NCBI RefSeq assembly: GCF_020832205.1
Contig: NZ_JAFIFD010000048.1
Span: 17,570-81,569, forward strand
Direction: 5' to 3'
Source: Exiguobacterium sp.
Lineage (GTDB): Bacteria > Bacillota > Bacilli > Exiguobacteriales > Exiguobacteriaceae
Length of the DNA stretch: 64,000 nucleotides
Under the pieces are notes generated by a model. That model saw only the letters and a program-made list of their open reading frames with translations. It did no database searches and had not been told where the DNA came from. Positions 1-64,000 of the stretch are shown here, piece after piece; the first letter of the stretch is position 1; every line of letters begins with the position of its first letter. Both the position numbers and the translations under genes were made by a program.

Positions 1-288
1 ACGCTCGGGATCGGATCGAGTTTCTCGACGATTCCAATCATCGCGGCCATTTTCGTTCCACTCTGCATCCAGTATGGATTCTCAGTCGAGGCGACGATCG
101 CAATCATCGGTACGGCCGGAGCACTCGGTGACGCCGGTAGCCCGGCAAGTGACTCGACACTCGGTCCGACGAGCGGATTGAACGCCGACGGTCAGCACGA
201 TCACTTGCGGGAGACGGTGTGGCCGACGTTCCTTCACTACAACATCCCCCTCATCGTATTCGGTTTGATTGCCGCGATGGTCTTGTGA
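1..288 (+). CDS. YuiF-like Na+/H+ antiporter family transporter, C-terminal part
   Basis: Open reading frame running in from the left edge and ending at TGA. It encodes the last 95 residues of a membrane transporter. The motif [20 protein letters not shown] followed by a hydrophobic last helix ([15 protein letters not shown]) is what I recognise from the YuiF-type branch of the Na+/H+ antiporter (NhaC-like) superfamily, annotated as putative amino-acid permeases. Start, promoter and most helices lie outside the window. It is convergent with the short reverse-strand gene that follows, ending one base before it. Substrate not determinable. Confidence 0.75.
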
Positions 289-384
289 TTACTTTCGATC
301 ACGACGCGCGTAGATCGTCCCGAGCAAGACGAGGACGAGAATGAACCAAATTCCTGTATACATGAGGATCTCAGTAATCATCAT
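289..384 (-). CDS. 31-residue single-span membrane protein, unknown function
   Basis: Too short for the ORF track. Reverse strand reads MMITEILMYTGIWFILVLVLLG then TIYARRDRK and stop. A perfect AGGAGG lies just upstream, three bases from the first ATG and six from the second, so the second ATG (base 381) may be the real start. The sequence is one hydrophobic helix followed by a basic tail, predicting a small inner-membrane protein with a cytoplasmic C-terminus by the positive-inside rule. It lies downstream of gltB on the same strand, beyond a terminator hairpin. No family recognised; the good ribosome binding site is the main argument that it is translated. Confidence 0.55.
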   Translation of the reverse strand: MMITEILMYTGIWFILVLVLLGTIYARRDRK

Positions 385-405
385 TTTCCTCCTGTGACAA
401 AAAGA

Positions 406-436
406 TAAGGAGCGACGCTTGGCGTCGCTCCTTTTT
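406..436 (-). terminator. Terminator of the gltAB operon
   Basis: Near-perfect inverted repeat AAGGAGCGACGC-TT-GGCGTCGCTCCTT with a T-run on either strand, placed at the gltB stop codon. It ends gltAB transcription on the reverse strand and would also work forwards. Confidence 0.85.
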
Positions 437-1886
437 ATGATGAAGTTTTTAACTCGTTTTGACAAGCGATGAAGTACGCGTCGACTTTTTCTGCGACTTC
501 GCGTCCTTCACGGATCGCCCAAACAATCAAACTTTGGCCTCGTCGTGCGTCACCGGCGACAAACACTCCATCGATATTTGTCACATAGTCTCGTTTCGAC
601 TCGACCCCAAGTTTTCTCAGTTCGGGTTCCGGTCGTTCAAAACCGATGGCGACGAGCACGAGGTCTGCCGCGTACGTCTCTTTCGAACCTTCGACGACGA
701 AGAACGTGGCTTGACCGTCGGGTTTCACGACTTTCTCCATCCGTTCCGTTTCGACTCCGACCACGCGGTCTCCTTGTTTCACGATTCGGTTCGAACGGAT
801 CAAATACGTGCGCGGGTCCTTATCCAAATGTTCGATTGCTTCCGCGTACGCGTAGTCCGTCGACAACGTGTCCGGTTGAAGCGGCCACGGTCGATCCGGT
901 GCCCGGAACAACCCTTTCTCCGGATGTTTCCCGAATTGCGTCACCGATTTGGCACCTTGACGAATCGCTGTCGCGACACAATCGGCACCAGTGTCCCCTC
1001 CACCGATCACGATGACGTCTTTACCGGCCGCTTCAAAGCGAGGCTCGACGGCCATCCCGCCGAGTTCTCGTGTCGAAGCGGTCAAGTAGTCCATCGCCGC
1101 CTCGACTCCCGTCGCGTCGTCCCCTTCGATGCCGAGCGTCCGTTGCTTTTGGGCGCCAGTCGCTAAGATGACAGCGTCGTGGGTGGCCCGGAGCGATTCG
1201 ACCGTCACGTCGGTCCCGACGTTCACACCGGTCTTGAACTGAATGCCTTCTGCCTCGAGCAGCCGCACGCGCCGACGGACGACTTCTTTGTCGAGTTTCA
1301 TGTTAGGAATCCCATAATATAGCAGACCCCCTATCTCGTCTGCCTTTTCAAACACGGTAACCGTGTGGCCGGCTTGATTCAACTGGTCGGCCGCGGCAAG
1401 GCCTGCCGGACCGCTGCCGATAATGGCGACGCGGTAGCCGGTGCGCACGCGGACATGCCTCGGTTCGACCCACCCTTGTTCGAAGGCACGATCGATGATC
1501 GTTCGCTCGATCGATTTGATTGCAACCGGGTCTTCGCTAATGCCGAGCGTACACGACCCTTCACAAGGGGCCGGACAGACCCGTCCGGTAAACTCCGGGA
1601 AGTTATTCGTTTCCATCAACCGCTCGTAAGCACGTCTGAAATCTTGTTCACTGACGAGTTTGTTCCATTCCGGAATCAAGTTATGGATCGGACAGCCGAT
1701 CGTCTCTTGTCCAATCATGTCCCCGACATGGCAAAACGGTGTCCCACAGTCCATGCAACGCTCGGCCTGCTTGACGATCGGGCCGTCTTCCATTCGTGAT
1801 GCATACTCTTTATAATCGTGGATCCGCTCGAGTACCGTCCGCTCTGGGAGCGTCTCACGCGGAATGCTTAAAAATTTGTGTCTCAT
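435..1886 (-). CDS. gltB: Glutamate synthase (NADPH) small subunit
   Basis: 483 residues. Transfers electrons from NAD(P)H through FAD to the large subunit, which makes two glutamates from glutamine and 2-oxoglutarate. The N-terminal quarter carries the cysteine clusters for 4Fe-4S centres (CMDCGTPFC near residue 45 and CPAPCEGSC near 105). The first dinucleotide fold is GSGPAGLAAA near 157, the second GGGDTGADC near 298, and the C-terminal FAD motif is GVFVAGDARRGQSL. Length is typical. It begins with an ATGA overlap on the gltA stop and has AAGGAGG upstream, so the two are translationally coupled. In Bacillus nomenclature the small subunit is GltB (GltD in enterics). Confidence 0.96.
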   Translation of the reverse strand: MRHKFLSIPRETLPERTVLERIHDYKEYASRMEDGPIVKQAERCMDCGTPFCHVGDMIGQETIGCPIHNLIPEWNKLVSEQDFRRAYERLMETNNFPEFTGRVCPAPCEGSCTLGISEDPVAIKSIERTIIDRAFEQGWVEPRHVRVRTGYRVAIIGSGPAGLAAADQLNQAGHTVTVFEKADEIGGLLYYGIPNMKLDKEVVRRRVRLLEAEGIQFKTGVNVGTDVTVESLRATHDAVILATGAQKQRTLGIEGDDATGVEAAMDYLTASTRELGGMAVEPRFEAAGKDVIVIGGGDTGADCVATAIRQGAKSVTQFGKHPEKGLFRAPDRPWPLQPDTLSTDYAYAEAIEHLDKDPRTYLIRSNRIVKQGDRVVGVETERMEKVVKPDGQATFFVVEGSKETYAADLVLVAIGFERPEPELRKLGVESKRDYVTNIDGVFVAGDARRGQSLIVWAIREGREVAEKVDAYFIACQNELKTSS

Positions 1887-4800
1887 ACTCCCCCTCCTTC
1901 TGTCACAACCCGGAACAGTTCGAGTGCCCGGTCGGCCTCACTCAACTCGGGCCGAGATGCCTCGAGCTGACGCATGACGTCAAGCACGTTCGCGTAATCA
2001 CGCGGCACGACTTTGACGAAACGATGGCGTTCTTCTTCAAATGAATCTAGGATGAGCCTTGCTTTCACACTATCCGTGTGGAACTGATGCAACTCGAGGA
2101 GCGCGTAGATTTGTTCCGCATCCTCATCGTCCAACCCATCGACAGCGACGAGCTCGTTGTTGACGAGTTCGCTGTAATCCTGGTCCCCGTACAAGTAGGC
2201 GACTCCCCCTGACATTCCGGCCCCAAAGTTGCGGCCGATCTCGCCAAGCACGACGACCGTACCTCCAGTCATATATTCACACCCGTGATCGCCGACCCCT
2301 TCTGTGACGGCGACAGCGCCTGAGTTACGCACGGCGAACCGTTCCCCGACGTGGCCGTTGAAAAATGCCATGCCGTCTGTCGCTCCGTACAGGCAGACGT
2401 TACCGGCGATGACTTGTTGTGACTCATCGAACGGGGCATGTTTTTCGGCGATGACGGAGACTTTCCCTCCACCCAATCCTTTTCCGACGTAATCGTTCGC
2501 GTCGCCGATCACCGACAACGTGATACCTTTCGGCAAAAATGCCCCGAGACTTTGACCTGCAGAACCGCTGAGTCGAATCGAAATCGTGTCTTCGGCGAGC
2601 CCGACTTTCCCGTGCACTTTCGTCAATTCGTAACCGAGCATCGTCCCGACGGCCCGATCGGTATTGCGAATCCGCCCGACGAAGAACGTCGGCTGCAATG
2701 ATTTGATCGAACGGGAGACGGCCGGCATGAGTTTCCGATGGTCATATGATTTGAACGCTGGATGTGGCAGCTCTTCTTTTGCCGGCAAAGGTGTCGGCAT
2801 GCCGAGCATCGGATGCAAGTCGAGCGTTTTCGCTTTCACGTGTTGCTGTTTCCAGGCACTCTCCTCTAACAGGTCGGTCCGTCCAATCACTTCCTCGAGC
2901 GACCTCGCACCGAGTGACGCCAAAATCTCACGCACTTCTTCGGCGAGGAACGTCATCAAATTGACGACGTGCTCTGGTTTCCCCATGAATTTTTCCCGGA
3001 GTGCCGGGTCTTGAGTCGCGACACCGACTGGACACGTATCGAGGTGACAGGCCCGCATCATGATGCAGCCGAGGACGACGAGCGGCGCCGTCGCGAACGC
3101 ATACTCTTCCGCTCCGAAAATCGCAGCCATGACGATGTCCCGGCCCGTCATGAGCTTTCCGTCCGTCTCAAGCGTGACGCGTCCACGGAGACCGTTCAAG
3201 GCGAGCGTCTGATGAGTTTCGAGGAGACCGAGTTCCCATGGGAGCCCGGTATGCTTGATCGATGTCCGAGGTGACGCGCCGGTCCCTCCGTCGTAACCAG
3301 AGATGACGATCGTGTCTGCGTTCGCTTTGGCGACACCAGCCGCAATCGTCCCGACACCTGATTTTGAGACGAGCTTAACGCTGATTTTCGCTTTCGGGTT
3401 CACATGCTTCAAGTCGAAGATGAGCTGAGCCAAGTCTTCGATTGAATAAATGTCGTGGTGCGGCGGCGGGGAAATGAGTCCGACACCCGGTACCGAGCCC
3501 CGGACCTCGGCTACCCAAGGGTAAACCTTGTTGCCGGGGAGCTGACCGCCTTCACCCGGTTTTGCCCCTTGTGCCATCTTGATTTGAATCTCGTCGGCGT
3601 GATACAAGTATTCAGCCGTTACGCCGAAACGTCCGCTCGCCACTTGTTTAATGCGGCTGATGCGTTCCGAACCGTCTTCGTCTGGCACGAACCGGTTGCG
3701 GTCTTCGCCGCCTTCGCCCGAATTGCTCTTCCCACCGATTTGGTTCATAGCGATGGCGAGCGTCTCATGGGCTTCTTTCGATAACGAACCGAACGACATC
3801 GCACCCGTCTTGAAACGGCTGACGATCGATGCGACCGATTCGACCTCCTCGAGCGCGACCGATTCTCGTTCTTTGAAGCTGAACAGCTGTCGTAAAAACT
3901 GGCCCGAAGATTCATGTAGATGAACGTAAGCGTCGTAATAACGGCGCTCATTCTCGCGGCACGCCCGTTGCAACAGATGAATCGTCTTCGGGTTAAACGC
4001 GTGCTCTTCCCCATCGGCGCGCCACTGGAAGTCGGCACCTGCCTCGAGCGGTCGGTCACGGTCGTAAGCCGAAACGTGCTGGGCACGGCTCTCGGCCTCA
4101 AGTTCCGTGAAGCCAATACCAGAAAGTTGTGACGTCGTCCCCCGGAAATGTGTCTCGACGAGGCCGCGGTCTAAACCGACCGCCTCAAAGATTTGCGCGC
4201 CACGGTAGCTTTGCACGGTCGAGATCCCCATCTTCGACATGACTTTGACGATGCCGTCGACCGTTGCCGCTTGATAGCGTTTGACCGCCTCATCGAGCGA
4301 GTAGGACAGTTGATTCGTCTCGATCGCTTCCCGAATCGTGGCGTATGCCAAATAAGGGTATACCGCGTCGGCCCCATAGCCGATCAATGCCGCGGCTTGA
4401 TGAACTTCTCGCAACTCACCGCTCTCGCTGATGAGGCTGCATGATGCGCGCAAATCTGAACGAATGAGCCGTTGATGGACGGCGCTCATGACGAGGAGCG
4501 CCGGCATGGCGATTCGTTCTGCGCTCATGTCTCGATCGGACAAGACGATGACTTCCGCACCTTCTTTCACGGCTGATTCGACGCGCATGAACAACGTCTC
4601 AAGCGAGTCCTCTAAGTTCTGGACGTACGTCGCATCGATGCGTTCGACGCGCAACTTGGACTCGATCCCGCGGAGCGTTACCGCATCGATGATTGGATGT
4701 TCGAGCCATACGCGGCTGGCGTGACCGCGCCCGGTATGGACCGGGTTCGATTGCGGTCCGATCCACGTGAACGTCGCCGTGACGATTTTTTCACGGAGCG

Positions 4801-6319
4801 CATCGATCGGAGGGTTCGTCACTTGGGCGAAATGTTGTTTAAAGTAATGGAACAAAGATCGCGGCCGCTCTGAAAGGACGGCGACAGGCTGGTCATGCCC
4901 CATCGAACCGATCGGATCTTTCTTCTCACGGATGAGCGGGACGATATATTGTTCGATGTCTTCTTTCGTGTATCCGAACGCGCGTTGCTTTTGAAGGATT
5001 TCTGAGATGACCGGTTCATCGACGGGACCGTTCTCGAGCGTCTTCATTTGCTTTAACCATTTGCCGTACGGTTCGGCACGTGAAATCGTCTGTTTGACTT
5101 CCGTATCTGGGATGAGTCGCTTTGACTCTAAATCGATGAGCAGAAGCTGACCGGGGCGGAGCCGTTCCTTTTTCATGACTTTCTCGGCTTGGACCGGGAT
5201 GACGCCGCTCTCTGACGACAAGATGAGTTCACCGTCAGTTGTTTCGATATAGCGCATCGGTCGCAGTCCATTTCTGTCTAGAATGGCTCCGATTTGGCGT
5301 CCATCTGTGAAGACGACACCCGTCGGCCCGTCCCACGGTTCCATGATGGACGAGTGATACTGATAGAAATCTCGTTTTTGTTTATCGATCTTTCCTTCGA
5401 TGAACGGTTCTGGAATGAGCATCATCGCCGTATGGGCGATCGAGCGTCCTGTCCGGGTGAAGAACTCGAACGCGTTGTCAAGCATCGACGAGTCGCTTCC
5501 TTCTTCTTGAAGCACCGGGAACAGCCGCTCGACATCCTCGTACAAGTCAGTCTCAATCACGCCTTCACGGGCTCGCATCGCGTCGATGTTTCCTCGCAGC
5601 GTATTGATCTCACCGTTATGGACGATCATTCGATTCGGATGGGCCCGTTCCCATGATGGAAACGTGTTCGTCGAGAAGCGTGAATGCACGATGCCGAACG
5701 TGCTCTTATAAAACGGCGACTGCAAGTCAATGTAAAATCGTTCAATCTGTTCCGGTGTGAGCATTCCTTTATAAACGATCGTCTTCGTCGAGAAACTAGG
5801 CATGTACAGGTTGAGTTCTTCGACTTTTTCAATCGTACGGCGCAACTCATAGAGTGAGCGCTCGTTCGCGTCATAATCCAAATATGGACAAGCGACGAAC
5901 CACTGATAAATCGTCGGTTGCGTGACGCGTGCGTGCTCCCCGATGGCAGAAACGTCAACAGGAACTTCACGCCAAGCGATTGTCGCCAAGTCGATCTCGT
6001 CGGCGAGACGCTCCATCAGCTGTTGCTTGTCACGAAGCGCCGTCTCTTCAGGCTGAAAGAATACCATTCCGACCGCATAGTTGCCTGGTGCCGGCAGATT
6101 CATCGTCTGAAGAAACAATTCGTGCGGAATCTCGGTCATGATGCCAGCGCCGTCTCCCGCGTCGATGACGCCTTGGCCCCCTCGGTGCTCGAGTTTGCAG
6201 AGCATGGATAGTGAACGGCTGACAATGTCGTGTTTTTTCTCTCCGTTAAGGTTGACGTATAGGCCGATGCCGCAAGCGTCTTTTTCGAATCGTGAATCGT
6301 ACAAACTCGTCCGTTTCAT
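1883..6319 (-). CDS. gltA: Glutamate synthase large subunit
   Basis: About 1478 residues from the chosen start. The order is class-II glutaminase domain, central domain, FMN/2-oxoglutarate barrel with a 3Fe-4S cluster (CIMMRACHLDTCPVGVATQ), and C-terminal beta-helix (GGTVVVLGEIGRNFGAGMSGG). I start at the internal ATG (MKRTSLYDSRFEKDACGIG), which has GAGAGGGG eight bases upstream. This leaves a short propeptide before the cysteine of ACGIG; in the family that cysteine becomes the N-terminal nucleophile after processing. The track start at 6361 is 14 codons further out. No gltC-type activator is adjacent, unlike in B. subtilis. Confidence 0.96.
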   Translation of the reverse strand: MKRTSLYDSRFEKDACGIGLYVNLNGEKKHDIVSRSLSMLCKLEHRGGQGVIDAGDGAGIMTEIPHELFLQTMNLPAPGNYAVGMVFFQPEETALRDKQQLMERLADEIDLATIAWREVPVDVSAIGEHARVTQPTIYQWFVACPYLDYDANERSLYELRRTIEKVEELNLYMPSFSTKTIVYKGMLTPEQIERFYIDLQSPFYKSTFGIVHSRFSTNTFPSWERAHPNRMIVHNGEINTLRGNIDAMRAREGVIETDLYEDVERLFPVLQEEGSDSSMLDNAFEFFTRTGRSIAHTAMMLIPEPFIEGKIDKQKRDFYQYHSSIMEPWDGPTGVVFTDGRQIGAILDRNGLRPMRYIETTDGELILSSESGVIPVQAEKVMKKERLRPGQLLLIDLESKRLIPDTEVKQTISRAEPYGKWLKQMKTLENGPVDEPVISEILQKQRAFGYTKEDIEQYIVPLIREKKDPIGSMGHDQPVAVLSERPRSLFHYFKQHFAQVTNPPIDALREKIVTATFTWIGPQSNPVHTGRGHASRVWLEHPIIDAVTLRGIESKLRVERIDATYVQNLEDSLETLFMRVESAVKEGAEVIVLSDRDMSAERIAMPALLVMSAVHQRLIRSDLRASCSLISESGELREVHQAAALIGYGADAVYPYLAYATIREAIETNQLSYSLDEAVKRYQAATVDGIVKVMSKMGISTVQSYRGAQIFEAVGLDRGLVETHFRGTTSQLSGIGFTELEAESRAQHVSAYDRDRPLEAGADFQWRADGEEHAFNPKTIHLLQRACRENERRYYDAYVHLHESSGQFLRQLFSFKERESVALEEVESVASIVSRFKTGAMSFGSLSKEAHETLAIAMNQIGGKSNSGEGGEDRNRFVPDEDGSERISRIKQVASGRFGVTAEYLYHADEIQIKMAQGAKPGEGGQLPGNKVYPWVAEVRGSVPGVGLISPPPHHDIYSIEDLAQLIFDLKHVNPKAKISVKLVSKSGVGTIAAGVAKANADTIVISGYDGGTGASPRTSIKHTGLPWELGLLETHQTLALNGLRGRVTLETDGKLMTGRDIVMAAIFGAEEYAFATAPLVVLGCIMMRACHLDTCPVGVATQDPALREKFMGKPEHVVNLMTFLAEEVREILASLGARSLEEVIGRTDLLEESAWKQQHVKAKTLDLHPMLGMPTPLPAKEELPHPAFKSYDHRKLMPAVSRSIKSLQPTFFVGRIRNTDRAVGTMLGYELTKVHGKVGLAEDTISIRLSGSAGQSLGAFLPKGITLSVIGDANDYVGKGLGGGKVSVIAEKHAPFDESQQVIAGNVCLYGATDGMAFFNGHVGERFAVRNSGAVAVTEGVGDHGCEYMTGGTVVVLGEIGRNFGAGMSGGVAYLYGDQDYSELVNNELVAVDGLDDEDAEQIYALLELHQFHTDSVKARLILDSFEEERHRFVKVVPRDYANVLDVMRQLEASRPELSEADRALELFRVVTEGGGV

Positions 6320-6435
6320 CGAATCAACCCCTCTCTTTCGTACTTGTTTCGTAAGTTTCATTTTGTTCTAAATATTCTGAAAAATCAAGCGTAATGTATA
6401 TTTTTATGCATAACAGAAGCTGGTTGTATTAATAT

Positions 6436-6449
6436 TGAAAGCGCAATCA
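6436..6449. promoter_or_regulatory. Candidate cre (CcpA) site upstream of gltA
   Basis: TGAAAGCGCAATCA fits the catabolite-responsive element consensus TGNNARCGNWWWCA at every constrained position. It lies about 120 bases upstream of the gltA start. A possible sigma-A promoter (TTGATT-N17-CAAAAT on the reverse strand) lies between them. CcpA is known to influence gltAB expression in B. subtilis, but assignment here is by sequence match only. Confidence 0.5.
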
Positions 6450-6541
6450 CTAGCTTCATCAAGCCTTTTTTAAAAACAACTTATAATCAATAAAGAATAA
6501 TTATCCATGAAACATATTAATATTTAAGTTCATAAGAACAT

Positions 6542-6575
6542 AAAAAATAACCGCCATCTAGTGACGGTTATTTTG
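6542..6575 (-). terminator. Terminator after the TspO-like gene
   Basis: Stem ATAACCGTCA...TGGCGGTTAT followed by TTTTTT on the reverse strand, directly after the stop of the upstream gene. The remaining ~200 bases up to gltA hold only the gltA control region. Confidence 0.8.
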
Positions 6576-6577
6576 CG

Positions 6578-7327
6578 TTATTGGACAGTTTTGCGCGAAT
6601 GATGGAGAAAGCCGCGAGGGCGTTTCCAAATGATGAGCCCGACGTATCCGAGCGCGAGCAAAATCAACGCACTGACGAGAACGACGTATAGCGTCGCGTT
6701 ATCGATTCGGGCGAAAATGGCGATATATGCCCAAACGAATACGAGCGGATAAATGAAGTCACGGTGCCACCACATGAAGACGAGAGCGAGGACGACCCCG
6801 ACCATGAGCATGAGTGATGTCCAAGCGAGTTCATCGAGACCGAGCACGGTCGTGATGCGTTCTGTCTTCATGACGACGAACACGTTGACAATCGTCGCGA
6901 CCGACACCCACCCGATATAGACCGAGAAGGGAAAACGATCGAGCCAGCTCGTCGACGTCCGGAACGCCACGTGATACAGCCACGCGAGCGTCGCCAAAAA
7001 GAGCACCATCACGATGAGCGAGGCGATGAACCATTCATTCGTGAAGGCGAGGAGCCACAAACCGTTCAAAATACAGGAGACGAGAAACCCTGCCTTCATC
7101 CGGTTCGCCTGTCGATTCGCGACCGATCCTTTTTTCAATTGCAAGACGAGCCAGACGGCGAGCGCCACATAAATCAGCCCCCAAATCGAGAACGCGTAGC
7201 CGGCCGGTTTGAAGTATATGTCGATCCGGTCCGAGACGGCCGCATTATCCCCGCTCGCAAAATAGTTGATGACGACGGTCGCCAAAAACGCCAACCAATT
7301 AATCAATGGCCATTTTGATAAGTCCAT
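6578..7327 (-). CDS. TspO/MBR-related tryptophan-rich membrane protein
   Basis: About 249 residues from the internal ATG (MDLSKWPLINW); the track start at 7372 adds 15 residues. Hydrophobic throughout, with seven or so membrane segments. The motif KPAGYAFSIWGLIYVAL and scattered tryptophans resemble the TspO / tryptophan-rich sensory protein family, but it is longer than the usual ~160 residues, so it belongs to an extended branch. TspO proteins bind porphyrins and other hydrophobic ligands; ligand here unknown. The start is uncertain: the strong AAAGGAGG lies 29 bases upstream of this ATG, separated from it by a short UUCG hairpin, whereas the upstream ATG has no ribosome binding site. Confidence 0.7.
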   Translation of the reverse strand: MDLSKWPLINWLAFLATVVINYFASGDNAAVSDRIDIYFKPAGYAFSIWGLIYVALAVWLVLQLKKGSVANRQANRMKAGFLVSCILNGLWLLAFTNEWFIASLIVMVLFLATLAWLYHVAFRTSTSWLDRFPFSVYIGWVSVATIVNVFVVMKTERITTVLGLDELAWTSLMLMVGVVLALVFMWWHRDFIYPLVFVWAYIAIFARIDNATLYVVLVSALILLALGYVGLIIWKRPRGFLHHSRKTVQ

Positions 7328-7411
7328 ACGTAGGATCTTCCGAAGAAGACCTGACACCTCCTTTATTAACATAGTTTTCTATACCCATGAGACTCCACTC
7401 ATACACAAGCG

Positions 7412-7442
7412 AAACAAAAAAAGAGACCCTCTGTCGGGTCTC
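7412..7442 (-). terminator. Terminator of the aldo/keto reductase gene
   Basis: Stem GAGACCC-GACAGA-GGGTCTC followed by a seven-T run on the reverse strand, immediately after the stop codon. Confidence 0.85.
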
Positions 7443-7448
7443 GATGTG

Positions 7449-8261
7449 TCAAAATTCAATTTTGTCCGGGTCTGGACCGATCCGTTCGTGTGTCGCGACC
7501 GCGTCGAGCCGCGCCATGTCATCCGCATCGAGTGCAAAGTCGAATACATCGAAATTCTCTTTGATGCGGTGTGGGGTGACCGATTTCGGGAGCGCGACGT
7601 TCCCCGTCTCAAGGTGCCAGCGCAGGACGACTTGCGCAGGCGTCTTCCCGTGCTTCTCGGCAATCTCCGCGAATACCGGGATGTCGAGGAACTTCCCTTG
7701 CATGAGCGGGCTCCACGCCTCGATTTGAATCCCTTCGTCTTGGCAATACTCGACGAGGTCCGGCTGCGGGAGTTGTGGGTGTAACTCGACTTGGTTGATG
7801 AGCGGCGTCATGAGTCCCGCCTCTTTTAACGCTTCAAGGTGATGCTCTTTAAAGTTTGAGACGCCGATCGCCTTGATTTTCCCCGCCTCATACAACTCGA
7901 CGAGGTCTTTCCAAGCATCGACAAAGCCGTCGACCGGCCAGTGCAAAAGGCATAAGTCCAAGTGATCGGTCTCAAGACGCGCGAGCGACTCAGCGAACGC
8001 TTCCTTCGTCCGTCCTTGACGGATGTCCTCGTTCCAAATCTTCGAAGTCAAAAAGATGTCGGCACGATTGACGCCTGAAGCCGCGATCCCCTTGGCCACG
8101 CCCTCTTCGTTTTTATAGACGGCTGCCGTATCGATGTGACGGTAACCGACTTTCAACGCCTCAGCGACCGCTTCGGGTGCCTCGGTCTCGTTATCGACTT
8201 GCCAGACGCCGAATCCAATCATCGGGATTTGGACGCCATTTCGTAACGTTGCGAATTGCAT
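7449..8261 (-). CDS. Aldo/keto reductase
   Basis: 270 residues, the normal length for an NADPH-dependent aldo/keto reductase with a TIM barrel. The catalytic tetrad is visible as D44 (RHIDTA), Y49 (VYKNE), K74 (LTSKIW) and H107 (LLHWP). Family signature segments GYRHIDTAAVYKNE, NQVELHP and the C-terminal LPKSVTPHRIKEN are intact. Closest in type to Bacillus YtbE/YvgN proteins, which reduce methylglyoxal and other aldehydes; substrate here is inferred. It stands alone between a terminator and an intergenic region containing ATG-proximal GAAAGGGG, so it is probably monocistronic. Confidence 0.93.
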   Translation of the reverse strand: MQFATLRNGVQIPMIGFGVWQVDNETEAPEAVAEALKVGYRHIDTAAVYKNEEGVAKGIAASGVNRADIFLTSKIWNEDIRQGRTKEAFAESLARLETDHLDLCLLHWPVDGFVDAWKDLVELYEAGKIKAIGVSNFKEHHLEALKEAGLMTPLINQVELHPQLPQPDLVEYCQDEGIQIEAWSPLMQGKFLDIPVFAEIAEKHGKTPAQVVLRWHLETGNVALPKSVTPHRIKENFDVFDFALDADDMARLDAVATHERIGPDPDKIEF

Positions 8262-8325
8262 ATCATCATTCCCCTTTCAACTGTTCGAGCTGATTGTATC
8301 ATACCCGACATCTTATTCCGAAAAA

Positions 8326-9123
8326 CTAAATCGTCAAATCTTTCCGGGTGAAGCGGGTGTAGCAAGCTGACGCAGCAACGAGGAGCAATCCACTTAACAA
8401 AAGTAGCGACAGGACGGGCACGTCCCCTTGAACTTGGGCGTTGGCATCAAACAGCGAGAACAGTGACAAGCGCTCGAGCCACTCGAGCCGCTCACTGAAA
8501 CCAGAGAAGATATTCGCGATCAAGAAGAGGGCGAACAACCCGCCAGTCACCATGTAAGAACGATTGCTGTCGTCGAACAGACTCGCGAGCATATAGGCGA
8601 GAGCACCGAGAACGAGTAAAATGAGACCCGCGTTCAATTGTAGCGTCCACAGGACACCGTAATCGATTGCCAAGTCAAACAACACGTCAGCGAGTGTCAG
8701 GCTCAATCCGTTCAACCCGACGAACAGAACCGTGGCGATGAGCAAGACGACGAGGCTCGCCGAAACGTAAGCACGTCTTGAGATCGGTGCCGCCATGAAC
8801 AACATGACCTCTCCCGAATCGACCGGTTTGCCCATGAGCCGTGAGGCAAACGTGAGCGCGAACAGAATCGCCAGGACGTAAAAGATGAGGCCGTAGTAGT
8901 TGCCCCCAAGCAAGTTGATGACGTTGTCCATCGCGAGAGTCGGATCGATTTTAAACACGTCGAGCAACTCGGGTGGCAACGATTCGAGCTTCCCTTCGAT
9001 CAACCCAGTCTCTTTGATGGACGGAAAGACGGACGCCAAGAAGAACAAATACAGGCTCGTCCCGATCGAGTAACCTAAAATCCAGCTCCGGTTTTGTTTA
9101 AGCAGCGATGCGATCAATACCAT
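8326..9123 (-). CDS. ABC-2 type transporter permease
   Basis: 265 residues with about six hydrophobic segments and an extracellular-type loop between the first two. It starts directly at the stop of the ATPase gene (TAA then ATG) with GGGGAGG upstream, so the two form one exporter. The layout (NRSWILGYSIGTSLYLF at the N-terminus, then two blocks of helices) matches the ABC-2 permease class used for export of drugs, antibiotics or lipids. The divergent TetR regulator suggests induction by a transported compound. Substrate unknown. Confidence 0.85.
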   Translation of the reverse strand: MVLIASLLKQNRSWILGYSIGTSLYLFFLASVFPSIKETGLIEGKLESLPPELLDVFKIDPTLAMDNVINLLGGNYYGLIFYVLAILFALTFASRLMGKPVDSGEVMLFMAAPISRRAYVSASLVVLLIATVLFVGLNGLSLTLADVLFDLAIDYGVLWTLQLNAGLILLVLGALAYMLASLFDDSNRSYMVTGGLFALFLIANIFSGFSERLEWLERLSLFSLFDANAQVQGDVPVLSLLLLSGLLLVAASACYTRFTRKDLTI

Positions 9124-9996
9124 TTACGTCGCCTCCCCATAATATTGCATGAACATTTGCTCGAGTTCGTCGGCTCCGCTCGTGAGCGACTCCACTTCAA
9201 ATTGTGTCAACGTAGCGAGAAATACGTTCAGTTCTTCCGGACTTGAGATCGAGACGTCAACGTTTCGACCATCGCGTGTCCCAATGCGTGCCGCCAGCAA
9301 GCCCGCGTCGGTCTCACTTTTCAATCCAACCTGATACGTCTTCACACTTCTGCGCTTCAGTTCGTTCATCTCGGATTCAATGATGATCCGTCCGTCTCGG
9401 ATGAGTGCGGCCCGGTCACACGTCTTCTCCATCTCCGGGAAGTGGTGGGAGCTCATCAAGATGGCTTTCCCGGCCGCCTTCTCGGCGAGCACCCATTCGA
9501 CGAGCCGCTCTTGCATGAGCGGATCGAGCCCGCTCGTCGGCTCGTCCAATAAATAAACGGGAGCATCTTTCATGAAACACGTGACGATTGCTAGCTTTTG
9601 CTTCATCCCTTTTGACATTTTTCGGACTTTTAACGTCGTATCGAACGCAAAAATTTGGCGCAGGTGTGTCTCGCGCTCAAGACTCGTTTCATGCAGACGA
9701 CTAGTTAGCCGAATGATTTCTTCCCCCGTCATGTCTTGCGGGTAGTTGATCTCGCCGGGCAAGTAACCGACGTGCGCCTTGACCGTCTCGCTCTCGCGCC
9801 AACAATCGTAGCCCATAATCGTCGCTTTACCAGAATCGGCATGAAGCAGTCCCATCAAGTGACGAATCGCCGTCGATTTTCCTGCTCCGTTCGGACCAAT
9901 AAATCCAAAGACGGTGCCTCGTTCGACTGTCAACGAGACGTCAAAGATCCCGTGCGAGGCGTCGAACCGCTTCGTCAATCGCTCGATGTGAATCAT
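9124..9996 (-). CDS. ABC transporter ATP-binding protein
   Basis: 290 residues. Walker A GPNGAGKST near residue 34, signature MSKGMKQKLA near 125, Walker B VYLLDEPTSGLDP near 147 and the H-loop SSHHF near 183 are all present. The C-terminal ~75 residues are an accessory region seen in ABC-2 exporter ATPases. Partner is the adjacent permease. Upstream is GGGGGG, then an AT-rich region shared with the divergent tetR gene and containing a likely -10 (TATACT) flanked by two palindromic elements. Confidence 0.93.
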   Translation of the reverse strand: MIHIERLTKRFDASHGIFDVSLTVERGTVFGFIGPNGAGKSTAIRHLMGLLHADSGKATIMGYDCWRESETVKAHVGYLPGEINYPQDMTGEEIIRLTSRLHETSLERETHLRQIFAFDTTLKVRKMSKGMKQKLAIVTCFMKDAPVYLLDEPTSGLDPLMQERLVEWVLAEKAAGKAILMSSHHFPEMEKTCDRAALIRDGRIIIESEMNELKRRSVKTYQVGLKSETDAGLLAARIGTRDGRNVDVSISSPEELNVFLATLTQFEVESLTSGADELEQMFMQYYGEAT

Positions 9997-10011
9997 GTGT
10001 ATCCCCCCTAC

Positions 10012-10043
10012 TTTTGAAATATATGAACTTTATGATTACAAAA
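10012..10043. promoter_or_regulatory. Palindromic operator candidate, copy A
   Basis: TTTTGAAAT-N14-ATTACAAAA: nine-base arms complementary except at one position. It sits between the ABC ATPase start and the likely reverse-strand -10. A second copy lies 50 bases away, so both are probably bound by the divergent TetR regulator. Confidence 0.55.
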
Positions 10044-10061
10044 CTAGTATATCACGTTATT

Positions 10062-10094
10062 TTTTGAAATGGAAATGGTATATTGATTACAAAA
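10062..10094. promoter_or_regulatory. Palindromic operator candidate, copy B
   Basis: TTTTGAAAT-N15-ATTACAAAA, the same arms as copy A with a spacer one base longer. It overlaps a possible forward -10 (TATATT) for the tetR gene, consistent with autoregulation. Confidence 0.55.
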
Positions 10095-10115
10095 TAACAG
10101 AAGTGAGGGTTGCTG

Positions 10116-10685
10116 ATGGACGGTTTCACGAAACGGACCGAGGAGAAACGCCGGGCCATTCTCGAGGCTGCTCGCACGTTGATGAAACAAGAACAGTCGC
10201 GCTTCACGATTCACGAGCTCGCGCGTGCCGCCTCTGTCTCCCCTGTCTCGATTTACAATTACTTCGGCTCAAAAGAGCAAGTCATCCTGCACGTCCTCAC
10301 TCGCCTGACCGAAAAAGAAATGAGTTGGATTGAGCAACGGATCGAGGCGCAAGTGCCGTTTGAAGAGTTATTGATCGACATCTTAAGACGGAAAATCGAA
10401 TCGGCCGGATTGTTCGACGATACGGTGTTGGCAATCGTCACGACCGACCCGTCGTGGCAACAACTTGCAGCCCGCGGGTACGCCGCGTTTCGAAACTTGA
10501 TCGAGTACGGCAAGATGACCGGAGCGGTCGACCCGGACATCTCGACCGACGCCTATTTACGCTACGTTCAATTGATGCAACAAGCTATCTTGTCAGACCC
10601 TAAGCTGTCGACGGCACAGATGACCGACACGATGCACGAATATTTTCATTTTTTCCTCCACGGCATCATGCGTAAAAACAACTAA
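10116..10685 (+). CDS. TetR/AcrR family transcriptional regulator
   Basis: 189 residues. The N-terminal helix-turn-helix is clear (AILEAARTLMKQ, FTIHELARAASVSPVSIYNYFGSKEQVI); the ligand-binding C-terminal domain is all helical and divergent, as usual. I start at ATG 10116, with GAGGG six bases upstream, rather than at the TTG (10110) in the track. Divergently transcribed from the ABC exporter genes across a region with two matching palindromes, so it most likely represses that exporter and itself. Confidence 0.92.
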   Translation: MDGFTKRTEEKRRAILEAARTLMKQEQSRFTIHELARAASVSPVSIYNYFGSKEQVILHVLTRLTEKEMSWIEQRIEAQVPFEELLIDILRRKIESAGLFDDTVLAIVTTDPSWQQLAARGYAAFRNLIEYGKMTGAVDPDISTDAYLRYVQLMQQAILSDPKLSTAQMTDTMHEYFHFFLHGIMRKNN

Positions 10686-10737
10686 AAAGTCGCCTTCTCC
10701 TTCTGATCCGTTCAAGAAGTGATAGGCGACTTTTTTA
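10686..10737 (+). terminator. Terminator of the tetR gene
   Basis: Stem AAAGTCGCC ... GGCGACTTT followed by TTTT, starting at the tetR stop codon. The opposite strand would also serve the convergent small gene. Confidence 0.8.
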
Positions 10738-10763
10738 TATGCCGATATCGTATGGAAATGATT

Positions 10764-11111
10764 CTACTCTTGAAGTTCAGGGGGGATGTACGAATCAACA
10801 TCCAATTCATCTCCGCAGGCGATGATCAGTTCCGAACTTTCAGGTGTCATAAAGACACCCATGCGTTGACAAACTAAGCCTTCCATCATCGGTTCAATAT
10901 GCTCGTGTCTCCCGACTTGGAAGCGGTGTGCCATCCGAACCAACTCTGTGCCGAGACCAATCATGGCATTTCGGCTCAATGAGATCATCACCTTGCTTTG
11001 CGGGCTGACGTTTACCCACGACTCATCAAATACCATGACCGTGCCTACATTATCCGCCAACTGCTCGAATTCATCATTTTCATCGTCAATCAAATCAAAT
11101 TCGTACCGCAC
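10764..11111 (-). CDS. Hypothetical 115-residue acidic protein
   Basis: Start taken at GTG 11111, which has AAAGGAAG seven bases upstream; the TTG start in the track has no ribosome binding site. The protein is acidic (LIDDENDEFEQLADN at the N-terminus, ending DVDSYIPPELQE), with a conserved-looking core MISLSRNAMIGLGTELVRMAH and GRHEHIEPM. It is soluble and has no membrane segment. The core faintly recalls small immunity-type proteins (Imm32-like), but no toxin gene is nearby and I would not assign it. It follows the oxidase gene by about 20 bases on the same strand, so the two are probably cotranscribed. Confidence 0.7.
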   Translation of the reverse strand: MRYEFDLIDDENDEFEQLADNVGTVMVFDESWVNVSPQSKVMISLSRNAMIGLGTELVRMAHRFQVGRHEHIEPMMEGLVCQRMGVFMTPESSELIIACGDELDVDSYIPPELQE

Positions 11112-11132
11112 TCGTTCACTTCCTTTCGTCAA

Positions 11133-12251
11133 TCAGCTGTCTTCCGTTTTAAACACCGAGTCCGCAATCGGATAGAGCGACATGTCGAGCTCACAGTCCC
11201 CTGTCAAGACGAGGTCGGCGAGTACTTTCCCGATGTACGGACCGACCGTCAAGCCGGACGACCCTAGACCATTTGCAACGAGCAACTGATTCGCTCCCGG
11301 CACGCGGCCGAGAATCGGAATCGAGTTCGGGGTGACCGGACGGAAGCCGACCCGCGTCTCAATCAGTTCGGCCTCGGCAAGTCCTGGTGCCGATTCGAGC
11401 CCTTTCGAGAGCACTTCATGAATCCCGACCGCTGTCGGCCGTGCGTCAAACGCCTTGCCCCGCTCGTGCGTCGATCCGATGACGATGCGCCCGTCTTCAA
11501 ATCCGAGCAAATAGCGGCGCCGCGGCGGCATGACGACCGGCCAATCGGACGCATCCGTCTGCGGTAGCTGCACGTGCACGATTTGTGCCTTCTCGCCGGA
11601 GACACGGGCCGTGTAACCAATCGGCTCCATCAACTCGGGCAACCACGCCCCACAGGCGAGCACGATCTCGTCCGCCTCATAGCGGACACCGTCACATTCC
11701 ACATGATATCCGTCCGTTTCAACGAGAACGGCAGAACCGTCAATCAAGGTGACACCTCGTTTCACGGCCACCCGCTCCAGGGCCGCTCTCAACTTCTCTC
11801 CATCGACGCGAGCCCCGCCTTCAACGAGGAGGGCGTCGTACTCATCAGACAACGGGGGGAATCGTGTTTTCGCTTCTTCAGCCGTCATCCGGGTCAAGTC
11901 ACCGATTTCCGGTGCTTCTTCCCGGCGCAGCGCCGTCCGTTCGAGCATCTCGTTCAACTTCTTATCTTCATGTAAAGCGAGCGTGCCGACACGTTTGTAG
12001 CCGGTCTCTGTCTCGCCTTCTCGCTTCAAGTCGTCGACGATGGTCGCATAGTAGCGGGCACCGCCTTTAGCGAGCGCATACCACGCCTTGTTGCGGCGCT
12101 GGGCGATCCACGGGCAGACGATGCCTGCCGCGGCGTCGGTCGCCCGTCCGACTTCTTTTCTGTCAATGACGGTGACATCGGCTTTGCCCGCCAAATGATA
12201 TGCGGCCGAGATACCGACGATCCCGGAACCGATGATGACTACTTTCTTCAT
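11133..12251 (-). CDS. FAD-dependent amine/amino-acid oxidoreductase (DadA/glycine-oxidase type)
   Basis: About 372 residues from ATG 12251, preceded by GAGGG; the track start is an upstream TTG. N-terminal FAD-binding motif VVIIGSGIVGISAAYHLA, then the DAO-family substrate domain and a C-terminal FAD segment VANGLGSSGLTVGPYIGKVLA. Family members oxidise D-amino acids, glycine, sarcosine or thiazole precursors; which one cannot be told from sequence. No thiamine genes are adjacent, which argues against ThiO. Paired with the small acidic protein downstream. Confidence 0.85.
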   Translation of the reverse strand: MKKVVIIGSGIVGISAAYHLAGKADVTVIDRKEVGRATDAAAGIVCPWIAQRRNKAWYALAKGGARYYATIVDDLKREGETETGYKRVGTLALHEDKKLNEMLERTALRREEAPEIGDLTRMTAEEAKTRFPPLSDEYDALLVEGGARVDGEKLRAALERVAVKRGVTLIDGSAVLVETDGYHVECDGVRYEADEIVLACGAWLPELMEPIGYTARVSGEKAQIVHVQLPQTDASDWPVVMPPRRRYLLGFEDGRIVIGSTHERGKAFDARPTAVGIHEVLSKGLESAPGLAEAELIETRVGFRPVTPNSIPILGRVPGANQLLVANGLGSSGLTVGPYIGKVLADLVLTGDCELDMSLYPIADSVFKTEDS

Positions 12252-12302
12252 ACGTTTCGCCCTCAAAAAATGAAGGCATTCACATCCTTTCCTATCTTCC
12301 TG

Positions 12303-12335
12303 AAAAAATCACCGGCCTTGTGGCCGATGATTTTT
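12303..12335 (-). terminator. Terminator of the BI-1 family gene
   Basis: Stem AAAATCATCGGCC-ACAA-GGCCGGTGATTTTTT on the reverse strand, overlapping the stop codon. Confidence 0.85.
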
Positions 12336-13068
12336 AGTCGCGCATGGCGAGTCGATACAATAAGTCGAGCAACTCGATATAGAGCCAGATGAGCGTCACG
12401 ATCAAACCGAACGCGGCCACCCACTCGAGGTGCTTCGGTGCCCGGTCTTCGACTTGGCGTGCGATGTAATCGAAGTCGAGGACGAGCGCGAGCGACGCGA
12501 TGATGACGATCACGAACTGGACTCCGATTGCGAGCGGTGATGAACCCGTCATGAACGGTAGCCCTGCTCCGAAGAAACTCATCCCGATTTGGAAGAGATA
12601 AAGGAGCATGACCGTAAAGATGGCGGCCATGATCCCAGCGCGGAACTTTTGCGTCACTTTGACGAGTCCCGTCGAGTAGACGAACCACATCGCGAAAGCG
12701 ACGACGAACGTCGTCAATACGGCACGACCGACGATGCCTGGCACCATCGCTTCAAAGAAGTACGAAATCGTCCCGACGAATACGCCTTCGACGATCCCGT
12801 AGAGCGGGGCGACGACAGGTGCCGTGTGCGGTTTGAACATGATGACGAGCGCGAGCAATAGCCCGAGGATGAGCGACCCGATCATGAGCGGGAAGAGAAG
12901 TCCTTCTCCGATGGTCGGAACGAGCGACCATGTCGCTCCTGCCGTCGCTGTGACGAGCATGAGCAACATGAAGATTTTAGACCACGTACCGGCTTTCGTC
13001 ATCGGTGCGGTCGCATAAGAAGACGTCTCCATCGATTTACGGAGAATTGGATTTGATTTAAGGTTCAA
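12334..13068 (-). CDS. Bax inhibitor-1 / YccA-like integral membrane protein
   Basis: 244 residues with seven hydrophobic segments. The C-terminal part LDFDYIARQVEDRAPKHLEWVAAFGLIVTLIWLYIELLDLL carries the aspartates and ending typical of the Bax1-I (YccA/YetJ-like) family; YetJ acts as a pH-sensitive calcium leak channel. Start is TTG at 13068 with AAAGGAG nine bases upstream; the first true ATG is 13 codons in. It stands downstream of the DJ-1/PfpI gene with a 26-base gap and may be cotranscribed. Physiological role here unknown. Confidence 0.88.
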   Translation of the reverse strand: MNLKSNPILRKSMETSSYATAPMTKAGTWSKIFMLLMLVTATAGATWSLVPTIGEGLLFPLMIGSLILGLLLALVIMFKPHTAPVVAPLYGIVEGVFVGTISYFFEAMVPGIVGRAVLTTFVVAFAMWFVYSTGLVKVTQKFRAGIMAAIFTVMLLYLFQIGMSFFGAGLPFMTGSSPLAIGVQFVIVIIASLALVLDFDYIARQVEDRAPKHLEWVAAFGLIVTLIWLYIELLDLLYRLAMRD

Positions 13069-13094
13069 CGTTCGTAAGCTCCTTTATGAGTTGT

Positions 13095-13619
13095 TCAGCG
13101 CTTCGCCATCACATCGATGAAGGCGCGCATATAATCTGGTAAATCAGGTGGACGACGACTCGAGACGATATGGCCATCGACGACGACCGGCTCGTCATGC
13201 CAGATCGCGCCTGCGTTTTCCATGTCGTCTTTAATGCCTGGCGTGCTTGTTACGTTGACACCTTTAAGAATGTCAGCGGAAATGAGCACCCAGCCGGCAT
13301 GGCAGATTTGACCGATCGGACGTTTTTGTTCATGCATATAACGGACGAACCCTTTCACCGAGTCAAACCGGCGCAATAAGTCCGGTGACCAGCCTCCTGG
13401 GACGAGCAACGCATCAAATGACGTGATGTCCACGTCTTCGAACGCGACGTCAGACTTTGCAGGCACGCCATATTTACCCGTGTAGACGTGCGCACCTTTT
13501 TCCCCGGCAAGGATGACGTTCGCGCCTTCCTCACGTAAGCGGTGAATCGGATACCACAGTTCTAAATCTTCAAAATCGTCACTGACGATTTGCAGGATAT
13601 TCATACCTTGTAATTTCAT
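13095..13619 (-). CDS. DJ-1/PfpI family protein (YfkM/general-stress-18 type)
   Basis: 174 residues from the ATG at 13619, which follows GGGAGGGG by four bases; the track start is six codons further out. Class-I amidotransferase-like fold with the nucleophile elbow GQICHAGW (C106) and an acidic patch DDFEDLE near residue 14 that supplies the conserved glutamate. Bacterial members are reported as deglycases, glyoxalases or chaperone-like stress proteins. Length and motifs are complete. Activity is inferred at family level only. Confidence 0.9.
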   Translation of the reverse strand: MKLQGMNILQIVSDDFEDLELWYPIHRLREEGANVILAGEKGAHVYTGKYGVPAKSDVAFEDVDITSFDALLVPGGWSPDLLRRFDSVKGFVRYMHEQKRPIGQICHAGWVLISADILKGVNVTSTPGIKDDMENAGAIWHDEPVVVDGHIVSSRRPPDLPDYMRAFIDVMAKR

Positions 13620-13729
13620 CGAACCCCTCCCTTTCATTGTCTTTCACAAGTATACCCTATAAGCAACGTGGCGAAAACAAAGACTATCGACGAAACGCAC
13701 GCCTATAAGCTTTACTTTTATCTGTCCAA

Positions 13730-14650
13730 TCAATCCGTTCGCGTCACTGTCACGATGACGTTTCCGACTTTCCCGCCCGCATCAACGTAGCGATGGGCCG
13801 AGGCGATGTCCTCGAGCGGATATATCGAGTCAATGACGGCTCTCACATGTCCCGATTCGAACAGTTCGTTCAGGAAAGTCAGGTCCTCTTTCCGTTCACT
13901 AGAGACACCTTGACCAGCTACGGAACTAAACTTTCCGTGGTCACTCATATGCTTACGGGCCATCCGTTTATCGATTTTACCGGCCGCATCAAACACGGCG
14001 TCATACATAGTCAAGTCGTTATCGTATCCTGCTTTTGTATGATCGACCACAACGTCTGCCCCCAAACTTCTCACGAGTTCGAAATTCCGCTCCCTACAGA
14101 CAGCCGTCACGTGGGCCCCGTAATATTTCGCGATTTGAACGGCCATTGAACCGACTGCACCGGAAGCCCCGTAAATCAATACGGTCTTCGCTTGTTCGAT
14201 GCTCACTTTACGCAAAAAATGAAGGGCTGTCGTCCCGCCGAACGGTAGGTATGCCGCTTCGACATAGCTAGCGTTTTGAGGCATGAGCTCAACACACTTA
14301 CTCTCTTTGACACACGCGTATTCGGCGTATCCTCCGAATCGCATCCCGGTCAACGCATAGACGCGGTCTCCGACCTTGAAGTGCTCGACGCGTCTGCCCG
14401 TCTCAACGACTTCCCCTGCCAAGACGACACCTAAGATCGGCTGTCGCGGCGCCTTGAAACCTATGACGACCCGCATCGGAAGCTTACCGACTGCCGGCAC
14501 ATCGAGTGCTCGTAGGCGGCGGTCCCCTGAATGGACGGCCGTGGTATGGACTTTAATCAACAAATCAAAGTCTTTTGGCACAGGCTTGTCCACCACTTGA
14601 AGCTGTAGCACATCCGGCGGCCCATATGCGGTACAAATCACTGCTCTCAT
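13730..14650 (-). CDS. NAD(P)-dependent MDR family dehydrogenase / quinone oxidoreductase
   Basis: 306 residues from ATG 14650, preceded by AAGGAGGG. N-terminal GroES-like domain (HTTAVHSGDRRLRALD, VGDRVYALTG), then a Rossmann domain with IYGASGAVGSMAVQIAKYYGA. No structural zinc cysteine cluster is visible, which places it among zinc-free quinone oxidoreductase-type members of the medium-chain family. Ends IVTVTRTD. Substrate unknown. It lies alone on its strand facing the S51-like peptidase gene. Confidence 0.9.
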   Translation of the reverse strand: MRAVICTAYGPPDVLQLQVVDKPVPKDFDLLIKVHTTAVHSGDRRLRALDVPAVGKLPMRVVIGFKAPRQPILGVVLAGEVVETGRRVEHFKVGDRVYALTGMRFGGYAEYACVKESKCVELMPQNASYVEAAYLPFGGTTALHFLRKVSIEQAKTVLIYGASGAVGSMAVQIAKYYGAHVTAVCRERNFELVRSLGADVVVDHTKAGYDNDLTMYDAVFDAAGKIDKRMARKHMSDHGKFSSVAGQGVSSERKEDLTFLNELFESGHVRAVIDSIYPLEDIASAHRYVDAGGKVGNVIVTVTRTD

Positions 14651-14742
14651 TGTAACCCTCCTTTTCGTGCCTGAAGTTGTTACTAATGAATTCACCGTTT
14701 CAACAAAAGATAATCAAATGAAAAAGTCACCTCGTTCACAGG

Positions 14743-14886
14743 ATGTCATTACTTATGAAACGAGCTGAGGAATATGAACGATTGCTGAAAGAAAAGCTGT
14801 TGATTCGAAGGGCCGCCCCTATTCCTCTCGATAAAGAGTATTCATATTACTTTTGGAAAAGATTCCAACTTAATCGGGTACAATAA
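14743..14886 (+). CDS. Possible 47-residue protein
   Basis: Reads MSLLMKRAEEYERLLKEKLL, then a basic and aromatic tail ending FWKRFQLNRVQ and stop; too short for the ORF track. The ribosome binding site is poor (CAGG just before the first ATG, eleven bases before the ATG at codon 5). The N-terminal half is an amphipathic helix. No family recognised. It occupies most of the 273-base gap before the peptidase gene. It may be a remnant or chance frame; a six-base inverted repeat TTGGAA-AAGA-TTCCAA lies near its end. Confidence 0.3.
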   Translation: MSLLMKRAEEYERLLKEKLLIRRAAPIPLDKEYSYYFWKRFQLNRVQ

Positions 14887-14923
14887 GATTGATGCCTCAA
14901 TCAACTATTGAAGGAGACTTAAT

Positions 14924-15610
14924 ATGACTACGTACTACTATCTAGGCTGGTTCAACAATTTCTTCCCAAAAGATTTGGCACATGCATTATCTCGAGATAC
15001 GACGACTCGTCATTCGCTCGTGATGATCAGCTCGAATCCTGCCTCCAGTTCGGTAAATGGCTTCACCGAACTGTCTTGGTTAGAGGATGCGGGAATTTTT
15101 TTTGACGAGTACCATCTAATCAATTATGAAGTGGAGCAGGAAGAGGCTAAACGCCGGATTAGTGATGCTTCGGCGATTTTCTTATTAGGTGGGGACACTG
15201 TAAAACAAAACTCGTTTTTATATGAGTACGATTTATTAGAGTTGATTCAATCTAATGGTGGTATTGTCATCGGAGCCAGTGCAGGCGCTATCAATATGTC
15301 TTCGAAATGGGTTTGCTCCCCAAACTTAGGTCATTTGACTTCCGCAACAACGATTTACAACGGCCTGGCATTTCATAACTTTTCCGTTCTCTCCCACTTC
15401 GATCTGGAACACAATATGGATGTAGTCAAACAAGAACTCGCCCTTTTATCCGATGAGTTGCCGGTTTTTGTGTCCAACAAAGACTGTGCGATTCGGGTTC
15501 AAGAAAATAGAATTGAGATTTTTGGAGATGTGTATCTATACTCTCAACAAAACATGACGAAGCTAACTGAGCGCGTCCATTCCGTCACGGACTTCCCATC
15601 CCCGCTCTAA
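14924..15610 (+). CDS. Peptidase E-like / type 1 glutamine amidotransferase-like protein (S51 fold)
   Basis: 228 residues. FLLGGDTVKQN followed by IVIGASAGAINMSSKWV is the S51 signature, with the GASAG serine as nucleophile. Related enzymes cleave Asp-X dipeptides (PepE) or cyanophycin, but many Firmicute members are uncharacterised. GAAGGAG lies upstream at good spacing. The codon choice looks more AT-rich than its neighbours (many TTA, AAT, GAA), which may mean later acquisition; that is an impression, not a calculation. Monocistronic by position. Confidence 0.82.
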   Translation: MTTYYYLGWFNNFFPKDLAHALSRDTTTRHSLVMISSNPASSSVNGFTELSWLEDAGIFFDEYHLINYEVEQEEAKRRISDASAIFLLGGDTVKQNSFLYEYDLLELIQSNGGIVIGASAGAINMSSKWVCSPNLGHLTSATTIYNGLAFHNFSVLSHFDLEHNMDVVKQELALLSDELPVFVSNKDCAIRVQENRIEIFGDVYLYSQQNMTKLTERVHSVTDFPSPL

Positions 15611-15693
15611 AATACGTTTGCTCAAGAAAGCGACGTACTTCCAGACAATAAATCTGTATATAGAAATCGTAACGTTTTGTCATCAATATATTG

Positions 15694-15702
15694 TGTTATA
15701 AT
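15694..15702 (+). promoter_or_regulatory. Extended -10 promoter of thyA-dfrA
   Basis: TGTTATAAT is a consensus extended -10 (TG-N-TATAAT). A poor -35 lies about 16 bases upstream, as allowed for extended promoters. Transcription would begin about 40 bases before thyA. Confidence 0.55.
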
Positions 15703-15748
15703 GAGTGCGACTTTTTGTTAACTTTTAACGAGAAAGGGGACTTCCCAC

Positions 15749-16543
15749 ATGAAACAATATCACGATTTATGCACCCACATCCTCGAGCACGGTGTCGTCA
15801 AAGAGGACCGGACCGGTACCGGCACGACGAGCGTATTCGGCTATCAAATGCGTTTCAACCTTCAGGACGGGTTTCCCCTCATCACGACGAAAAAACTACA
15901 TACCCGTTCGATTATCCATGAACTGCTTTGGTTCATTTCAGGCGACACGAACGTCCGTTACCTGCAAGACAATGGAGTCCGCATTTGGAACGAGTGGGCC
16001 GATGAGGACGGCAACCTCGGTCCCGTCTACGGTGCCCAGTGGCGATCGTTCCCGAAACCCGACGGCTCGAGCGTCGATCAGCTCGCGGAAGTGATTGAAC
16101 AGATCAAGACGAACCCCGATTCACGTCGCCTCGTCGTATCGGCTTGGAACCCAGGTCAACTGAAAGATATGGCGCTCCCGCCGTGCCATTTGTTGTTCCA
16201 ATTTTATGTCGCGGACGGGAAGTTATCGTGCCAGCTGTATCAACGAAGCGCTGACACGTTCCTCGGTGTCCCGTTCAATATCGCGTCTTACGCCTTGTTG
16301 ACGCATATGGTCGCGCACGTCACGAACCTTGAAGTCGGCGATTTCGTCCATACGCTCGGCGATGCGCACATCTATCATAACCACCTCGAGCAAGTGAAAC
16401 TCCAGTTGACACGTGAGCCGCGTCCGCTCCCGAAACTTAACATTTTACGGGACGTCTCATCGATCGAAGACTTCCGTTTTGAAGACTTCGAGATCGTCGA
16501 TTATGACCCGCATCCCCACATAAAAGGAGCCGTCAGCGTATGA
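15749..16543 (+). CDS. thyA: Thymidylate synthase
   Basis: 264 residues, exactly the length of the E. coli-type enzyme. Converts dUMP to dTMP using methylenetetrahydrofolate and generates dihydrofolate. Catalytic cysteine in [12 protein letters not shown], folate/dUMP segments [22 protein letters not shown] and [11 protein letters not shown]-terminal [16 protein letters not shown] upstream. The stop overlaps the dfrA start (ATGA), so the enzyme that makes dihydrofolate is coupled to the one that recycles it, as in Bacillus. Confidence 0.98.
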
Positions 16544-17022
16544 TCATCCACGTCGTCGCCTACGGATCAAATCGGGAGATCGGAAAAGATAACGGCTTGT
16601 TATGGAACCTTCCTGACGACTTGAAACAGTTTAAAGCGATCACGACCGGCCAGACGATCGTGATGGGCCGAAAGACGTACGAATCAATCGGCCGGCCCTT
16701 GCCGAACCGACGCAACATCGTCGTCACCTCGGATGAAACGTTCCGAGCTGACGGCGTCGAAGTATGGCACGACCTCGATCGGCTCCGCAATGAAGCCACG
16801 TCTGAAGATTTCTATATCATCGGCGGAGCGACGCTGTATGAACAGACGATGCCGATCACAGACCGCTTTTATGTGACAGAAGTCGACGGGGCGTTCGAGG
16901 CGGATACGTTTTATCCGGAACTCCCTGACGTCGTGGTCACGCGCTTTCAGGCTCACCCTGCCGACGACCGCCACGCGTACAGCTTCACCTTTTATCAATA
17001 CGACAAAAAAGACATCGATTGA
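16540..17022 (+). CDS. dfrA: Dihydrofolate reductase
   Basis: 160 residues. Reduces dihydrofolate to tetrahydrofolate with NADPH. Characteristic segments [27 protein letters not shown] (with the active-site Asp), [17 protein letters not shown], and [12 protein letters not shown]. Four-base overlap with thyA. Normal chromosomal length; nothing suggests a plasmid resistance allele. Confidence 0.97.
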
Positions 17023-17038
17023 GTTCGATGTCTTTTTT
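17005..17038. terminator. Bidirectional terminator between dfrA and the GGDEF gene
   Basis: AAAAAAGACATCGA-N6-TCGATGTCTTTTTT spans the dfrA 3' end and the stop of the convergent gene; perfect stem with T-runs on both strands. Confidence 0.88.
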
Positions 17039-18518
17039 AGTCCGGCAACTTTTCGAGCCACTGTTCAATTTTTTCGGTGATGACGTCTTCTCCGTCCGAT
17101 TCGGACACATCATCGTAAAGCCCGAGTTCCGCGGCGGTGCGGGCCGTCACCGCAAGGATATGACTGTACTTCCCGCGTTGCTCTTTCACGGCGGACAATG
17201 TCCGCGCCTCATTCGAACCGGATTCGTCCAAAATGAACATCTCGACATGATCGTTACAGACGTAAGCCCCGTATGGCCGATACACGACCTCGTAACGACG
17301 GTGCTGTTTAGGCAACTGGTCAGCCAAAAGCGCATATTTTTTTGAACTCATCGTGACATAAGCAAGGCGTTTCTCATCCCGGACTGCCGTCGAGTAGCGG
17401 ATGATGCGGTTGCGACCGTCCCGTTTCGCCTTGTAGAGCGCTTCGTCCGCATACGCACACCATTCTCCTAGCGTCATCCCGAGTTGACAGACACGGGTAT
17501 ACCCGATTGACACCGTCACATGATGCTCGTACGGGAACGTCATTTGTTCGATCCGAGTCCGTACCCGTTCAAGGACCGCATCGACGACGGCCCGGTCCGA
17601 GACGTTCAAGATGATGAGAAACTCCTCACCTCCGTAACGAATCAACTCGTCGCTCGATCGGATCGCAAGCCGAATCTCTTCGGCGACACGGTGGAGCACT
17701 TCGTCCCCGTAAGCGTGACCGAACGTATCGTTCAATTGCTTGAAGTGATCAATGTCCAATAAAGCGAGCGTAAAACTTTCTCCAGAGCGTTCGAGCCGGG
17801 ACATGAAACGACCGAACGTCGCTTTCAAATATTTGCGGTTGAAGGCGCCGGTCAACTCATCGACGAGCAGCGCGTTCGAGACGAGTCGTGCTTTTTCGAT
17901 GTGCAATCCGAGACGGACGAGCCGCTCTTCCATCGGGATCCACGATTCCCAATAATCATCGAAGCCATATGAGTAAGCGGCAAGACGATAATGTTCGTTC
18001 GTCCCGATGACGATGAGCGGGACGTAAAGTTTCTTCATTTTGCTGACAAACGATTGGATGTCGCGTTCGAGGAAATTCGGCCATAGCTCCACATCCATGA
18101 TGATCGCTTTCGGCACGTCTTCATAGTCGTATTCGACGGCTTCTTCCAACGTTTGTAGAAACACCGGTCTTGCCCCGAGCTTCTCGACGCGCGGTTTATA
18201 TCGGCTGAACGTCGACAAGCTCGCCGCCAACACGAGAACGAGATCCTCATCTTCTTGATCGATTCCGAGAATCGTATGTATGTAACGCTTAACCGGTGCA
18301 AGCAACGCGTTCGCTTCCGCCTGGGATAAGACGGGCGGTAAATCACGGACTTCCGACTCGACCCGGCTAAAAATCTCAAGCAAGTGCATCAGCCGCCGCT
18401 TCCGGACTTCCGCCTTCACCCAAGCCAACAGAAACTCGATATCCTGTGTCGGAATCTGTCGTGCCTCCGTCAGTTTCGTTAATATATCGTGTACGCGATC
18501 TGTAGGTTGATGCTCCAT
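17037..18518 (-). CDS. Diguanylate cyclase with flanking receiver-like domains
   Basis: 493 residues. After a helical N-terminus (1-90), residues 93-210 look like a receiver domain with a candidate phospho-acceptor D142 (AIIMDVELWP). Residues ~215-375 are a GGDEF domain with GGEEF at 296-300 and an intact RxxD inhibitory site (RSSD, 287-290) five residues before it, so c-di-GMP synthesis and product inhibition are expected. The C-terminal ~110 residues (RLAYVTMSS ... MFILDESGSNEARTLSAVK ... LEKLP) look like a second, degenerate receiver. Cytosolic, no membrane segment. No histidine kinase is adjacent. A sigma-A promoter lies upstream. Confidence 0.88.
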   Translation of the reverse strand: MEHQPTDRVHDILTKLTEARQIPTQDIEFLLAWVKAEVRKRRLMHLLEIFSRVESEVRDLPPVLSQAEANALLAPVKRYIHTILGIDQEDEDLVLVLAASLSTFSRYKPRVEKLGARPVFLQTLEEAVEYDYEDVPKAIIMDVELWPNFLERDIQSFVSKMKKLYVPLIVIGTNEHYRLAAYSYGFDDYWESWIPMEERLVRLGLHIEKARLVSNALLVDELTGAFNRKYLKATFGRFMSRLERSGESFTLALLDIDHFKQLNDTFGHAYGDEVLHRVAEEIRLAIRSSDELIRYGGEEFLIILNVSDRAVVDAVLERVRTRIEQMTFPYEHHVTVSIGYTRVCQLGMTLGEWCAYADEALYKAKRDGRNRIIRYSTAVRDEKRLAYVTMSSKKYALLADQLPKQHRRYEVVYRPYGAYVCNDHVEMFILDESGSNEARTLSAVKEQRGKYSHILAVTARTAAELGLYDDVSESDGEDVITEKIEQWLEKLPD

Positions 18519-18565
18519 TCCCGACCCCCCAGTTTCGTTCTTCCCGAAATTCGCTTCTGTCTTCG

Positions 18566-18594
18566 ATTATGCGACTTCCTCCACGAAAATACAA
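18566..18594 (-). promoter_or_regulatory. Sigma-A promoter of the GGDEF gene
   Basis: Reverse strand TTGTAT-N17-CATAAT, about 50 bases before the start codon. Confidence 0.6.
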
Positions 18595-18654
18595 CTATTT
18601 CCTCATTTCCTTCCTATTGTTTGACATATAGTTAGTACTTACGTCCTAAAATAA

Positions 18655-18692
18655 CGAAAGAGAAAGGCGACTCTTCGGCCGCCCTTCTCTTA
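18655..18692 (-). terminator. Terminator of fumC
   Basis: Stem AAGAGAAGGGCGGC ... GTCGCCTTTCTCTT then TCGTTATTTT on the reverse strand, at the fumC stop. Confidence 0.75.
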
Positions 18693-20090
18693 TTTTTCCA
18701 CTTTTAAGTTCGGAGACGTCATCTCTTCCGGACGAATCCACTTGTCAAATTGTTCCTCGGTCAAGAGGCCAGTTTCAAGCGCGGCTTCTTTAAGTGATGT
18801 CCCTTGGCGATGGGCCAATTTAGCAATTTTCGCTGCATTCTCATAACCGATGTGCGGATTGAGCGCCGTGACGAGCATGAGTGAGCGGTCCACGTTATGG
18901 GCGATCACATCCAAATCAGGCTCGATACCGACCGCACAATGCTCATCGAACGAATGAAGACTATCCGTCAACAAACGGCACGTTTGCAAAAAGTTGTACA
19001 TGATGACCGGTTTGAACACGTTCAACTCAAAATTCCCTTGGCTCGCGCCGAACCCGATCGTCGCATCGTTTCCGAGCACTTGAGCCGCGACCATCGTCAA
19101 CGCCTCGCTCTGCGTCGGGTTCACTTTACCCGGCATGATCGAGCTGCCCGGTTCATTTTCAGGAATCGTGATTTCGCCGATACCGGCACGCGGGCCAGAA
19201 GCGAGCCAACGGACGTCGTTGGCGATCTTCATCGCATCCATGGCGAGTGCTTTCAACGCCCCATGGGTGAATACGAGTTGGTCGTGGCTCGTGAGCGCAT
19301 GGAACTTGTTCACTGCGGTCACGAATTGTTTTCCGGTCTCCTCAGAAATTTTAGCCGCGACGACTTCCCCGAACTTCGGATGGGCGTTGATGCCTGTCCC
19401 GACCGCTGTTCCCCCGAGAGCGAGTTCCGTCAACGGGTCGAGCGTCCGTTCGATCATCTGTTTCGATAGCTCGAGCATCCGGACCCAACCGCTGATCTCT
19501 TGGCCGAGCGTGACCGGTGTCGCGTCTTGCAAATGGGTACGACCAATTTTGACGACGTCCATGTACGCCTCCGCTTTTTTGTCGAGCGTCGCATGGAGCG
19601 CCTCAATCGCCGGCAGCACTTTGTCTTCGACCGCGAGGATGGCCGCGATGTGCATCGCTGTCGGATACGTGTCGTTTGAACTCTGCGATTTATTGACGTC
19701 GTCGTTCGGGTGGATCGTGATTGATTGGCCGCGTGCTTTCAACTTGTCGTTCGCCAAGTGGGCGATGACTTCGTTGACGTTCATGTTCGATTGCGTGCCT
19801 GAGCCTGTCTGCCAGACGACGAGCGGAAACTCGGCGTCGTGTTCGCCCGCTACGATCTCGTCAGCGACTTCGGCGATGACGTCTGCCTTATCCTGCTCGA
19901 GAACACCTAGTTCAGCGTTGGCCAAAGCCGCGCCTTTTTTCAAGATCGCGAACGCGTGGACGACCTCAAGCGGCATTTTTTCTGTCCCGATTTTAAAGTT
20001 TTGTAAGCTTCGTTGTGTTTGCGCGCCCCATTTCGCTGAAGCTGGAACGTTGATTTCCCCCATCGTGTCCCTTTCGATCCGATATTCCAT
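18690..20090 (-). CDS. fumC: Fumarate hydratase class II
   Basis: 466 residues, standard length for the homotetrameric iron-independent fumarase that interconverts fumarate and malate. Signature [16 protein letters not shown] contains the catalytic serine loop; further conserved blocks are [29 protein letters not shown] and [16 protein letters not shown]. Starts at ATG with an AAAGAGGGGGA region upstream. Monocistronic between its terminator and the RNase H-like gene. Class II fumarase rather than aspartase or argininosuccinate lyase is supported by the overall length and the [13 protein letters not shown] block. Confidence 0.96.
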
Positions 20091-20171
20091 GAAAATTCCC
20101 CCTCTTTTTTTGACTACGCTTTCATTCTAGCGAAACTTATGTGAAAAAGAAACGGGCGTATCGTCAAATGT

Positions 20172-20203
20172 AAAAAAAGTCGAGACCATGTCCCGACTTT
20201 TCC
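20172..20203 (-). terminator. Terminator of the nuclease run
   Basis: Reverse strand AAAAGTCGGGAC-ATG-GTCTCGACTTTT with TTT following; twelve pairs including one G-U. Confidence 0.82.
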
Positions 20204-20205
20204 AA

Positions 20206-20595
20206 TCAATCACTTGATAGCGCCTGTTTGGCGATGCGATCCGCCTTGTTTTCACTACGTGGCACCCATTTGATGAACGTGACGGGCAAGTCATCATAGG
20301 CGATGAGCGCCTTAAGAAAAAGTGGTTTGACCGAATGATCTTTCAAAAACCGTTGTTCCAGTGCTCGGACGATCGTCTCGGCGTCCGAATGGAGCATGAA
20401 CGTCGTCTCCCCCTCAAGGCGATGCGCGTGTTCGAGGGCGAAACCGAGCGCGGCGAGTTCAGCTTGTGCACTCGTCAGCCCTGAAGTCTTTCGGGTATGG
20501 GTGCTGACCATACCGTCCGACGTCTTCACCCAGACACCGAGGCCGATCGCACCCGTCTGTTGATTCGTCGCCGCATCAAAATAGATGTGAACCAA
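20206..20595 (-). CDS. RNase HI-like protein (YpdQ/YpeP type)
   Basis: About 129 residues from a TTG start at 20595, which has GGGAGG nine bases upstream and gives a normal N-terminus (LVHIYFDAATN). The track ATG at 20631 lies deep inside the upstream gene. All four acidic catalytic positions of RNase H are visible: YFDAAT, AQAELAAL, LHSDAETI and KADRIAK. It probably cleaves RNA in RNA-DNA hybrids, though Bacillus paralogues of this short type have weak or no activity in some reports. Overlaps the exonuclease gene by about 20 bases. Confidence 0.85.
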   Translation of the reverse strand: MVHIYFDAATNQQTGAIGLGVWVKTSDGMVSTHTRKTSGLTSAQAELAALGFALEHAHRLEGETTFMLHSDAETIVRALEQRFLKDHSVKPLFLKALIAYDDLPVTFIKWVPRSENKADRIAKQALSSD

Positions 20596-21358
20596 ACCGG
20601 TACGCCTCCCAGTCTGTCTCGATCGGCGCATGCACGTCGATCAAGGACAGTCGCTTTGACAACAACGCGACTTGTTCTTGTCCGTCGAGTTTCTTCGAAT
20701 ACTTCCTATGCGCGTCGAGCAATTGCTCGTTCTTCAGACGTTCATACAAGAGCTCGACAGTGTCGTACGTTTGGACGAGCAACGTAGCCGTCTTCGGCCC
20801 GATGCCGCGCACGCCCGGAATATTGTCTGACGCATCGCCTTGAAGCGCCTTCACATCCACGAACTGGAGCGGTTTGACACCATACGTTGACTCGAACAGC
20901 TCCCGGTTCATGAGCAGTTCTTCTCCTTTTTTCGGAACGATTTGGTAAACGTTCGCTGACAGCAACTGGTGTAAATCCCGGTCCGATGAATAGAGGAATG
21001 ACTCCCCTGGGAATGCTGTCGCCACTGCGCCCATCAAATCGTCCGCCTCATAGCCAGCAAGCTCGGATTGGAATATGCCGCGCTCCGTTAAAGCGGCCCG
21101 CAGCTTCACGTAGTCATCGAACAACGGTTCAGGTAATCCGGTCCGCGTCGCTTTATAGTCCGGGAACATGGCGAAGCGATGGGTCGATTCACGAGGCCCG
21201 TCCCAGAAGAAGGCGATGTGAGTGAAGTCGTTCGTCCACCCGTCGACTTTCCGAATCAATCCTTTTACGGTCACGTCGGGGTCCTGCGCACGACGACGTT
21301 CCGTCGCGAAATAATAACGCGACAGCAAGTTAAAGCCATCCACTAGCATAAGTTTCAC
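20576..21358 (-). CDS. ypcP: 5'-3' exonuclease / flap nuclease, YpcP type
   Basis: 260 residues, like the stand-alone homologue of the DNA polymerase I 5' nuclease domain that removes RNA primers. VDGFNLLSRYYFA at the N-terminus, the acidic metal site AGYEADDLMGA and SSDRDLHQLL, then the helix-hairpin-helix VDVKALQGDASDNIPGVRGIGPKTA. Start is GTG overlapping the GTPase stop (GTGA), with GAGG ten bases upstream. Located between the GTPase gene and the RNase H-like gene, so the two primer-removal type nucleases are made together. Confidence 0.92.
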   Translation of the reverse strand: MKLMLVDGFNLLSRYYFATERRRAQDPDVTVKGLIRKVDGWTNDFTHIAFFWDGPRESTHRFAMFPDYKATRTGLPEPLFDDYVKLRAALTERGIFQSELAGYEADDLMGAVATAFPGESFLYSSDRDLHQLLSANVYQIVPKKGEELLMNRELFESTYGVKPLQFVDVKALQGDASDNIPGVRGIGPKTATLLVQTYDTVELLYERLKNEQLLDAHRKYSKKLDGQEQVALLSKRLSLIDVHAPIETDWEAYRFGSHLF

Positions 21359-22290
21359 GTTTGATTCACCTCACATGCTTTTAATCCTCGCTCGAGCGCG
21401 TCTCGGTCGAGTTCTTTCCCAATCCAGACGAACACCGAACGGGAGTCTTCGCTCGATTCGTTCGCGAACGTCGCACCCATCAACTGATTGGTGGCCTGGA
21501 CGATATATTTTGATGCTTCCCCATCAAGTCGCACGATCGCCTTCAACCGATAAAGTTGATCCTCATAGTGCATGAGCACTTCTCGGACGTAACGCGTGAC
21601 GCGTTCTCGCGAAAGCGGAACATCTGTCGTCAGTGTGACGGCACGGAGCGTAGCGACCGATCCGTATCCTTCCGTCAACGCCGACAGCTGTCTCTCGTCG
21701 ACACGTGACAATTGGAACGTGTTCTCGAGTAAATCATAATCACCCTCGGTCGCAACGGTCTCGACGACACGAACGGTCGGATTGATCGTCCGTATCCGTT
21801 CATGTGCTTGACTGAGCACCGCTTCGTCCACGAGATCGGTCTTGTTCAATAAGATCATGTCCGCGTAAGCGATTTGATGAATCCCTTCTATAAACAGTTC
21901 ACGGTCCATTTGGCTCGCGTCGACGACCGTCAAAATCGCGGTCAATTTGAAATGGGACCGTAAATAATCATCGTAATAAATCGTCTGGATAATCGGGGCC
22001 GGGTCGGCGACTCCTGTCGTCTCAATGACGACGCGGTCGAACGACTTGTCACGAGCCGCGAGTCGATAAAACGTCTTACTTAAATCGTTTTGAATCGAGC
22101 AGCAAATACATCCGTTAGACAGTTCTATTTGTTCTTGGTCCATTTGAACGATCAATTGTTCGTCGAGGTTGACCGAACCGAGCTCGTTGACGATGAGCAA
22201 AATCCGCTCATTCGTCGCCGCGAGCAATCGATTCATGTAGGTTGTTTTACCGGCACCTAAAAAGCCGGTCACTAATTGCACGGGAATCAT
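21355..22290 (-). CDS. COG0523 (CobW-family) GTPase, candidate zinc chaperone
   Basis: About 311 residues from ATG 22290 (GAGG eight bases upstream). P-loop TGFLGAGKTT, the metal-binding motif NGCICC (GCxCC) after switch I, switch II ETTGVADP and the guanine specificity motif LLNKTDL. C-terminal CobW domain is short. Members insert zinc or other metals into client enzymes or respond to zinc starvation. No Zur box was recognised nearby. The gene sits directly upstream of the two metal-dependent nuclease genes and downstream of the YhaM-like gene. Confidence 0.92.
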   Translation of the reverse strand: MIPVQLVTGFLGAGKTTYMNRLLAATNERILLIVNELGSVNLDEQLIVQMDQEQIELSNGCICCSIQNDLSKTFYRLAARDKSFDRVVIETTGVADPAPIIQTIYYDDYLRSHFKLTAILTVVDASQMDRELFIEGIHQIAYADMILLNKTDLVDEAVLSQAHERIRTINPTVRVVETVATEGDYDLLENTFQLSRVDERQLSALTEGYGSVATLRAVTLTTDVPLSRERVTRYVREVLMHYEDQLYRLKAIVRLDGEASKYIVQATNQLMGATFANESSEDSRSVFVWIGKELDRDALERGLKACEVNQT

Positions 22291-22305
22291 CACGCATACC
22301 TCACT

Positions 22306-23484
22306 TCATAGATTGTCATGGACTCGTGCCCACTTTTCGTAACGGGCGTCGAGCAAGTCGATCAAGTGCAGGAGCCAGCCTTCCGTCGTCGCCGGGAGCA
22401 CGCTCGATCCCCATTCTCGCTTCCCGTGGTGCGATAAGATCATGTGCCAGATCCGGTGATGGACGTCGAGCGGCAACACGACGCCCGCGCTGCGTTGACT
22501 CTTCTCGAACAAGAGCCCGCCATACGGCATATGGCCAATCAAACTTCCCATCGGATTGATCGAGATTCCTGTCGTCTCACTCGTCCCACTGACGGCGAAC
22601 AACTCTTCGAATCGCCGTGGCGACGACAGCAAATGACTATACTCATACAACTTGCCGATATCATGGAACAAAATGCCGAGGGCAAGCTCGTCCCAACGCA
22701 ACGGCTCTTTTAACTCAGCGATCGCCTCACACGCCGCGTAGAGCGACTCGAACGTCCCGCGGAACGCTTGCTCGACTTTTACACCGTTCATCGTATTCCA
22801 TACGTCTACTTTGTGCAACTGCTCGGCTTCTTTCAACACACGGAAAACCGTCGCCAAGTAATCGTCCTGCTCTTGGATCCGATAACCGAGCCGGAGCATA
22901 CATGTCGTATGCTTCAGCAGGCCGCCTGCGTAATTATGATGATGGTATAAGGCAGCCGGGGCCAATACGAAATCGTCCCACACATCATCGAGAAGGGCGT
23001 GAGCGATTTTCTGAGCGTCAGGAGACAGAGTGGAAAGGAGCGCGAATAGCTCTTCTGCGAACGCTTCAATCGTCTCCTCACCCGGCAATCCCGGCAGCAA
23101 CGACACCGCCTCGTCACGCGAGATCGGTTGCACTTTGTCGATCGTGATCGACTTGGCTCCGTCCGGCTTCGGATAGACATCGATTTTCCCTGACAGTTCG
23201 ACGACCCCCGATTCGTAAATCGGGAGAAGTTGATCTTCGTTTCCGCGCAACCAATGCTTGGCTCGAATCAATCCGCTCGCCGTCGTCACGCTCAGTTGGA
23301 GCCACTTCGCCCCGGATTTCCCTTCACGAACCTCGACCGTACTGACGAGCGCCTTCGTTTGAACAGGTGTCCCGTCGGTAAGATCCGTCAAACGTTCATC
23401 GGACTTCTCCATTGTCGGGATTCGATACGTCTGTCGGTCGAACGTGCCTCCTAAGACTGGATCGATTTGTTGATAATAATTCAT
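22306..23484 (-). CDS. Divergent YhaM-like 3'-5' exoribonuclease (OB fold plus HD domain)
   Basis: 392 residues from ATG 23484 (GAAGGAGGGG upstream); the track start adds 20 residues. Residues ~30-120 look like an OB nucleic-acid domain (TKALVSTVEVREGKSGAKWLQLSV). The HD metal ligands follow: HHHNYAGGLLKHT, then LGILFHDIGKLYEYS, GHMPYGG and MILSHHGKREWGS, ending with LLHLIDLLDARYEKW. These blocks align with Bacillus YhaM in order. Unlike YhaM (~314 residues) there is an N-terminal extension and about 55 extra residues between the first histidine block and HDIGK. A complete yhaM may exist elsewhere, so this could be a paralogue. Confidence 0.8.
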   Translation of the reverse strand: MNYYQQIDPVLGGTFDRQTYRIPTMEKSDERLTDLTDGTPVQTKALVSTVEVREGKSGAKWLQLSVTTASGLIRAKHWLRGNEDQLLPIYESGVVELSGKIDVYPKPDGAKSITIDKVQPISRDEAVSLLPGLPGEETIEAFAEELFALLSTLSPDAQKIAHALLDDVWDDFVLAPAALYHHHNYAGGLLKHTTCMLRLGYRIQEQDDYLATVFRVLKEAEQLHKVDVWNTMNGVKVEQAFRGTFESLYAACEAIAELKEPLRWDELALGILFHDIGKLYEYSHLLSSPRRFEELFAVSGTSETTGISINPMGSLIGHMPYGGLLFEKSQRSAGVVLPLDVHHRIWHMILSHHGKREWGSSVLPATTEGWLLHLIDLLDARYEKWARVHDNL

Positions 23485-23579
23485 GTTAGCCCCTCCTTCA
23501 CATCTGTGCCCATTGTACCGTTTTTTACACGAGCAGGCGAACATACTTTCGTTACAGGTAGGAAAATCTGTTTGAAATA

Positions 23580-23608
23580 TTGAAAGCGCTTACTTTTATT
23601 GGTACGAT
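23580..23608 (+). promoter_or_regulatory. Sigma-A promoter overlapped by a cre site
   Basis: TTGAAA-N17-TACGAT, about 30 bases before the start codon of the next gene. The sequence TGAAAGCGCTTACT (23581-23594) is an almost perfect catabolite-responsive element and covers the -35 and spacer, a position that predicts repression by CcpA when glucose is present. Confidence 0.65.
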
Positions 23609-23637
23609 AGAGATAGTTCGAAAAAGGGGGAATCGAC

Positions 23638-24150
23638 ATGATTTCATTAATTGATACGTATGAACGTCTCATCGCGACAGGGGAAGCGACACGTTATGCG
23701 AACGACCATCCGACGATTCAACATATTTTAGATGCGGCCGCCTGCCCGGTGCCTGAAGCCGAGCTTGAGCAAGCCGTCACCGGTCATGCCGGTAATCCAT
23801 ATACGCATGACTCAGTGCTTGATTCAGTGATCGAGCACGAGTTGAAAGGGGCGATGGCAGCGCTCATCGTCACGGGTTACCCGATTCAAACGCCGCTCGC
23901 GAAAGCGGTCGTGTTATCGGCGTTCGCCCGGACGAACCGGATGAACATCGAGAAGTTCAAAGAGCTCGGCCATGCCGACTTGCTCGTCCGGATTCAAGCA
24001 GCGGAACGCGCTTGGAAGCGGACGTTCGCCCATCTGTACCGCTCGGCACCAGCACAACTGTGCGACCAACTCGAGTCGATTCTCGGCGGTTGCGCGATCC
24101 ATCGTGTCCTCGAGGCAATCGATCACGACCCGAACGTAAAAACGGCATAA
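23638..24150 (+). CDS. Hypothetical all-helical protein, probably catabolite-repressed
   Basis: 170 residues, soluble, apparently all alpha-helical (SLIDTYERLIATGEATRYAND at the N-terminus, LIVTGYPIQTPLAKAVVLSAFA in the middle). No signal peptide, no recognised domain and no catalytic motif that I can name; contains two cysteines and scattered histidines. AAAAAGGGGG provides a good ribosome binding site and the promoter overlaps a cre site, so it is very likely real and under carbon control. Ends at a strong bidirectional terminator facing hfq. Confidence 0.78.
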   Translation: MISLIDTYERLIATGEATRYANDHPTIQHILDAAACPVPEAELEQAVTGHAGNPYTHDSVLDSVIEHELKGAMAALIVTGYPIQTPLAKAVVLSAFARTNRMNIEKFKELGHADLLVRIQAAERAWKRTFAHLYRSAPAQLCDQLESILGGCAIHRVLEAIDHDPNVKTA

Positions 24151-24182
24151 GAAAAGAGCGGTCCCCGGGCCGCTCTTTTCTT
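24149..24182. terminator. Bidirectional terminator between the hypothetical gene and hfq
   Basis: AAGAAAAGAGCGG-TCCCCGGG-CCGCTCTTTTCTT, thirteen-base stem, serving both convergent genes. Confidence 0.88.
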
Positions 24183-24191
24183 ATGCTTTCA

Positions 24192-24440
24192 TCAACCTTC
24201 TGTCACTTCGACCGCATCCGGCTCATACAGTGTGACGTTACGCGCCGGCGAGAACGTCGAGATCGCATGCTTGTAAATCAACTGTTGCCGTCCCTCTGAC
24301 TCGACGATGACGGTGAAGTTGTCAAACGACTTGATGACTCCCCGAATTTGAAACCCGCTTACTAAAAACACGGTCGTCGGCACCATTTCTTTGCGTAACT
24401 GGTTTAAAAAGTGGTCTTGGATGTTATAGCTTGCCTTCAT
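24192..24440 (-). CDS. hfq: RNA chaperone Hfq
   Basis: 82 residues, typical of Bacilli. Sm1 block [36 protein letters not shown] and Sm2 block [16 protein letters not shown] are present; the usual YKHAIST is intact. Forms a hexameric ring that binds small RNAs and A-rich tails. Follows miaA by twelve bases on the same strand, as in Bacillus, with AGGGGG as ribosome binding site. The C-terminal tail is short and acidic. Confidence 0.96.
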
Positions 24441-24452
24441 GTTGCATTCCCC

Positions 24453-25403
24453 CTAGTCTATGTCTCTTTCAAATAATCGGAATTTTCGAAAAAACCCCTC
24501 AACCTCATCATAAATATTTTTATACGATAGTTCAAATGATTTTCTTCCCATATCTACCCAAATCCCATCAAATTGATGGCGGAACCACGTCAATTGTCGT
24601 TTGGCGAACTGGCGCGTGTGTTGTTTCAGCGTTTCGCGCATTCGTTCTTCGGACATACGCCCTTCGACGAAAGGCACGACTTCCTTATAACCGATCGCTC
24701 GCATCGCCTGGGTGTCCCCGTAACCTGAGTCGAGAAGCCGAGTCACTTCTTCAACGAGCCCAGAGGCGAGCATCATATCGACCCGTTCGTTGATCCGTTC
24801 GTATAACACGTCACGATCGGCGTGTAAGACGAACAGCTTGTATGCGTAGTGTTCGGATGGTGCGCTGTCCATCGCTTGAACATCTCCTTTTAGTGCCACT
24901 TCTAGCGCTCGGATGACGCGGCGGACGTTATTCGGATGGATGAGTTCGGCTCGTCTCGGGTCGAGGGCGCGCAACCGGTCATGTAACGCTGCAGCGCCAT
25001 GTTGTTCCGCCTCTTGCTCGAGCTCCGCACGCAACGCCTCGTCGACCGGACGTTCCGTGAACTCATAGTCGTAAAGAATCGCCCGGATGTATAAACCAGT
25101 GCCACCAACTAAAATCGGCAGCTTGCCGCGCGCATAAATATCGTCAATCGCCGCACGGGCGAGCTGTTGAAACTTGGCGACACTCATCGGCTCATCCGGA
25201 TCACAGATGTCAATCAAGTGGTGCGGGATGCCCTCCGCTTCCTCGACCGTCACTTTGGCCGAACCGATGTCCATCCCCCGATACACTTGAACCGAATCTC
25301 CTGAGACGATCTCACCGTTGAACGCTTTCGCCAGCTCGATTCCGGTCTTCGTTTTACCGACCGCCGTCGGTCCGACGATCACGATGACTGGTGTTTTTTC
25401 CAT
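24453..25403 (-). CDS. miaA: tRNA dimethylallyltransferase
   Basis: 316 residues from ATG 25403 (GAGGAG upstream); the track start is a GTG three codons out. Adds a dimethylallyl group to A37 of tRNAs reading UNN codons. P-loop IVGPTAVGKTKTG, substrate segment SGDSVQVYRGMDIGSAKV, DPDEPMSVAKFQ, and VGGTGLYIRAIL. Coupled to hfq downstream. Upstream lies a hairpin and a tiny membrane-protein gene, so part of its transcription may come through from there. Confidence 0.96.
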   Translation of the reverse strand: MEKTPVIVIVGPTAVGKTKTGIELAKAFNGEIVSGDSVQVYRGMDIGSAKVTVEEAEGIPHHLIDICDPDEPMSVAKFQQLARAAIDDIYARGKLPILVGGTGLYIRAILYDYEFTERPVDEALRAELEQEAEQHGAAALHDRLRALDPRRAELIHPNNVRRVIRALEVALKGDVQAMDSAPSEHYAYKLFVLHADRDVLYERINERVDMMLASGLVEEVTRLLDSGYGDTQAMRAIGYKEVVPFVEGRMSEERMRETLKQHTRQFAKRQLTWFRHQFDGIWVDMGRKSFELSYKNIYDEVEGFFRKFRLFERDID

Positions 25404-25424
25404 CTTGCTCACTCCTCAAACGAA

Positions 25425-25450
25425 AGACCGTTTCTGTAAGGAAACGGTCT
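25425..25450 (-). terminator. Hairpin between the tiny membrane gene and miaA
   Basis: AGACCGTTTC-N6-GAAACGGTCT, a perfect ten-base stem, followed on the reverse strand by TTTCGTTT. The T-run is weak, so it may be a partial terminator or a 5' mRNA stabiliser in front of miaA. Confidence 0.6.
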
Positions 25451-25451
25451 G

Positions 25452-25547
25452 TCAAATTCTTCGTTTAATTGTATCATCAAATACGACGGCAAACAGCATC
25501 CATCCACATAATAGTAGCCCGAGCAACAAAATTAATCCATCACTCAT
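25452..25547 (-). CDS. 31-residue single-span membrane protein, unknown function
   Basis: Too short for the ORF track. Reverse strand ATG opens MSDGLILLLGLLLCGWMLFA, continues VVFDDTIKRRI and stops. AAAAGGAGG lies nine bases upstream, an excellent ribosome binding site. One hydrophobic helix with a basic C-terminal tail, the same plan and length as the small gene at 289-384, though the sequences are not clearly related. A perfect hairpin follows directly. No family recognised. Confidence 0.6.
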   Translation of the reverse strand: MSDGLILLLGLLLCGWMLFAVVFDDTIKRRI

Positions 25548-25612
25548 GTATGTCCGCCTCCTTTTCTTTCTCATTCCCGATTTTCACACTTTAGACACAA
25601 ATTAACACGCAC

Positions 25613-25638
25613 AAAAAAAGACGCTCACGAGGAGCGCC
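25613..25638 (-). terminator. Terminator of the AmiS/UreI gene
   Basis: GGCGCTC-CTCGT-GAGCGTC followed by seven T on the reverse strand, next to the stop codon. Confidence 0.75.
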
Positions 25639-25640
25639 TA

Positions 25641-26234
25641 TCATGAAGTCGCTTCGACGAGACGACGTTGCCGCCAAATCGTCAAGCTGAAGTACAGCAC
25701 AGCCGTGCCACTCGCTGCCCACCAGATGACCGTGTAGAGCGGAGTCATCAATCCGGCGAGACCGACCATCGCAGGTACGATCAACGTGAGCCAGGCGAGG
25801 ACGAGCGCGACGCGAGCAGTCAACGCATCGACAGGACGACCGAGTCCCATGCCGAGGAAGAAGAGTGCCCACAGGAACGCCCAAAACGTCCACATCGCCC
25901 CGTCCACAAAGTCGGCACGTCCAAAGCCGATTCCTGCGTAAAACAGTGCTGCGATTGCGACGAAGAGTGAGAACCAACCGACGCCTCGCCCGTCCATGTT
26001 AAACAAGAACGTCACGCCGACATACAAGTACGTGAAGGCGAACAAATAAATGCCAGCATAACCGAATACTTCTGCCGGTGCGGCGTTGACGACGAGCCAC
26101 GTCGCGATGAATGACTGCAAGACACCGGTGAATAGGCTGAACACACCCGCACTCTTCACATCAACTTTTCCTAACATGACGAGGCTGTTTAAAAACAACG
26201 CTACGCCCCCAAACAACAAACTGATATTCCCCAC
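25641..26234 (-). CDS. AmiS/UreI family membrane channel
   Basis: About 197 residues. I choose the GTG at 26234, which has AAAGGAG eight bases upstream and gives the family-typical N-terminus GNISLLFGGVALFLNSLVMLG; the ATG two codons earlier is only two bases from the Shine-Dalgarno. Six hydrophobic segments. UreI is a proton-gated urea channel and AmiS accompanies amidases; both move small amides. No urease or amidase gene is adjacent, so substrate and partner are open. Bounded by its own terminator and a promoter-sized upstream gap. Confidence 0.85.
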   Translation of the reverse strand: MGNISLLFGGVALFLNSLVMLGKVDVKSAGVFSLFTGVLQSFIATWLVVNAAPAEVFGYAGIYLFAFTYLYVGVTFLFNMDGRGVGWFSLFVAIAALFYAGIGFGRADFVDGAMWTFWAFLWALFFLGMGLGRPVDALTARVALVLAWLTLIVPAMVGLAGLMTPLYTVIWWAASGTAVLYFSLTIWRQRRLVEATS

Positions 26235-26336
26235 GCTCATTACTCCTTTGTACAGATGTCTGACGTCTTTCGATATATCCACTGTACTGTGAATTCGTTT
26301 TCAACGCAAGAGGGGAAATTGTTGTTCACGAGGACG

Positions 26337-26726
26337 TCAAACTTCATTCGTCTTGAGGGTATGGATGGCCTCATCGATCTTTTCTTACTCTTCTTCCGTG
26401 AACGTCGGAAATTGCGGGTCGATGCGCTCCAATACATCAATCATGACTGACGATACGATTTAGCGGGCATACCATTCGTCATCGGCCGGCAGCACGTACC
26501 ACGGCGCATGCTCGGTCGCTGTCTGCGACAGCATGTCAGCAAAGATGGCTTGATAGTCGTCCCAGTACTGTCTCTCCTCGACGTCACTGAAGGAGAACTC
26601 CCAATTTTTCTTCGGGTCTTTCAACCGCTCCAACAGTCTGTCCCGTTGAACATCCTTTGAGACGTTGAAGAAGAACTTGATGATTTCGAATCCATTCTCG
26701 TTTGAATAGCGCTCGAAATCATTGAC
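26337..26726 (-). pseudogene. Decayed polyphosphate kinase 2 (PPK2) 3' remnant
   Basis: Reverse-strand translation gives VNDFERYSNENGFEIIKFFF, SKDVQRDRLLERLKDPKKNW, then TEHAPWYVLPADDEWYAR, a TAA stop, IVSSVMIDVLERIDPQFPTF, TEEE, another TAA, EKIDEAIHTLKTNEV and stop, all in one frame. This is the C-terminal half of the PPK2 family (nucleoside phosphorylation from polyphosphate). The N-terminal half, including the Walker A region, is missing; the remnant begins right after the thermolysin terminator. Truncation plus two in-frame stops make it a pseudogene. The ORF-track entries 26460..26771 and 26240..26440 are pieces or shadows of it. Confidence 0.88.
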
Positions 26727-26730
26727 CACA

Positions 26731-26764
26731 CAAAAAACCATCGACTCCTTTCGAAGTCGATGGT
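26731..26764 (-). terminator. Terminator of the thermolysin gene
   Basis: ACCATCGACT-N8-AGTCGATGGT followed by TTTTT on the reverse strand. Confidence 0.85.
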
Positions 26765-26785
26765 GATCCATTCAGTGTTTGTCTA

Positions 26786-28348
<1,563 letters not shown>

Positions 28349-28392
28349 TTACATAGTTTCCCACAATTAATGAATCCAACTTTCTAATTATT

Positions 28393-28417
28393 TTGACAAT
28401 TTAAAATATTAAGTCAA
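28393..28417. promoter_or_regulatory. Inverted repeat in the thermolysin promoter region
   Basis: TTGAC-N15-GTCAA in an otherwise AT-rich stretch; the reverse-strand TTGACT could be a -35 with CAAAAT 16 bases on. Possibly an operator. Short arms make it weak evidence. Confidence 0.3.
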
Positions 28418-28458
28418 TAGGACTAGTTTGTTCCTGTCGGCTAGCCCTTTCAACCGCA

Positions 28459-28487
28459 CAAAAAAACGTCGCCCGTGAAGGCGACGC
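28459..28487 (-). terminator. Terminator of the second ABC-2 exporter operon
   Basis: GGCGTCGCC-TTCA-CGGGCGACG then seven T on the reverse strand, just after the permease stop. Confidence 0.85.
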
Positions 28488-28490
28488 CGA

Positions 28491-29489
28491 TCAATATACA
28501 TCTTTTTGAGTGAAATGATAAAACGCGAAGCCAAGCGCGGCAAGCGCCCAGGCGGTAATGATGACGAGCGAGAACGGTAACGTCATGCCGTCGATCGGTG
28601 GCGCCTGTCCTTCCAAATAGGTATGAAGACCGAAGTTGACGTTCACTAAATATTTCGAGCTGTCCCAATTCGAGCCGAGCGACGTGAGGAGCGGTCCCGA
28701 AATGAGCACGGCCATCATGATTCCGATCCCGGTTGCCGTATTCTTGACGACGACGGACACCATGAGGGCGATCGTCCCGACTGCAGCGACGACGAACCAA
28801 GCGAGCCCGACGGACATGAGTAAATATTGCCACATCGGGAGCGTATGCACGAAGTCGGTCGAGAACGTTCCGGTCGGAGAGGCTTGGAAACCTGTCAATA
28901 TCGGGGCGGTCCACCCGTCCCAACCGAGCACGATCCCGGAAATCGCGTAACTGACGAACGCCGTGATAAAAATGAGGAGCGACGTATACAGCAACGTCGT
29001 CATCCATTTGGCGAGCAGAATCTTAAAGCGCCGGACCGGCCTCGACAACAAGGTCTTGATTGTCCCGTCGTTATGTTCCCCGCTGACGATATCGGCCATG
29101 AGGACGATAATGAACAGCGGCAAGACGAGGGTCGTCCCTTGCGAGAAGAAGATGCGCATGAACGTTGGAGCACCCGGATAGCTCGGATTAATGTCATTAT
29201 CTAAGTAATATTGGTTCTGTTGGACACGAAATTCAAGGATTTGCCGGAACTCGTCCTGCACATTCGCCGAGGCGAGCCGGTTCTGCGTATCGATGATTTC
29301 TTGCTGAAGATCGACACGCCAGTCAATCGTCCCTTGCTCTTCCCGCTGTTTCTCGATTTGACGATAGTTCGCATACGTGAACATCGACACGAGGACGACG
29401 AGAATCGTCGACACGACAAGCAGACGTCGCTTCCGATGAATCTTTAATACTTCGTTCCGAATTAAACCTATTAATGAAGGATTAGACAA
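28491..29489 (-). CDS. ABC-2 type transporter permease
   Basis: About 332 residues from a TTG start at 29489, which has GGAGG eight bases upstream; the GTG used in the track overlaps the Shine-Dalgarno itself. One N-terminal membrane segment, a long charged extracellular region (45-140, YRQIEKQREEQGTIDWRVDL), then five more helices. The segment VSGEHNDGTIKTLLSRPVRRFKILLAKW is typical of ABC-2 permeases of the BcrB/NatB kind. Overlaps the end of the ATPase gene, so the pair is translationally coupled. Substrate unknown; bacitracin-type antibiotics are a possibility at family level. Confidence 0.87.
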   Translation of the reverse strand: MSNPSLIGLIRNEVLKIHRKRRLLVVSTILVVLVSMFTYANYRQIEKQREEQGTIDWRVDLQQEIIDTQNRLASANVQDEFRQILEFRVQQNQYYLDNDINPSYPGAPTFMRIFFSQGTTLVLPLFIIVLMADIVSGEHNDGTIKTLLSRPVRRFKILLAKWMTTLLYTSLLIFITAFVSYAISGIVLGWDGWTAPILTGFQASPTGTFSTDFVHTLPMWQYLLMSVGLAWFVVAAVGTIALMVSVVVKNTATGIGIMMAVLISGPLLTSLGSNWDSSKYLVNVNFGLHTYLEGQAPPIDGMTLPFSLVIITAWALAALGFAFYHFTQKDVY

Positions 29490-30402
29490 TATGGTCACCT
29501 CCGGTCAATGTGATAAACAGTTCTTCAAGCGTTTGCACACGCCGTTCTAAACCGGAGACAGCCACATCGCGTTCAAGCAAATAACGGTTCAATCGGGCCG
29601 TGTCTTCTAAGTTCATCGAGACACGGATTGTCCGCTCATCGACGACGTCCGCTTGCGTGACCGACTCAAAGCCACGCACGACCGGCAACGCTTCGAAACT
29701 GTCCGGGACATGGATGTCGACCGTCGATGCAAGTTCGTTAATCAAGTCTTGCACCGTCCCGACTTTCACGATTTTTCCGCGCGACATGATGGCGACACGA
29801 TCAGCGAGGAGCTCGATTTCCGCCAAAATGTGGCTCGAAACGAGCACGCTCAAACCGGTCTCTTCAACGAGTCGCCGAATGAAGAGGCGGAGGTCGCGGA
29901 TCCCCATCGGATCAAGCCCGTTCGTCGGCTCATCTAAGATGAGGACGCGCGGGTTGTTGAGGAGCGCCTGCGCAATTCCTAACCGTTGCCGCATCCCGAG
30001 CGAGTACGTCTTCACTTTATCATCGATGCGCGCCGTCAAATCGACGAGGTCGATGACTTCTTGGATTCTCGCCTCGGTCACATCCGGCAACATACGGGCG
30101 AACACTTCCAAATTTTCACGCCCGCTCAAAAACTTATACAGCTCTGGGTTTTCGACGATCGCCCCGATTTGGGTCATCGCTTGCACGAATTCACGTTCGA
30201 CGTTGTGGCCACAAATCGAAACGGTCCCTTTCGTCGGTTTGATCAAACCGACGATCATCCGTATCGTCGTCGTCTTCCCGGCCCCGTTCGGTCCTAGGAA
30301 ACCGAACACTTCACCTGGGAACACATCGAACGAAATGTTGTCGATGATCGTCTTCTTTCCAATCACTTTGCTCAATTGATTAATCTTCAATGTTGGTTGC
30401 AT
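29482..30402 (-). CDS. ABC transporter ATP-binding protein (BcrA-like)
   Basis: 306 residues with Walker A GPNGAGKTT, signature YSLGMRQRLGIA, Walker B VLILDEPTNGLDPMG and H-loop SSHIL. The C-terminal 80 residues are the accessory region typical of drug-export ATPases such as BcrA. Works with the overlapping permease. Divergent from the GDSL hydrolase gene; no two-component system is adjacent, unlike the classical Bce/Bcr loci. Confidence 0.93.
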   Translation of the reverse strand: MQPTLKINQLSKVIGKKTIIDNISFDVFPGEVFGFLGPNGAGKTTTIRMIVGLIKPTKGTVSICGHNVEREFVQAMTQIGAIVENPELYKFLSGRENLEVFARMLPDVTEARIQEVIDLVDLTARIDDKVKTYSLGMRQRLGIAQALLNNPRVLILDEPTNGLDPMGIRDLRLFIRRLVEETGLSVLVSSHILAEIELLADRVAIMSRGKIVKVGTVQDLINELASTVDIHVPDSFEALPVVRGFESVTQADVVDERTIRVSMNLEDTARLNRYLLERDVAVSGLERRVQTLEELFITLTGGDHIV

Positions 30403-30485
30403 CGTCTCACCTCTTTTCCATTCTAGCGGACACAGACATGATCTGTCCTATTCGAACATTCACATAGGGCAGGTTCGGGAATATT

Positions 30486-30494
30486 TGATATGAT
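30486..30494 (+). promoter_or_regulatory. Extended -10 of the GDSL hydrolase gene
   Basis: TGATATGAT (TG-N-TATGAT) lies about 27 bases before the start codon; no good -35, which is common for extended -10 promoters. Confidence 0.45.
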
Positions 30495-30520
30495 AGTGGC
30501 AACGAAAGCGAGGTCATCAG

Positions 30521-31270
30521 ATGAAAAATCGAAAATGGTATGCGTTTTTGATCGGTACGCTGTTTCTCACGGGGACAGCTCTATATGGACTATGGATCGG
30601 GTATCAAGATATCGTTCATCCTCCGGAACGGACACTTTCCGTGAATGAAGACGCCCGTCCGGAACCGGAAGGCGAAGTGTTCGTCGCACTCGGCGATTCA
30701 CTGACGCGAGGGGTCGGATCGACGTCTGGCGCCGGATACGTCCAGCCGGTCAGCCGAGTACTGCAGGAAGACGGGATTCGTTCGCAAAACTTGGCCGTCT
30801 CCGGTGCTAGAACCGAAGACTTGCTCGCCCAACTTGAGCAACCTGAAGTCAGACGGACAATCGCGAATGCCCGGTACATCACATTGACCATCGGGGGCAA
30901 CGACTTGTTCAACCGCGGCGAGAACGTCGATAATTTCGAATCAGTCGATATTGAGCAAGTCGTGACCGACGCAAAAGCGAATTTGAATGACATCTTCGCT
31001 CAATTGCGCGATTTAAACGACAGCGCCCAAATCGTCTACATCGCCCTCTATAACCCGTTCCAAGACAACGAGAACGGTCAGGCGTTCAACCAACTCATCC
31101 TCGATTGGAACGCTTCGGCCGCAAGTTTCGGCAATGCGCACCGCATCGACGTCATCGACCCGTTCGCCTACGTGTCTGACGTCTCCCGAGATCTCGCGAC
31201 CGACCAGTTCCATCCGAGCGACCGGACGTATGAAAAGTTTGCGGATGACGTTTTGTTCGTCCTCGATTAA
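30521..31270 (+). CDS. SGNH/GDSL-family hydrolase, YpmR-like
   Basis: 249 residues. A signal anchor at 5-25 (WYAFLIGTLFLTGTALYGLWIG) places the catalytic domain outside the membrane. Block I ALGDSLTRGVGS with the nucleophile serine, block III GGNDLF, and block V DQFHPSDRTYEKFA with the Asp-His pair. Probably an esterase or lipase acting on acyl groups at the cell surface, like Bacillus YpmR; substrate unproven. GCGAGG upstream. Confidence 0.9.
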   Translation: MKNRKWYAFLIGTLFLTGTALYGLWIGYQDIVHPPERTLSVNEDARPEPEGEVFVALGDSLTRGVGSTSGAGYVQPVSRVLQEDGIRSQNLAVSGARTEDLLAQLEQPEVRRTIANARYITLTIGGNDLFNRGENVDNFESVDIEQVVTDAKANLNDIFAQLRDLNDSAQIVYIALYNPFQDNENGQAFNQLILDWNASAASFGNAHRIDVIDPFAYVSDVSRDLATDQFHPSDRTYEKFADDVLFVLD

Positions 31271-31272
31271 TA

Positions 31273-31303
31273 AACAGGCCTGATCACATTGATCAGGCCT
31301 GTT
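31273..31303. terminator. Hairpin between convergent GDSL and GNAT genes
   Basis: Perfect fourteen-base stem AACAGGCCTGATCA-CAT-TGATCAGGCCTGTT just after the GDSL stop. The T-run is missing on the forward side, so termination efficiency is uncertain. Confidence 0.65.
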
Positions 31304-31985
31304 CGCGTTCATAACGGACGTACCAGTTGTCGCCATCTTGACGCATCCCCGTGCCGTACCAACCGTCTTCTAACCGTTCTGCCTGCAACGACGTGTCCGC
31401 CATGTCAATCCATTCCGGCTCTCCGCCCGGTTGCCAACCGGTATGGAGCTCTTTCATGAAAATATAGCGAAGCTTGCCGCCGTATTTCAGCTTCAACGCA
31501 CCAATCCGTAAGCCGAGGGCGAACTTGTCTTTTAGACTCGGGATATTGAACGGAGCGACGGTTGCGCAGACGAGGTCGAACCGGCTATCTTGACTCAACT
31601 CCTCCATCAACAGACGGCCAAGGTGTTGCTGGAGACGATACCCACGAAAAGAGGGGTGCACGTTCGTCACTTCTTGATAAATAATCCGGTCGAGTCCATG
31701 CTCGGGATAACCGATGTCCCGTCCGAGATGCTCCTCGTCAAGCGGCGGGATGAGGAGCGCCCGAAACGCGATCAACGTCTCGTCATGGAACGCTCCAAGC
31801 ATCGTCTTGTCCGCCAACAGTTTCCGGAACTCTTCGGTCGAAAGCGACTCATACTGGCTCGCGAACGCCAACTCGGCCACGACCGCGTCTTGAACCGCTT
31901 CGATTTGCGAGAGATCATCGGCCGACAAATAGCGGACGCTTAGCGTGATTCCGTTCCATACCCCGTTCCATACCTCGTCTCGCAT
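31293..31985 (-). CDS. GNAT-family N-acyltransferase linked to an amino-acid epimerase
   Basis: 230 residues. A GNAT fold is suggested by IIYQEVTNVHPSFRGYRLQQHLGRLLMEEL, where the R-G-Y-R-L-Q segment corresponds to the acyl-CoA pyrophosphate loop. It overlaps the epimerase stop by one base (TGATG), so the two are coupled. In Geobacillus, a GNAT succinyltransferase, an N-succinylamino-acid racemase and a desuccinylase act together to turn D-amino acids into L-amino acids; this gene would be the acylating step by analogy. Acyl donor and acceptor are inferred. Its 3' end abuts a convergent hairpin. Confidence 0.75.
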   Translation of the reverse strand: MRDEVWNGVWNGITLSVRYLSADDLSQIEAVQDAVVAELAFASQYESLSTEEFRKLLADKTMLGAFHDETLIAFRALLIPPLDEEHLGRDIGYPEHGLDRIIYQEVTNVHPSFRGYRLQQHLGRLLMEELSQDSRFDLVCATVAPFNIPSLKDKFALGLRIGALKLKYGGKLRYIFMKELHTGWQPGGEPEWIDMADTSLQAERLEDGWYGTGMRQDGDNWYVRYEREQA

Positions 31986-33097
31986 CAGTCGATCACCTCG
32001 TAACGTGCCGTCGTCAATCGTTCGAGCACTGCTTCATCGACATCGATCCCGAGCCCAGGTTGATCGTTCAATCGAATGTGCGGCAAGTCGTACGATAAGT
32101 TGCCGATGTCTTCAGAGAAACGGAGCGGTCCCGTCAATTCGACCGAATGAACGATTTTGCTTGAAAAGGCGACGTGGAAACCGGCACTCGAAGCGACGGA
32201 CGATTCGACCATCGATCCGATTTGACACTCGATCCCTGACATCTCTGCGACATGGAGAAGTTTTTTTGCCGGATAAATGCCGCCACACTTCATGAGCTTG
32301 ATGTTCACTTTGTGGGCGGCCTGCATCATCGTCAATCGACGCATCTCACTCATGCCCCGGACGCCTTCATCGATCATGAGCGGCACATTGATCTTCGATT
32401 TCACTTCGACCATGCCTTCGAAATCATCAGCACGGACCGGCTGCTCGACCCAATCGAGGTCATATCCGTCGAGTTGTTTCATCGCCTGCAGTGTTTTGCC
32501 GGCATTGACCCAGCCTTGATTCACGTCGATTCGAATCGGCACGCCCGGCCCTACCGCTTGACGTACCGCTGCGACGCGCTCGACGTCTGAGGCGACGTCG
32601 ACCCCGACTTTCATTTTGACCGACGTGTAGCCCGCCTCGATTTGTTGCTTCGCCTCATGCGCCATCGCTTCCGGTTCCCCTATGCTTAAAACGTGCGTCA
32701 CCGGGAAAGCGTCATGGTAACGTCCACCGATCCATTCATACACCGGAAGCCCAAGTTTTTTTCCGACGAGGTCGTGACAAGCGATATCGAGTGCCGCCTT
32801 AGCAGCCGGCACGTCACGGATGGCCCGGTCCATCACGTCATGGATTTGCTCGAGGTGCATCGGGTTTTTACCGAGCAACATCGGTCCGAGCAAGTGACGG
32901 ATGACGCTGATCGTGCTTTCGAGAGACTCGCCGGTGACGTGTTCGTCAGCTACGGCTTCCCCGTACCCGACATGACCACAGGCGCTCGTCATCTTGACAA
33001 TGACCGACGGCATGTCGTCGTAGCGATGATAACTGACGATAAACGGTACTTTTAGCGGTAACCGAATCGCGAATAATTCAATCTTCTCAATTTTCAT
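31985..33097 (-). CDS. Enolase-superfamily epimerase (dipeptide epimerase / N-acylamino-acid racemase type)
   Basis: 370 residues from ATG 33097, which has AAAGGAG eight bases upstream; the ATG two codons earlier is too close. Barrel motifs of the muconate-lactonizing subgroup: KxK as VKMKVG, metal ligands RIDVNQGW, WVEQPV and MIDEGV, and second base NIKLMKCGG. These fit 1,1-proton transfer (racemization). The last-strand motif is VELTG rather than the D-x-D of Ala-Glu epimerases, and the GGMLE of known N-succinyl racemases is replaced by GSMVESS, so substrate is uncertain. Divergent from the regulator gene; 20-bp shared operator upstream. Confidence 0.85.
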   Translation of the reverse strand: MKIEKIELFAIRLPLKVPFIVSYHRYDDMPSVIVKMTSACGHVGYGEAVADEHVTGESLESTISVIRHLLGPMLLGKNPMHLEQIHDVMDRAIRDVPAAKAALDIACHDLVGKKLGLPVYEWIGGRYHDAFPVTHVLSIGEPEAMAHEAKQQIEAGYTSVKMKVGVDVASDVERVAAVRQAVGPGVPIRIDVNQGWVNAGKTLQAMKQLDGYDLDWVEQPVRADDFEGMVEVKSKINVPLMIDEGVRGMSEMRRLTMMQAAHKVNIKLMKCGGIYPAKKLLHVAEMSGIECQIGSMVESSVASSAGFHVAFSSKIVHSVELTGPLRFSEDIGNLSYDLPHIRLNDQPGLGIDVDEAVLERLTTARYEVID

Positions 33098-33136
33098 GTT
33101 CATTGCTCCTTTACTTCTAACGTGTCGTTAGTTATA

Positions 33137-33156
33137 TTGTCGTTAAATAGTCGCTA
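33137..33156. promoter_or_regulatory. Shared 20-bp element, copy at epimerase/regulator
   Basis: TTGTCGTTAAATAGTCGCTA, two direct TGTCG(T/C)TA-type repeats eleven bases apart, with a third TGTCGTTA fifteen bases upstream. It matches the element before nhaC at 18 of 20 bases. Lies between the two divergent starts. Confidence 0.65.
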
Positions 33157-33176
33157 TATTGCAAGGAGGAGTTTTC

Positions 33177-34364
33177 ATGTCCATCCAAATCGCCATCGTC
33201 GGTTCGTCAGCGTTCGTCGCGACCGTCTCGCACGCCGCACCGAAATTCGACGATGTCCGTTTCGCCTACTTCACGTATACTCACCCTCGCGAAACGGCCC
33301 AGATCGCGGCACAGCTCGGATCTTACGACGGCGTCTTTTTTTCCGGGTCGTTCCCTTATGCCTATGCGACGCCTTATTTGAACGAGACGATCGCCCATCA
33401 CGTCGTACAAGATGAGACCGTCCTATTGACGACCATTTTATATGCGACGCTCGCCCAAAAGCTCGCTCTCGATGAATTGACGATCGATGTGAACGAACCG
33501 GAGCGGCTAAACGACATCTTCACGGCGTTTACCGACTTGACGCAACCCGCTGTGATGAAAATCGATCCGGATGTCGACTTCTCGGACGTGTTTCGCTTTC
33601 ACGTTTCGCATCAACAACGTGACTCCAAGTTGGCCGTAACGAGCATCGAGCGGGTTCATCGCCAACTGCTCGAAGAAGGATTTAACAGCCAGCTCATGAT
33701 CGAACCGGTCAGCACGGTCATCCATCATCTTGAAAACCTCATCGGCCAAGTCCGAAAGCATCTTGCCGACTTGTCTCAGTTCGCCATCGTCCTTTACGCC
33801 ACGACGAGCATTGCGCTGCGCGAGCATTTACACACGATGCGGCATCAAGGCCACGTCTAAACCCAAGACGATACGCCTTTACTTCTCACGACAAAATGTG
33901 AGATTGCGCATGCCCTCGAGACAGCGACGTTGTCCCCTCGTGACGACGATTCCGTGATCGGCATCGGGTACGGTTCCGACTACCAGACGGCACTCGAGCA
34001 TGCCCGCATCGCCTTGTCCGCCTCAACCGAACAGCAGATGCGAATCGTCGATGCGACGAAACGGTTGTCGTTCCCGGAAAGTGGCGAATCTGTCCAGTAT
34101 CGGGTGACCGACGAGAATGCTTTTGACATAATTAAACGAATCGGGATCAGCCCGGTGAACATCGGAAAGATTCTTGCGTTTTCCAAACGTAAACATGAGT
34201 TCACCGCTAAAGAATTGACTGACTATCTCGGGGTATCTCGACGGACGACGGAACGGCTCATCAAAAAACTTCATGATGCCGGATTCGTCGATGTGATCGG
34301 CGAAGAGATGAGTTATGCCCAAGGACGTCCCCGCGCCGTCTATATATTTAAGTTACCGTCCTGA
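33177..34364 (+). pseudogene. Transcriptional regulator of the epimerase/NhaC locus, interrupted by one in-frame TAA
   Basis: From ATG 33177 (AAGGAGGAG upstream) the frame runs 227 codons to TAA at 33858-33860, then continues open in the same frame to 34364. Read through, it is about 395 residues. The N-terminal part begins SIQIAIVGSSAFVATVSH; the middle contains VIGIGYGSDYQTALEHARIAL, reminiscent of GGDEF/GTP-cyclohydrolase-III-like folds; the C-terminus is a winged helix FTAKELTDYLGVSRRTTERL followed by IKKLHDAGFVDVI. CAA to TAA would be a single C-to-T change. Either a recent inactivation or a sequencing error. A restart at TTG 33930 could make a DNA-binding fragment. Confidence 0.8.
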
Positions 34365-34402
34365 AAACAGGCGCATCGCACATGAGCGACGCGCCTGTTT
34401 TT
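34364..34402. terminator. Bidirectional terminator between regulator and nhaC
   Basis: AAAACAGGCGC-N16-GCGCCTGTTTTT, at the stop of the regulator gene and the stop of the convergent nhaC. Confidence 0.85.
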
Positions 34403-35822
34403 ATTGGGCTTCCTGTTCAATCGGCGGTTCTGCCTTCAACACGTGAAGCTTTGCAATCGTGAAGCCAGTGAACGCGTAAATGATGGAGATGACCGGTACG
34501 ATAAAGTTCAAGATGGCATATGGCGCATACTCGAACGCCCCGACGCCGAGCGTACCGAGAATGAACACCCCGCACGTGTTCCACGGAATGAACACCGATG
34601 TGAGCGTCCCGCCGTCCTCGAGTGCGCGGGATAGATTTTTTGATTGGAGTCCCATCTTCTCATAAGCACCGGCAAACATGCGCGCCGGGACGACGATTGA
34701 TATGTACTGTTCAGAACACGTCGCGTTCGTAGCAAAACCGGCCAAAATCGTCGACGCGATCAGCGATCCGGCTGACTTCGCGAGTTTCACGATCTGATTC
34801 ATGATCGATTGGAGCATCCCCGAATATTCCAATATCCCCCCGAACGTCATCGCAACAATCGTCATCGAGACGGTGTACATCATCGCGTCTAACCCGCCCC
34901 GACTGAACAAGTTGTCGACGAGTTCGTTCCCCGTATCGATGACGTACCCGCTCTGGAGCGCTCCGACGCTGTCAGCGAGCGAACCGCCTTGGACGAAGAC
35001 TTGTGCGAGGAAACCGAGCGCGATCCCGACGACGAGCGCCGGGATGGCCGGCACTTTTTTTGCGACGAGCACGATGACGGCAAGCGGAATCAGCAGCAGC
35101 CACGGCGAGATGAGAAAACTGTCTTTTAAAATCCCAAGCGTCTGTGTGATCTCCGATGAATCCGTCGACGTCTCTCTGAATCGTCTGCCGATCCAGAAAT
35201 AGACGCCGAGCGCAATCAACAACCCCGGGATCGTCGTATACAGCATGTGACGAATGTGTTCAAACAAGTTCGTGTGCGTCAATCCGGCTGCAAGGTTCGT
35301 CGTGTCCGACAGCGGCGACATCTTGTCCCCGAAGTACGCTCCTGAGATGACCGCCCCCGCGACCATCGCTGCCGGAATCCCCATACTGAGCCCAATCCCC
35401 ATCCCGGCGACACCAATCGTCCCCATCGTCGACCAAGAACTGCCGATTGAGAGGGCGACGACGGCACAAATCAAGCAAATCGTGACGAGGAAATAAGCCG
35501 GTGAGATGATCGTCAATCCGTAGTAAATCATCGTCGCGACAATCCCTCCCCCGATCCAGGCACCGATCGTCAACCCGACGAGAATGATGATGACGACGGC
35601 CGGCAATGCGAGCCGAATCCCTTTGTACATCATCTCCTCGATCTCTTTCCACTTGAAACCGTGCTTGTAGGCGACGATCGATGCGACTGCCGTCCCGATG
35701 ATGAGCGGGATGTGCGGTCCTTGCTCGAGCAAGACGATCGCCACCAGCATGACCCCGATCATGACAAGTAGCGGCAGAATCGCCCACCCGAGCTTCATTT
35801 CTAATTTGTTCCCCTGTTCCAT
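34401..35822 (-). CDS. nhaC: NhaC-family Na+/H+ antiporter or Na+-coupled organic solute exchanger
   Basis: 473 residues with about eleven membrane segments. Conserved blocks GAYFGDKMSPLSDTTNLAAG, SIGSSWSTMGTIGVAG and AGFATNATCSEQYISIVVPARMF are characteristic of NhaC. Some members exchange malate/lactate or take up amino-acid derivatives rather than act in pH control. Its position between the epimerase and the amidohydrolase, with the same 20-bp operator, suggests it carries the substrate or product of that pathway. GGGGAGG upstream. Monocistronic by its flanking terminators. Confidence 0.9.
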   Translation of the reverse strand: MEQGNKLEMKLGWAILPLLVMIGVMLVAIVLLEQGPHIPLIIGTAVASIVAYKHGFKWKEIEEMMYKGIRLALPAVVIIILVGLTIGAWIGGGIVATMIYYGLTIISPAYFLVTICLICAVVALSIGSSWSTMGTIGVAGMGIGLSMGIPAAMVAGAVISGAYFGDKMSPLSDTTNLAAGLTHTNLFEHIRHMLYTTIPGLLIALGVYFWIGRRFRETSTDSSEITQTLGILKDSFLISPWLLLIPLAVIVLVAKKVPAIPALVVGIALGFLAQVFVQGGSLADSVGALQSGYVIDTGNELVDNLFSRGGLDAMMYTVSMTIVAMTFGGILEYSGMLQSIMNQIVKLAKSAGSLIASTILAGFATNATCSEQYISIVVPARMFAGAYEKMGLQSKNLSRALEDGGTLTSVFIPWNTCGVFILGTLGVGAFEYAPYAILNFIVPVISIIYAFTGFTIAKLHVLKAEPPIEQEAQ

Positions 35823-35855
35823 ACGTTTTCCTCCCCGTTAGCGAAAAATTCAGAA

Positions 35856-35875
35856 TTGTCGTTATATTGTCGCTA
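35856..35875. promoter_or_regulatory. Shared 20-bp element, copy at nhaC
   Basis: TTGTCGTTATATTGTCGCTA, in the same orientation as the epimerase copy and differing at two positions. Lies 34-53 bases upstream of the nhaC start, in its promoter region. Confidence 0.65.
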
Positions 35876-35884
35876 ATAGAATTA

Positions 35885-35898
35885 TGATAACGCTTACA
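35885..35898. promoter_or_regulatory. cre (CcpA) site upstream of nhaC
   Basis: TGATAACGCTTACA with A and T flanks fits WTGNNARCGNWWWCAW completely. It is ten bases beyond the 20-bp element, so nhaC is likely under carbon control as well. Confidence 0.6.
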
Positions 35899-35914
35899 TC
35901 GTTTCTTGGCAATA

Positions 35915-35945
35915 GAAAAAAGACGAAAGCATTATGCTCCCGTCT
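35915..35945 (-). terminator. Terminator of the M20 amidohydrolase gene
   Basis: Reverse strand AGACGGGAGCA-TAA-TGCTTTCGTCT then TTTTT; pairs throughout when two G-U pairs are allowed. It overlaps the stop codon. Confidence 0.8.
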
Positions 35946-37041
35946 CTATCCCTACTACCGCTCGCCGCAACGTATCGGCGAGCAAAAGCGCCCCTTCTTG
36001 TAACACGGACCGGTCAAACGTCATCTCTGGGTGATGGAGGCCCGGCGTCAAGTTCGCGCCGATCCCGATCATCGTCGCATCGAGCGTCGGTTGTTTGACC
36101 GTATAAAAATGAAAGTCATCGCTCCCCGACGTGACGACGCGCTCGACGAGTGCCGAAGGACCGTAACGCTCCACGATTGCCTCGCTCGCATGACGGCTCG
36201 ACATTGGACCGACGACGGCGCCCGGCGTGAAATCTTCCCAAGCCCAGTCAATCGTCACCCCGTGGAGACTAGCGATTTGAGACAACATCGTCTCGACGCG
36301 GTCACGTAAAGCGAGCAGCTCATCGTTCGCTTGTGCGCGCACATCAATCGAAAACGTGGCGTTGCCCGGGATGATGTTCAAGTTATCACTTCCTGCCTGG
36401 ACGCCTGTCAACTTGATCGAGTGTGGCTCGAACGGGGACAAATAAATATTTTTCAACTGTTGCTGAATCGTGAACACGACATCGAGCGCATTTTGCCCTT
36501 GGTGCGGGCGCGCACCGTGCGCATCGTCCCCGAGGATACGGCCTTTCATAAAAATGGCGGCCCCGTGTTGAATCGTCGCCGCAAATTGACCGAGTGCCAG
36601 CTCCTCGGCAGGACGCAAGTGAATGCCATACAGCTCGGTCACGTCGGCGAGTGCCCCTTTTGAAATCATCGCGAGCGAACCGTTCCCTTGTTCTTCGGCC
36701 GGTTGAAAGATGAACCGGATTCGTTTCGACAACTCCTCATGTCTCAAGATGTCGAGCGCGCCGAGCACCATGCTGATGTTGGCGTCGTGCCCGCACGAAT
36801 GGTTTGCTTTGAACGTTCCGTCAACTTGTTGCCATAAGGCGTCAATATCGGCGCGGACGGCGATGACTTCCTCCCCAGCACCGATTTCGGCGATGACACC
36901 CGTGACGTCGTCGTACGTCTCGTGACGAACTCCCCATGACGCCAGGATGGCCGCAATCGTCGATGTCGTTTCAACTTCTTTCCAACTCACTTCAGGATGA
37001 GCGTGAAAGTGTTCGAACCATGTCAGTACGTTTGTACTCAT
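35932..37041 (-). CDS. M20-family amidohydrolase (N-acyl-amino-acid deacylase type)
   Basis: 369 residues. Metal-site motifs are HSCGHDANISMVLGAL, FQPAEEQGNGSLAM with the catalytic glutamate pair, and GIHLRP; the C-terminal histidine is in TPGLHHPEMTFD. Such enzymes hydrolyse N-acetyl, N-succinyl or hippuryl amino acids. In the neighbourhood of a GNAT acyltransferase and an epimerase it would be the deacylating step that frees the L-amino acid; this is inference. Starts at ATG after GGAGGG; 22 bases downstream of the DoxX-like gene, so those two may share a transcript. Confidence 0.9.
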   Translation of the reverse strand: MSTNVLTWFEHFHAHPEVSWKEVETTSTIAAILASWGVRHETYDDVTGVIAEIGAGEEVIAVRADIDALWQQVDGTFKANHSCGHDANISMVLGALDILRHEELSKRIRFIFQPAEEQGNGSLAMISKGALADVTELYGIHLRPAEELALGQFAATIQHGAAIFMKGRILGDDAHGARPHQGQNALDVVFTIQQQLKNIYLSPFEPHSIKLTGVQAGSDNLNIIPGNATFSIDVRAQANDELLALRDRVETMLSQIASLHGVTIDWAWEDFTPGAVVGPMSSRHASEAIVERYGPSALVERVVTSGSDDFHFYTVKQPTLDATMIGIGANLTPGLHHPEMTFDRSVLQEGALLLADTLRRAVVGIETGA

Positions 37042-37063
37042 GTTGCATCCCTCCGTATGTACA

Positions 37064-37408
37064 TTATATTTTCTTTACTCCTTTGATGAGCACCCACTGC
37101 AGCGGCAGACGAGCCCATGTCACCCAGTTCGGAATCGGTCTCCTTCCAAGACGTGACGGCTTGAGCGCCATATTGATGTTTGCCGGGAAGACGGCGAGCA
37201 AGAAGGCCGGCAACGTCTTTTTGACGAAACCCGTCCCGCGGTTCATGAGCAACAACGCGCCGTAGACGATTTCGATCACGCCGCTTGCCTGAACCATGAA
37301 TCGCTTGAACGGCCACGACTTCGGGATGATGGACATAAAGGCACGCTCTTGGACGAAATGCATGATTCCTGCTCCTAAAAATAATATGCCATATAACGTA
37401 CGAATCAT
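37064..37408 (-). CDS. DoxX-like small integral membrane protein
   Basis: 114 residues from ATG 37408 (GGAGGGG five bases upstream); the track start is ten codons out. Three to four hydrophobic segments, beginning MIRTLYGILFLGAGIMHFVQ and including VQASGVIEIVYGALLL, the pattern of DoxX-like quinol-oxidase-related or YfiD-type membrane proteins. Function of this small branch is unknown. Follows the htrA terminator and precedes the amidohydrolase gene. Confidence 0.75.
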   Translation of the reverse strand: MIRTLYGILFLGAGIMHFVQERAFMSIIPKSWPFKRFMVQASGVIEIVYGALLLMNRGTGFVKKTLPAFLLAVFPANINMALKPSRLGRRPIPNWVTWARLPLQWVLIKGVKKI

Positions 37409-37438
37409 TATAACCCCTCCTTTTTTACAGCATACCAA

Positions 37439-37464
37439 AAAAGGCGGGCAACATGCCCACCTTT
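37439..37464 (-). terminator. Terminator of htrA
   Basis: AAAGGTGGGCA-TGT-TGCCCGCCTTT then TTT on the reverse strand, overlapping the htrA stop. Confidence 0.82.
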
Positions 37465-38719
37465 ACAGTGCCGAACCATTCACGTTTTGAATCTCGACGT
37501 CGACCGTCTCCGTCTGGCCGTTTCGAATGTATTCAATCGAAACCGTTCCGTCCGTATCGCGAATCAATTCGCTTCGGAGGTCAATGAAAGAAGAAACGTC
37601 TTGGTCATTGATCTTGACGATGACATCTCGCGCCTGCAACCCGGCCCGTGCGGCTGAACTATTCGATTGGACGTCGATGATGATCGTGCCGTTCGTCACC
37701 GTTTCCGGTAAATTGATTTGTTCTGTCAAGTATCCGGGTGGAAACTCGGACACATCCCGGAGTGACACGCCGAGGGATGGGTGGTTCACTTCACCGGTCT
37801 GCTCGATTTGGTTGATGAGCGGCAAGGCGATATCGATTGGAATCGAGAAGCCGACGCCTTCCACCGTATCGGTCGCAATTTTCATCGAGTTGATTCCGAT
37901 CAATCGGCCCGATTCATTGATGAGCGCACCACCTGAGTTACCCGGGTTGATCGCGGCGTCGGTCTGAATGACCTCGGCGTTGAAATCGGCCTGTCCGTTC
38001 TCGTCCGTATCGACCGGGACGAGTCGTGACGTTGACGAGACGACGCCGCGCGTGACCGAATTCTCGAACTGTCCGAGCGGGTTACCGATCGCGATGACCG
38101 TCTGTCCTGGTTTCAACTCACCCGATTTTCCAATCGTGATGACGGCCGGGACGTCGTCCGCGTCGACTTTGAGCACCGCCAGGTCATACGTCGCGTCACT
38201 CCCCATCAATGTCGCATCTGCCGTCTTCCCGTCATTGAACGTGACCGTCAGACGGTCAGCCCCGTTCACGACGTGGTGGTTGGTGACAATGTATGCGGCG
38301 TCTCCTTCTTTTTTGTAGATGACACCAGACCCGACACCCGCCTCGACCGCTTCACTCGAGAAACCAGTCGCAGCAAAGTTGTTCACCGTCACGACAGCCG
38401 GTTGCGCCGCCGCAACGGCATCGGTCACGGACGTATCCCCGACGCCGGAAGACGTCTGAACCGGCGTCCCTTCAGATGTGACTGCCGTATCGTTCACGTT
38501 GCTCGGTGCTTGATCCAAAAACGGTAACGCGACCGCCCCCGTCACGAGCGCCCCGATGACCCCGCCCACAAACCCGGGAAACATGCGTCCCATAAAAGAC
38601 GGTTTGGCCGATTGGTCCGCACGAGGCGGTGCCGGTTGCCGGGTCGACGAACCGAGTTCGGTGTCGAGCCAGTCTTCACGTCGATTGTCTTCATGATGGT
38701 CGTTTCGTTCCATGTTCAT
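37463..38719 (-). CDS. HtrA/DegP-type membrane-anchored serine protease
   Basis: 418 residues. A hydrophilic cytoplasmic N-terminus (1-45), one membrane anchor (47-67), an extracytoplasmic trypsin-like domain with H149 (TNHHVV), D179 (YDLAVLK) and S262 (NPGNSGGAL), and a C-terminal PDZ domain from about 315. The layout equals Bacillus HtrA/HtrB, which degrade misfolded exported proteins. In Bacillus these are induced by CssRS; no CssR site could be identified with confidence. Start ATG 38719 has GAGG six bases upstream; the ATG two codons later is an alternative. Confidence 0.94.
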   Translation of the reverse strand: MNMERNDHHEDNRREDWLDTELGSSTRQPAPPRADQSAKPSFMGRMFPGFVGGVIGALVTGAVALPFLDQAPSNVNDTAVTSEGTPVQTSSGVGDTSVTDAVAAAQPAVVTVNNFAATGFSSEAVEAGVGSGVIYKKEGDAAYIVTNHHVVNGADRLTVTFNDGKTADATLMGSDATYDLAVLKVDADDVPAVITIGKSGELKPGQTVIAIGNPLGQFENSVTRGVVSSTSRLVPVDTDENGQADFNAEVIQTDAAINPGNSGGALINESGRLIGINSMKIATDTVEGVGFSIPIDIALPLINQIEQTGEVNHPSLGVSLRDVSEFPPGYLTEQINLPETVTNGTIIIDVQSNSSAARAGLQARDVIVKINDQDVSSFIDLRSELIRDTDGTVSIEYIRNGQTETVDVEIQNVNGSAL

Positions 38720-38836
38720 TCATCTCCTCAATGATGTTTCCTCTAATCTCTACCTTGATTATAATCGGAACAGATTGACCCATCGAGAATTGACGGAGCG
38801 TTTACAAAATTCTTCACAATTTGCGTCAATGTCGAT

Positions 38837-39655
38837 TTAGACGATGACGTTCCGTAGCGTCCCGAGCCCAGTGATCGATACTTCGACGGTATCGCCCGTC
38901 TGCAAGTAGACAGGAGGTTTCATCCCGTGTCCGACCCCGGCCGGTGTTCCCGTCGCGATGATGTCGCCCGCTTCAAGCGTCATCCCTGTCGACAACGTTC
39001 GAATCAGTTCTTCAATCGGGCGGATCATCTCGTCTGTCGTCCCAGACTGACGATTTTGTCCGTTCACTTTCGTCTCAATCGTCAACGGGAACGATAGCTC
39101 ATCCGGCGTAACGATGTAAGGACCGATCGGACAGAACGTATCAAACGACTTGCCGCGGAAAAATTGGACGTGCTGCTTTTGGACGTCACGCGCGGTGATA
39201 TCGTTCAAGATGGTGTACCCGAAAATATGGTCCGCGACGTGTTCGATGTCTCGACCGGACTTGCCGATGATGACGGCGAGCTCGCCTTCATAGTCGAGCT
39301 GATCGGTCAGCTCAGGATGCCGTTCGACGACCGCCTCAGGCCCGACGACCGACGTCGGTGCTTTCGTGAAAATGACCAATTTGCCGGCCCCTGCCGTATC
39401 CATCTCTTTCACGTGTTCTTCATAGTTCTTGCCGATACAAATCACGTTTTTGAGCGGCCGGTACGGGGCGAGCAATGTGACCGCGTCGATTGGATAGACC
39501 GGGGCGACATCGAGGTCGATGTCCGGCTCAAATTCGCGGGCGATCACTTCTAACAACGAGTTCGTATGTAATTGATTGCTGACGTCATAGACGTTCATCC
39601 CATCGACGATACCGATCGCCGTCTCTCCGTCACGTTCGTATGTACACCATTTCAT
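38837..39655 (-). CDS. Fumarylacetoacetate hydrolase-family protein (YisK/oxaloacetate decarboxylase type)
   Basis: 272 residues from ATG 39655 (AAAGGGGG upstream); the track start is ten codons out. Small N-terminal domain then the FAH fold with the metal ligands in DYEGELAVIIGK, NDITARDVQ and the segment GKSFDTFCPIGPYIV. Bacterial relatives act as oxaloacetate or acylpyruvate hydrolases/decarboxylases; Bacillus YisK is also linked to cell shape. No aromatic-degradation genes are adjacent, so a housekeeping role is more likely than homogentisate breakdown. Confidence 0.9.
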   Translation of the reverse strand: MKWCTYERDGETAIGIVDGMNVYDVSNQLHTNSLLEVIAREFEPDIDLDVAPVYPIDAVTLLAPYRPLKNVICIGKNYEEHVKEMDTAGAGKLVIFTKAPTSVVGPEAVVERHPELTDQLDYEGELAVIIGKSGRDIEHVADHIFGYTILNDITARDVQKQHVQFFRGKSFDTFCPIGPYIVTPDELSFPLTIETKVNGQNRQSGTTDEMIRPIEELIRTLSTGMTLEAGDIIATGTPAGVGHGMKPPVYLQTGDTVEVSITGLGTLRNVIV

Positions 39656-39683
39656 GTAAATTCCCCCTTTTGTATCAGTATAC

Positions 39684-39711
39684 AAAAAATCGGGACGCTG
39701 TCGCCCCGATT
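39684..39711 (-). terminator. Terminator of nrdDG
   Basis: AATCGGG-N10-CCCGATT followed by TTTT on the reverse strand at the nrdG stop. Confidence 0.78.
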
Positions 39712-40168
39712 ACACTTTATTCAAAAAGATGATGCGCTGATTGCTAGAACCTCTAAAGCGTAGTGACCGGTCGAGTAACGTTTCCACAAACTTGCCGTCG
39801 ACGAGTACGTCAGCATGATCGAGAACGTCATTGACCTGTTCATCTTCGAGTTGCTCGAGCGCCTCGAGCGTATACCCGGTATACACCCAGACGTTTTTCC
39901 CGAGCGCCTTGCAGCCGCGGACGAGCCGAGACAGCTCGCGCGGCTGCAAAAACGGTTCTCCTCCCGACACCGTGACGCCGTCCCAACCGGACGCTTCGAC
40001 CCGTTCGAGCAACGACTCGACCGTCACCTCGTCCCCGCCTTTCGGATTCCACGATTCAGGGTTATGGCAGCCGCGGCATCGGTGCGGACAGCCGGCTGTA
40101 AAGATGACGGTCCGCACACCGGGCCCGTCGACGACTGATTCATCAAGTACGGATAGGACGCGCATCAT
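39710..40168 (-). CDS. nrdG: Anaerobic ribonucleotide reductase activating protein
   Basis: 152 residues. Radical-SAM enzyme that generates the glycyl radical on NrdD. Cluster motif GCPHRCRGCHNPESW (CxxxCxxC) and the SAM-binding segment VTVSGGEPFLQ. Begins inside the end of nrdD, with GAGGG six bases before the ATG (a second ATG follows at once), so production is coupled. Normal length. Confidence 0.96.
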   Translation of the reverse strand: MMRVLSVLDESVVDGPGVRTVIFTAGCPHRCRGCHNPESWNPKGGDEVTVESLLERVEASGWDGVTVSGGEPFLQPRELSRLVRGCKALGKNVWVYTGYTLEALEQLEDEQVNDVLDHADVLVDGKFVETLLDRSLRFRGSSNQRIIFLNKV

Positions 40169-41993
40169 GTTTCACCCTCGCTCTTTCTTCTTCTCGTTTT
40201 GCCGAGTTCCAACGGTCCATCGTGCCGACCAAGTAACCGGTAATACGGCGGATTCGTTCGATTTGTTCACGTTCCCCGCACGTCGGGCACGCCTCATCAA
40301 TGATTCCTTCGAGTCCGCAACTGCCGCAACGGTCGACCGGATGGTTTATCGAGCCGTAACCGACGTCATACTGACGCATGAGTCTGACAATCGACTCGAC
40401 CGCTTCCGGATTATGGGCAAGTGACCCGTCGACTTCGACATACGTGATATGACCGGCATCACAAAGCGCATGATACGGCGCTTCTAGCCGAATTTTTTCT
40501 CGGATCGATACGTTCTGATAGACCGGGACGTGATAGGAATTCGTGTAGAAGGCGCGATCGGTCACTCCTTCGATCATTCCAAACGACTGTTGGTCTTTTA
40601 AAACAAATTTACCGGATAACCCTTCTGCCGGCGTTGCCAATAGCGAGAAGTTCAAGTCGTAGCGTTCTGCCGCCTCCTTTACCCGCTCGGCCAATCGAGT
40701 CACGATATCGAGACCGAGCCGCTCAGCATCTCTTGATTCTGCATGCGTCGCCCCGGCGAGCACGCGCAACGTTTCCGCGAGTCCGATAAAACCGACAGAC
40801 AACGTCCCTTGTTTCAACACTTCCCGAAGCTCATCGTCAGGGGCGAGCGTCTCACTACCGCGCCAGACGTGCTGGGCGTACAAGAAGCGGAACTCATCCG
40901 CGCGACGTTTGCACTGATATTCAAATCGTTCAAGCAATTGTTCGATGGCGATGTCAGTATACGCATCGAGCGTCTCATAAAACGATTTCAAATCAGACGA
41001 GACGAGTGCGATCTTGACGAGATTCAGCGTCGAGAACGACAGATTCCCCCTACCGATCGACGTCTCGGCACCGTGACGATTCCCCATGACTCGGGTGCGA
41101 CACCCCATGTAAGCGACCTCCGAGGCAGGCGTGCCGTCATAATACGCAGCATTGAACGGGGCGTCGACAAAGGAGAAGTTCGGGAAGAGTCTTTTCCCGG
41201 TAACCTGGCACGCCAACCGGAACAAGTCAACGTTCGGATCATCCTCGTGAAAGTTGACTCCTTCTTTCACTTTAAAAATTTGAATCGGGAAAATCGGCGT
41301 TTCCCCGTTCCCGAGTCCCCGTTCTGTCGCCTTTAACAATTCCCTGATGAAGACACGGCCCCATAGCGATGTGTCGGTCCCATAATTGATGGAGACGAAC
41401 GGCACTTGACCGCCGCCGCGGGAATGCATCGAGTTCGCGTTATGGATGAACGCCTCGCATGCTTGGTACGTTGCCTTGACCGTCTCTTGTTCTGCAATCA
41501 ATTCGATTTGGTTATCCGATAAGTCGACCGGAAGTGACTTCAAACGTTCCACATGCCGGTCGTACGTTTTCTCGACGTACGGGGCGAGATCAGCATCAAA
41601 CGTCGGAAACGCTTGCCCGCCATGCTGCATGTTTTGGTTCGCTTGAAGGATGATCGATGCGAGTGCCATCGCCGAACGGATATCTTGAGGTGGTCGGATC
41701 GTCCCGTGTCCGGTATGGAATCCGTTCGTGAGCAAGTCCCCGAGAGGGATTTGACAACACGTCGTCGAACCGGTCACATAGTAGTCCGCATCATGGACGT
41801 AAAGGAAATTGTCCGCAATCGCTTGTCTTGAGCGCTCCGACAACAAGTACGCCGTTGCCAACTCTTTTGACACTTCAGACGATAGGCGCGCCAATTTACC
41901 GAGCGGTGACTTCCCGTCGACGTTAGCGTTTTCTTGCACTAAATCTTGATCGGGGAGGACGCAGACGTCCTTGTACAGTTGAACTAAATTCAT
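40143..41993 (-). CDS. nrdD: Anaerobic ribonucleoside-triphosphate reductase (class III)
   Basis: 616 residues from ATG 41993 (GAGGTG upstream); the track start is ten codons out. Makes deoxyribonucleotides without oxygen. Likely active-site cysteines in GSTTCCQIPLG and AYMGCRTRVMGNRHG; a C-terminal zinc site CGSCG ... CPTCG; the glycyl-radical segment RRITGYLVGTMDRWN near the end. The N-terminal ATP-cone domain found in longer family members is missing, so overall activity control probably rests on transcription. Two NrdR boxes lie just upstream. Confidence 0.95.
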   Translation of the reverse strand: MNLVQLYKDVCVLPDQDLVQENANVDGKSPLGKLARLSSEVSKELATAYLLSERSRQAIADNFLYVHDADYYVTGSTTCCQIPLGDLLTNGFHTGHGTIRPPQDIRSAMALASIILQANQNMQHGGQAFPTFDADLAPYVEKTYDRHVERLKSLPVDLSDNQIELIAEQETVKATYQACEAFIHNANSMHSRGGGQVPFVSINYGTDTSLWGRVFIRELLKATERGLGNGETPIFPIQIFKVKEGVNFHEDDPNVDLFRLACQVTGKRLFPNFSFVDAPFNAAYYDGTPASEVAYMGCRTRVMGNRHGAETSIGRGNLSFSTLNLVKIALVSSDLKSFYETLDAYTDIAIEQLLERFEYQCKRRADEFRFLYAQHVWRGSETLAPDDELREVLKQGTLSVGFIGLAETLRVLAGATHAESRDAERLGLDIVTRLAERVKEAAERYDLNFSLLATPAEGLSGKFVLKDQQSFGMIEGVTDRAFYTNSYHVPVYQNVSIREKIRLEAPYHALCDAGHITYVEVDGSLAHNPEAVESIVRLMRQYDVGYGSINHPVDRCGSCGLEGIIDEACPTCGEREQIERIRRITGYLVGTMDRWNSAKREEERARVKHDARPIRT

Positions 41994-42004
41994 TTCGCAA
42001 CACC

Positions 42005-42020
42005 TCACTATATATTGATT
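42005..42020. promoter_or_regulatory. NrdR box 1
   Basis: TCACTATATATTGATT contains CTATATATTG, matching the NrdR consensus core CwAtATaTwG. Lies just before the nrdD ribosome binding site. Confidence 0.75.
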
Positions 42021-42045
42021 CATCGTTCGTTATAAACGGTTGAAT

Positions 42046-42061
42046 GACCTATATATTGATT
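42046..42061. promoter_or_regulatory. NrdR box 2
   Basis: GACCTATATATTGATT repeats the same thirteen bases (CTATATATTGATT) exactly 41 bases from box 1, near four helical turns, so two NrdR complexes would bind on the same face. Confidence 0.75.
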
Positions 42062-42123
42062 ATGTCACGTTTGACGAATACAAGGCGGGACGAAATTGTG
42101 ACAGTTGATCCGAGCGCAGATGA

Positions 42124-42161
42124 GAAAAAACAGCCGAATCCTAGGCGTGGACTCGACTGTT
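42124..42161 (-). terminator. Terminator of the formate/nitrite channel gene
   Basis: Reverse strand AACAGTCGAGTCC-N7-GGATTCGGCTGTT then TTTTT; thirteen pairs including G-U. Confidence 0.75.
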
Positions 42162-42178
42162 ACGATTCGTGATATAAG

Positions 42179-43021
42179 TCATACTTCTTTAGCAGGCTTG
42201 ACGATTTTCAGTTCGACTTCTTCAGATTCTTGGGCTTCCCGCAATCCTTTCGCGTTTAACCACGTGTAGATGGCTCCCATGAATAACGCCCCGCCGATAA
42301 TGTTCCCGAACGTTGCCGGAATCAAATTGTGGATCGCCCCAGCGAAACTGATCGTCTCCGGATGCGGGACGACGAGTGTGAGCGCGAATAAGACGAAATT
42401 AGCGATGACATGATCGAATCCTGAGGCGAAGAAGACCGCGACGAGAAAGATCATGGAAAAGATTTGGGCGAACTCATTTTTCATTTGTTTCGGTAAGAAA
42501 ATCGCGAGACAGACCATCCAGTTACAGAAGATGGCTCGGAAGAAGATCTCCACGGTCGTATGGTGCATCTTGCTCTCGACGACTGCGAACAACCAATTGT
42601 CCATCCCGAGCTCTTGAATCACGCCTGTTGGTGCGAGCAACAAGGCAAATAAAATCCCCCCAAGGGCGTTCCCGACAAAACAAAGCAACCAGACGAGCAT
42701 CGTGTCACTGAGCGTCGTATAACCGCGCATCGTCGACGTCGTGAAGTACATCGTGTTCCCGGTGAACAACTCGGCTCCCCCGTAGATGATCATGACGAGA
42801 GCGATCCCAAACGAGAAACCACCGATGAGCGTCGTGAACGGTGAGTCGATCAAATACATGCCGTTGACGACTTTTAACGTAAAGATTGAAGCGAACCCGA
42901 TAAAGATCCCCGCGAGCATTGCCCGTAAAAAATATTCCATCGGCCGATAATGAATCATGTGCGAGGACGCCTGTGCTTTCTTCCGCAATGATTCAAGTGC
43001 ATGGATTTCCATTGATGCCAT
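42179..43021 (-). CDS. Formate/nitrite transporter (FocA/NirC) family channel
   Basis: 280 residues from ATG 43021 (GAAGGG nine bases upstream); the 36 extra residues in the track are not family-like. Six membrane segments; GGAELFTGN, FCNWMVCLAIFL and GFDHVIANF are the conserved pore-loop and helix motifs. Passes formate, nitrite or hydrosulfide. Next to the anaerobic reductase genes, formate is a reasonable guess because formate is also the reductant of many class III reductases; no pyruvate formate-lyase gene is visible here. Confidence 0.9.
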   Translation of the reverse strand: MASMEIHALESLRKKAQASSHMIHYRPMEYFLRAMLAGIFIGFASIFTLKVVNGMYLIDSPFTTLIGGFSFGIALVMIIYGGAELFTGNTMYFTTSTMRGYTTLSDTMLVWLLCFVGNALGGILFALLLAPTGVIQELGMDNWLFAVVESKMHHTTVEIFFRAIFCNWMVCLAIFLPKQMKNEFAQIFSMIFLVAVFFASGFDHVIANFVLFALTLVVPHPETISFAGAIHNLIPATFGNIIGGALFMGAIYTWLNAKGLREAQESEEVELKIVKPAKEV

Positions 43022-43088
43022 GTCACAAAACCCTTCTTTCTGTTTGAATGAACCTATTAAATAAGAACGTATATGTGAAATCATTAAC

Positions 43089-43117
43089 AATATAAGCCCA
43101 ACCGCCTGAAAAAGCAA
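43089..43117 (-). promoter_or_regulatory. Sigma-A promoter of the formate/nitrite channel gene
   Basis: Reverse strand TTGCTT-N17-TATATT, ending about 65 bases before the start codon. Confidence 0.55.
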
Positions 43118-43151
43118 TCGCCGTTTCAAGATGTTGACACATTTTTCACAT

Positions 43152-43165
43152 CGTAATCGTTTACA
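43152..43165. promoter_or_regulatory. cre-like site upstream of the formate/nitrite channel
   Basis: Reverse strand TGTAAACGATTACG matches the cre consensus except at the last base. It lies 35 bases upstream of the -35, a position used by CcpA for activation of overflow-metabolism genes. An imperfect palindrome GATGTTGA-N7-TTCACATC adjoins it. Confidence 0.4.
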
Positions 43166-43184
43166 TATGGCGAAGTCGTGACAA

Positions 43185-43213
43185 CAAAAAACGACCCTCG
43201 AGGAGGGCCGTTT
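43185..43213 (-). terminator. Terminator of the L25/Ctc gene
   Basis: Reverse strand AAACGGCCCTC-CTC-GAGGGTCGTTT then TTTTG, twelve bases after the stop. Confidence 0.82.
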
Positions 43214-43224
43214 GAAATCGCTAC

Positions 43225-43881
43225 TTATTCTTTTTCTGAAGACTCTTCTGAGGCATCTTCTGCTGATTCTTCTGACGCTTCAGTCGATTCAGCACCACCT
43301 TCAGGAGCTGTCTCTTCGTCAAGCTCTTCCACAGCGACCGGTTCGTTCACAGACGCGATTTGAAGTTCGCCGTCTGAGACGATTTCGTAGTCTTTGTTCT
43401 CAGGAATGTCAGCTACCGTTACCGAGTCGCCGATGCCAAGTTCAGATACGTCGAGCTCGATCCGCTCTGGGATGTTCGCTGGCGTCGCTGAGACCGTGAC
43501 TTTGTACAACGTTTGCGCCAAGTAGCCGCCTTCTTTGACGCCTTTCGCGTCGCCGACGAGCGTGACGTCCGCTTCGACTTCCGTCGCTTCGTCCATCTTC
43601 ACTGCCATGAACTCGACGTGCTTGTATTCGTTCGTGAACGGGTCAACTTCTGCACCGTGCACGAGCGTGTTTACTTTTTTGCCGTCGATGTTCAATTCGA
43701 TCAAGGCGTTATCGCCATGCTCGCGAAGAATTTTACGGAGCGCCATTTCTTCGAATGCGACCGGTGTGCTCTCGACTTTGTAGCCGTAGACGACACCTAA
43801 CACTTTTCCTTCTTTGCGCAAGTTCGCGCGGACCGAACGTGGTCGTAGTTCTCGTTTCGTTACATTGAGCTTGTCTGCCAT
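43225..43881 (-). CDS. rplY: 50S ribosomal protein L25 / general stress protein Ctc
   Basis: 218 residues, the long (CTC/TL5) form. N-terminal 5S-rRNA-binding domain ([26 protein letters not shown]) and C-terminal beta domain from about 95. The last ~35 residues are a low-complexity acidic tail rich in Ser, Glu and Ala ([15 protein letters not shown]). In B. subtilis ctc belongs to the sigma-B general stress regulon, and a sigma-B-like promoter is visible upstream here. GGGGGAAAAG ribosome binding site. Confidence 0.94.
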
Positions 43882-43985
43882 AATCTTTTCCCCCTACTGG
43901 TTTATCGATCATGTCTACATCTTGAGGGTGAGGCAGTGTAAGAGCCACCTCTCAACCTCGATGCGTTTAGCGACATGTGTATATT

Positions 43986-44011
43986 GTTCCCAGAGGCCGG
44001 TCAAGGTAAAC
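43986..44011 (-). promoter_or_regulatory. Candidate sigma-B promoter of rplY/ctc
   Basis: Reverse strand GTTTAC-N14-GGGAAC closely matches the sigma-B consensus GTTTAA-N12-15-GGGWAW, differing at the last base of each box. About 105 bases upstream of the start codon. Confidence 0.6.
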
Positions 44012-44044
44012 GTTACAGCCCGTTAAAAAAAGATTACAGCGTTG

Positions 44045-45853
44045 TCACATGACGCGCTTGAATAGCTTCTCAAGTTCATACGTGCTCCACTTCACGAGAA
44101 TCGGCCGTCCGTGCGGACACGTGTACGGAGATGCGGTCTGATTCAAATCATCGATCAGTTGGCGCATCATCTCGATGTTCAACGGATGGTTCGCTTTGAT
44201 TGAACGCTTGCACGCCATTAAGATCGAAGCCTCTTCGCGATACTTGGCAATATTAATGGAGCGGTCACGAATCGCCATCTCAATCAAATCGCGGACCGTT
44301 CCTTCGAGATCATGTTGCGGGTACCACGTCGGGATCTCGCGAACGAGAAACGTGTTGCCACCGAACGGCTCAAGTTGAAGACCGGCTTCTTCTAATAGCG
44401 GGGTGACTTCCTCGATGGCGAACGCTTCTTCTTGCGTGAATTCAAGAGTGAGCGGAAGAAGCAACAACTGATACTCTTTTTCGGGACGGCCGAGTTGCTC
44501 GTAAAACAGCTCATATTTGATCCGTTCTTGGGCAGCGTGCTGATCGATGACGTACATCCCGTCCTCGGCACCACAGACGATGTAGCTCGCATGGAGCTGT
44601 CCGATAATGTCGAGCGGAGGAAGCCGTTCTTCACGTTTCTCGGGGCGTGGCGCTTCGAACGCTTCTCGTTCCCGTGGCTCTTCTTGAACGAGCGGTGTCG
44701 GAGACCACTGGCTCGGAGACGTGATCGGTTCACGGGGAAGCGGATAGTTCCATTCAACCGGCTCCTTCACTTCAGGCGAACGTTCGACGGTAAAATCTAG
44801 CCGTTCTTGTTCAGACTGGACACGCTCCGGTTGCAGTTTCGGCTTCGACTGCACGGACGGGATGAGCCGTTGTTCGCGGAGCGTCAATTGCACGGTCTCG
44901 CGAATCAATTGACACAGTTCTTTCTCTTTCGAGAGCCGAACTTCCCGTTTCGTCGGGTGAACGTTGACATCGATGAGCATCGGGTCCATCCTCACCTCGA
45001 GCACGGCAATCGGATAGCGCCCGATTGGAAGGAGCGTATGGTATCCATCGAGCACACTTTGCGTCAACGCGAAGTTTTTAATGCTCCTCCCGTTCAAGAT
45101 GAGTGTCACGTACTGTTTATTCGACCGAGTCACTTCCGGGCGGACGAGATACGCGCTCAAACTGTAATCGTTCGTCTTGCTCGTCGCCGTGACGATCTGC
45201 GAGGCGACTTGGCGGCCGTATATGGCGAGCATCGCTTGCTTAACGTCTCCGTTCCCGTTCGTCCGGAGCAACTCTTTGTCTTCATGGAACGCTGACAGAC
45301 GGACTTCCGGATGGGATAGCGCGATTCGGTTGAGCGTATCGGTAATGCTCGCAAGTTCCGTCGCCGACGTCTTCAAATACTTCAACCGAGCCGGTGTATT
45401 GAAGAACAGCTGACTGACGGTGATTTCCGTGCCGACGTTGGTCGCTGCCGGGATCGTTTCGGTTACGACGCCGCCTTGCAGCGTCATTTCGAACCCGACT
45501 TCTTCTGCGCGGCGAGACTTGAGCGTGACGTGACTCACCGAAGCGATCGACGCGAGCGCCTCGCCTCGAAAGCCGAGCGTACGAATACGGAACAAGTCGT
45601 GTTCATCGCGAATCTTGCTCGTCGCATGACGTAAAAAAGCGCGCGCGGCATCTTCTTCATAGAAACCGTGGCCGTTGTCACGAACTTTAATCAACCGGAT
45701 TCCGGCCTCCTCGAGTTCAACCTCGATCTTTGTCGCACCGGCATCGATCGCGTTCTCGACGAGTTCTTTTACGACCGAGGCCGGCCGCTCGACGACTTCA
45801 CCGGCAGCGATTCGGTTCGCTAACTGTTCAGGAAGTTCTTGAATGATGCCCAT
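44045..45853 (-). CDS. mutL: DNA mismatch repair protein MutL
   Basis: 602 residues from ATG 45853 (AAAGGGTGAG upstream); the track start is twelve codons out. N-terminal GHKL ATPase (IAAGEVVERPASVVKELVENAIDAG, VRDNGHGF, LGFRGEALASI), a variable linker (330-420), then a C-terminal dimerization/endonuclease domain with DQHAAQERIKYE, the metal-binding endonuclease motif, so this is the nicking type expected in organisms without MutH. ACKRSIKANHPL and CPHGRPILVKW complete the metal site. Four bases after mutS. Confidence 0.96.
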   Translation of the reverse strand: MGIIQELPEQLANRIAAGEVVERPASVVKELVENAIDAGATKIEVELEEAGIRLIKVRDNGHGFYEEDAARAFLRHATSKIRDEHDLFRIRTLGFRGEALASIASVSHVTLKSRRAEEVGFEMTLQGGVVTETIPAATNVGTEITVSQLFFNTPARLKYLKTSATELASITDTLNRIALSHPEVRLSAFHEDKELLRTNGNGDVKQAMLAIYGRQVASQIVTATSKTNDYSLSAYLVRPEVTRSNKQYVTLILNGRSIKNFALTQSVLDGYHTLLPIGRYPIAVLEVRMDPMLIDVNVHPTKREVRLSKEKELCQLIRETVQLTLREQRLIPSVQSKPKLQPERVQSEQERLDFTVERSPEVKEPVEWNYPLPREPITSPSQWSPTPLVQEEPREREAFEAPRPEKREERLPPLDIIGQLHASYIVCGAEDGMYVIDQHAAQERIKYELFYEQLGRPEKEYQLLLLPLTLEFTQEEAFAIEEVTPLLEEAGLQLEPFGGNTFLVREIPTWYPQHDLEGTVRDLIEMAIRDRSINIAKYREEASILMACKRSIKANHPLNIEMMRQLIDDLNQTASPYTCPHGRPILVKWSTYELEKLFKRVM

Positions 45854-45857
45854 CGTC

Positions 45858-48383
45858 TCACCCTTTCTTTGCAGACTGTTGAAGCGCATAAAGCGCCTGC
45901 ATCGCCTCGATTGGATTCATGGCGAGTAAATCAAGATCGAGCAATTGTTGGCGGATGTCATCGCCTGTCTCGAACAACGACAGTTGAGCCGCCTCGTCTG
46001 CCGTCTCCGTCACGGCCGGCGAACGCGGGGTCGTGACCGGTTCGGCTTCAAGCGCTGACAGAATCGTTCTTGCTCGGTCAATCAATTCCGGGGGCAAATC
46101 GGCAAGTTCGGCGACGTGAATCCCATACGACTTGTCGGCTTTGCCCGGGTGTACCTCATGCAAGAAGACGACTCGGCCGTCCCGTTCAATCGCTCGGACG
46201 TGAACGTTCTCAAGCGCCGGGATCGACTCTTCTAGGACAGTGAGCTCATGATAGTGGGTCGAGAAGAGCGTCTTCGCCCCGATCGAGGCCGCGATATACT
46301 CGACGATCGCTTGAGCGAGCGCCATTCCATCATACGTCGACGTCCCGCGCCCAATTTCATCGAGTAAAATCAAACTGTTCGCTGTCGCTTCTGTCACGGC
46401 TTGACGAGTCTCCGTCATCTCGACCATGAACGTCGACTGGCCGCTCACGAGATCATCGGCCGCGCCAATGCGGGTGAATATCCGGTCAAACAAGGGAAGT
46501 TCGGCCGCTTCAGCCGGAACGAACGATCCGATTTGGTGCATGATCGTAATCAATGCGAATTGCCGCATGTACGTTGATTTCCCGGACATGTTCGGCCCTG
46601 TGATCAATAACATGCGACGACTGTCGTCAAGCGTCAAGTCGTTGGCGACGTATTCTCCGCGCGGGAGAACCGTCTCAATGACAGGGTGACGGCCGCGGTC
46701 GATTTGGACGTGAGCAGCTGTCGTCGCTCGAACGTAGTCACGTTTCTCAGCAACGATGGCGAGACTGAGCAACACGTCAAGCTCGCTCAGTGAGCGTGCC
46801 AGTTGTTGTAACGGCTTCGTCTCTCGTTTGACTCGGTCGCGGAGTTCGACGAACAGCTCATACTCAAGCGTACAGCTTTTCTCCTCGGCACCAAGAATGA
46901 GGGCTTCTTTTTCTTTTAATTCCGGCGTGACGTAACGCTCGGCGTTCGTGAGCGTCTGTTTCCGTTCATAACGGCCCTCCTCGAGCAAGCGTGCGTTCGC
47001 TTTCGTCACTTCCAAGTAATAACCGAAGACGCGATTGTAGCCGATTTTCAGCGACTTGATCCCGGTTGCGAGCCGTTCTTGTTGCTCAAGGTTGGCGATC
47101 CACGTCTTCCCGTTCGCTTTCGCCTCGAGCAGTTCATCTAACTCACTCGAATAACCGACACGAATCATTCCGCCTTCTTTCGTCGAGACCGGCGGTGCGT
47201 CGACAAGCGCCGAATGAAGCAACTTCGTCAACTCATCGAACGTATCGAGGTCTGCTTCAATTTGGCGAAGGCGTGACGCCTTGACCGATCGCAACAAGTC
47301 GCGCACGTCAGGGAGACGAGTGAGCGTGTCACGCAATTGCACGAGATCTCGCGCATTCGCCGTCCCGTATCCGACTTTGGCCACGAGACGTTCGATATCG
47401 TATACATGTTTTAACTGCTCTCGGAACTGGTCCCGGAGCATGAAGTCGTCTAGCAAGTTCTCGACTGCATCCAATCGGTCTTGAATCGCAGCTTCCGTAT
47501 AGAGCGGTTGCTCAAGCCAACGTTTCAACAACCGCCCCCCCATCGCCGTCGTCGTCTCGTCAAGCAAGGCGAGCAGTGACCCTTTTCGTTCTCCGGACCT
47601 TGCTGAACGGAACAGCTCGAGGTTTCGGGCCGTGTTGGCGTCGAGCTGCATGTGCTGCTCAACTTCATAGGCGACGGCAGGTTGCAAGTGGTCAAGTGAA
47701 CGTTTTTGTGTCCGTGTCAAATACGCGTACAGCAAGGCGAACGCGTCTCGTTGCGCCTCGTCTTTGGCATCTTGGGCCAAGTCGCTATCAATCCGGTCGG
47801 TTTGAACCGAGAGCGGGATGCCTAACGGCGCAAGTTCGTCCTCCAATCGTTCGTCATCGACGATCACTTCGTTCGGGAGGAGCCCTTCCATTTCCCGAAG
47901 TACGGCTTCTTTCGTCGGAAGCGTCGTGAGCCATGATTCGCCGGTCGTCACATCGCCACGGGCTACTCCATACACTGACCCATACTTCGAGACGGCGACC
48001 AAGTACCGGTTCTCTTTCTCACCGAGAGATGCCATGTACGTCCCCGGCGTGATCACTTGGATGACTTCGCGCTTGACGAGACCTTTCGTCGCCTTCGGGT
48101 CTTCCATTTGTTCACAGATGGCCACATTGAACCCTTTTTCGATCAATTGCTCGATATAGATGGCTGCCGAGTGGTGCGGGACCCCGCACATCGGAATCGG
48201 ATGCTCCGCATTTTTCCCGTTTTTAGCGGTGAGTGTCAATTCAAGCTCTTTGGCGACAAGTTGGGCATCTTCAAAAAACAGCTCATAAAAATCACCGAGC
48301 CGATAGAATAAAAAGGCGTCTGGATAGTCCGCCTTGATTGAAAAGTATTGTTTCATCATCGGGGTTTGATGTATCGTTTCCAT
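45858..48383 (-). CDS. mutS: DNA mismatch recognition protein MutS
   Basis: 841 residues. Mismatch-binding domain at the N-terminus with [14 protein letters not shown] (the Phe-x-Glu wedge), ATPase with Walker [28 protein letters not shown] and STHYHEL. C-terminal region includes a short QLSLF-type clamp-binding sequence ([11 protein letters not shown]), plausibly for the DnaN sliding clamp. Precedes mutL in the same operon; ymcA is upstream with an intervening hairpin. Confidence 0.97.
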
Positions 48384-48406
48384 TCGTTTTCACCTCTAGA
48401 AATTAG

Positions 48407-48431
48407 AACAGCTGACCAATGGCCAGCTGTT
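48407..48431 (-). terminator. Hairpin between ymcA and mutS
   Basis: AACAGCTG...CAGCTGTT with further pairing inside, then TTCTAATTT. A weak terminator or processing site; readthrough into mutS is likely. Confidence 0.5.
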
Positions 48432-48433
48432 TG

Positions 48434-48862
48434 TTAGTATCCGCAACCGCCGCGTGATTTCTCGGCCGCCATGCCACTTCCTGTTTTTCCTGCGAGGACA
48501 TCACCATCCGTCGCTTCGATGATGCGATCTGTCACCGAGTTGGCGAGCGTCACCGTCACGTATTGGAGTAAATCGTTCACTTCGACTTGTGTCTCTTGGA
48601 ACGCTTGGACGACCGGGATCGCGTCGAGCTCGTCCATCGCCTTGTCGATCTTCTGTTCGACTTTGGCGAGTGCTTCTGTCTTCCCGTAGTGTTGGCAGTT
48701 CACTGCTTCTTTTTGCAAGAACTTGATGCGTTTAATCAACGTTTGCACGCGCTCGCTCTCGTTGACTTTCGTCTCGGCTTCTTTGAAACGAGCCACTTCT
48801 GGTGTCTTCGCCAAAAGTTCTGCCAATTCTTTTGCTTTTTCGATCACTTGTTGGTCAGTCAC
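48434..48862 (-). CDS. ymcA: RicA/YmcA family regulator of mRNA processing and development
   Basis: 142 residues from a GTG start with AAAGGGG nine bases upstream. Helical YlbF/YmcA fold (VIEKAKELAELLAKTPEVARFKEAE). In B. subtilis RicA acts with RicF (YlbF) and RicT (YaaT) to direct RNase Y maturation of mRNAs and binds iron-sulfur clusters; the C-terminal GGCGY may supply a cysteine. Gene order ymcA-mutS-mutL equals Bacillus except that cotE is absent. Confidence 0.88.
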   Translation of the reverse strand: MTDQQVIEKAKELAELLAKTPEVARFKEAETKVNESERVQTLIKRIKFLQKEAVNCQHYGKTEALAKVEQKIDKAMDELDAIPVVQAFQETQVEVNDLLQYVTVTLANSVTDRIIEATDGDVLAGKTGSGMAAEKSRGGCGY

Positions 48863-48967
48863 GTTCGTAAACCCCTTTACTGTCTATAATGGTATCGTGC
48901 GTTTTCACGCACGCGAGTATTCTCCATCATTCTACCACGAACTTATAGCGAAATGTACATCACGGCT

Positions 48968-49396
48968 TCAGTTCGGAGCTTGCTTTTCACGAACCATGTC
49001 GACGTGCGGGATTCCGTCTTCTAAGTATTCATCGCTCGTTCGTACGAAACCAAAATTGGCGTAGAACGGTTCAACATATGTCTGTGCTTGCAAATACAAG
49101 TCGACGCCTTCATAGTCCGCGACGGCCGCTCGCATCAATTCCCGTGCATATCCTTTCCCGCGTTGTCCCGGTCTCGTTACGACGCGGCCAATCGCAATCG
49201 GAGAAGTGTTCACGAGAACGCGGAGCGCGGCGGCGATCTCGCCGTCCGACTCGATCCAATAATGGACCGCTTCAACGTCTTTCCCATCAACTTCTTGATA
49301 CGGGCAATCTTGTTCGACGACGAACACTTCTGTTCGCAACGCTAACAACTCATACAGTTCTTTCGTCGACAGCTCGTCAAATGTTTTCTTCTGCAT
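48968..49396 (-). CDS. ElaA-type GNAT acetyltransferase
   Basis: 142 residues from ATG 49396 (AAGGAG eight bases upstream); the track start lies ten codons out inside the previous gene. LYELLALRTEVFVVEQDCPYQEVDGKD is the ElaA/YjcF-like N-terminus, and VVTRPGQRGKGYARELM is the acetyl-CoA loop (RGKGYA). Substrate unknown. Located thirteen bases downstream of the carotenoid-type oxidoreductase on the same strand, so likely cotranscribed. Confidence 0.88.
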   Translation of the reverse strand: MQKKTFDELSTKELYELLALRTEVFVVEQDCPYQEVDGKDVEAVHYWIESDGEIAAALRVLVNTSPIAIGRVVTRPGQRGKGYARELMRAAVADYEGVDLYLQAQTYVEPFYANFGFVRTSDEYLEDGIPHVDMVREKQAPN

Positions 49397-49409
49397 CACA
49401 ACGTCTCCT

Positions 49410-50876
49410 TCATGATAACTTCGCACCGAGCGCTCGACCGACGTGAAGCCCGCTCGTCATCGCCCCAATCGTCCCCGCTCCCGGGAACACCGTATCTCCA
49501 CAAATGAAGAAGTTCGGTAATTTCGTCCGGTAGCTCGCAGCATGGAACAAGGCTTGACCCGGAGTCTGCGCATAGCCGCCGACCGCACCGTTCGGCCGGC
49601 GCGTATATTTCACCCATGCCCCGGGACCACCGGGCAAGAGGACACTTGACTGCCCCGTCCACTCCGGAAACCCTATTCTCACGGCTTCTAGTAAACGCTC
49701 GGTCCATTCATGTTCAAGTTTCTCATAGACGGCGCGCTGTTTCCAATCTTTCCATTCCGAGAGATCGACATGCGTCGAGACGGTGACGGTTCGTTCAGGC
49801 TGATCGGTGCGCAACACGTCCCCGCCGGCTGACATCGATATAAACGCGTGTCCACTCGGTAGGTGAGATGTATAAACTTGTTGGAACAATGGTCGGTCGT
49901 GACAGACGTGTTCTGGCAACGTCACATATAAACTAAAAGTCCCCCATTGCGTTTGGCGCAACTGACGCGCGTATTGTCGGTTGAAGCGCTCGGCATCTTT
50001 ACCGACGAGTAATCGACTCGTCGCCTCGAGAGGAATCGCGGAAACGACCGTATCGACGATGTCGAGTCTCCCTCGCCGATCGGTGAGCAGCCATCCGTCA
50101 CTGACCCGCCCCACGCTCATAATCTGACGTCCGAGCAGCGCCTCGCCCCCGTCGTTTCGGAAAGCGCGTTCGAGAGCATGGGCGAGTTGATACAAACCGC
50201 CTTCGACATAAAAAGCGCCTTCATGATAAATCGATAGGGCGACAGCCGCGAGTACATGACTCGCTTCCCTTGCCCCTGTCTGTAAACTATCGAGTAAAAT
50301 CCCATCGATCAATCGTTCAAATTCCGTACCGTCCAGTCGATGATGCTCCAGTGTCTTCTGGAGCGGCCGGTAGAGCTTCGGCCCGATGTGTAAAGATGCC
50401 GGACGGATACCTGATACAGCGGTCCATACGTCCTCGACGGAATGGAACGGCAGCGCGGGAAGTTGTTCGAACAAAGGTCGCAACGCCTCAAAATCAGCCC
50501 ACATTTCAAAAAGAAACGACCGGATTTGCGGAGCAAACGCCGGGAACTTGAACTCAAGCTCAGCGAGAAATCGGTCCCGCTCTTGGTGATAAACGACAGT
50601 CTGCCCTTCTAAATGAATATGCATCACTTCTCGTAACGGACGGACCGAAACCGTTTCATCTAAATAACGAAGTACCCGATCATGCAGTCCGCCTCGTTCG
50701 AATCCCATCCCGAGCGTCGCCCCGGCCGGGAACAAGTAGTCCCCTCGCTCGAATTTGCCGGCACATCCGCCCCATTCACGTGACGATTCATACACTGTCA
50801 CGTCATGTCCGTTTCGTTGCGCAAGTGCAGCCGCAGTCAACCCTGCGATGCCGCCTCCGATCACTCCAATTCGCAT
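49410..50876 (-). CDS. Phytoene-desaturase-like FAD oxidoreductase (carotenoid type)
   Basis: 488 residues. N-terminal FAD motif IGVIGGGIAGLTAAALA with SREWGGCAGKFERGDYLFPAG, and C-terminal FICGDTVFPGAGTIGAMTSGLHVGRAL, both typical of CrtI/CrtN/CrtP-type enzymes and plant-like carotenoid isomerases. It could desaturate, oxidise or isomerise a carotenoid; Exiguobacterium strains are orange from C30 carotenoids. The main crtM/crtN cluster is not in this window, so this is an isolated member and its exact step is unknown. GAAGGAGG upstream. Confidence 0.82.
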   Translation of the reverse strand: MRIGVIGGGIAGLTAAALAQRNGHDVTVYESSREWGGCAGKFERGDYLFPAGATLGMGFERGGLHDRVLRYLDETVSVRPLREVMHIHLEGQTVVYHQERDRFLAELEFKFPAFAPQIRSFLFEMWADFEALRPLFEQLPALPFHSVEDVWTAVSGIRPASLHIGPKLYRPLQKTLEHHRLDGTEFERLIDGILLDSLQTGAREASHVLAAVALSIYHEGAFYVEGGLYQLAHALERAFRNDGGEALLGRQIMSVGRVSDGWLLTDRRGRLDIVDTVVSAIPLEATSRLLVGKDAERFNRQYARQLRQTQWGTFSLYVTLPEHVCHDRPLFQQVYTSHLPSGHAFISMSAGGDVLRTDQPERTVTVSTHVDLSEWKDWKQRAVYEKLEHEWTERLLEAVRIGFPEWTGQSSVLLPGGPGAWVKYTRRPNGAVGGYAQTPGQALFHAASYRTKLPNFFICGDTVFPGAGTIGAMTSGLHVGRALGAKLS

Positions 50877-51017
50877 CGATATCGCCTCCTTCTTTCATCA
50901 TACCTTGATGCATCTTTTCCGTGACGATCCAACCTGTATTTTTAAGGTTTTTTGGACGAGGAGGCAGGGTTCTTCCAGACGATGGCGAAAAAATCGATAA
51001 AGGACAGGTGAAACCAT

Positions 51018-51515
51018 ATGCGAAGTCGGGTCATCATTTATTTGCTCATCCCCATTTTGATTTTCATCGGTATACTGATCACACCTCCATCAGAAGAATC
51101 GCAAAAAGTAGCCACGATGACGGCTGTCAACGTACAGGAAATGATTCCTTATGAACGAGAGTACACCGCTCAAAAAGTATTGCTCGAAGAGACGTTACAC
51201 GAGTATGAGGCGGTGATTGAAGAGTGGCAACTCGAACGCGGCGCCCGTATATCATACAGTTATGTTCTTCGTCTGCGCGGTTTTGAGACGGTCGTCCAAG
51301 TTGATGCCGGAGCGGCCAATACGCGATCGGACGGCTTCTACGCCATGCAGGCGCATAGCCCGATTTTCCAGGCTGCTCAACCGCTCTCGACCGGCTACCC
51401 AATCATTCTCTTCGCTACAGAACAAAGGCTCGTCCTCAATCAAATGGACATACGTGTCATTTATGAAGAGAACGGAGAGTTGAAAAAGTGGCACATCACC
51501 AGTCAAGAATCATGA
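51018..51515 (+). CDS. Hypothetical exported or membrane-anchored protein
   Basis: 165 residues. N-terminal hydrophobic segment VIIYLLIPILIFIGILI after two arginines acts as a signal or anchor; the rest is extracytoplasmic (about 140 residues, mixed alpha-beta, no cysteine pair or recognised motif). It could be a DUF3888-like secreted protein, but I am not sure. AGG nine bases upstream. It is followed after twenty bases by the nucleotidyltransferase gene in the same direction and may head that transcript. Confidence 0.7.
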   Translation: MRSRVIIYLLIPILIFIGILITPPSEESQKVATMTAVNVQEMIPYEREYTAQKVLLEETLHEYEAVIEEWQLERGARISYSYVLRLRGFETVVQVDAGAANTRSDGFYAMQAHSPIFQAAQPLSTGYPIILFATEQRLVLNQMDIRVIYEENGELKKWHITSQES

Positions 51516-51534
51516 CATTCAAAAGGAGTTATCT

Positions 51535-52257
51535 ATGCACTTCAAACTTGAACCCATCGCAGCGGCAAGGACGTTCGTCGCTACACATTTTCCCGACTGT
51601 GGAGCCGCGTTGCTCGCCGGGAGTGTCGTTCGTGGAGAGGCGACTGAAACGTCAGATCTTGACATCATCATCTTCGATGACACACTCGTCTCGTCATATC
51701 GGGAATCGTTTATCGAGTCCGGATGGCGCATCGAATTGTTCGCCCATAACTTGACCTCGTATCGCGAATTCTTTGAGCAGGATTGCCTCCGAGCCATTCC
51801 GTCATTGCCGAGAATGGTCACCGAAGGTATCGTCTTGATAGATACAGGTATCATCGAAGACATCAAACGTGAAGCGGGAAACTTGCTCGACGATGGGCCG
51901 GAGCCTTGGTCGGATGAGACGATTGAGATGAAGCGGTATTTTCTGACCGATGCGCTCGATGACTTGACTGGATGTACGAATCGCGCAGAGGGCTTGTTCA
52001 TCGCGAGTACTCTCGCCACGTTAGTCTGTGAGTTCATCCTGCGCACGAATCGACAGTGGATTGGCTCCTCCAAATGGACGTACCGCGCTCTCGATCGCCA
52101 TGATGCCCAAGCAGCCCGCGAGCTTGCCGATGCCCTAGAATGCTATTATCAAACGAACGAAACAGATGCGCTCATTCGTTACGTCGATAAGACACTCTCC
52201 CCGTTCGGTGGCCGGTTATTTGCCGGATTCAGTCGCGGAAAAACAAACGAAACGTGA
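51535..52257 (+). CDS. Nucleotidyltransferase-domain protein
   Basis: 240 residues. The polymerase-beta-type nucleotidyltransferase motif is complete: LLAGSVVRGEATETSDLDII with G-S and D-x-D, plus a later acidic residue in WRIELFAHN. A helical C-terminal half follows. Such stand-alone enzymes add a nucleotide to small molecules (for example aminoglycosides) or proteins. AAAGGAG upstream. It is followed nine bases later by a P-loop kinase, suggesting a two-enzyme modification unit; target unknown. Confidence 0.82.
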   Translation: MHFKLEPIAAARTFVATHFPDCGAALLAGSVVRGEATETSDLDIIIFDDTLVSSYRESFIESGWRIELFAHNLTSYREFFEQDCLRAIPSLPRMVTEGIVLIDTGIIEDIKREAGNLLDDGPEPWSDETIEMKRYFLTDALDDLTGCTNRAEGLFIASTLATLVCEFILRTNRQWIGSSKWTYRALDRHDAQAARELADALECYYQTNETDALIRYVDKTLSPFGGRLFAGFSRGKTNET

Positions 52258-52266
52258 GGTAAACCG

Positions 52267-52794
52267 ATGTTTTTTCTTCAAATGTCCGGGTTCCCCGGGT
52301 CTGGTAAATCGACGCTTGCTCGGGAGATTGCTCGACGACTAAATGCGGTCATCGTCGATCATGACGTCACAAAGACAGCGTTGCTCGAATCGATGGCGGA
52401 TCAACCGCTCGACACGGCACTCACCGGAAAAGTAGCTTATGACATCGATTGGGCGCTCGTCTCCTTCAATTTGTCGCTAGGCCGCAACGTCATCCTCGAC
52501 AGCCCTTGCCTATATGACGTGATGATCGAACGTGGTTTAGCTCTCACACGGGAACATGGTGCTACCTATCGCTACGTCGAGTGCATCGTCGACGACATCG
52601 ATGAAATCAATCGCCGCCTGCAAGAGCGCGAACGAAAGATTAGCCAAATCGAGTCCGTCATGCCAGATGATTTTCATCGGACCGTCGCAAACAGCAAAAA
52701 ACCACCCTTTATGCATACGCTTACAATCGATGCAAGCCGCTCTCTCGAAACGTATCTTCCCGACATCATCGGCTATATTCAACAGATTGATTAG
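52267..52794 (+). CDS. P-loop small-molecule kinase (AAA_33/zeta-like)
   Basis: 175 residues. Walker A SGFPGSGKSTLAREIARRL at the very N-terminus, then VIVDHDVTK, a lid with RLQERERKIS and a C-terminal segment; this is the AAA_33 family, which includes chloramphenicol phosphotransferase-like, adenylylsulfate- and polynucleotide-kinase-like enzymes and zeta toxins. No antitoxin partner is visible, so a metabolic or modifying kinase is more likely. Ends at a terminator. Confidence 0.82.
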   Translation: MFFLQMSGFPGSGKSTLAREIARRLNAVIVDHDVTKTALLESMADQPLDTALTGKVAYDIDWALVSFNLSLGRNVILDSPCLYDVMIERGLALTREHGATYRYVECIVDDIDEINRRLQERERKISQIESVMPDDFHRTVANSKKPPFMHTLTIDASRSLETYLPDIIGYIQQID

Positions 52795-52802
52795 TCGTTC
52801 TT

Positions 52803-52837
52803 TTCATCCAGTCCCATCAGGACCGGGTGAATTTTTT
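52803..52837 (+). terminator. Terminator after the NTase-kinase pair
   Basis: TTCATCCAGTCC-CATCA-GGACCGGGTGAA then TTTTTTT; eleven pairs with one mismatch. Confidence 0.75.
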
Positions 52838-52860
52838 TAATTATTTATGTATTTTTATAC

Positions 52861-52889
52861 TTTACAATTAATAATCATACATATACACT
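52861..52889 (+). promoter_or_regulatory. Sigma-A promoter of the binding-protein/HisC-like pair
   Basis: TTTACA-N17-TACACT, about 32 bases before the start codon, in an AT-rich stretch. Confidence 0.55.
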
Positions 52890-52920
52890 TAATCTCATAT
52901 CTTGAAGGAGGAATTTATAC

Positions 52921-53682
52921 ATGAAGAAATGGATCGTTACAGGGGCGCTCGTCATGAGTGCCATCGTACTTGGGGCTTGCAGTCAAGAGACAACGGGAGA
53001 AGAAAAAAAGACGCTCGTCATGGGGACGAGCGCCGACTACTTCCCGTATGAATTTGTGGACACGGCGAACGGGGACGCCATTGTCGGATTTGACATTGAA
53101 ATTGCGGAGACAATTACCGAGCGTCTCGGCTACGAGTTAAAGATTGAAGATATGGATTTCGGAAGTCTGCTTGGCGCACTCAACGCTGGTCGTGTCGACT
53201 TCGTCATGGCAGGGATGACGCCGACGGAGGAACGGAAAGAGAATGCGGCCTTCTCGGACATTTATTTGTCGGCGACGAACTTGATCATGTCAAAAGATGA
53301 GTCACTTCAAGCGATTGAACAACTCGCTGGAAAGAAAATCGGCGTCCAGACATCGTCGATTCAAGAAAATATCGCGAAAGAGCAAGCACCGGACGCTGAA
53401 CTCGTCTCATTGAACAAGATTCCAGAAATCGTTCAAGAATTGAACACAGGTCGGATCGACGCGATGGTGATCGAAGACACGGTCGCCCAAAAATATTTGG
53501 ACCAAAACGCGGGCTTCTATACGTTCGCATTGAAAGAGGATGGTGAGAAAGGTTCAGCCGCCGCCTTCAAATTAGATGATGAACTTCGCGACCAATTCAA
53601 CGAAGAGTTGAACAAAATGATCGATTCAGGCGAAATCGACGAGTTGACGAAGAAGTGGTTCTCGATGGAGCCGACAGAATGA
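52921..53682 (+). CDS. Amino-acid-binding lipoprotein (solute-binding protein family 3)
   Basis: 253 residues. Lipoprotein signal with lipobox VLGAC (Cys 20), then a family-3 periplasmic-type binding fold: FPYEFVD, GFDIEIAETITERLGYEL, FVMAGMTPTEERK, and a second lobe. Binds a polar or other amino acid for import. No permease or ATPase gene is adjacent, which is unusual. Its stop overlaps the start of a HisC-like aminotransferase (ATGA), so the two are translated together. GAAGGAGG upstream. Confidence 0.9.
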   Translation: MKKWIVTGALVMSAIVLGACSQETTGEEKKTLVMGTSADYFPYEFVDTANGDAIVGFDIEIAETITERLGYELKIEDMDFGSLLGALNAGRVDFVMAGMTPTEERKENAAFSDIYLSATNLIMSKDESLQAIEQLAGKKIGVQTSSIQENIAKEQAPDAELVSLNKIPEIVQELNTGRIDAMVIEDTVAQKYLDQNAGFYTFALKEDGEKGSAAAFKLDDELRDQFNEELNKMIDSGEIDELTKKWFSMEPTE

Positions 53683-54683
53683 GACAAGTCGAGCTACCGA
53701 TCTACCCGGTCACCTACCCGAGCGGATTTCGTTTGAATCAAAATGAGAGCCAGTTCCCGGTGCCGGAACGGTTGCACGAACAACTTTCCACGCTCTCGTT
53801 TAAAGATTTGCATGAGTATCCGGTGCAGCCGATCGATGAGTTGTTCATGCGCTACGCGGCGTATGCCGGCGTGGAACCGACTCAATTGCTCGTCGGATGT
53901 GGCAGCGATGAAATGATTCACGTCGTCACCCAGGCGTTGTTATCGCCGGAAGACGTCGTCTTATCACCGAATCCTGACTTCGCGCTTTATCCAATCTTCA
54001 CGACAATCGCCCACGGACGACACGTTCAAACGGAAGACTTATCGTTCGATGCACTCGTCACGTCGGTGGAACTCTATGCGCCGAAACTGTTACTGCTGTC
54101 GAACCCGAACAATCCGACGGGGAAACTATGGAGCGTCGACGAGTTGACGGAACTCGCCGGACTCGTCCCTTATTTGATTGTCGACGAGGCGTATATCGAT
54201 TTCACTCCGGAATCGAGCATGATTCCTCACCTCGAGACGTTGAGCAACGTCATCATACTCCGAACATTATCGAAGGCGTTCGGTCTCGCCAACGTCCGAC
54301 TTGGGTTCATGATTACGACGACCGGGCTCGCGCACTATTTCCGGCAATTCGTGCCTCCGTTCAACATTAGCGGCGTCAGCGCGAAGATTGCCAACGTCTT
54401 CTTGCAAGATCCCTCTTATCTCGATGAGGTACTCGCTTGGCATGCCGAGATGCGCGAGAAATGGTCGGCGTTACTTGGAACGATCGGTCATGTGCACCCC
54501 GCCAAAGCGAATTTTCTCTACGTGACGCTCGACGAACCAGAAGCGGTTTGGTCCCATCTCGCCAAAAACGGGATTCACACGTCGCGTCAAACAAACGGGA
54601 TTCGAGTGACGCTCGGAGATGAGCAAGCGCTGTTAGCGACAAAACGTGCGTTGATGACGTGGTCGCCCGTTTCGTATTCTTAA
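53679..54683 (+). CDS. HisC-type aminotransferase, second copy
   Basis: 334 residues from ATG 53679 (GGAG eight bases upstream); the track start adds eight codons that belong to the lipoprotein frame region. PLP enzyme with the lysine in [31 protein letters not shown] and [11 protein letters not shown], all shared with the HisC of the his operon at 61105-62121, to which it is clearly paralogous. It may serve aromatic amino acids or a special substrate instead of imidazoleacetol phosphate. Coupled to an amino-acid-binding lipoprotein. Confidence 0.88.
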   Translation: MRQVELPIYPVTYPSGFRLNQNESQFPVPERLHEQLSTLSFKDLHEYPVQPIDELFMRYAAYAGVEPTQLLVGCGSDEMIHVVTQALLSPEDVVLSPNPDFALYPIFTTIAHGRHVQTEDLSFDALVTSVELYAPKLLLLSNPNNPTGKLWSVDELTELAGLVPYLIVDEAYIDFTPESSMIPHLETLSNVIILRTLSKAFGLANVRLGFMITTTGLAHYFRQFVPPFNISGVSAKIANVFLQDPSYLDEVLAWHAEMREKWSALLGTIGHVHPAKANFLYVTLDEPEAVWSHLAKNGIHTSRQTNGIRVTLGDEQALLATKRALMTWSPVSYS

Positions 54684-54687
54684 TCTC

Positions 54688-54733
54688 ACGCCCGTTGAAG
54701 TTCGGTTTGATTCCGACTTCATCGGGCGTTTTT
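54688..54733 (+). terminator. Terminator of the HisC-like gene
   Basis: ACGCCCG.TGAAGT.TCGG-N7-CCGA.CTTCA.CGGGCGT then TTTT; long stem with small bulges. Confidence 0.8.
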
Positions 54734-54772
54734 GATTTAGGTCAATATTTTTCAGAAAACACACGTCTTTCG

Positions 54773-54801
54773 TTGACAAGATCAGAAAAGGCCATCAAAA
54801 T
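54773..54801 (+). promoter_or_regulatory. Strong sigma-A promoter of the glycosyltransferase gene
   Basis: TTGACA-N17-CAAAAT; consensus -35 and spacing. It implies a 5' untranslated leader of about 100 bases, longer than others in the window, with no riboswitch class recognised in it. Confidence 0.65.
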
Positions 54802-54907
54802 TCATCTTACTGCGCTAACTTCTAAGTTGAACGGCTTTTATCGAATAATGGACGATTCGGCCTCCACTAGTCGCAGCTTATACTTTTACAGATTTGGAGG
54901 AAACAGC

Positions 54908-56266
54908 ATGGTTTCACGCAACGAACCGGTCGAGACGAAATGGGGACGAAATCGCATCGGGAATCGCTGGTATTGGACGATTATGACGCGTTTTTGGTTA
55001 TCGCACAGTTTCTCACTCGCTTGGTTGCTCTTCTCAATTTATATTTCCTTACCTTGGTTTACCGATTTAGCAACATTGACGAATTGGCCGCTCGCTTTGT
55101 TCGTCATCGGTGGCATCGCCTACATACCAGGATATTTGATGGCCTTTTTACTCGCCAGTCTTGTCCTCGATCGCCAACCTCCGTTCAAAGACGAACATCC
55201 AACCGAAGCGGTGACAGTGATGATTGCAGCCTACAATGAAGAAGCGTTGATCTATGAGACGATCCGTTACGTGGCGTCACAAGATTATACCGGTCCGCTC
55301 CACCTCCTCGTCATCGACAATAACTCGAACGACGACACTGCAAAAGAAGTGATACGGGCGAAAGAAGATTTTATGATTCCAATTGACTTACTCCACGAAT
55401 CAAAGCCCGGAAAATTTCAAGCGCTCAACTACGGATTGACGCACGTGGCAACGCCTTACGTCATTACCCTCGATGCCGACACGTTAATTCACCCGTCCGC
55501 GGTTCGGTTTTTAGTTGCCCGTCTCGTCAGCAGTCCGAAAGATGTGTGCGCCGTCGCCGGAAGCATGCTCGTCCGGAATAGCCGCAGTTCGTTTTGGACC
55601 CGGTTGCAAGAGTGGGATTACTTCCTTGGGATCGCTTCAATCAAACGACTTCAAGGACTGTACCAAGGAACGCTTGTCGCGCAAGGGGCGTTCAGCTTAT
55701 ATGAGACCGAAGCCGTGCGAGAAGTCGGGGGATGGCCTGACGCCATCGGTGAAGACATCGTGCTCACTTGGCGGTTGCTTGAGAAGAAACGCCGTGTCTA
55801 CTTTGAACCGCTCGCAGTCGCGTTCACCGATGCCCCGGAGTCGTTCCGCCACTTTGCCCGACAGCGCTCACGCTGGGCCCGGGGCATGGTCGAAGGGTTG
55901 CAGGAAGTGAAGCCGTGGCGCCAGCCCCAGTTATATACAAAATACTTAACGGGCGTCAATTTGATCATGCCTTATCTCGACATCGCTTATACGTTCTTTT
56001 GGATCCCTGGGTTGATCCTCGCCATATTCGGTCATTATTGGATCGTCGGTCCGATGACGTTGCTCGTCTTGCCGCTCACCGTCCTCAGTTATGGTCTTCT
56101 CTATTTCTATCAACGCGATTATGTGTTCAAAAACTTGAACCTACGCGTCCGTAAAAACTTGTTCGGCTTCATCTTTTTCGTCTTGAGCTATCAACTGTTC
56201 ATGTCCCCCATTTCAGTATGGGGCTATGCACAAGAGACGTTCAAACTGAAACGTGTTTGGGAATAA
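54908..56266 (+). CDS. Processive family-2 glycosyltransferase (membrane)
   Basis: 452 residues from ATG 54908 (TTTGGAGG upstream); the 83 extra residues in the track cross the terminator and promoter and are not real. Two N-terminal membrane helices, a cytoplasmic GT-A domain with VMIAAYNEEALI, TLDADTLIHP, GEDIVLTWRL and the processivity motif RQRSRWARG, then three or four C-terminal helices. This is the plan of IcaA/PgaC and cellulose synthase-like polymerases. Likely makes an exopolysaccharide such as a poly-N-acetylglucosamine; no partner ica/pga genes adjoin. No PilZ domain. Confidence 0.88.
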   Translation: MVSRNEPVETKWGRNRIGNRWYWTIMTRFWLSHSFSLAWLLFSIYISLPWFTDLATLTNWPLALFVIGGIAYIPGYLMAFLLASLVLDRQPPFKDEHPTEAVTVMIAAYNEEALIYETIRYVASQDYTGPLHLLVIDNNSNDDTAKEVIRAKEDFMIPIDLLHESKPGKFQALNYGLTHVATPYVITLDADTLIHPSAVRFLVARLVSSPKDVCAVAGSMLVRNSRSSFWTRLQEWDYFLGIASIKRLQGLYQGTLVAQGAFSLYETEAVREVGGWPDAIGEDIVLTWRLLEKKRRVYFEPLAVAFTDAPESFRHFARQRSRWARGMVEGLQEVKPWRQPQLYTKYLTGVNLIMPYLDIAYTFFWIPGLILAIFGHYWIVGPMTLLVLPLTVLSYGLLYFYQRDYVFKNLNLRVRKNLFGFIFFVLSYQLFMSPISVWGYAQETFKLKRVWE

Positions 56267-56268
56267 TC

Positions 56269-56299
56269 AAAGGCCCTGCATTTTTTTTGCAGGGCCTTT
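56269..56299. terminator. Bidirectional terminator between glycosyltransferase and acetyltransferase
   Basis: AAAGGCCCTGCA-N7-TGCAGGGCCTTT with T-rich flanks; serves both convergent genes. Confidence 0.87.
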
Positions 56300-56300
56300 C

Positions 56301-56855
56301 TTATACGATCGTCTTGATGACTCGTGCCGGGTTACCCCCGACGACTGCTCTAGCCGGCACATCTTTTGTGACGACGGCACCGGACGCAATCACGGCATCA
56401 TCCCCAATCGTCACTCCCGGGTTAATGATGGCGCCTCCTCCGATCCAGACACGATGTCCGACTGTGACGGGTTTCCCGAACTCGATGCCGGAGATACGTT
56501 CCGTCGGGTCGAGCGGGTGCGTCGCCGTGTAGACGTGCACCCCCGGTCCGAGCATACAGTCATCACCGAAGTGAATCGGACAGATGTCTAAAAACACGCA
56601 ATCGAAATTGGCGAAAAACCGCTCCCCGAGGTGGATATTGAATCCGTAATCACATTTGAACGTCGGTTCGAAGTAAAACGACTCTCCGGTCGACCCGAAC
56701 AACTTGCGGAGCACTTCTTTACGAACGGCGAGGTCATCAATGCCTGATTGATTAAATTGTTCCATCAGCCGACGTGCGTGGCGCCGTGCCGTCACGAGCT
56801 CTTCATCTCCGGCAACGTATCGCTCGCCTCGAACCATCTTTTCTTTTTCCGTCAT
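56301..56855 (-). CDS. maa: Maltose/galactoside O-acetyltransferase family (Maa/LacA)
   Basis: 184 residues. N-terminal Mac helical domain ([25 protein letters not shown]), then a left-handed beta-helix of hexapeptide repeats ([38 protein letters not shown]). Catalytic histidine in [12 protein letters not shown]. Acetylates sugars such as maltose or glucose, probably detoxifying excess intracellular sugar. AGGGGGG upstream. Complete. Confidence 0.92.
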
Positions 56856-56944
56856 CGTGTTCCCCCCTATTCTTTTTTCAGTATAGAGGATTTTCGTCAG
56901 AAATGGGGAATAGGATGTTGACGAACTTGAGGAGGAATAGACTG

Positions 56945-57868
56945 ATGAAACGTATTCTAGATTGCAGAGCCAGCGACTTTTTGACGTTCAATCGCAACGA
57001 TTTAATCGAGTCCATCCGAAAAGCTGAAGGACGCACTGTCCTCGCGGAAGTCATCCCGACGGTGCAACCGTTATATCCGGAAGTGACGAACGCGGAACTT
57101 GCCCGGGCGTTCGGTGCGGATATGATTTTATTGAACATGTTTGATGTGTTCCACCCGTACGTAAAAGGACTAGAAAGCCATGCCTTGTTCGGTAACGACC
57201 CGGAAGAAACGATGTCAGACAATCCGATTCTCGAGTTGAAACGGCTCGTCGGGTTGCCGATTGGTGTCAACTTGGAGCCGGTTGACTTTTCCGAGAAATC
57301 ATCGGAAATGCATGACGTCAAGCATGGACGGCTCGCAACACGCGAATCGTTCGCAAAAGCGTCTGAACTCGGCATCGATTTTATTTGTCTGACCGGCAAC
57401 CCGAATACCGGCGTGACAAATGAGGCGATTGAGCGCGCCATCATCACCGCCCGGCAAGAGTTTGCCGGTGTCATCATCGCCGGCAAGATGCATCAAGCCG
57501 GCGTCGGTCGTGTCCTTGATCGAGACGCTTATGTGCGCTTCGCTGAAGCCGGTGCCGATATCATCTTGATCCCGGCTCCGGGTACCGTGCCTGGAGTGCG
57601 CGAAGATGAGTTTTATGACGTCTCACGTGAAATCCAAGCGCTGAACAAACTCGTCGTGGCTGCGATCGGTACATCGCAAGAAGGATCTGACGAAGCGACG
57701 ATTCGAGACATCGCCCTATCATCGAAGCGCGGCGGGACTGACGTCTTCCATATCGGCGACGCCGGCTTGTCTGGGATTGCCACACCGGAGAATATCCAAA
57801 CGTTATCCATCGCCATCCGCGGCCGTCGGCATACGTATATCCGCATGGCCGCCTCGGTTAACCGCTAA
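56945..57868 (+). CDS. Conserved TIM-barrel protein of unknown function (DUF7916-like)
   Basis: 307 residues from ATG 56945 (GAGGAGG nine bases upstream); the track start at 56774 would run backwards through the divergent promoter. N-terminus [20 protein letters not shown], then [23 protein letters not shown], and a glycine-rich barrel end [21 protein letters not shown]. Resembles proteins once annotated as haloacid-dehalogenase-like or phosphonomutase-like in Lactobacillales and Bacilli, often beside sugar PTS genes. Phosphate-binding loops near the end suggest a phosphorylated ligand. Function unknown. Confidence 0.78.
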
Positions 57869-57870
57869 TT

Positions 57871-57906
57871 AAAAGGAACGAAGCCACAGTGGCTTCGTTC
57901 CTTTTT
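57871..57906. terminator. Bidirectional terminator at the end of the his operon
   Basis: AAAAGGAACGAAGCCAC-AG-TGGCTTCGTTCCTTTTT, seventeen-base stem between the barrel gene and hisE. Confidence 0.9.
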
Positions 57907-57909
57907 GTG

Positions 57910-58218
57910 TTACCAGTCGGTGACGTCACGGCGTGGTTTCGCTGGTGTCGTCGTCCCGTGCCGTTTAGCGAGGAGCGCCTCGACGTCATGTAATGATACG
58001 CCTTTGGCGGCGAGCAAGACGAGCAAGTGGTAAATCAAATCTGCCGACTCCTCGACCAACTCTTCATCGTTTAGCGCCGCGATGACGACCTCGAACGACT
58101 CTTCCCCGAATTTCTTGGCAATCTTGTCGACCCCTTGGTCGAACAAATACGAGGTGTATGAGCCTTCCTTCGGTGACGCCTGACGTGACTGAATCAACTT
58201 CTCTAATTCGTGAATCAT
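57910..58218 (-). CDS. hisE: Phosphoribosyl-ATP pyrophosphatase
   Basis: 102 residues from ATG 58218 (GGAGGTGG upstream), overlapping the hisI stop (ATGA). Removes pyrophosphate from phosphoribosyl-ATP, second step of histidine synthesis. MazG-like helical fold: KKFGEESFEVVIAALN and EESADLIYHLLVLLAAKG carry the acidic metal ligands. Separate from HisI here; many bacteria have them fused. Confidence 0.95.
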   Translation of the reverse strand: MIHELEKLIQSRQASPKEGSYTSYLFDQGVDKIAKKFGEESFEVVIAALNDEELVEESADLIYHLLVLLAAKGVSLHDVEALLAKRHGTTTPAKPRRDVTDW

Positions 58219-58547
58219 TCTTCCACCTCCGTGAAAAAGCAACTTCGATTACCGGTATGACACGTCGGACCGTTGGCGCGGACCCGGACGAGTAACGCGT
58301 CTTGGTCACAGTCAACGTGGATGCTTTCAAGGTCGAGCGTATTCCCACTCGATTCGCCTTTCATCCAGAGCCGCCCTTTTGACCGCGACCAGAACGTGAC
58401 CGTGTTCGTCTCGAGCGTCTTACGAATCGCTTCATCGTTCATATACCCTAACATGAGCACCGCCTCATCTGTCGTCGAGACGATGATAGCAGGAATCAGT
58501 CCGTTTGCGTCGTAACGAACCGCATCGGCAAGTTGCGCTCGCTGCAT
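58215..58547 (-). CDS. hisI: Phosphoribosyl-AMP cyclohydrolase
   Basis: 110 residues, third step: opens the adenine ring of phosphoribosyl-AMP. Contains LMLGYMNDEAIRKTLET, FWSRSKGRLWMKGESSGN, VDCDQDALLVRV and the zinc cysteines in GPTCHTGNRSCFF. ATG 58547 has GAGGTG nine bases upstream, so a 52-base overlap with hisF is probably real. Length normal for the unfused enzyme. Confidence 0.95.
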   Translation of the reverse strand: MQRAQLADAVRYDANGLIPAIIVSTTDEAVLMLGYMNDEAIRKTLETNTVTFWSRSKGRLWMKGESSGNTLDLESIHVDCDQDALLVRVRANGPTCHTGNRSCFFTEVEE

Positions 58548-59263
58548 ACGTGTTTCACCTCTTCCACTGTCGTCTTTCGGTCATGTAGAATCGACGCGAG
58601 CAAAGCCGCATCGACACGTTCGAGCGCATCGACGACGTGATCTGCGTTCCCGGCCCCGCCGGATGCGATAATCGGGATATCGACCGCTTCCCGTAATAAA
58701 TCGAGAATCGTTAAGTCGTACCCGTTTTGTTTTCCGTCCTGGTTCATCGACGTCACGAGCAGTTCTCCGGCCCCGAGCTCTGCGACCCGTTTTGCCCAAT
58801 CGACGGCACGCAGTTCTGTCTTTTGCTTGCCTCCGTACGTGTAGACGAAATATTCACCGTCTTCAAACCGGACATCGATCGCGATGACGATACATTGGGA
58901 GCCGAACCGATCCGCCGCCCGTTTGATCAAGTCAGGTGACTCGACGGCGAGCGTGTTGAGTGAGACTTTATCGGCCCCGGCCTTTAGGAGCGACGAGATG
59001 TCTTCTAACGACCGAATGCCGCCCCCGACCGTGAGCGGGATGAACACTTTGCGGGCGACGGCGCTGACGACGGCGAGCATCGTCTGACGTCGTTCCGTAC
59101 TCGCCGTAATATCTAGAAACACAAGCTCGTCCGCACCGGAAGCGTCGTAATATTTTGCGATCTCGACCGGGTCACCGATATCGCGAAGCGCCACAAACTC
59201 GACACCTTTGACGACACGGCCGTCTTTCACGTCTAAACAAGGGATAATGCGACGTTTAAGCAT
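58496..59263 (-). CDS. hisF: Imidazole glycerol phosphate synthase, cyclase subunit
   Basis: 255 residues, TIM barrel. Start MLKRRIIPCLDVKDGRVVKG with the catalytic Asp; second Asp in LLVTSMNQDGKQNGYD; phosphate loops VGGGIRS and IIASGGAG. Uses ammonia from HisH to form imidazole glycerol phosphate and AICAR. GGGAGG upstream; overlaps hisA by eight bases. Confidence 0.97.
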   Translation of the reverse strand: MLKRRIIPCLDVKDGRVVKGVEFVALRDIGDPVEIAKYYDASGADELVFLDITASTERRQTMLAVVSAVARKVFIPLTVGGGIRSLEDISSLLKAGADKVSLNTLAVESPDLIKRAADRFGSQCIVIAIDVRFEDGEYFVYTYGGKQKTELRAVDWAKRVAELGAGELLVTSMNQDGKQNGYDLTILDLLREAVDIPIIASGGAGNADHVVDALERVDAALLASILHDRKTTVEEVKHVCSERNLPMRFVTTQTD

Positions 59264-59969
59264 GGCGGGCCTCCCACTCGATCAAGTCATCTAGACTGAC
59301 TTGCCCGGACAAGAGCGCCTTGCCGACGACCGCCTCGTCGATGCGAGCCTCATTCAACGCTTTGACGTCGGCTTCAGTCGTGACACCGCCCGAGGCGATG
59401 AGCGTGACATCGACCGCGTCTCGGAGCGTCTTCATGCGCGCCAAGTTCGGGCCGTTCAGCTTTCCGTCCGAACCGATGTCGGTGTAGAGGATCGTCTCGA
59501 CGCCACGGGCGACCAAGTCTTTCGCAACGTCAACGTCACGCAAGTCTGTCGCTTCCTGCCAACCGTTTATAGCGACCATGCCGTCGTAGGCGTCAAGGGC
59601 GACAGCGACACGGCTTCCATATTTCGCAAGGGCACGGTCCAGAAAATCCGGATCCGTGAACGCTTTCGTTCCAAGCAGGACACGATCTACGCCTGTTGCC
59701 ATGACCGCGTCCAGCGCTTCTTCAGAACGAATGCCCCCACCTGTCTGAACAAAGAAGCCACACGACTTGGCGAAGCGGACGACGTCGAGGTGTTTCGGCT
59801 CCCCCGCTTTCGCTCCTTCAAGATCGATTAAATGAAGCATCGGGACGCGTCCGGTCCATTCTTTTAACTTCTCGTACGGATCGCCGTATTGTTCTTCTGT
59901 GTTGAAATCTCCTTCTGTCAGGCGGACAATCTTGCCGCCGATTAAATCAATTGCCGGTAGCAGCTTCAC
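59256..59969 (-). CDS. hisA: Phosphoribosylformimino-AICAR-P isomerase
   Basis: 237 residues. Amadori isomerase with a barrel homologous to His[47 protein letters not shown] and LIASGGVTTEADV. Starts with GTG at 59969, with GGAGG nine bases upstream; overlaps hisH by 23 bases. Confidence 0.97.
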   Translation of the reverse strand: MKLLPAIDLIGGKIVRLTEGDFNTEEQYGDPYEKLKEWTGRVPMLHLIDLEGAKAGEPKHLDVVRFAKSCGFFVQTGGGIRSEEALDAVMATGVDRVLLGTKAFTDPDFLDRALAKYGSRVAVALDAYDGMVAINGWQEATDLRDVDVAKDLVARGVETILYTDIGSDGKLNGPNLARMKTLRDAVDVTLIASGGVTTEADVKALNEARIDEAVVGKALLSGQVSLDDLIEWEARHA

Positions 59970-60534
59970 GTTCGACCGCCTCCTTCCATTCTTTTAATAA
60001 GCTGAGTCCGAACGTCCCGCTCTTCTCGGGATGGAATTGCATCCCCGTGACGAGCCCTTTCTGAACGATGGCCGGTACACGTTCCCCCATATAATCGGCT
60101 GACGCGACGATATTCGCCTCACTTGTCACGACATGGTACGAGTGGACGAAATAGACATCCTCATCGCGTAAAATGGAGTTCCAGCCGACGTGTGGCAACC
60201 GTTTCGCCTGCATCCGCTCGACCCGGCCCTCGATTAAACCGAGTCCTGTCGTCGGCATCCCTTCCGTGCTCGATTCGAATAATAGTTGCATCCCTAGACA
60301 GATCCCAAGAAACGGTTTCTCGACCGCCATCCGCGTCAATAGCGGGACGAGCCCAGTCTCGTTTAACGCTTGCATCGCTTGCGGAAATGCGCCGACACCA
60401 GGCAAGAGAATGGCGTCAGATGCTTCAATCTCAACGGGGTCGTTCGTGATCGTGACGTAACAACCGATGGCTTGTAACGCCCGTTCGACGTTAAAGACGT
60501 TGCCCATCCCGTAATCAATCACCGCGACTCTCAT
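59947..60534 (-). CDS. hisH: Imidazole glycerol phosphate synthase, glutaminase subunit
   Basis: 195 residues. Class-I glutamine amidotransferase: nucleophile in [15 protein letters not shown], catalytic His/Glu in [11 protein letters not shown]-terminal [18 protein letters not shown]. Forms a complex with HisF. ATGA overlap with hisB. Confidence 0.97.
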
Positions 60535-61118
60535 CCTTCAATCCGTCCTTTCGTCGATGGCAGGCGGTTTGAACCGTCCTGCGCGACCGCCTCCGCGAGG
60601 GCACGTCCGAACGCTTTGAACAATCCTTCAATCATATGGTGTGAGTTCGCCCCGTACAGCACTTCGAGATGTAGCGTCAAGCGCGCATTCATCGCCACGG
60701 CCCGGAAAAATTCTTCCGCAAGTTCCGTATCGAAATCGCCGAGTTTCGGGTTTTTAATGTCAGCCCGATAGACGAGGAATGGACGGCCCGAGACGTCGAC
60801 GACGGCGCGTGCGAGCGTTTCGTCCATCGGGAGGTAACTCGTCCCATACCGGCGAATCCCCACCTTATCTCCGAGCGCCTGACCGATCATCTGGCCGAGC
60901 GCGATCCCGACGTCTTCAACCGTGTGGTGTGCATCGACCCACGTATCCCCTTCGACTTGCACCGTTAAATCGATGCGGCTATGGAATGCGAATAACGTCA
61001 ACATATGGTCAAAAAAGCCGACGCCTGTCTTGATGTCGCTTTGACCCGTCCCGTCTAAGTCGAGCTTGAGCTCGATATCCGTCTCTTGTGTCGTTCGTTT
61101 CGTTTCAGCTGTTCTCAA
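60531..61118 (-). CDS. hisB: Imidazoleglycerol-phosphate dehydratase
   Basis: 195 residues, the monofunctional form without the phosphatase domain of enteric HisB. Two similar halves with metal histidines: [32 protein letters not shown], and [25 protein letters not shown]. Starts with TTG 61118, with GAGG nine bases upstream, overlapping the end of hisC. Because the phosphatase domain is absent, a separate histidinol-phosphatase must exist elsewhere. Confidence 0.96.
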
Positions 61119-62121
61119 AAGAAGTCACCTCTTCTATCGTTTGTCGAATCAATCGATACGCCTCGTCGGTACCCGAACTGACACGGATGCCGTCCGAGAA
61201 AGCACGGACGTGAACACCGTTGGCAAGAAAACGACTCGCCCACGCTTCGCTGTCTCGCGTCTCGACGTATAGGAAGTTGGCACGGCTCGGGAGAATCTTC
61301 CCGACCGGTGCTAGCAGTTGTTTCAGTTTTTCGCGTTGCTCGTTATGGTACGTCACGGCGTCACGGATGTATGCCGCATCCGCCAAGACGACGGCCGCAA
61401 CGGCCGCGCTCAGTCCGCTCACGTTGAACGGCGAGCGGAAGCGATCGATGTTCTCAATCAATGCCGGGGCCGCGATCATGAACCCGATCCGCAAGTTCGC
61501 GAGTCCGAACGCTTTTGATAACGTTCGTAGGATGATGACGTTTGGATGGTCGGCGAGACGACTTTTGAACGAATCATTCATCGTGAAGTCGATATACGCC
61601 TCGTCGACGACGACATATGGCACGCGACTGGCAATCATCTCGAGTTCGTCAAGCGTCCACATCTTCCCCGTCGGATTGTTCGGGTTCGAGACGAGGACAA
61701 GTTTCGGCTGATTCGCCTCGACCGTCTGTAACAACGATTGAAATGATAATCCCGCCTCGTCCGGTTGCACGAAATTCCCCCGCGCGATGTGCGCATAAAT
61801 GCCATACATCGAGAAGTCCGGGAGCGGCGCCACGACGACGTCATCGACGTCGAGAAGCGCCTGGCAAAGAATGGCGAGCAACTCATCACTGCCGCTGCCG
61901 ACCATCAGTTGGTCGACGTTCACGCCGGCATAGCTGGCGTATCGCTCTTTCAGCACGTTCAATTCATCGACGGGATAGCGGCTCAAACCGTCTAAATTGA
62001 CGTGACGAATCGCTTCTTTCAAGCGCTCGGGCAGTTCAAACTGACTTTCATTTTGATTTAATGCGTGTCCGCTGACCGCATGGGGCACGTAACGGGGAAT
62101 GGTCTCGTATCGTAGTCTCAT
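61105..62121 (-). CDS. hisC: Histidinol-phosphate aminotransferase
   Basis: 338 residues, PLP fold type [39 protein letters not shown] and the lysine in [18 protein letters not shown]. Converts imidazole acetol phosphate and glutamate to histidinol phosphate. ATGA overlap with hisD. A paralogue is encoded at 53679-54683. Confidence 0.96.
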
Positions 62122-63332
62122 ACGTCCTCCAATCGGACCGCCATCGCCCGGGCGTGTCCCTCGAGTTGTTCTTGTTTCGCGATCCGGATGGCGGCGCGTG
62201 TCACCGCTTCATCCAACTCCGTCATCTCGAGAAATGTCTGTCTGCGGTAAAAGTCGTCAACTGACAGACCGCTCGAGAAACGGGCCGTCCCGCTCGTCGG
62301 CAAGACGTGGTTCGGTCCAGCGATATAATCACCGAACGCTTCCGCCGCCGCATGTCCAAGGAAAAACGAACCGCCGTGACGAATGCGTTGCATATAGGCG
62401 TCGGGATCGCTGACGGCAAGTTGGACGTGTTCAGCTGCCATCTCGTTCGCTTCGTCGATCGCCTCTTCTTTCGTCATGACGAGGACACCGCCGCGTTTTA
62501 GCGCTTCAGTCGCGATGTCTCGCCGTGGCAAGTCGTGAAGTTGTCGTGTCAGTTCTTCACGGATCGCCTCGGCCATGTCGTCGGTCGTGACGAGCGCGAG
62601 CGCGGTCGCCTCGATGTCATGCTCAGCTTGAGCGAGCAAATCGGCGGCGACCCATTTCGGGTTGGCCGTCTCGTCGGCGATCATGAGCACTTCTGAAGGT
62701 CCAGCAACCGAGTCGATCCCGACGATGTGTGAGACGAGTGATTTCGCCGTCGCCACGTATGCGTTACCGGGTCCGACGATTTTATCGACAGGTCGAATCG
62801 TCTCAGTCCCAAACGCGAGAGCAGCGACAGCCTGGGCGCCACCGACGAGATAGCACTCATCGGCACCTGCGATTTTTGCGGCAATCAATAGCGACAAATC
62901 GATCCCGTCTTGTTTCGGAGGTGTCACCATGACGATTCGTTTCACGCCTGCGACTTTTGCCGGAATGACGTTCATGAGGACGCTCGATGGGTAGACGGCA
63001 GTCCCGCCCGGAACGTAAACGCCGACCGAGTCGAGCGGCATGAAGCGACGGCCGAGTCGGAACATCTCGTCTTCAAAGACGTCCTCTTCCCGGCGCTGTC
63101 GCTCATGAAACGCTCGGATTCGTTTCGCTGCGAGTGTCAGCGCCTCTGTCAGTTCCTCATATGCTGCCGGCGGTGTGAAAGACGCCAAATCGACCGCTTC
63201 GATTTGATTGACGCCATCAAACTGTCGTGTGTATTCAAGGAGCGCATCGTCCCCTCTTGACTCGACCGCGTCTAAAATCGGTTTGACCGCCTCGACCCAA
63301 TTCTCGCGACGTGTCTTATTGTCTGTGTTCAT
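62118..63332 (-). CDS. hisD: Histidinol dehydrogenase
   Basis: 404 residues, slightly shorter at the N-terminus than the usual ~425. Zinc enzyme for the last two oxidation steps, with NAD+. VGVYVPGGTAVYPSSVLMNVIPAKVAG, KIVGPGNAYVATAK, GIDSVAGPSEVLMIAD and AGPNHVLPTSGTARF are all present, including the catalytic histidine and glutamate. ATGA overlap with the hisG stop. Confidence 0.96.
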   Translation of the reverse strand: MNTDNKTRRENWVEAVKPILDAVESRGDDALLEYTRQFDGVNQIEAVDLASFTPPAAYEELTEALTLAAKRIRAFHERQRREEDVFEDEMFRLGRRFMPLDSVGVYVPGGTAVYPSSVLMNVIPAKVAGVKRIVMVTPPKQDGIDLSLLIAAKIAGADECYLVGGAQAVAALAFGTETIRPVDKIVGPGNAYVATAKSLVSHIVGIDSVAGPSEVLMIADETANPKWVAADLLAQAEHDIEATALALVTTDDMAEAIREELTRQLHDLPRRDIATEALKRGGVLVMTKEEAIDEANEMAAEHVQLAVSDPDAYMQRIRHGGSFFLGHAAAEAFGDYIAGPNHVLPTSGTARFSSGLSVDDFYRRQTFLEMTELDEAVTRAAIRIAKQEQLEGHARAMAVRLEDV

Positions 63333-63937
63333 GCGTTCCCCTCCTTGCTCAACCGGCGAATCCAGGCTTTCAATTCGTCAGGATCGTTCGCGAGCGCAGT
63401 CTCGCTCGTAATGAATTTAGCGTTAATATCAAAAATCGTCTCGTACTCTTCGAGGTCGTTCGCGCGAAGCGTCGCCCCGGTCTCGACGATATCGACGATG
63501 CAATCAGCGAGCCCGGTGAGCGGAGCGAGTTCGACCGATCCGTTCAAGGCGATGACTTCGACGTTCTGCCGTTTCGACGCGAAATGCGAGATGGCGATGT
63601 TCGGATACTTGCTCGCCACTTTTAATTTTTTCGTCCCGTTTTTTCGTTCTCTCGGTCCACATACGGCCATCCGGCAACGGCCGAACGGTAAATCAACGAC
63701 TTCAAGAACACCAGGTGTCTTCTCACGTAAGATGTCGCCGCCGACGACACCGACGTCTGCGGCACCGTGCATGACGTATTTATAGACGTCGTCGCCTTTG
63801 ACGAAAATGAATTCATGCCCGTCGACTTCGACCGTCAACTCACGGCCTCGTTTTTCGGGCCAGACAGTCAATCCGACTTGTTCAAAATAGTCCCGGGCCG
63901 CTTTTTCAATGCGCCCTTTCGCGATTGCTACTTTCAT
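63329..63937 (-). CDS. hisG: ATP phosphoribosyltransferase, short catalytic form
   Basis: 202 residues. First committed enzyme: ATP plus PRPP to phosphoribosyl-ATP. KVAIAKGRIEKAA, FVKGDDVYKYVMHGAADVGVVGGD and the PRPP loop DCIVDIVETGATLRANDL. Lacks the C-terminal regulatory domain of the long form; the short form needs HisZ, whose end is directly upstream with an ATGA overlap. Confidence 0.97.
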   Translation of the reverse strand: MKVAIAKGRIEKAARDYFEQVGLTVWPEKRGRELTVEVDGHEFIFVKGDDVYKYVMHGAADVGVVGGDILREKTPGVLEVVDLPFGRCRMAVCGPRERKNGTKKLKVASKYPNIAISHFASKRQNVEVIALNGSVELAPLTGLADCIVDIVETGATLRANDLEEYETIFDINAKFITSETALANDPDELKAWIRRLSKEGNA

Positions 63938-64000
63938 GACATCACCTCACCTAATTGTTCTAGATCGAGCGAGAGTCCGAACGCACGGCGCGATTGTCCG
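63934..64000 (-). CDS. hisZ: ATP phosphoribosyltransferase regulatory subunit, C-terminal end
   Basis: Runs off the right edge. The visible end translates to GQSRRAFGLSLDLEQLGEVMS and stop, overlapping the hisG start by ATGA. The segment RRAFGLSLDLEQL fits the end of the HisRS-like HisZ proteins, and the short HisG requires this subunit. The his operon promoter lies outside the window. Confidence 0.8.
   Translation of the reverse strand, partial: GQSRRAFGLSLDLEQLGEVMS

What the first reader, a model, noticed from the sequence alone, without database searches (positions are those of the whole stretch)
42005..42061. Two NrdR boxes upstream of nrdDG, about four helical turns apart
CTATATATTGATT occurs twice, 41 bases apart, just before the anaerobic ribonucleotide reductase genes. 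Each contains the NrdR core CwAtATaTwG. The usual spacing between paired boxes is about three turns; 41 is close to four, so cooperative binding across a longer loop is implied.
Basis: partly seen in the sequence, partly recalled or inferred. Interest (0 to 1): 0.55.

Follow-up and report, generated by a model that had tools for sequence, protein, structure and literature searches.

The report
Four-turn NrdR operator before nrdDG
Two identical DNA sites in front of the oxygen-free ribonucleotide reductase genes of an Exiguobacterium are a well-conserved landing pad for the repressor NrdR with an unusually wide gap between them, a spacing already known in Streptococcus; the gap itself may fold into a hairpin in related species, which has not been described before as far as I could find.

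Summary
CTATATATTGATT lies at 42008-42020 and 42049-42061, exactly 41 bp apart, just upstream of nrdD (start 41993, minus strand) in an Exiguobacterium genome. The pair is real: all 19 genomes of the genus keep two NrdR cores at 41 bp (18) or 42 bp (1), while most of the DNA between them has diverged. NrdR is encoded once in the genome. Genome-wide, a relaxed box-pair pattern hits only nrdD and the class I nrd operon. The class I operon also has a conserved 41-bp pair in 19/19 genomes, so four turns is the rule for both RNR operons here. nrdD of Bacillaceae relatives has 30-32 bp where a pair is found. Four-turn NrdR operators are already described: Streptococcus, 25-26 bp spacers, with binding and reporter tests (PMC12051234). 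This is a second lineage of a known variant, not a new system.

One unexpected extra: in the nrdD spacer the sequence varies, but in an eight-species clade it stays self-complementary (86% of pairs formed, compensatory changes at 8 of 11 pairs, slid registers at most 51%). The predicted transcript starts inside box 1, so this may be a 5'-terminal mRNA stem-loop. In the window itself the hairpin is weak.

The parts
42049..42058 (-). NrdR box 1 (promoter-distal from nrdD), core CAATATATAG; directly abuts the predicted -10, covers predicted -6 to +4
   Evidence: conserved in 19/19 genus genomes (one genome CTATATGTGG)
42008..42017 (-). NrdR box 2, core CAATATATAG; directly abuts the Shine-Dalgarno GTGAGGTG
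   Evidence: conserved in 19/19 (CMATATATRG)
42018..42048 (-). 31-nt spacer between the cores (41 bp core to core, about 3.9 turns); sequence mostly variable, covarying inverted repeat in an 8-species clade, weak in the window
42059..42067 (-). predicted extended -10 element TGACATAAT (TGnCATAAT in 19/19); predicted +1 near 42052
   Evidence: consensus match only, no TSS data
42095..42103 (-). conserved TGTCACAAT motif (core TCACA) about 37 nt upstream of the -10; possible activator site
   Evidence: alignment
42001..42008 (-). Shine-Dalgarno region GTGAGGTG of nrdD
40143..41993 (-). nrdD, class III anaerobic ribonucleoside-triphosphate reductase (ATG at 41993; the longer ORF start at 42023 would run through box 2)
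   Evidence: start conserved across the genus
39710..40168 (-). nrdG, radical-SAM activase of NrdD
42129..42161 (-). intrinsic terminator of the upstream formate/nitrite transporter gene, separating it from nrdDG

Best explanation
The two sequences are a paired NrdR operator that brackets the start of the nrdDG transcript. When dATP is plentiful, NrdR loaded with dATP+ATP forms a tetramer. One dimer sits on box 1 (over the transcription start, against the -10) and one on box 2 (against the Shine-Dalgarno), four helical turns away on the same face of the DNA, and this blocks RNA polymerase. When dATP falls, NrdR lets go and nrdDG is expressed. Shown here: the boxes, their spacing and its conservation, the NrdR gene, the same spacing at the second RNR operon. 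Inferred from published NrdR work: nucleotide switch, tetramer, repression.
For: Both boxes at 41/42 bp in 19/19 Exiguobacterium genomes, with the inner spacer largely diverged (position frequencies). Class I nrd operon: CTAAATATAG / CAATATATAG pair 41 bp apart in 19/19, placed around a predicted -35/-10. One NrdR, 225.6 bits to TIGR00244, aligning without a gap to E. coli NrdR and about 3 residues longer than S. coelicolor NrdR up to the same point, i.e. consistent with the 7-residue-linker type that was tested as tolerant of 24-27 bp spacers. Genome-wide only the RNR promoters carry the relaxed pair. Published: S. pneumoniae nrdDG 25-bp and nrdHEF 26-bp spacers, a second KD minimum at 24-27 bp for four NrdRs, in vivo repression in an E. 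coli reporter at 26 +/- 1 bp (PMC12051234). 41 bp core to core equals a 25-bp spacer between 16-bp boxes.
Against: No binding or expression data for Exiguobacterium. The flanks outside the 10-bp core (aat...gtc/gtg) match the 16-bp consensus acaCwAtATaTwGtgt poorly. SpnNrdR bound its native long-spacer sites 13 times more weakly than short-spacer sites, so strength here is uncertain. The promoter and TSS are predictions.
Confidence: 0.93

Rival explanations
1. The 41-bp unit is primarily an RNA element: the transcript starts in box 1 and its first ~45 nt form a 5'-terminal stem-loop (the spacer) that protects nrdDG mRNA from 5'-end decay or tunes translation; the boxes are NrdR sites as well, so the four-turn spacing is set partly by the room that the hairpin needs.
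For: Spacer self-complementarity with variable sequence: genus-wide 62.6% of cells paired against 46.7 +/- 2.8 in column shuffles; eight-species clade 86.4% against at most 51% in slid registers, compensatory changes at 8 of 11 pairs; single-sequence folds z < -4 in L015-L022. The class I 41-bp spacer, which contains promoter elements, is conserved in sequence and is not an obvious inverted repeat by inspection. Spacers of box pairs across 400 Bacilli show only a slight excess (0.383 at the dyad, 0.28-0.36 at other registers).
Against: The hairpin is weak in the window (z = -1.4) and absent in L026 and L029, not significant in L013, L014, L027 and L030. A second clade uses another register and shows no independent covariation. 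The class I operon has the same 41-bp spacing without a hairpin, so the hairpin does not explain the spacing. No TSS data; no Rfam match. Related sequences inflate covariation counts.
Confidence: 0.3
2. The palindromic spacer is a by-product: two palindromic boxes form an inverted repeat, and template switching during replication copies one half of the spacer onto the other, producing near-perfect palindromes centred exactly between the boxes, without function.
For: The dyad lies exactly mid-spacer in the eight-species clade (S = 30 peak). A few unrelated pairs elsewhere, including the class I 33-bp pair of one Exiguobacterium (G015), are also near-palindromic.
Against: Most box pairs in other Bacilli are not palindromic; the clade of L024-L029 has its best register 3 nt off centre.
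Confidence: 0.3
3. The repeats are binding sites of a different regulator of anaerobic genes (FNR/ResD type), not NrdR.
For: The operon is anaerobic and the 13-mer ends in TTGATT, reminiscent of an FNR half-site.
Against: The same cores and the same 41-bp spacing stand before the aerobic class I operon, and no other promoter in the genome carries the relaxed pair. The conserved part is the NrdR core, not the TTGATT tail. FNR and ResD sites were not searched for genome-wide.
Confidence: 0.03

Closest known systems
NrdR operators of Streptococcus pneumoniae nrdDG and nrdHEF (PMC12051234)
   Same: Pair of NrdR boxes with 25-26 bp spacer (41-42 bp core to core, four turns) at both the class III and the aerobic RNR operon.
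   Different: In S. pneumoniae nrdDG box 2 holds the -35 and the -10 lies downstream; here box 1 follows the predicted -10 and box 2 abuts the ribosome-binding site. The spacer hairpin in the Exiguobacterium clade is not reported there (no hit for hairpin or stem-loop in that paper).
NrdR operator of Listeria monocytogenes nrdDG (PMC12051234)
   Same: Box 2 is close to the start codon (13 bp upstream of ATG there, 14 bp between core and ATG here).
   Different: 16-bp spacer (three turns), overlapping the RNA polymerase site.
NrdR operators of nrdD in Bacillaceae relatives (Virgibacillus L167, Ectobacillus L171, Shouchella L173)
   Same: Two exact NrdR cores upstream of a homologous nrdD.
   Different: 31 bp core to core, three turns.

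Membership tests
NrdR operator (paired NrdR boxes) | Two palindromic sites with core CwAtATaTwG | tested here: met
   Exact cores at 42008 and 42049
[quoted passage not shown]
   nrdDG identified; boxes within 66 bp of the start codon and abutting the predicted -10
NrdR operator (paired NrdR boxes) | Integer number of helical turns between box centres (31-32 bp, or 41-42 bp in the long form) | tested here: met
   41 bp in 18 and 42 bp in 1 of 19 genomes; long form published in PMC12051234
NrdR operator (paired NrdR boxes) | nrdR in the genome | tested here: met
   One copy, TIGR00244 225.6 bits, cut-off 124.65
NrdR operator (paired NrdR boxes) | Boxes at the other RNR operons of the genome | tested here: met
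   Class I operon, 41-bp pair in 19/19 genomes
NrdR operator (paired NrdR boxes) | 16-bp consensus acaCwAtATaTwGtgt including the outer three bases each side | tested here: inconclusive
   Flanks here are aat...gtc and aat...gtg; only the core is well matched
NrdR operator (paired NrdR boxes) | dATP/ATP-dependent binding that needs both boxes, and repression | not testable with these tools
   Needs MST/footprint and a reporter or nrdR deletion

The most novel reading that the evidence does not exclude
In Exiguobacterium the nrdDG operator doubles as an mRNA leader: the DNA between the two NrdR boxes encodes a conserved 5'-terminal stem-loop, so one 51-bp unit controls both initiation (NrdR) and the fate of the message (stability or translation).
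Probability: 0.3. Interest if true: 0.5.

Novelty: new member of a known kind. Interest (0 to 1): 0.33.

Why it matters
It shows that the four-turn NrdR operator, reported for Streptococcus, also occurs in a distant lineage of Bacilli, at both RNR operons and without exception in 19 genomes. That makes helical phasing look like a general property of NrdR sites and gives a natural comparison with three-turn relatives. The covarying spacer, if functional, would be a new layer of control of an essential enzyme. A possible NrdR pair before thyA would extend NrdR control from dNTP reduction to dTMP synthesis.

Tried and rejected
Three-turn pairing for the class I operon: the exact 33-bp pair (C12:22278/22311) that a strict search finds first is intact in only a few genomes, while the pair conserved in 19/19 is 41 bp. 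A general rule that NrdR spacers are palindromic: rejected, only a slight excess in other Bacilli. Hairpin of the second clade (L024-L029) as independent support: rejected, no covariation beyond shuffles. Rfam match of the leader: none. The 41-bp arrangement at nrdD of the sister genus (E. sibiricum group): not found; weak 31-32 bp pairs in three genomes only. Literature on NrdR and Exiguobacterium: one incidental paper. Literature on NrdR and thymidylate synthase: three papers, judged incidental from titles, abstracts and counts, not read.

Full report
What is there. The 13-mer CTATATATTGATT occurs at 42008-42020 and 42049-42061, exactly 41 bp apart. Downstream on the minus strand lie nrdD (40143-41993) and nrdG (39710-40168), both confirmed by curated models. 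A terminator at 42129-42161 separates them from the formate/nitrite transporter gene upstream. The window holds only three exact NrdR cores, where composition predicts 0.16, and two of them are these.

Is it an NrdR operator. In all 19 genomes of the genus, nrdD is preceded by two NrdR cores, 41 bp apart in 18 and 42 in one. The cores, the -10-like TGnCATAAT and the Shine-Dalgarno are conserved, and most of the DNA between the cores is not. The genome has one NrdR (TIGR00244, 225.6 bits). A relaxed box-pair search of the whole genome hits only nrdD and the class I nrd operon; the control gives none. A strict search first shows a 33-bp pair, but the pair conserved in 19/19 genomes is CTAAATATAG/CAATATATAG at -152/-111, again 41 bp; the third box at -78 is intact in only a few genomes. 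So both RNR operons of this genus use four turns. Where box pairs were found upstream of nrdD in Bacillaceae relatives they lie 30-32 bp apart, and the sister Exiguobacterium genus has no such pair at nrdD.

What is known. Four-turn spacing is established: S. pneumoniae nrdDG (25 bp between 16-bp boxes, i.e. 41 bp core to core) and nrdHEF (26 bp), a second affinity optimum at 24-27 bp for four different NrdRs, and repression of an E. coli reporter at 26 +/- 1 bp (PMC12051234). Two boxes are required, and each is held by one dimer of a tetramer. The Exiguobacterium NrdR aligns without gaps to E. coli NrdR, whose interdomain linker is seven residues, and is about 3 residues longer than the S. 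coelicolor protein.

How it most likely works. Box 1 sits against the predicted -10 and covers the predicted start site; box 2 sits against the ribosome-binding site. A dATP/ATP-loaded tetramer spanning both would block initiation. In the class I promoter, box 1 lies between a predicted -35 (TTGCAA/TTGAAA) and -10 (TATGAT), with box 2 just downstream (read by eye). Promoter assignments are consensus matches only. A conserved TCACA-containing motif about 37 nt upstream of the nrdD -10, with no good -35, suggests an activator as well, which was not pursued.

The unexpected part. The 31-nt nrdD spacer is variable in sequence but self-complementary in many species, with its dyad at the exact middle (pairing 0.56 at that register, 0.23-0.40 at others). 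In the eight-species clade L016-L023, 86.4% of cells pair, 8 of 11 pairs show compensatory changes, no column shuffle reaches the observed cell or covariation values, and slid registers reach at most 51%. Genus-wide the signal is diluted but present (62.6% against 46.7%). In the second clade the best register is shifted and shows no covariation beyond shuffles. In the window the hairpin is not significant on its own (z = -1.4). Across 51 box-pair spacers from other Bacilli there is only a slight excess, and the class I 41-bp spacer is sequence-conserved instead. Because the predicted transcript starts in box 1, the spacer would be a 5'-terminal stem-loop of the mRNA. The alternatives are a DNA-level symmetry or cruciform, or a by-product of template switching between two palindromic boxes. 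The data do not decide between these. Column shuffles do not remove relatedness, and the eight-species clade was picked after seeing the folds, so I hold the functional RNA reading at about 0.3.

Verdict. The finding is real and correctly read. It is a new lineage for a known operator variant; interest is modest, raised somewhat by the covarying spacer and the genus-wide rule.

Noticed in passing
window 15654-15693: Candidate NrdR box pair CTGTATATAG / CAATATATTG, 30 bp apart, overlapping the promoter of thymidylate synthase (thyA, 15749-16543). The proximal box, or a near match to it, is present in 19/19 genus genomes; the distal box is at 30 bp in some and about 42 bp in others. Absent in the sister genus. 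NrdR control of thyA was not found in the held literature.
   Followed up: partly
window 42095-42103 (minus strand): Conserved TCACA-containing motif (TGTCACAAT in the window) about 37-39 nt upstream of the nrdD -10 in the genus, no good -35: possible ResD/FNR-type activator site.
   Followed up: no
G000:C12:22237-22320 (L008 1460-1543): Class I nrd promoter has three NrdR boxes (41 + 33 bp); several genomes of the sister genus have a similar triple layout (42 + 32 bp).
   Followed up: yes
other Bacilli genomes G098 (76 places), G366 (7), G267 (6): Paired CAATATATAG...CTATATATTG sequences occur in many copies, far too many for an NrdR regulon; probably a dispersed repeat or another regulator's site.
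   Followed up: no
nrdD of the two Exiguobacterium genera: NrdD is only 60-64% identical between the genera while the class I large subunit is about 80%; NrdD of Bacillaceae is as close (about 60%), hinting at replacement of nrdDG in one lineage.
   Followed up: no
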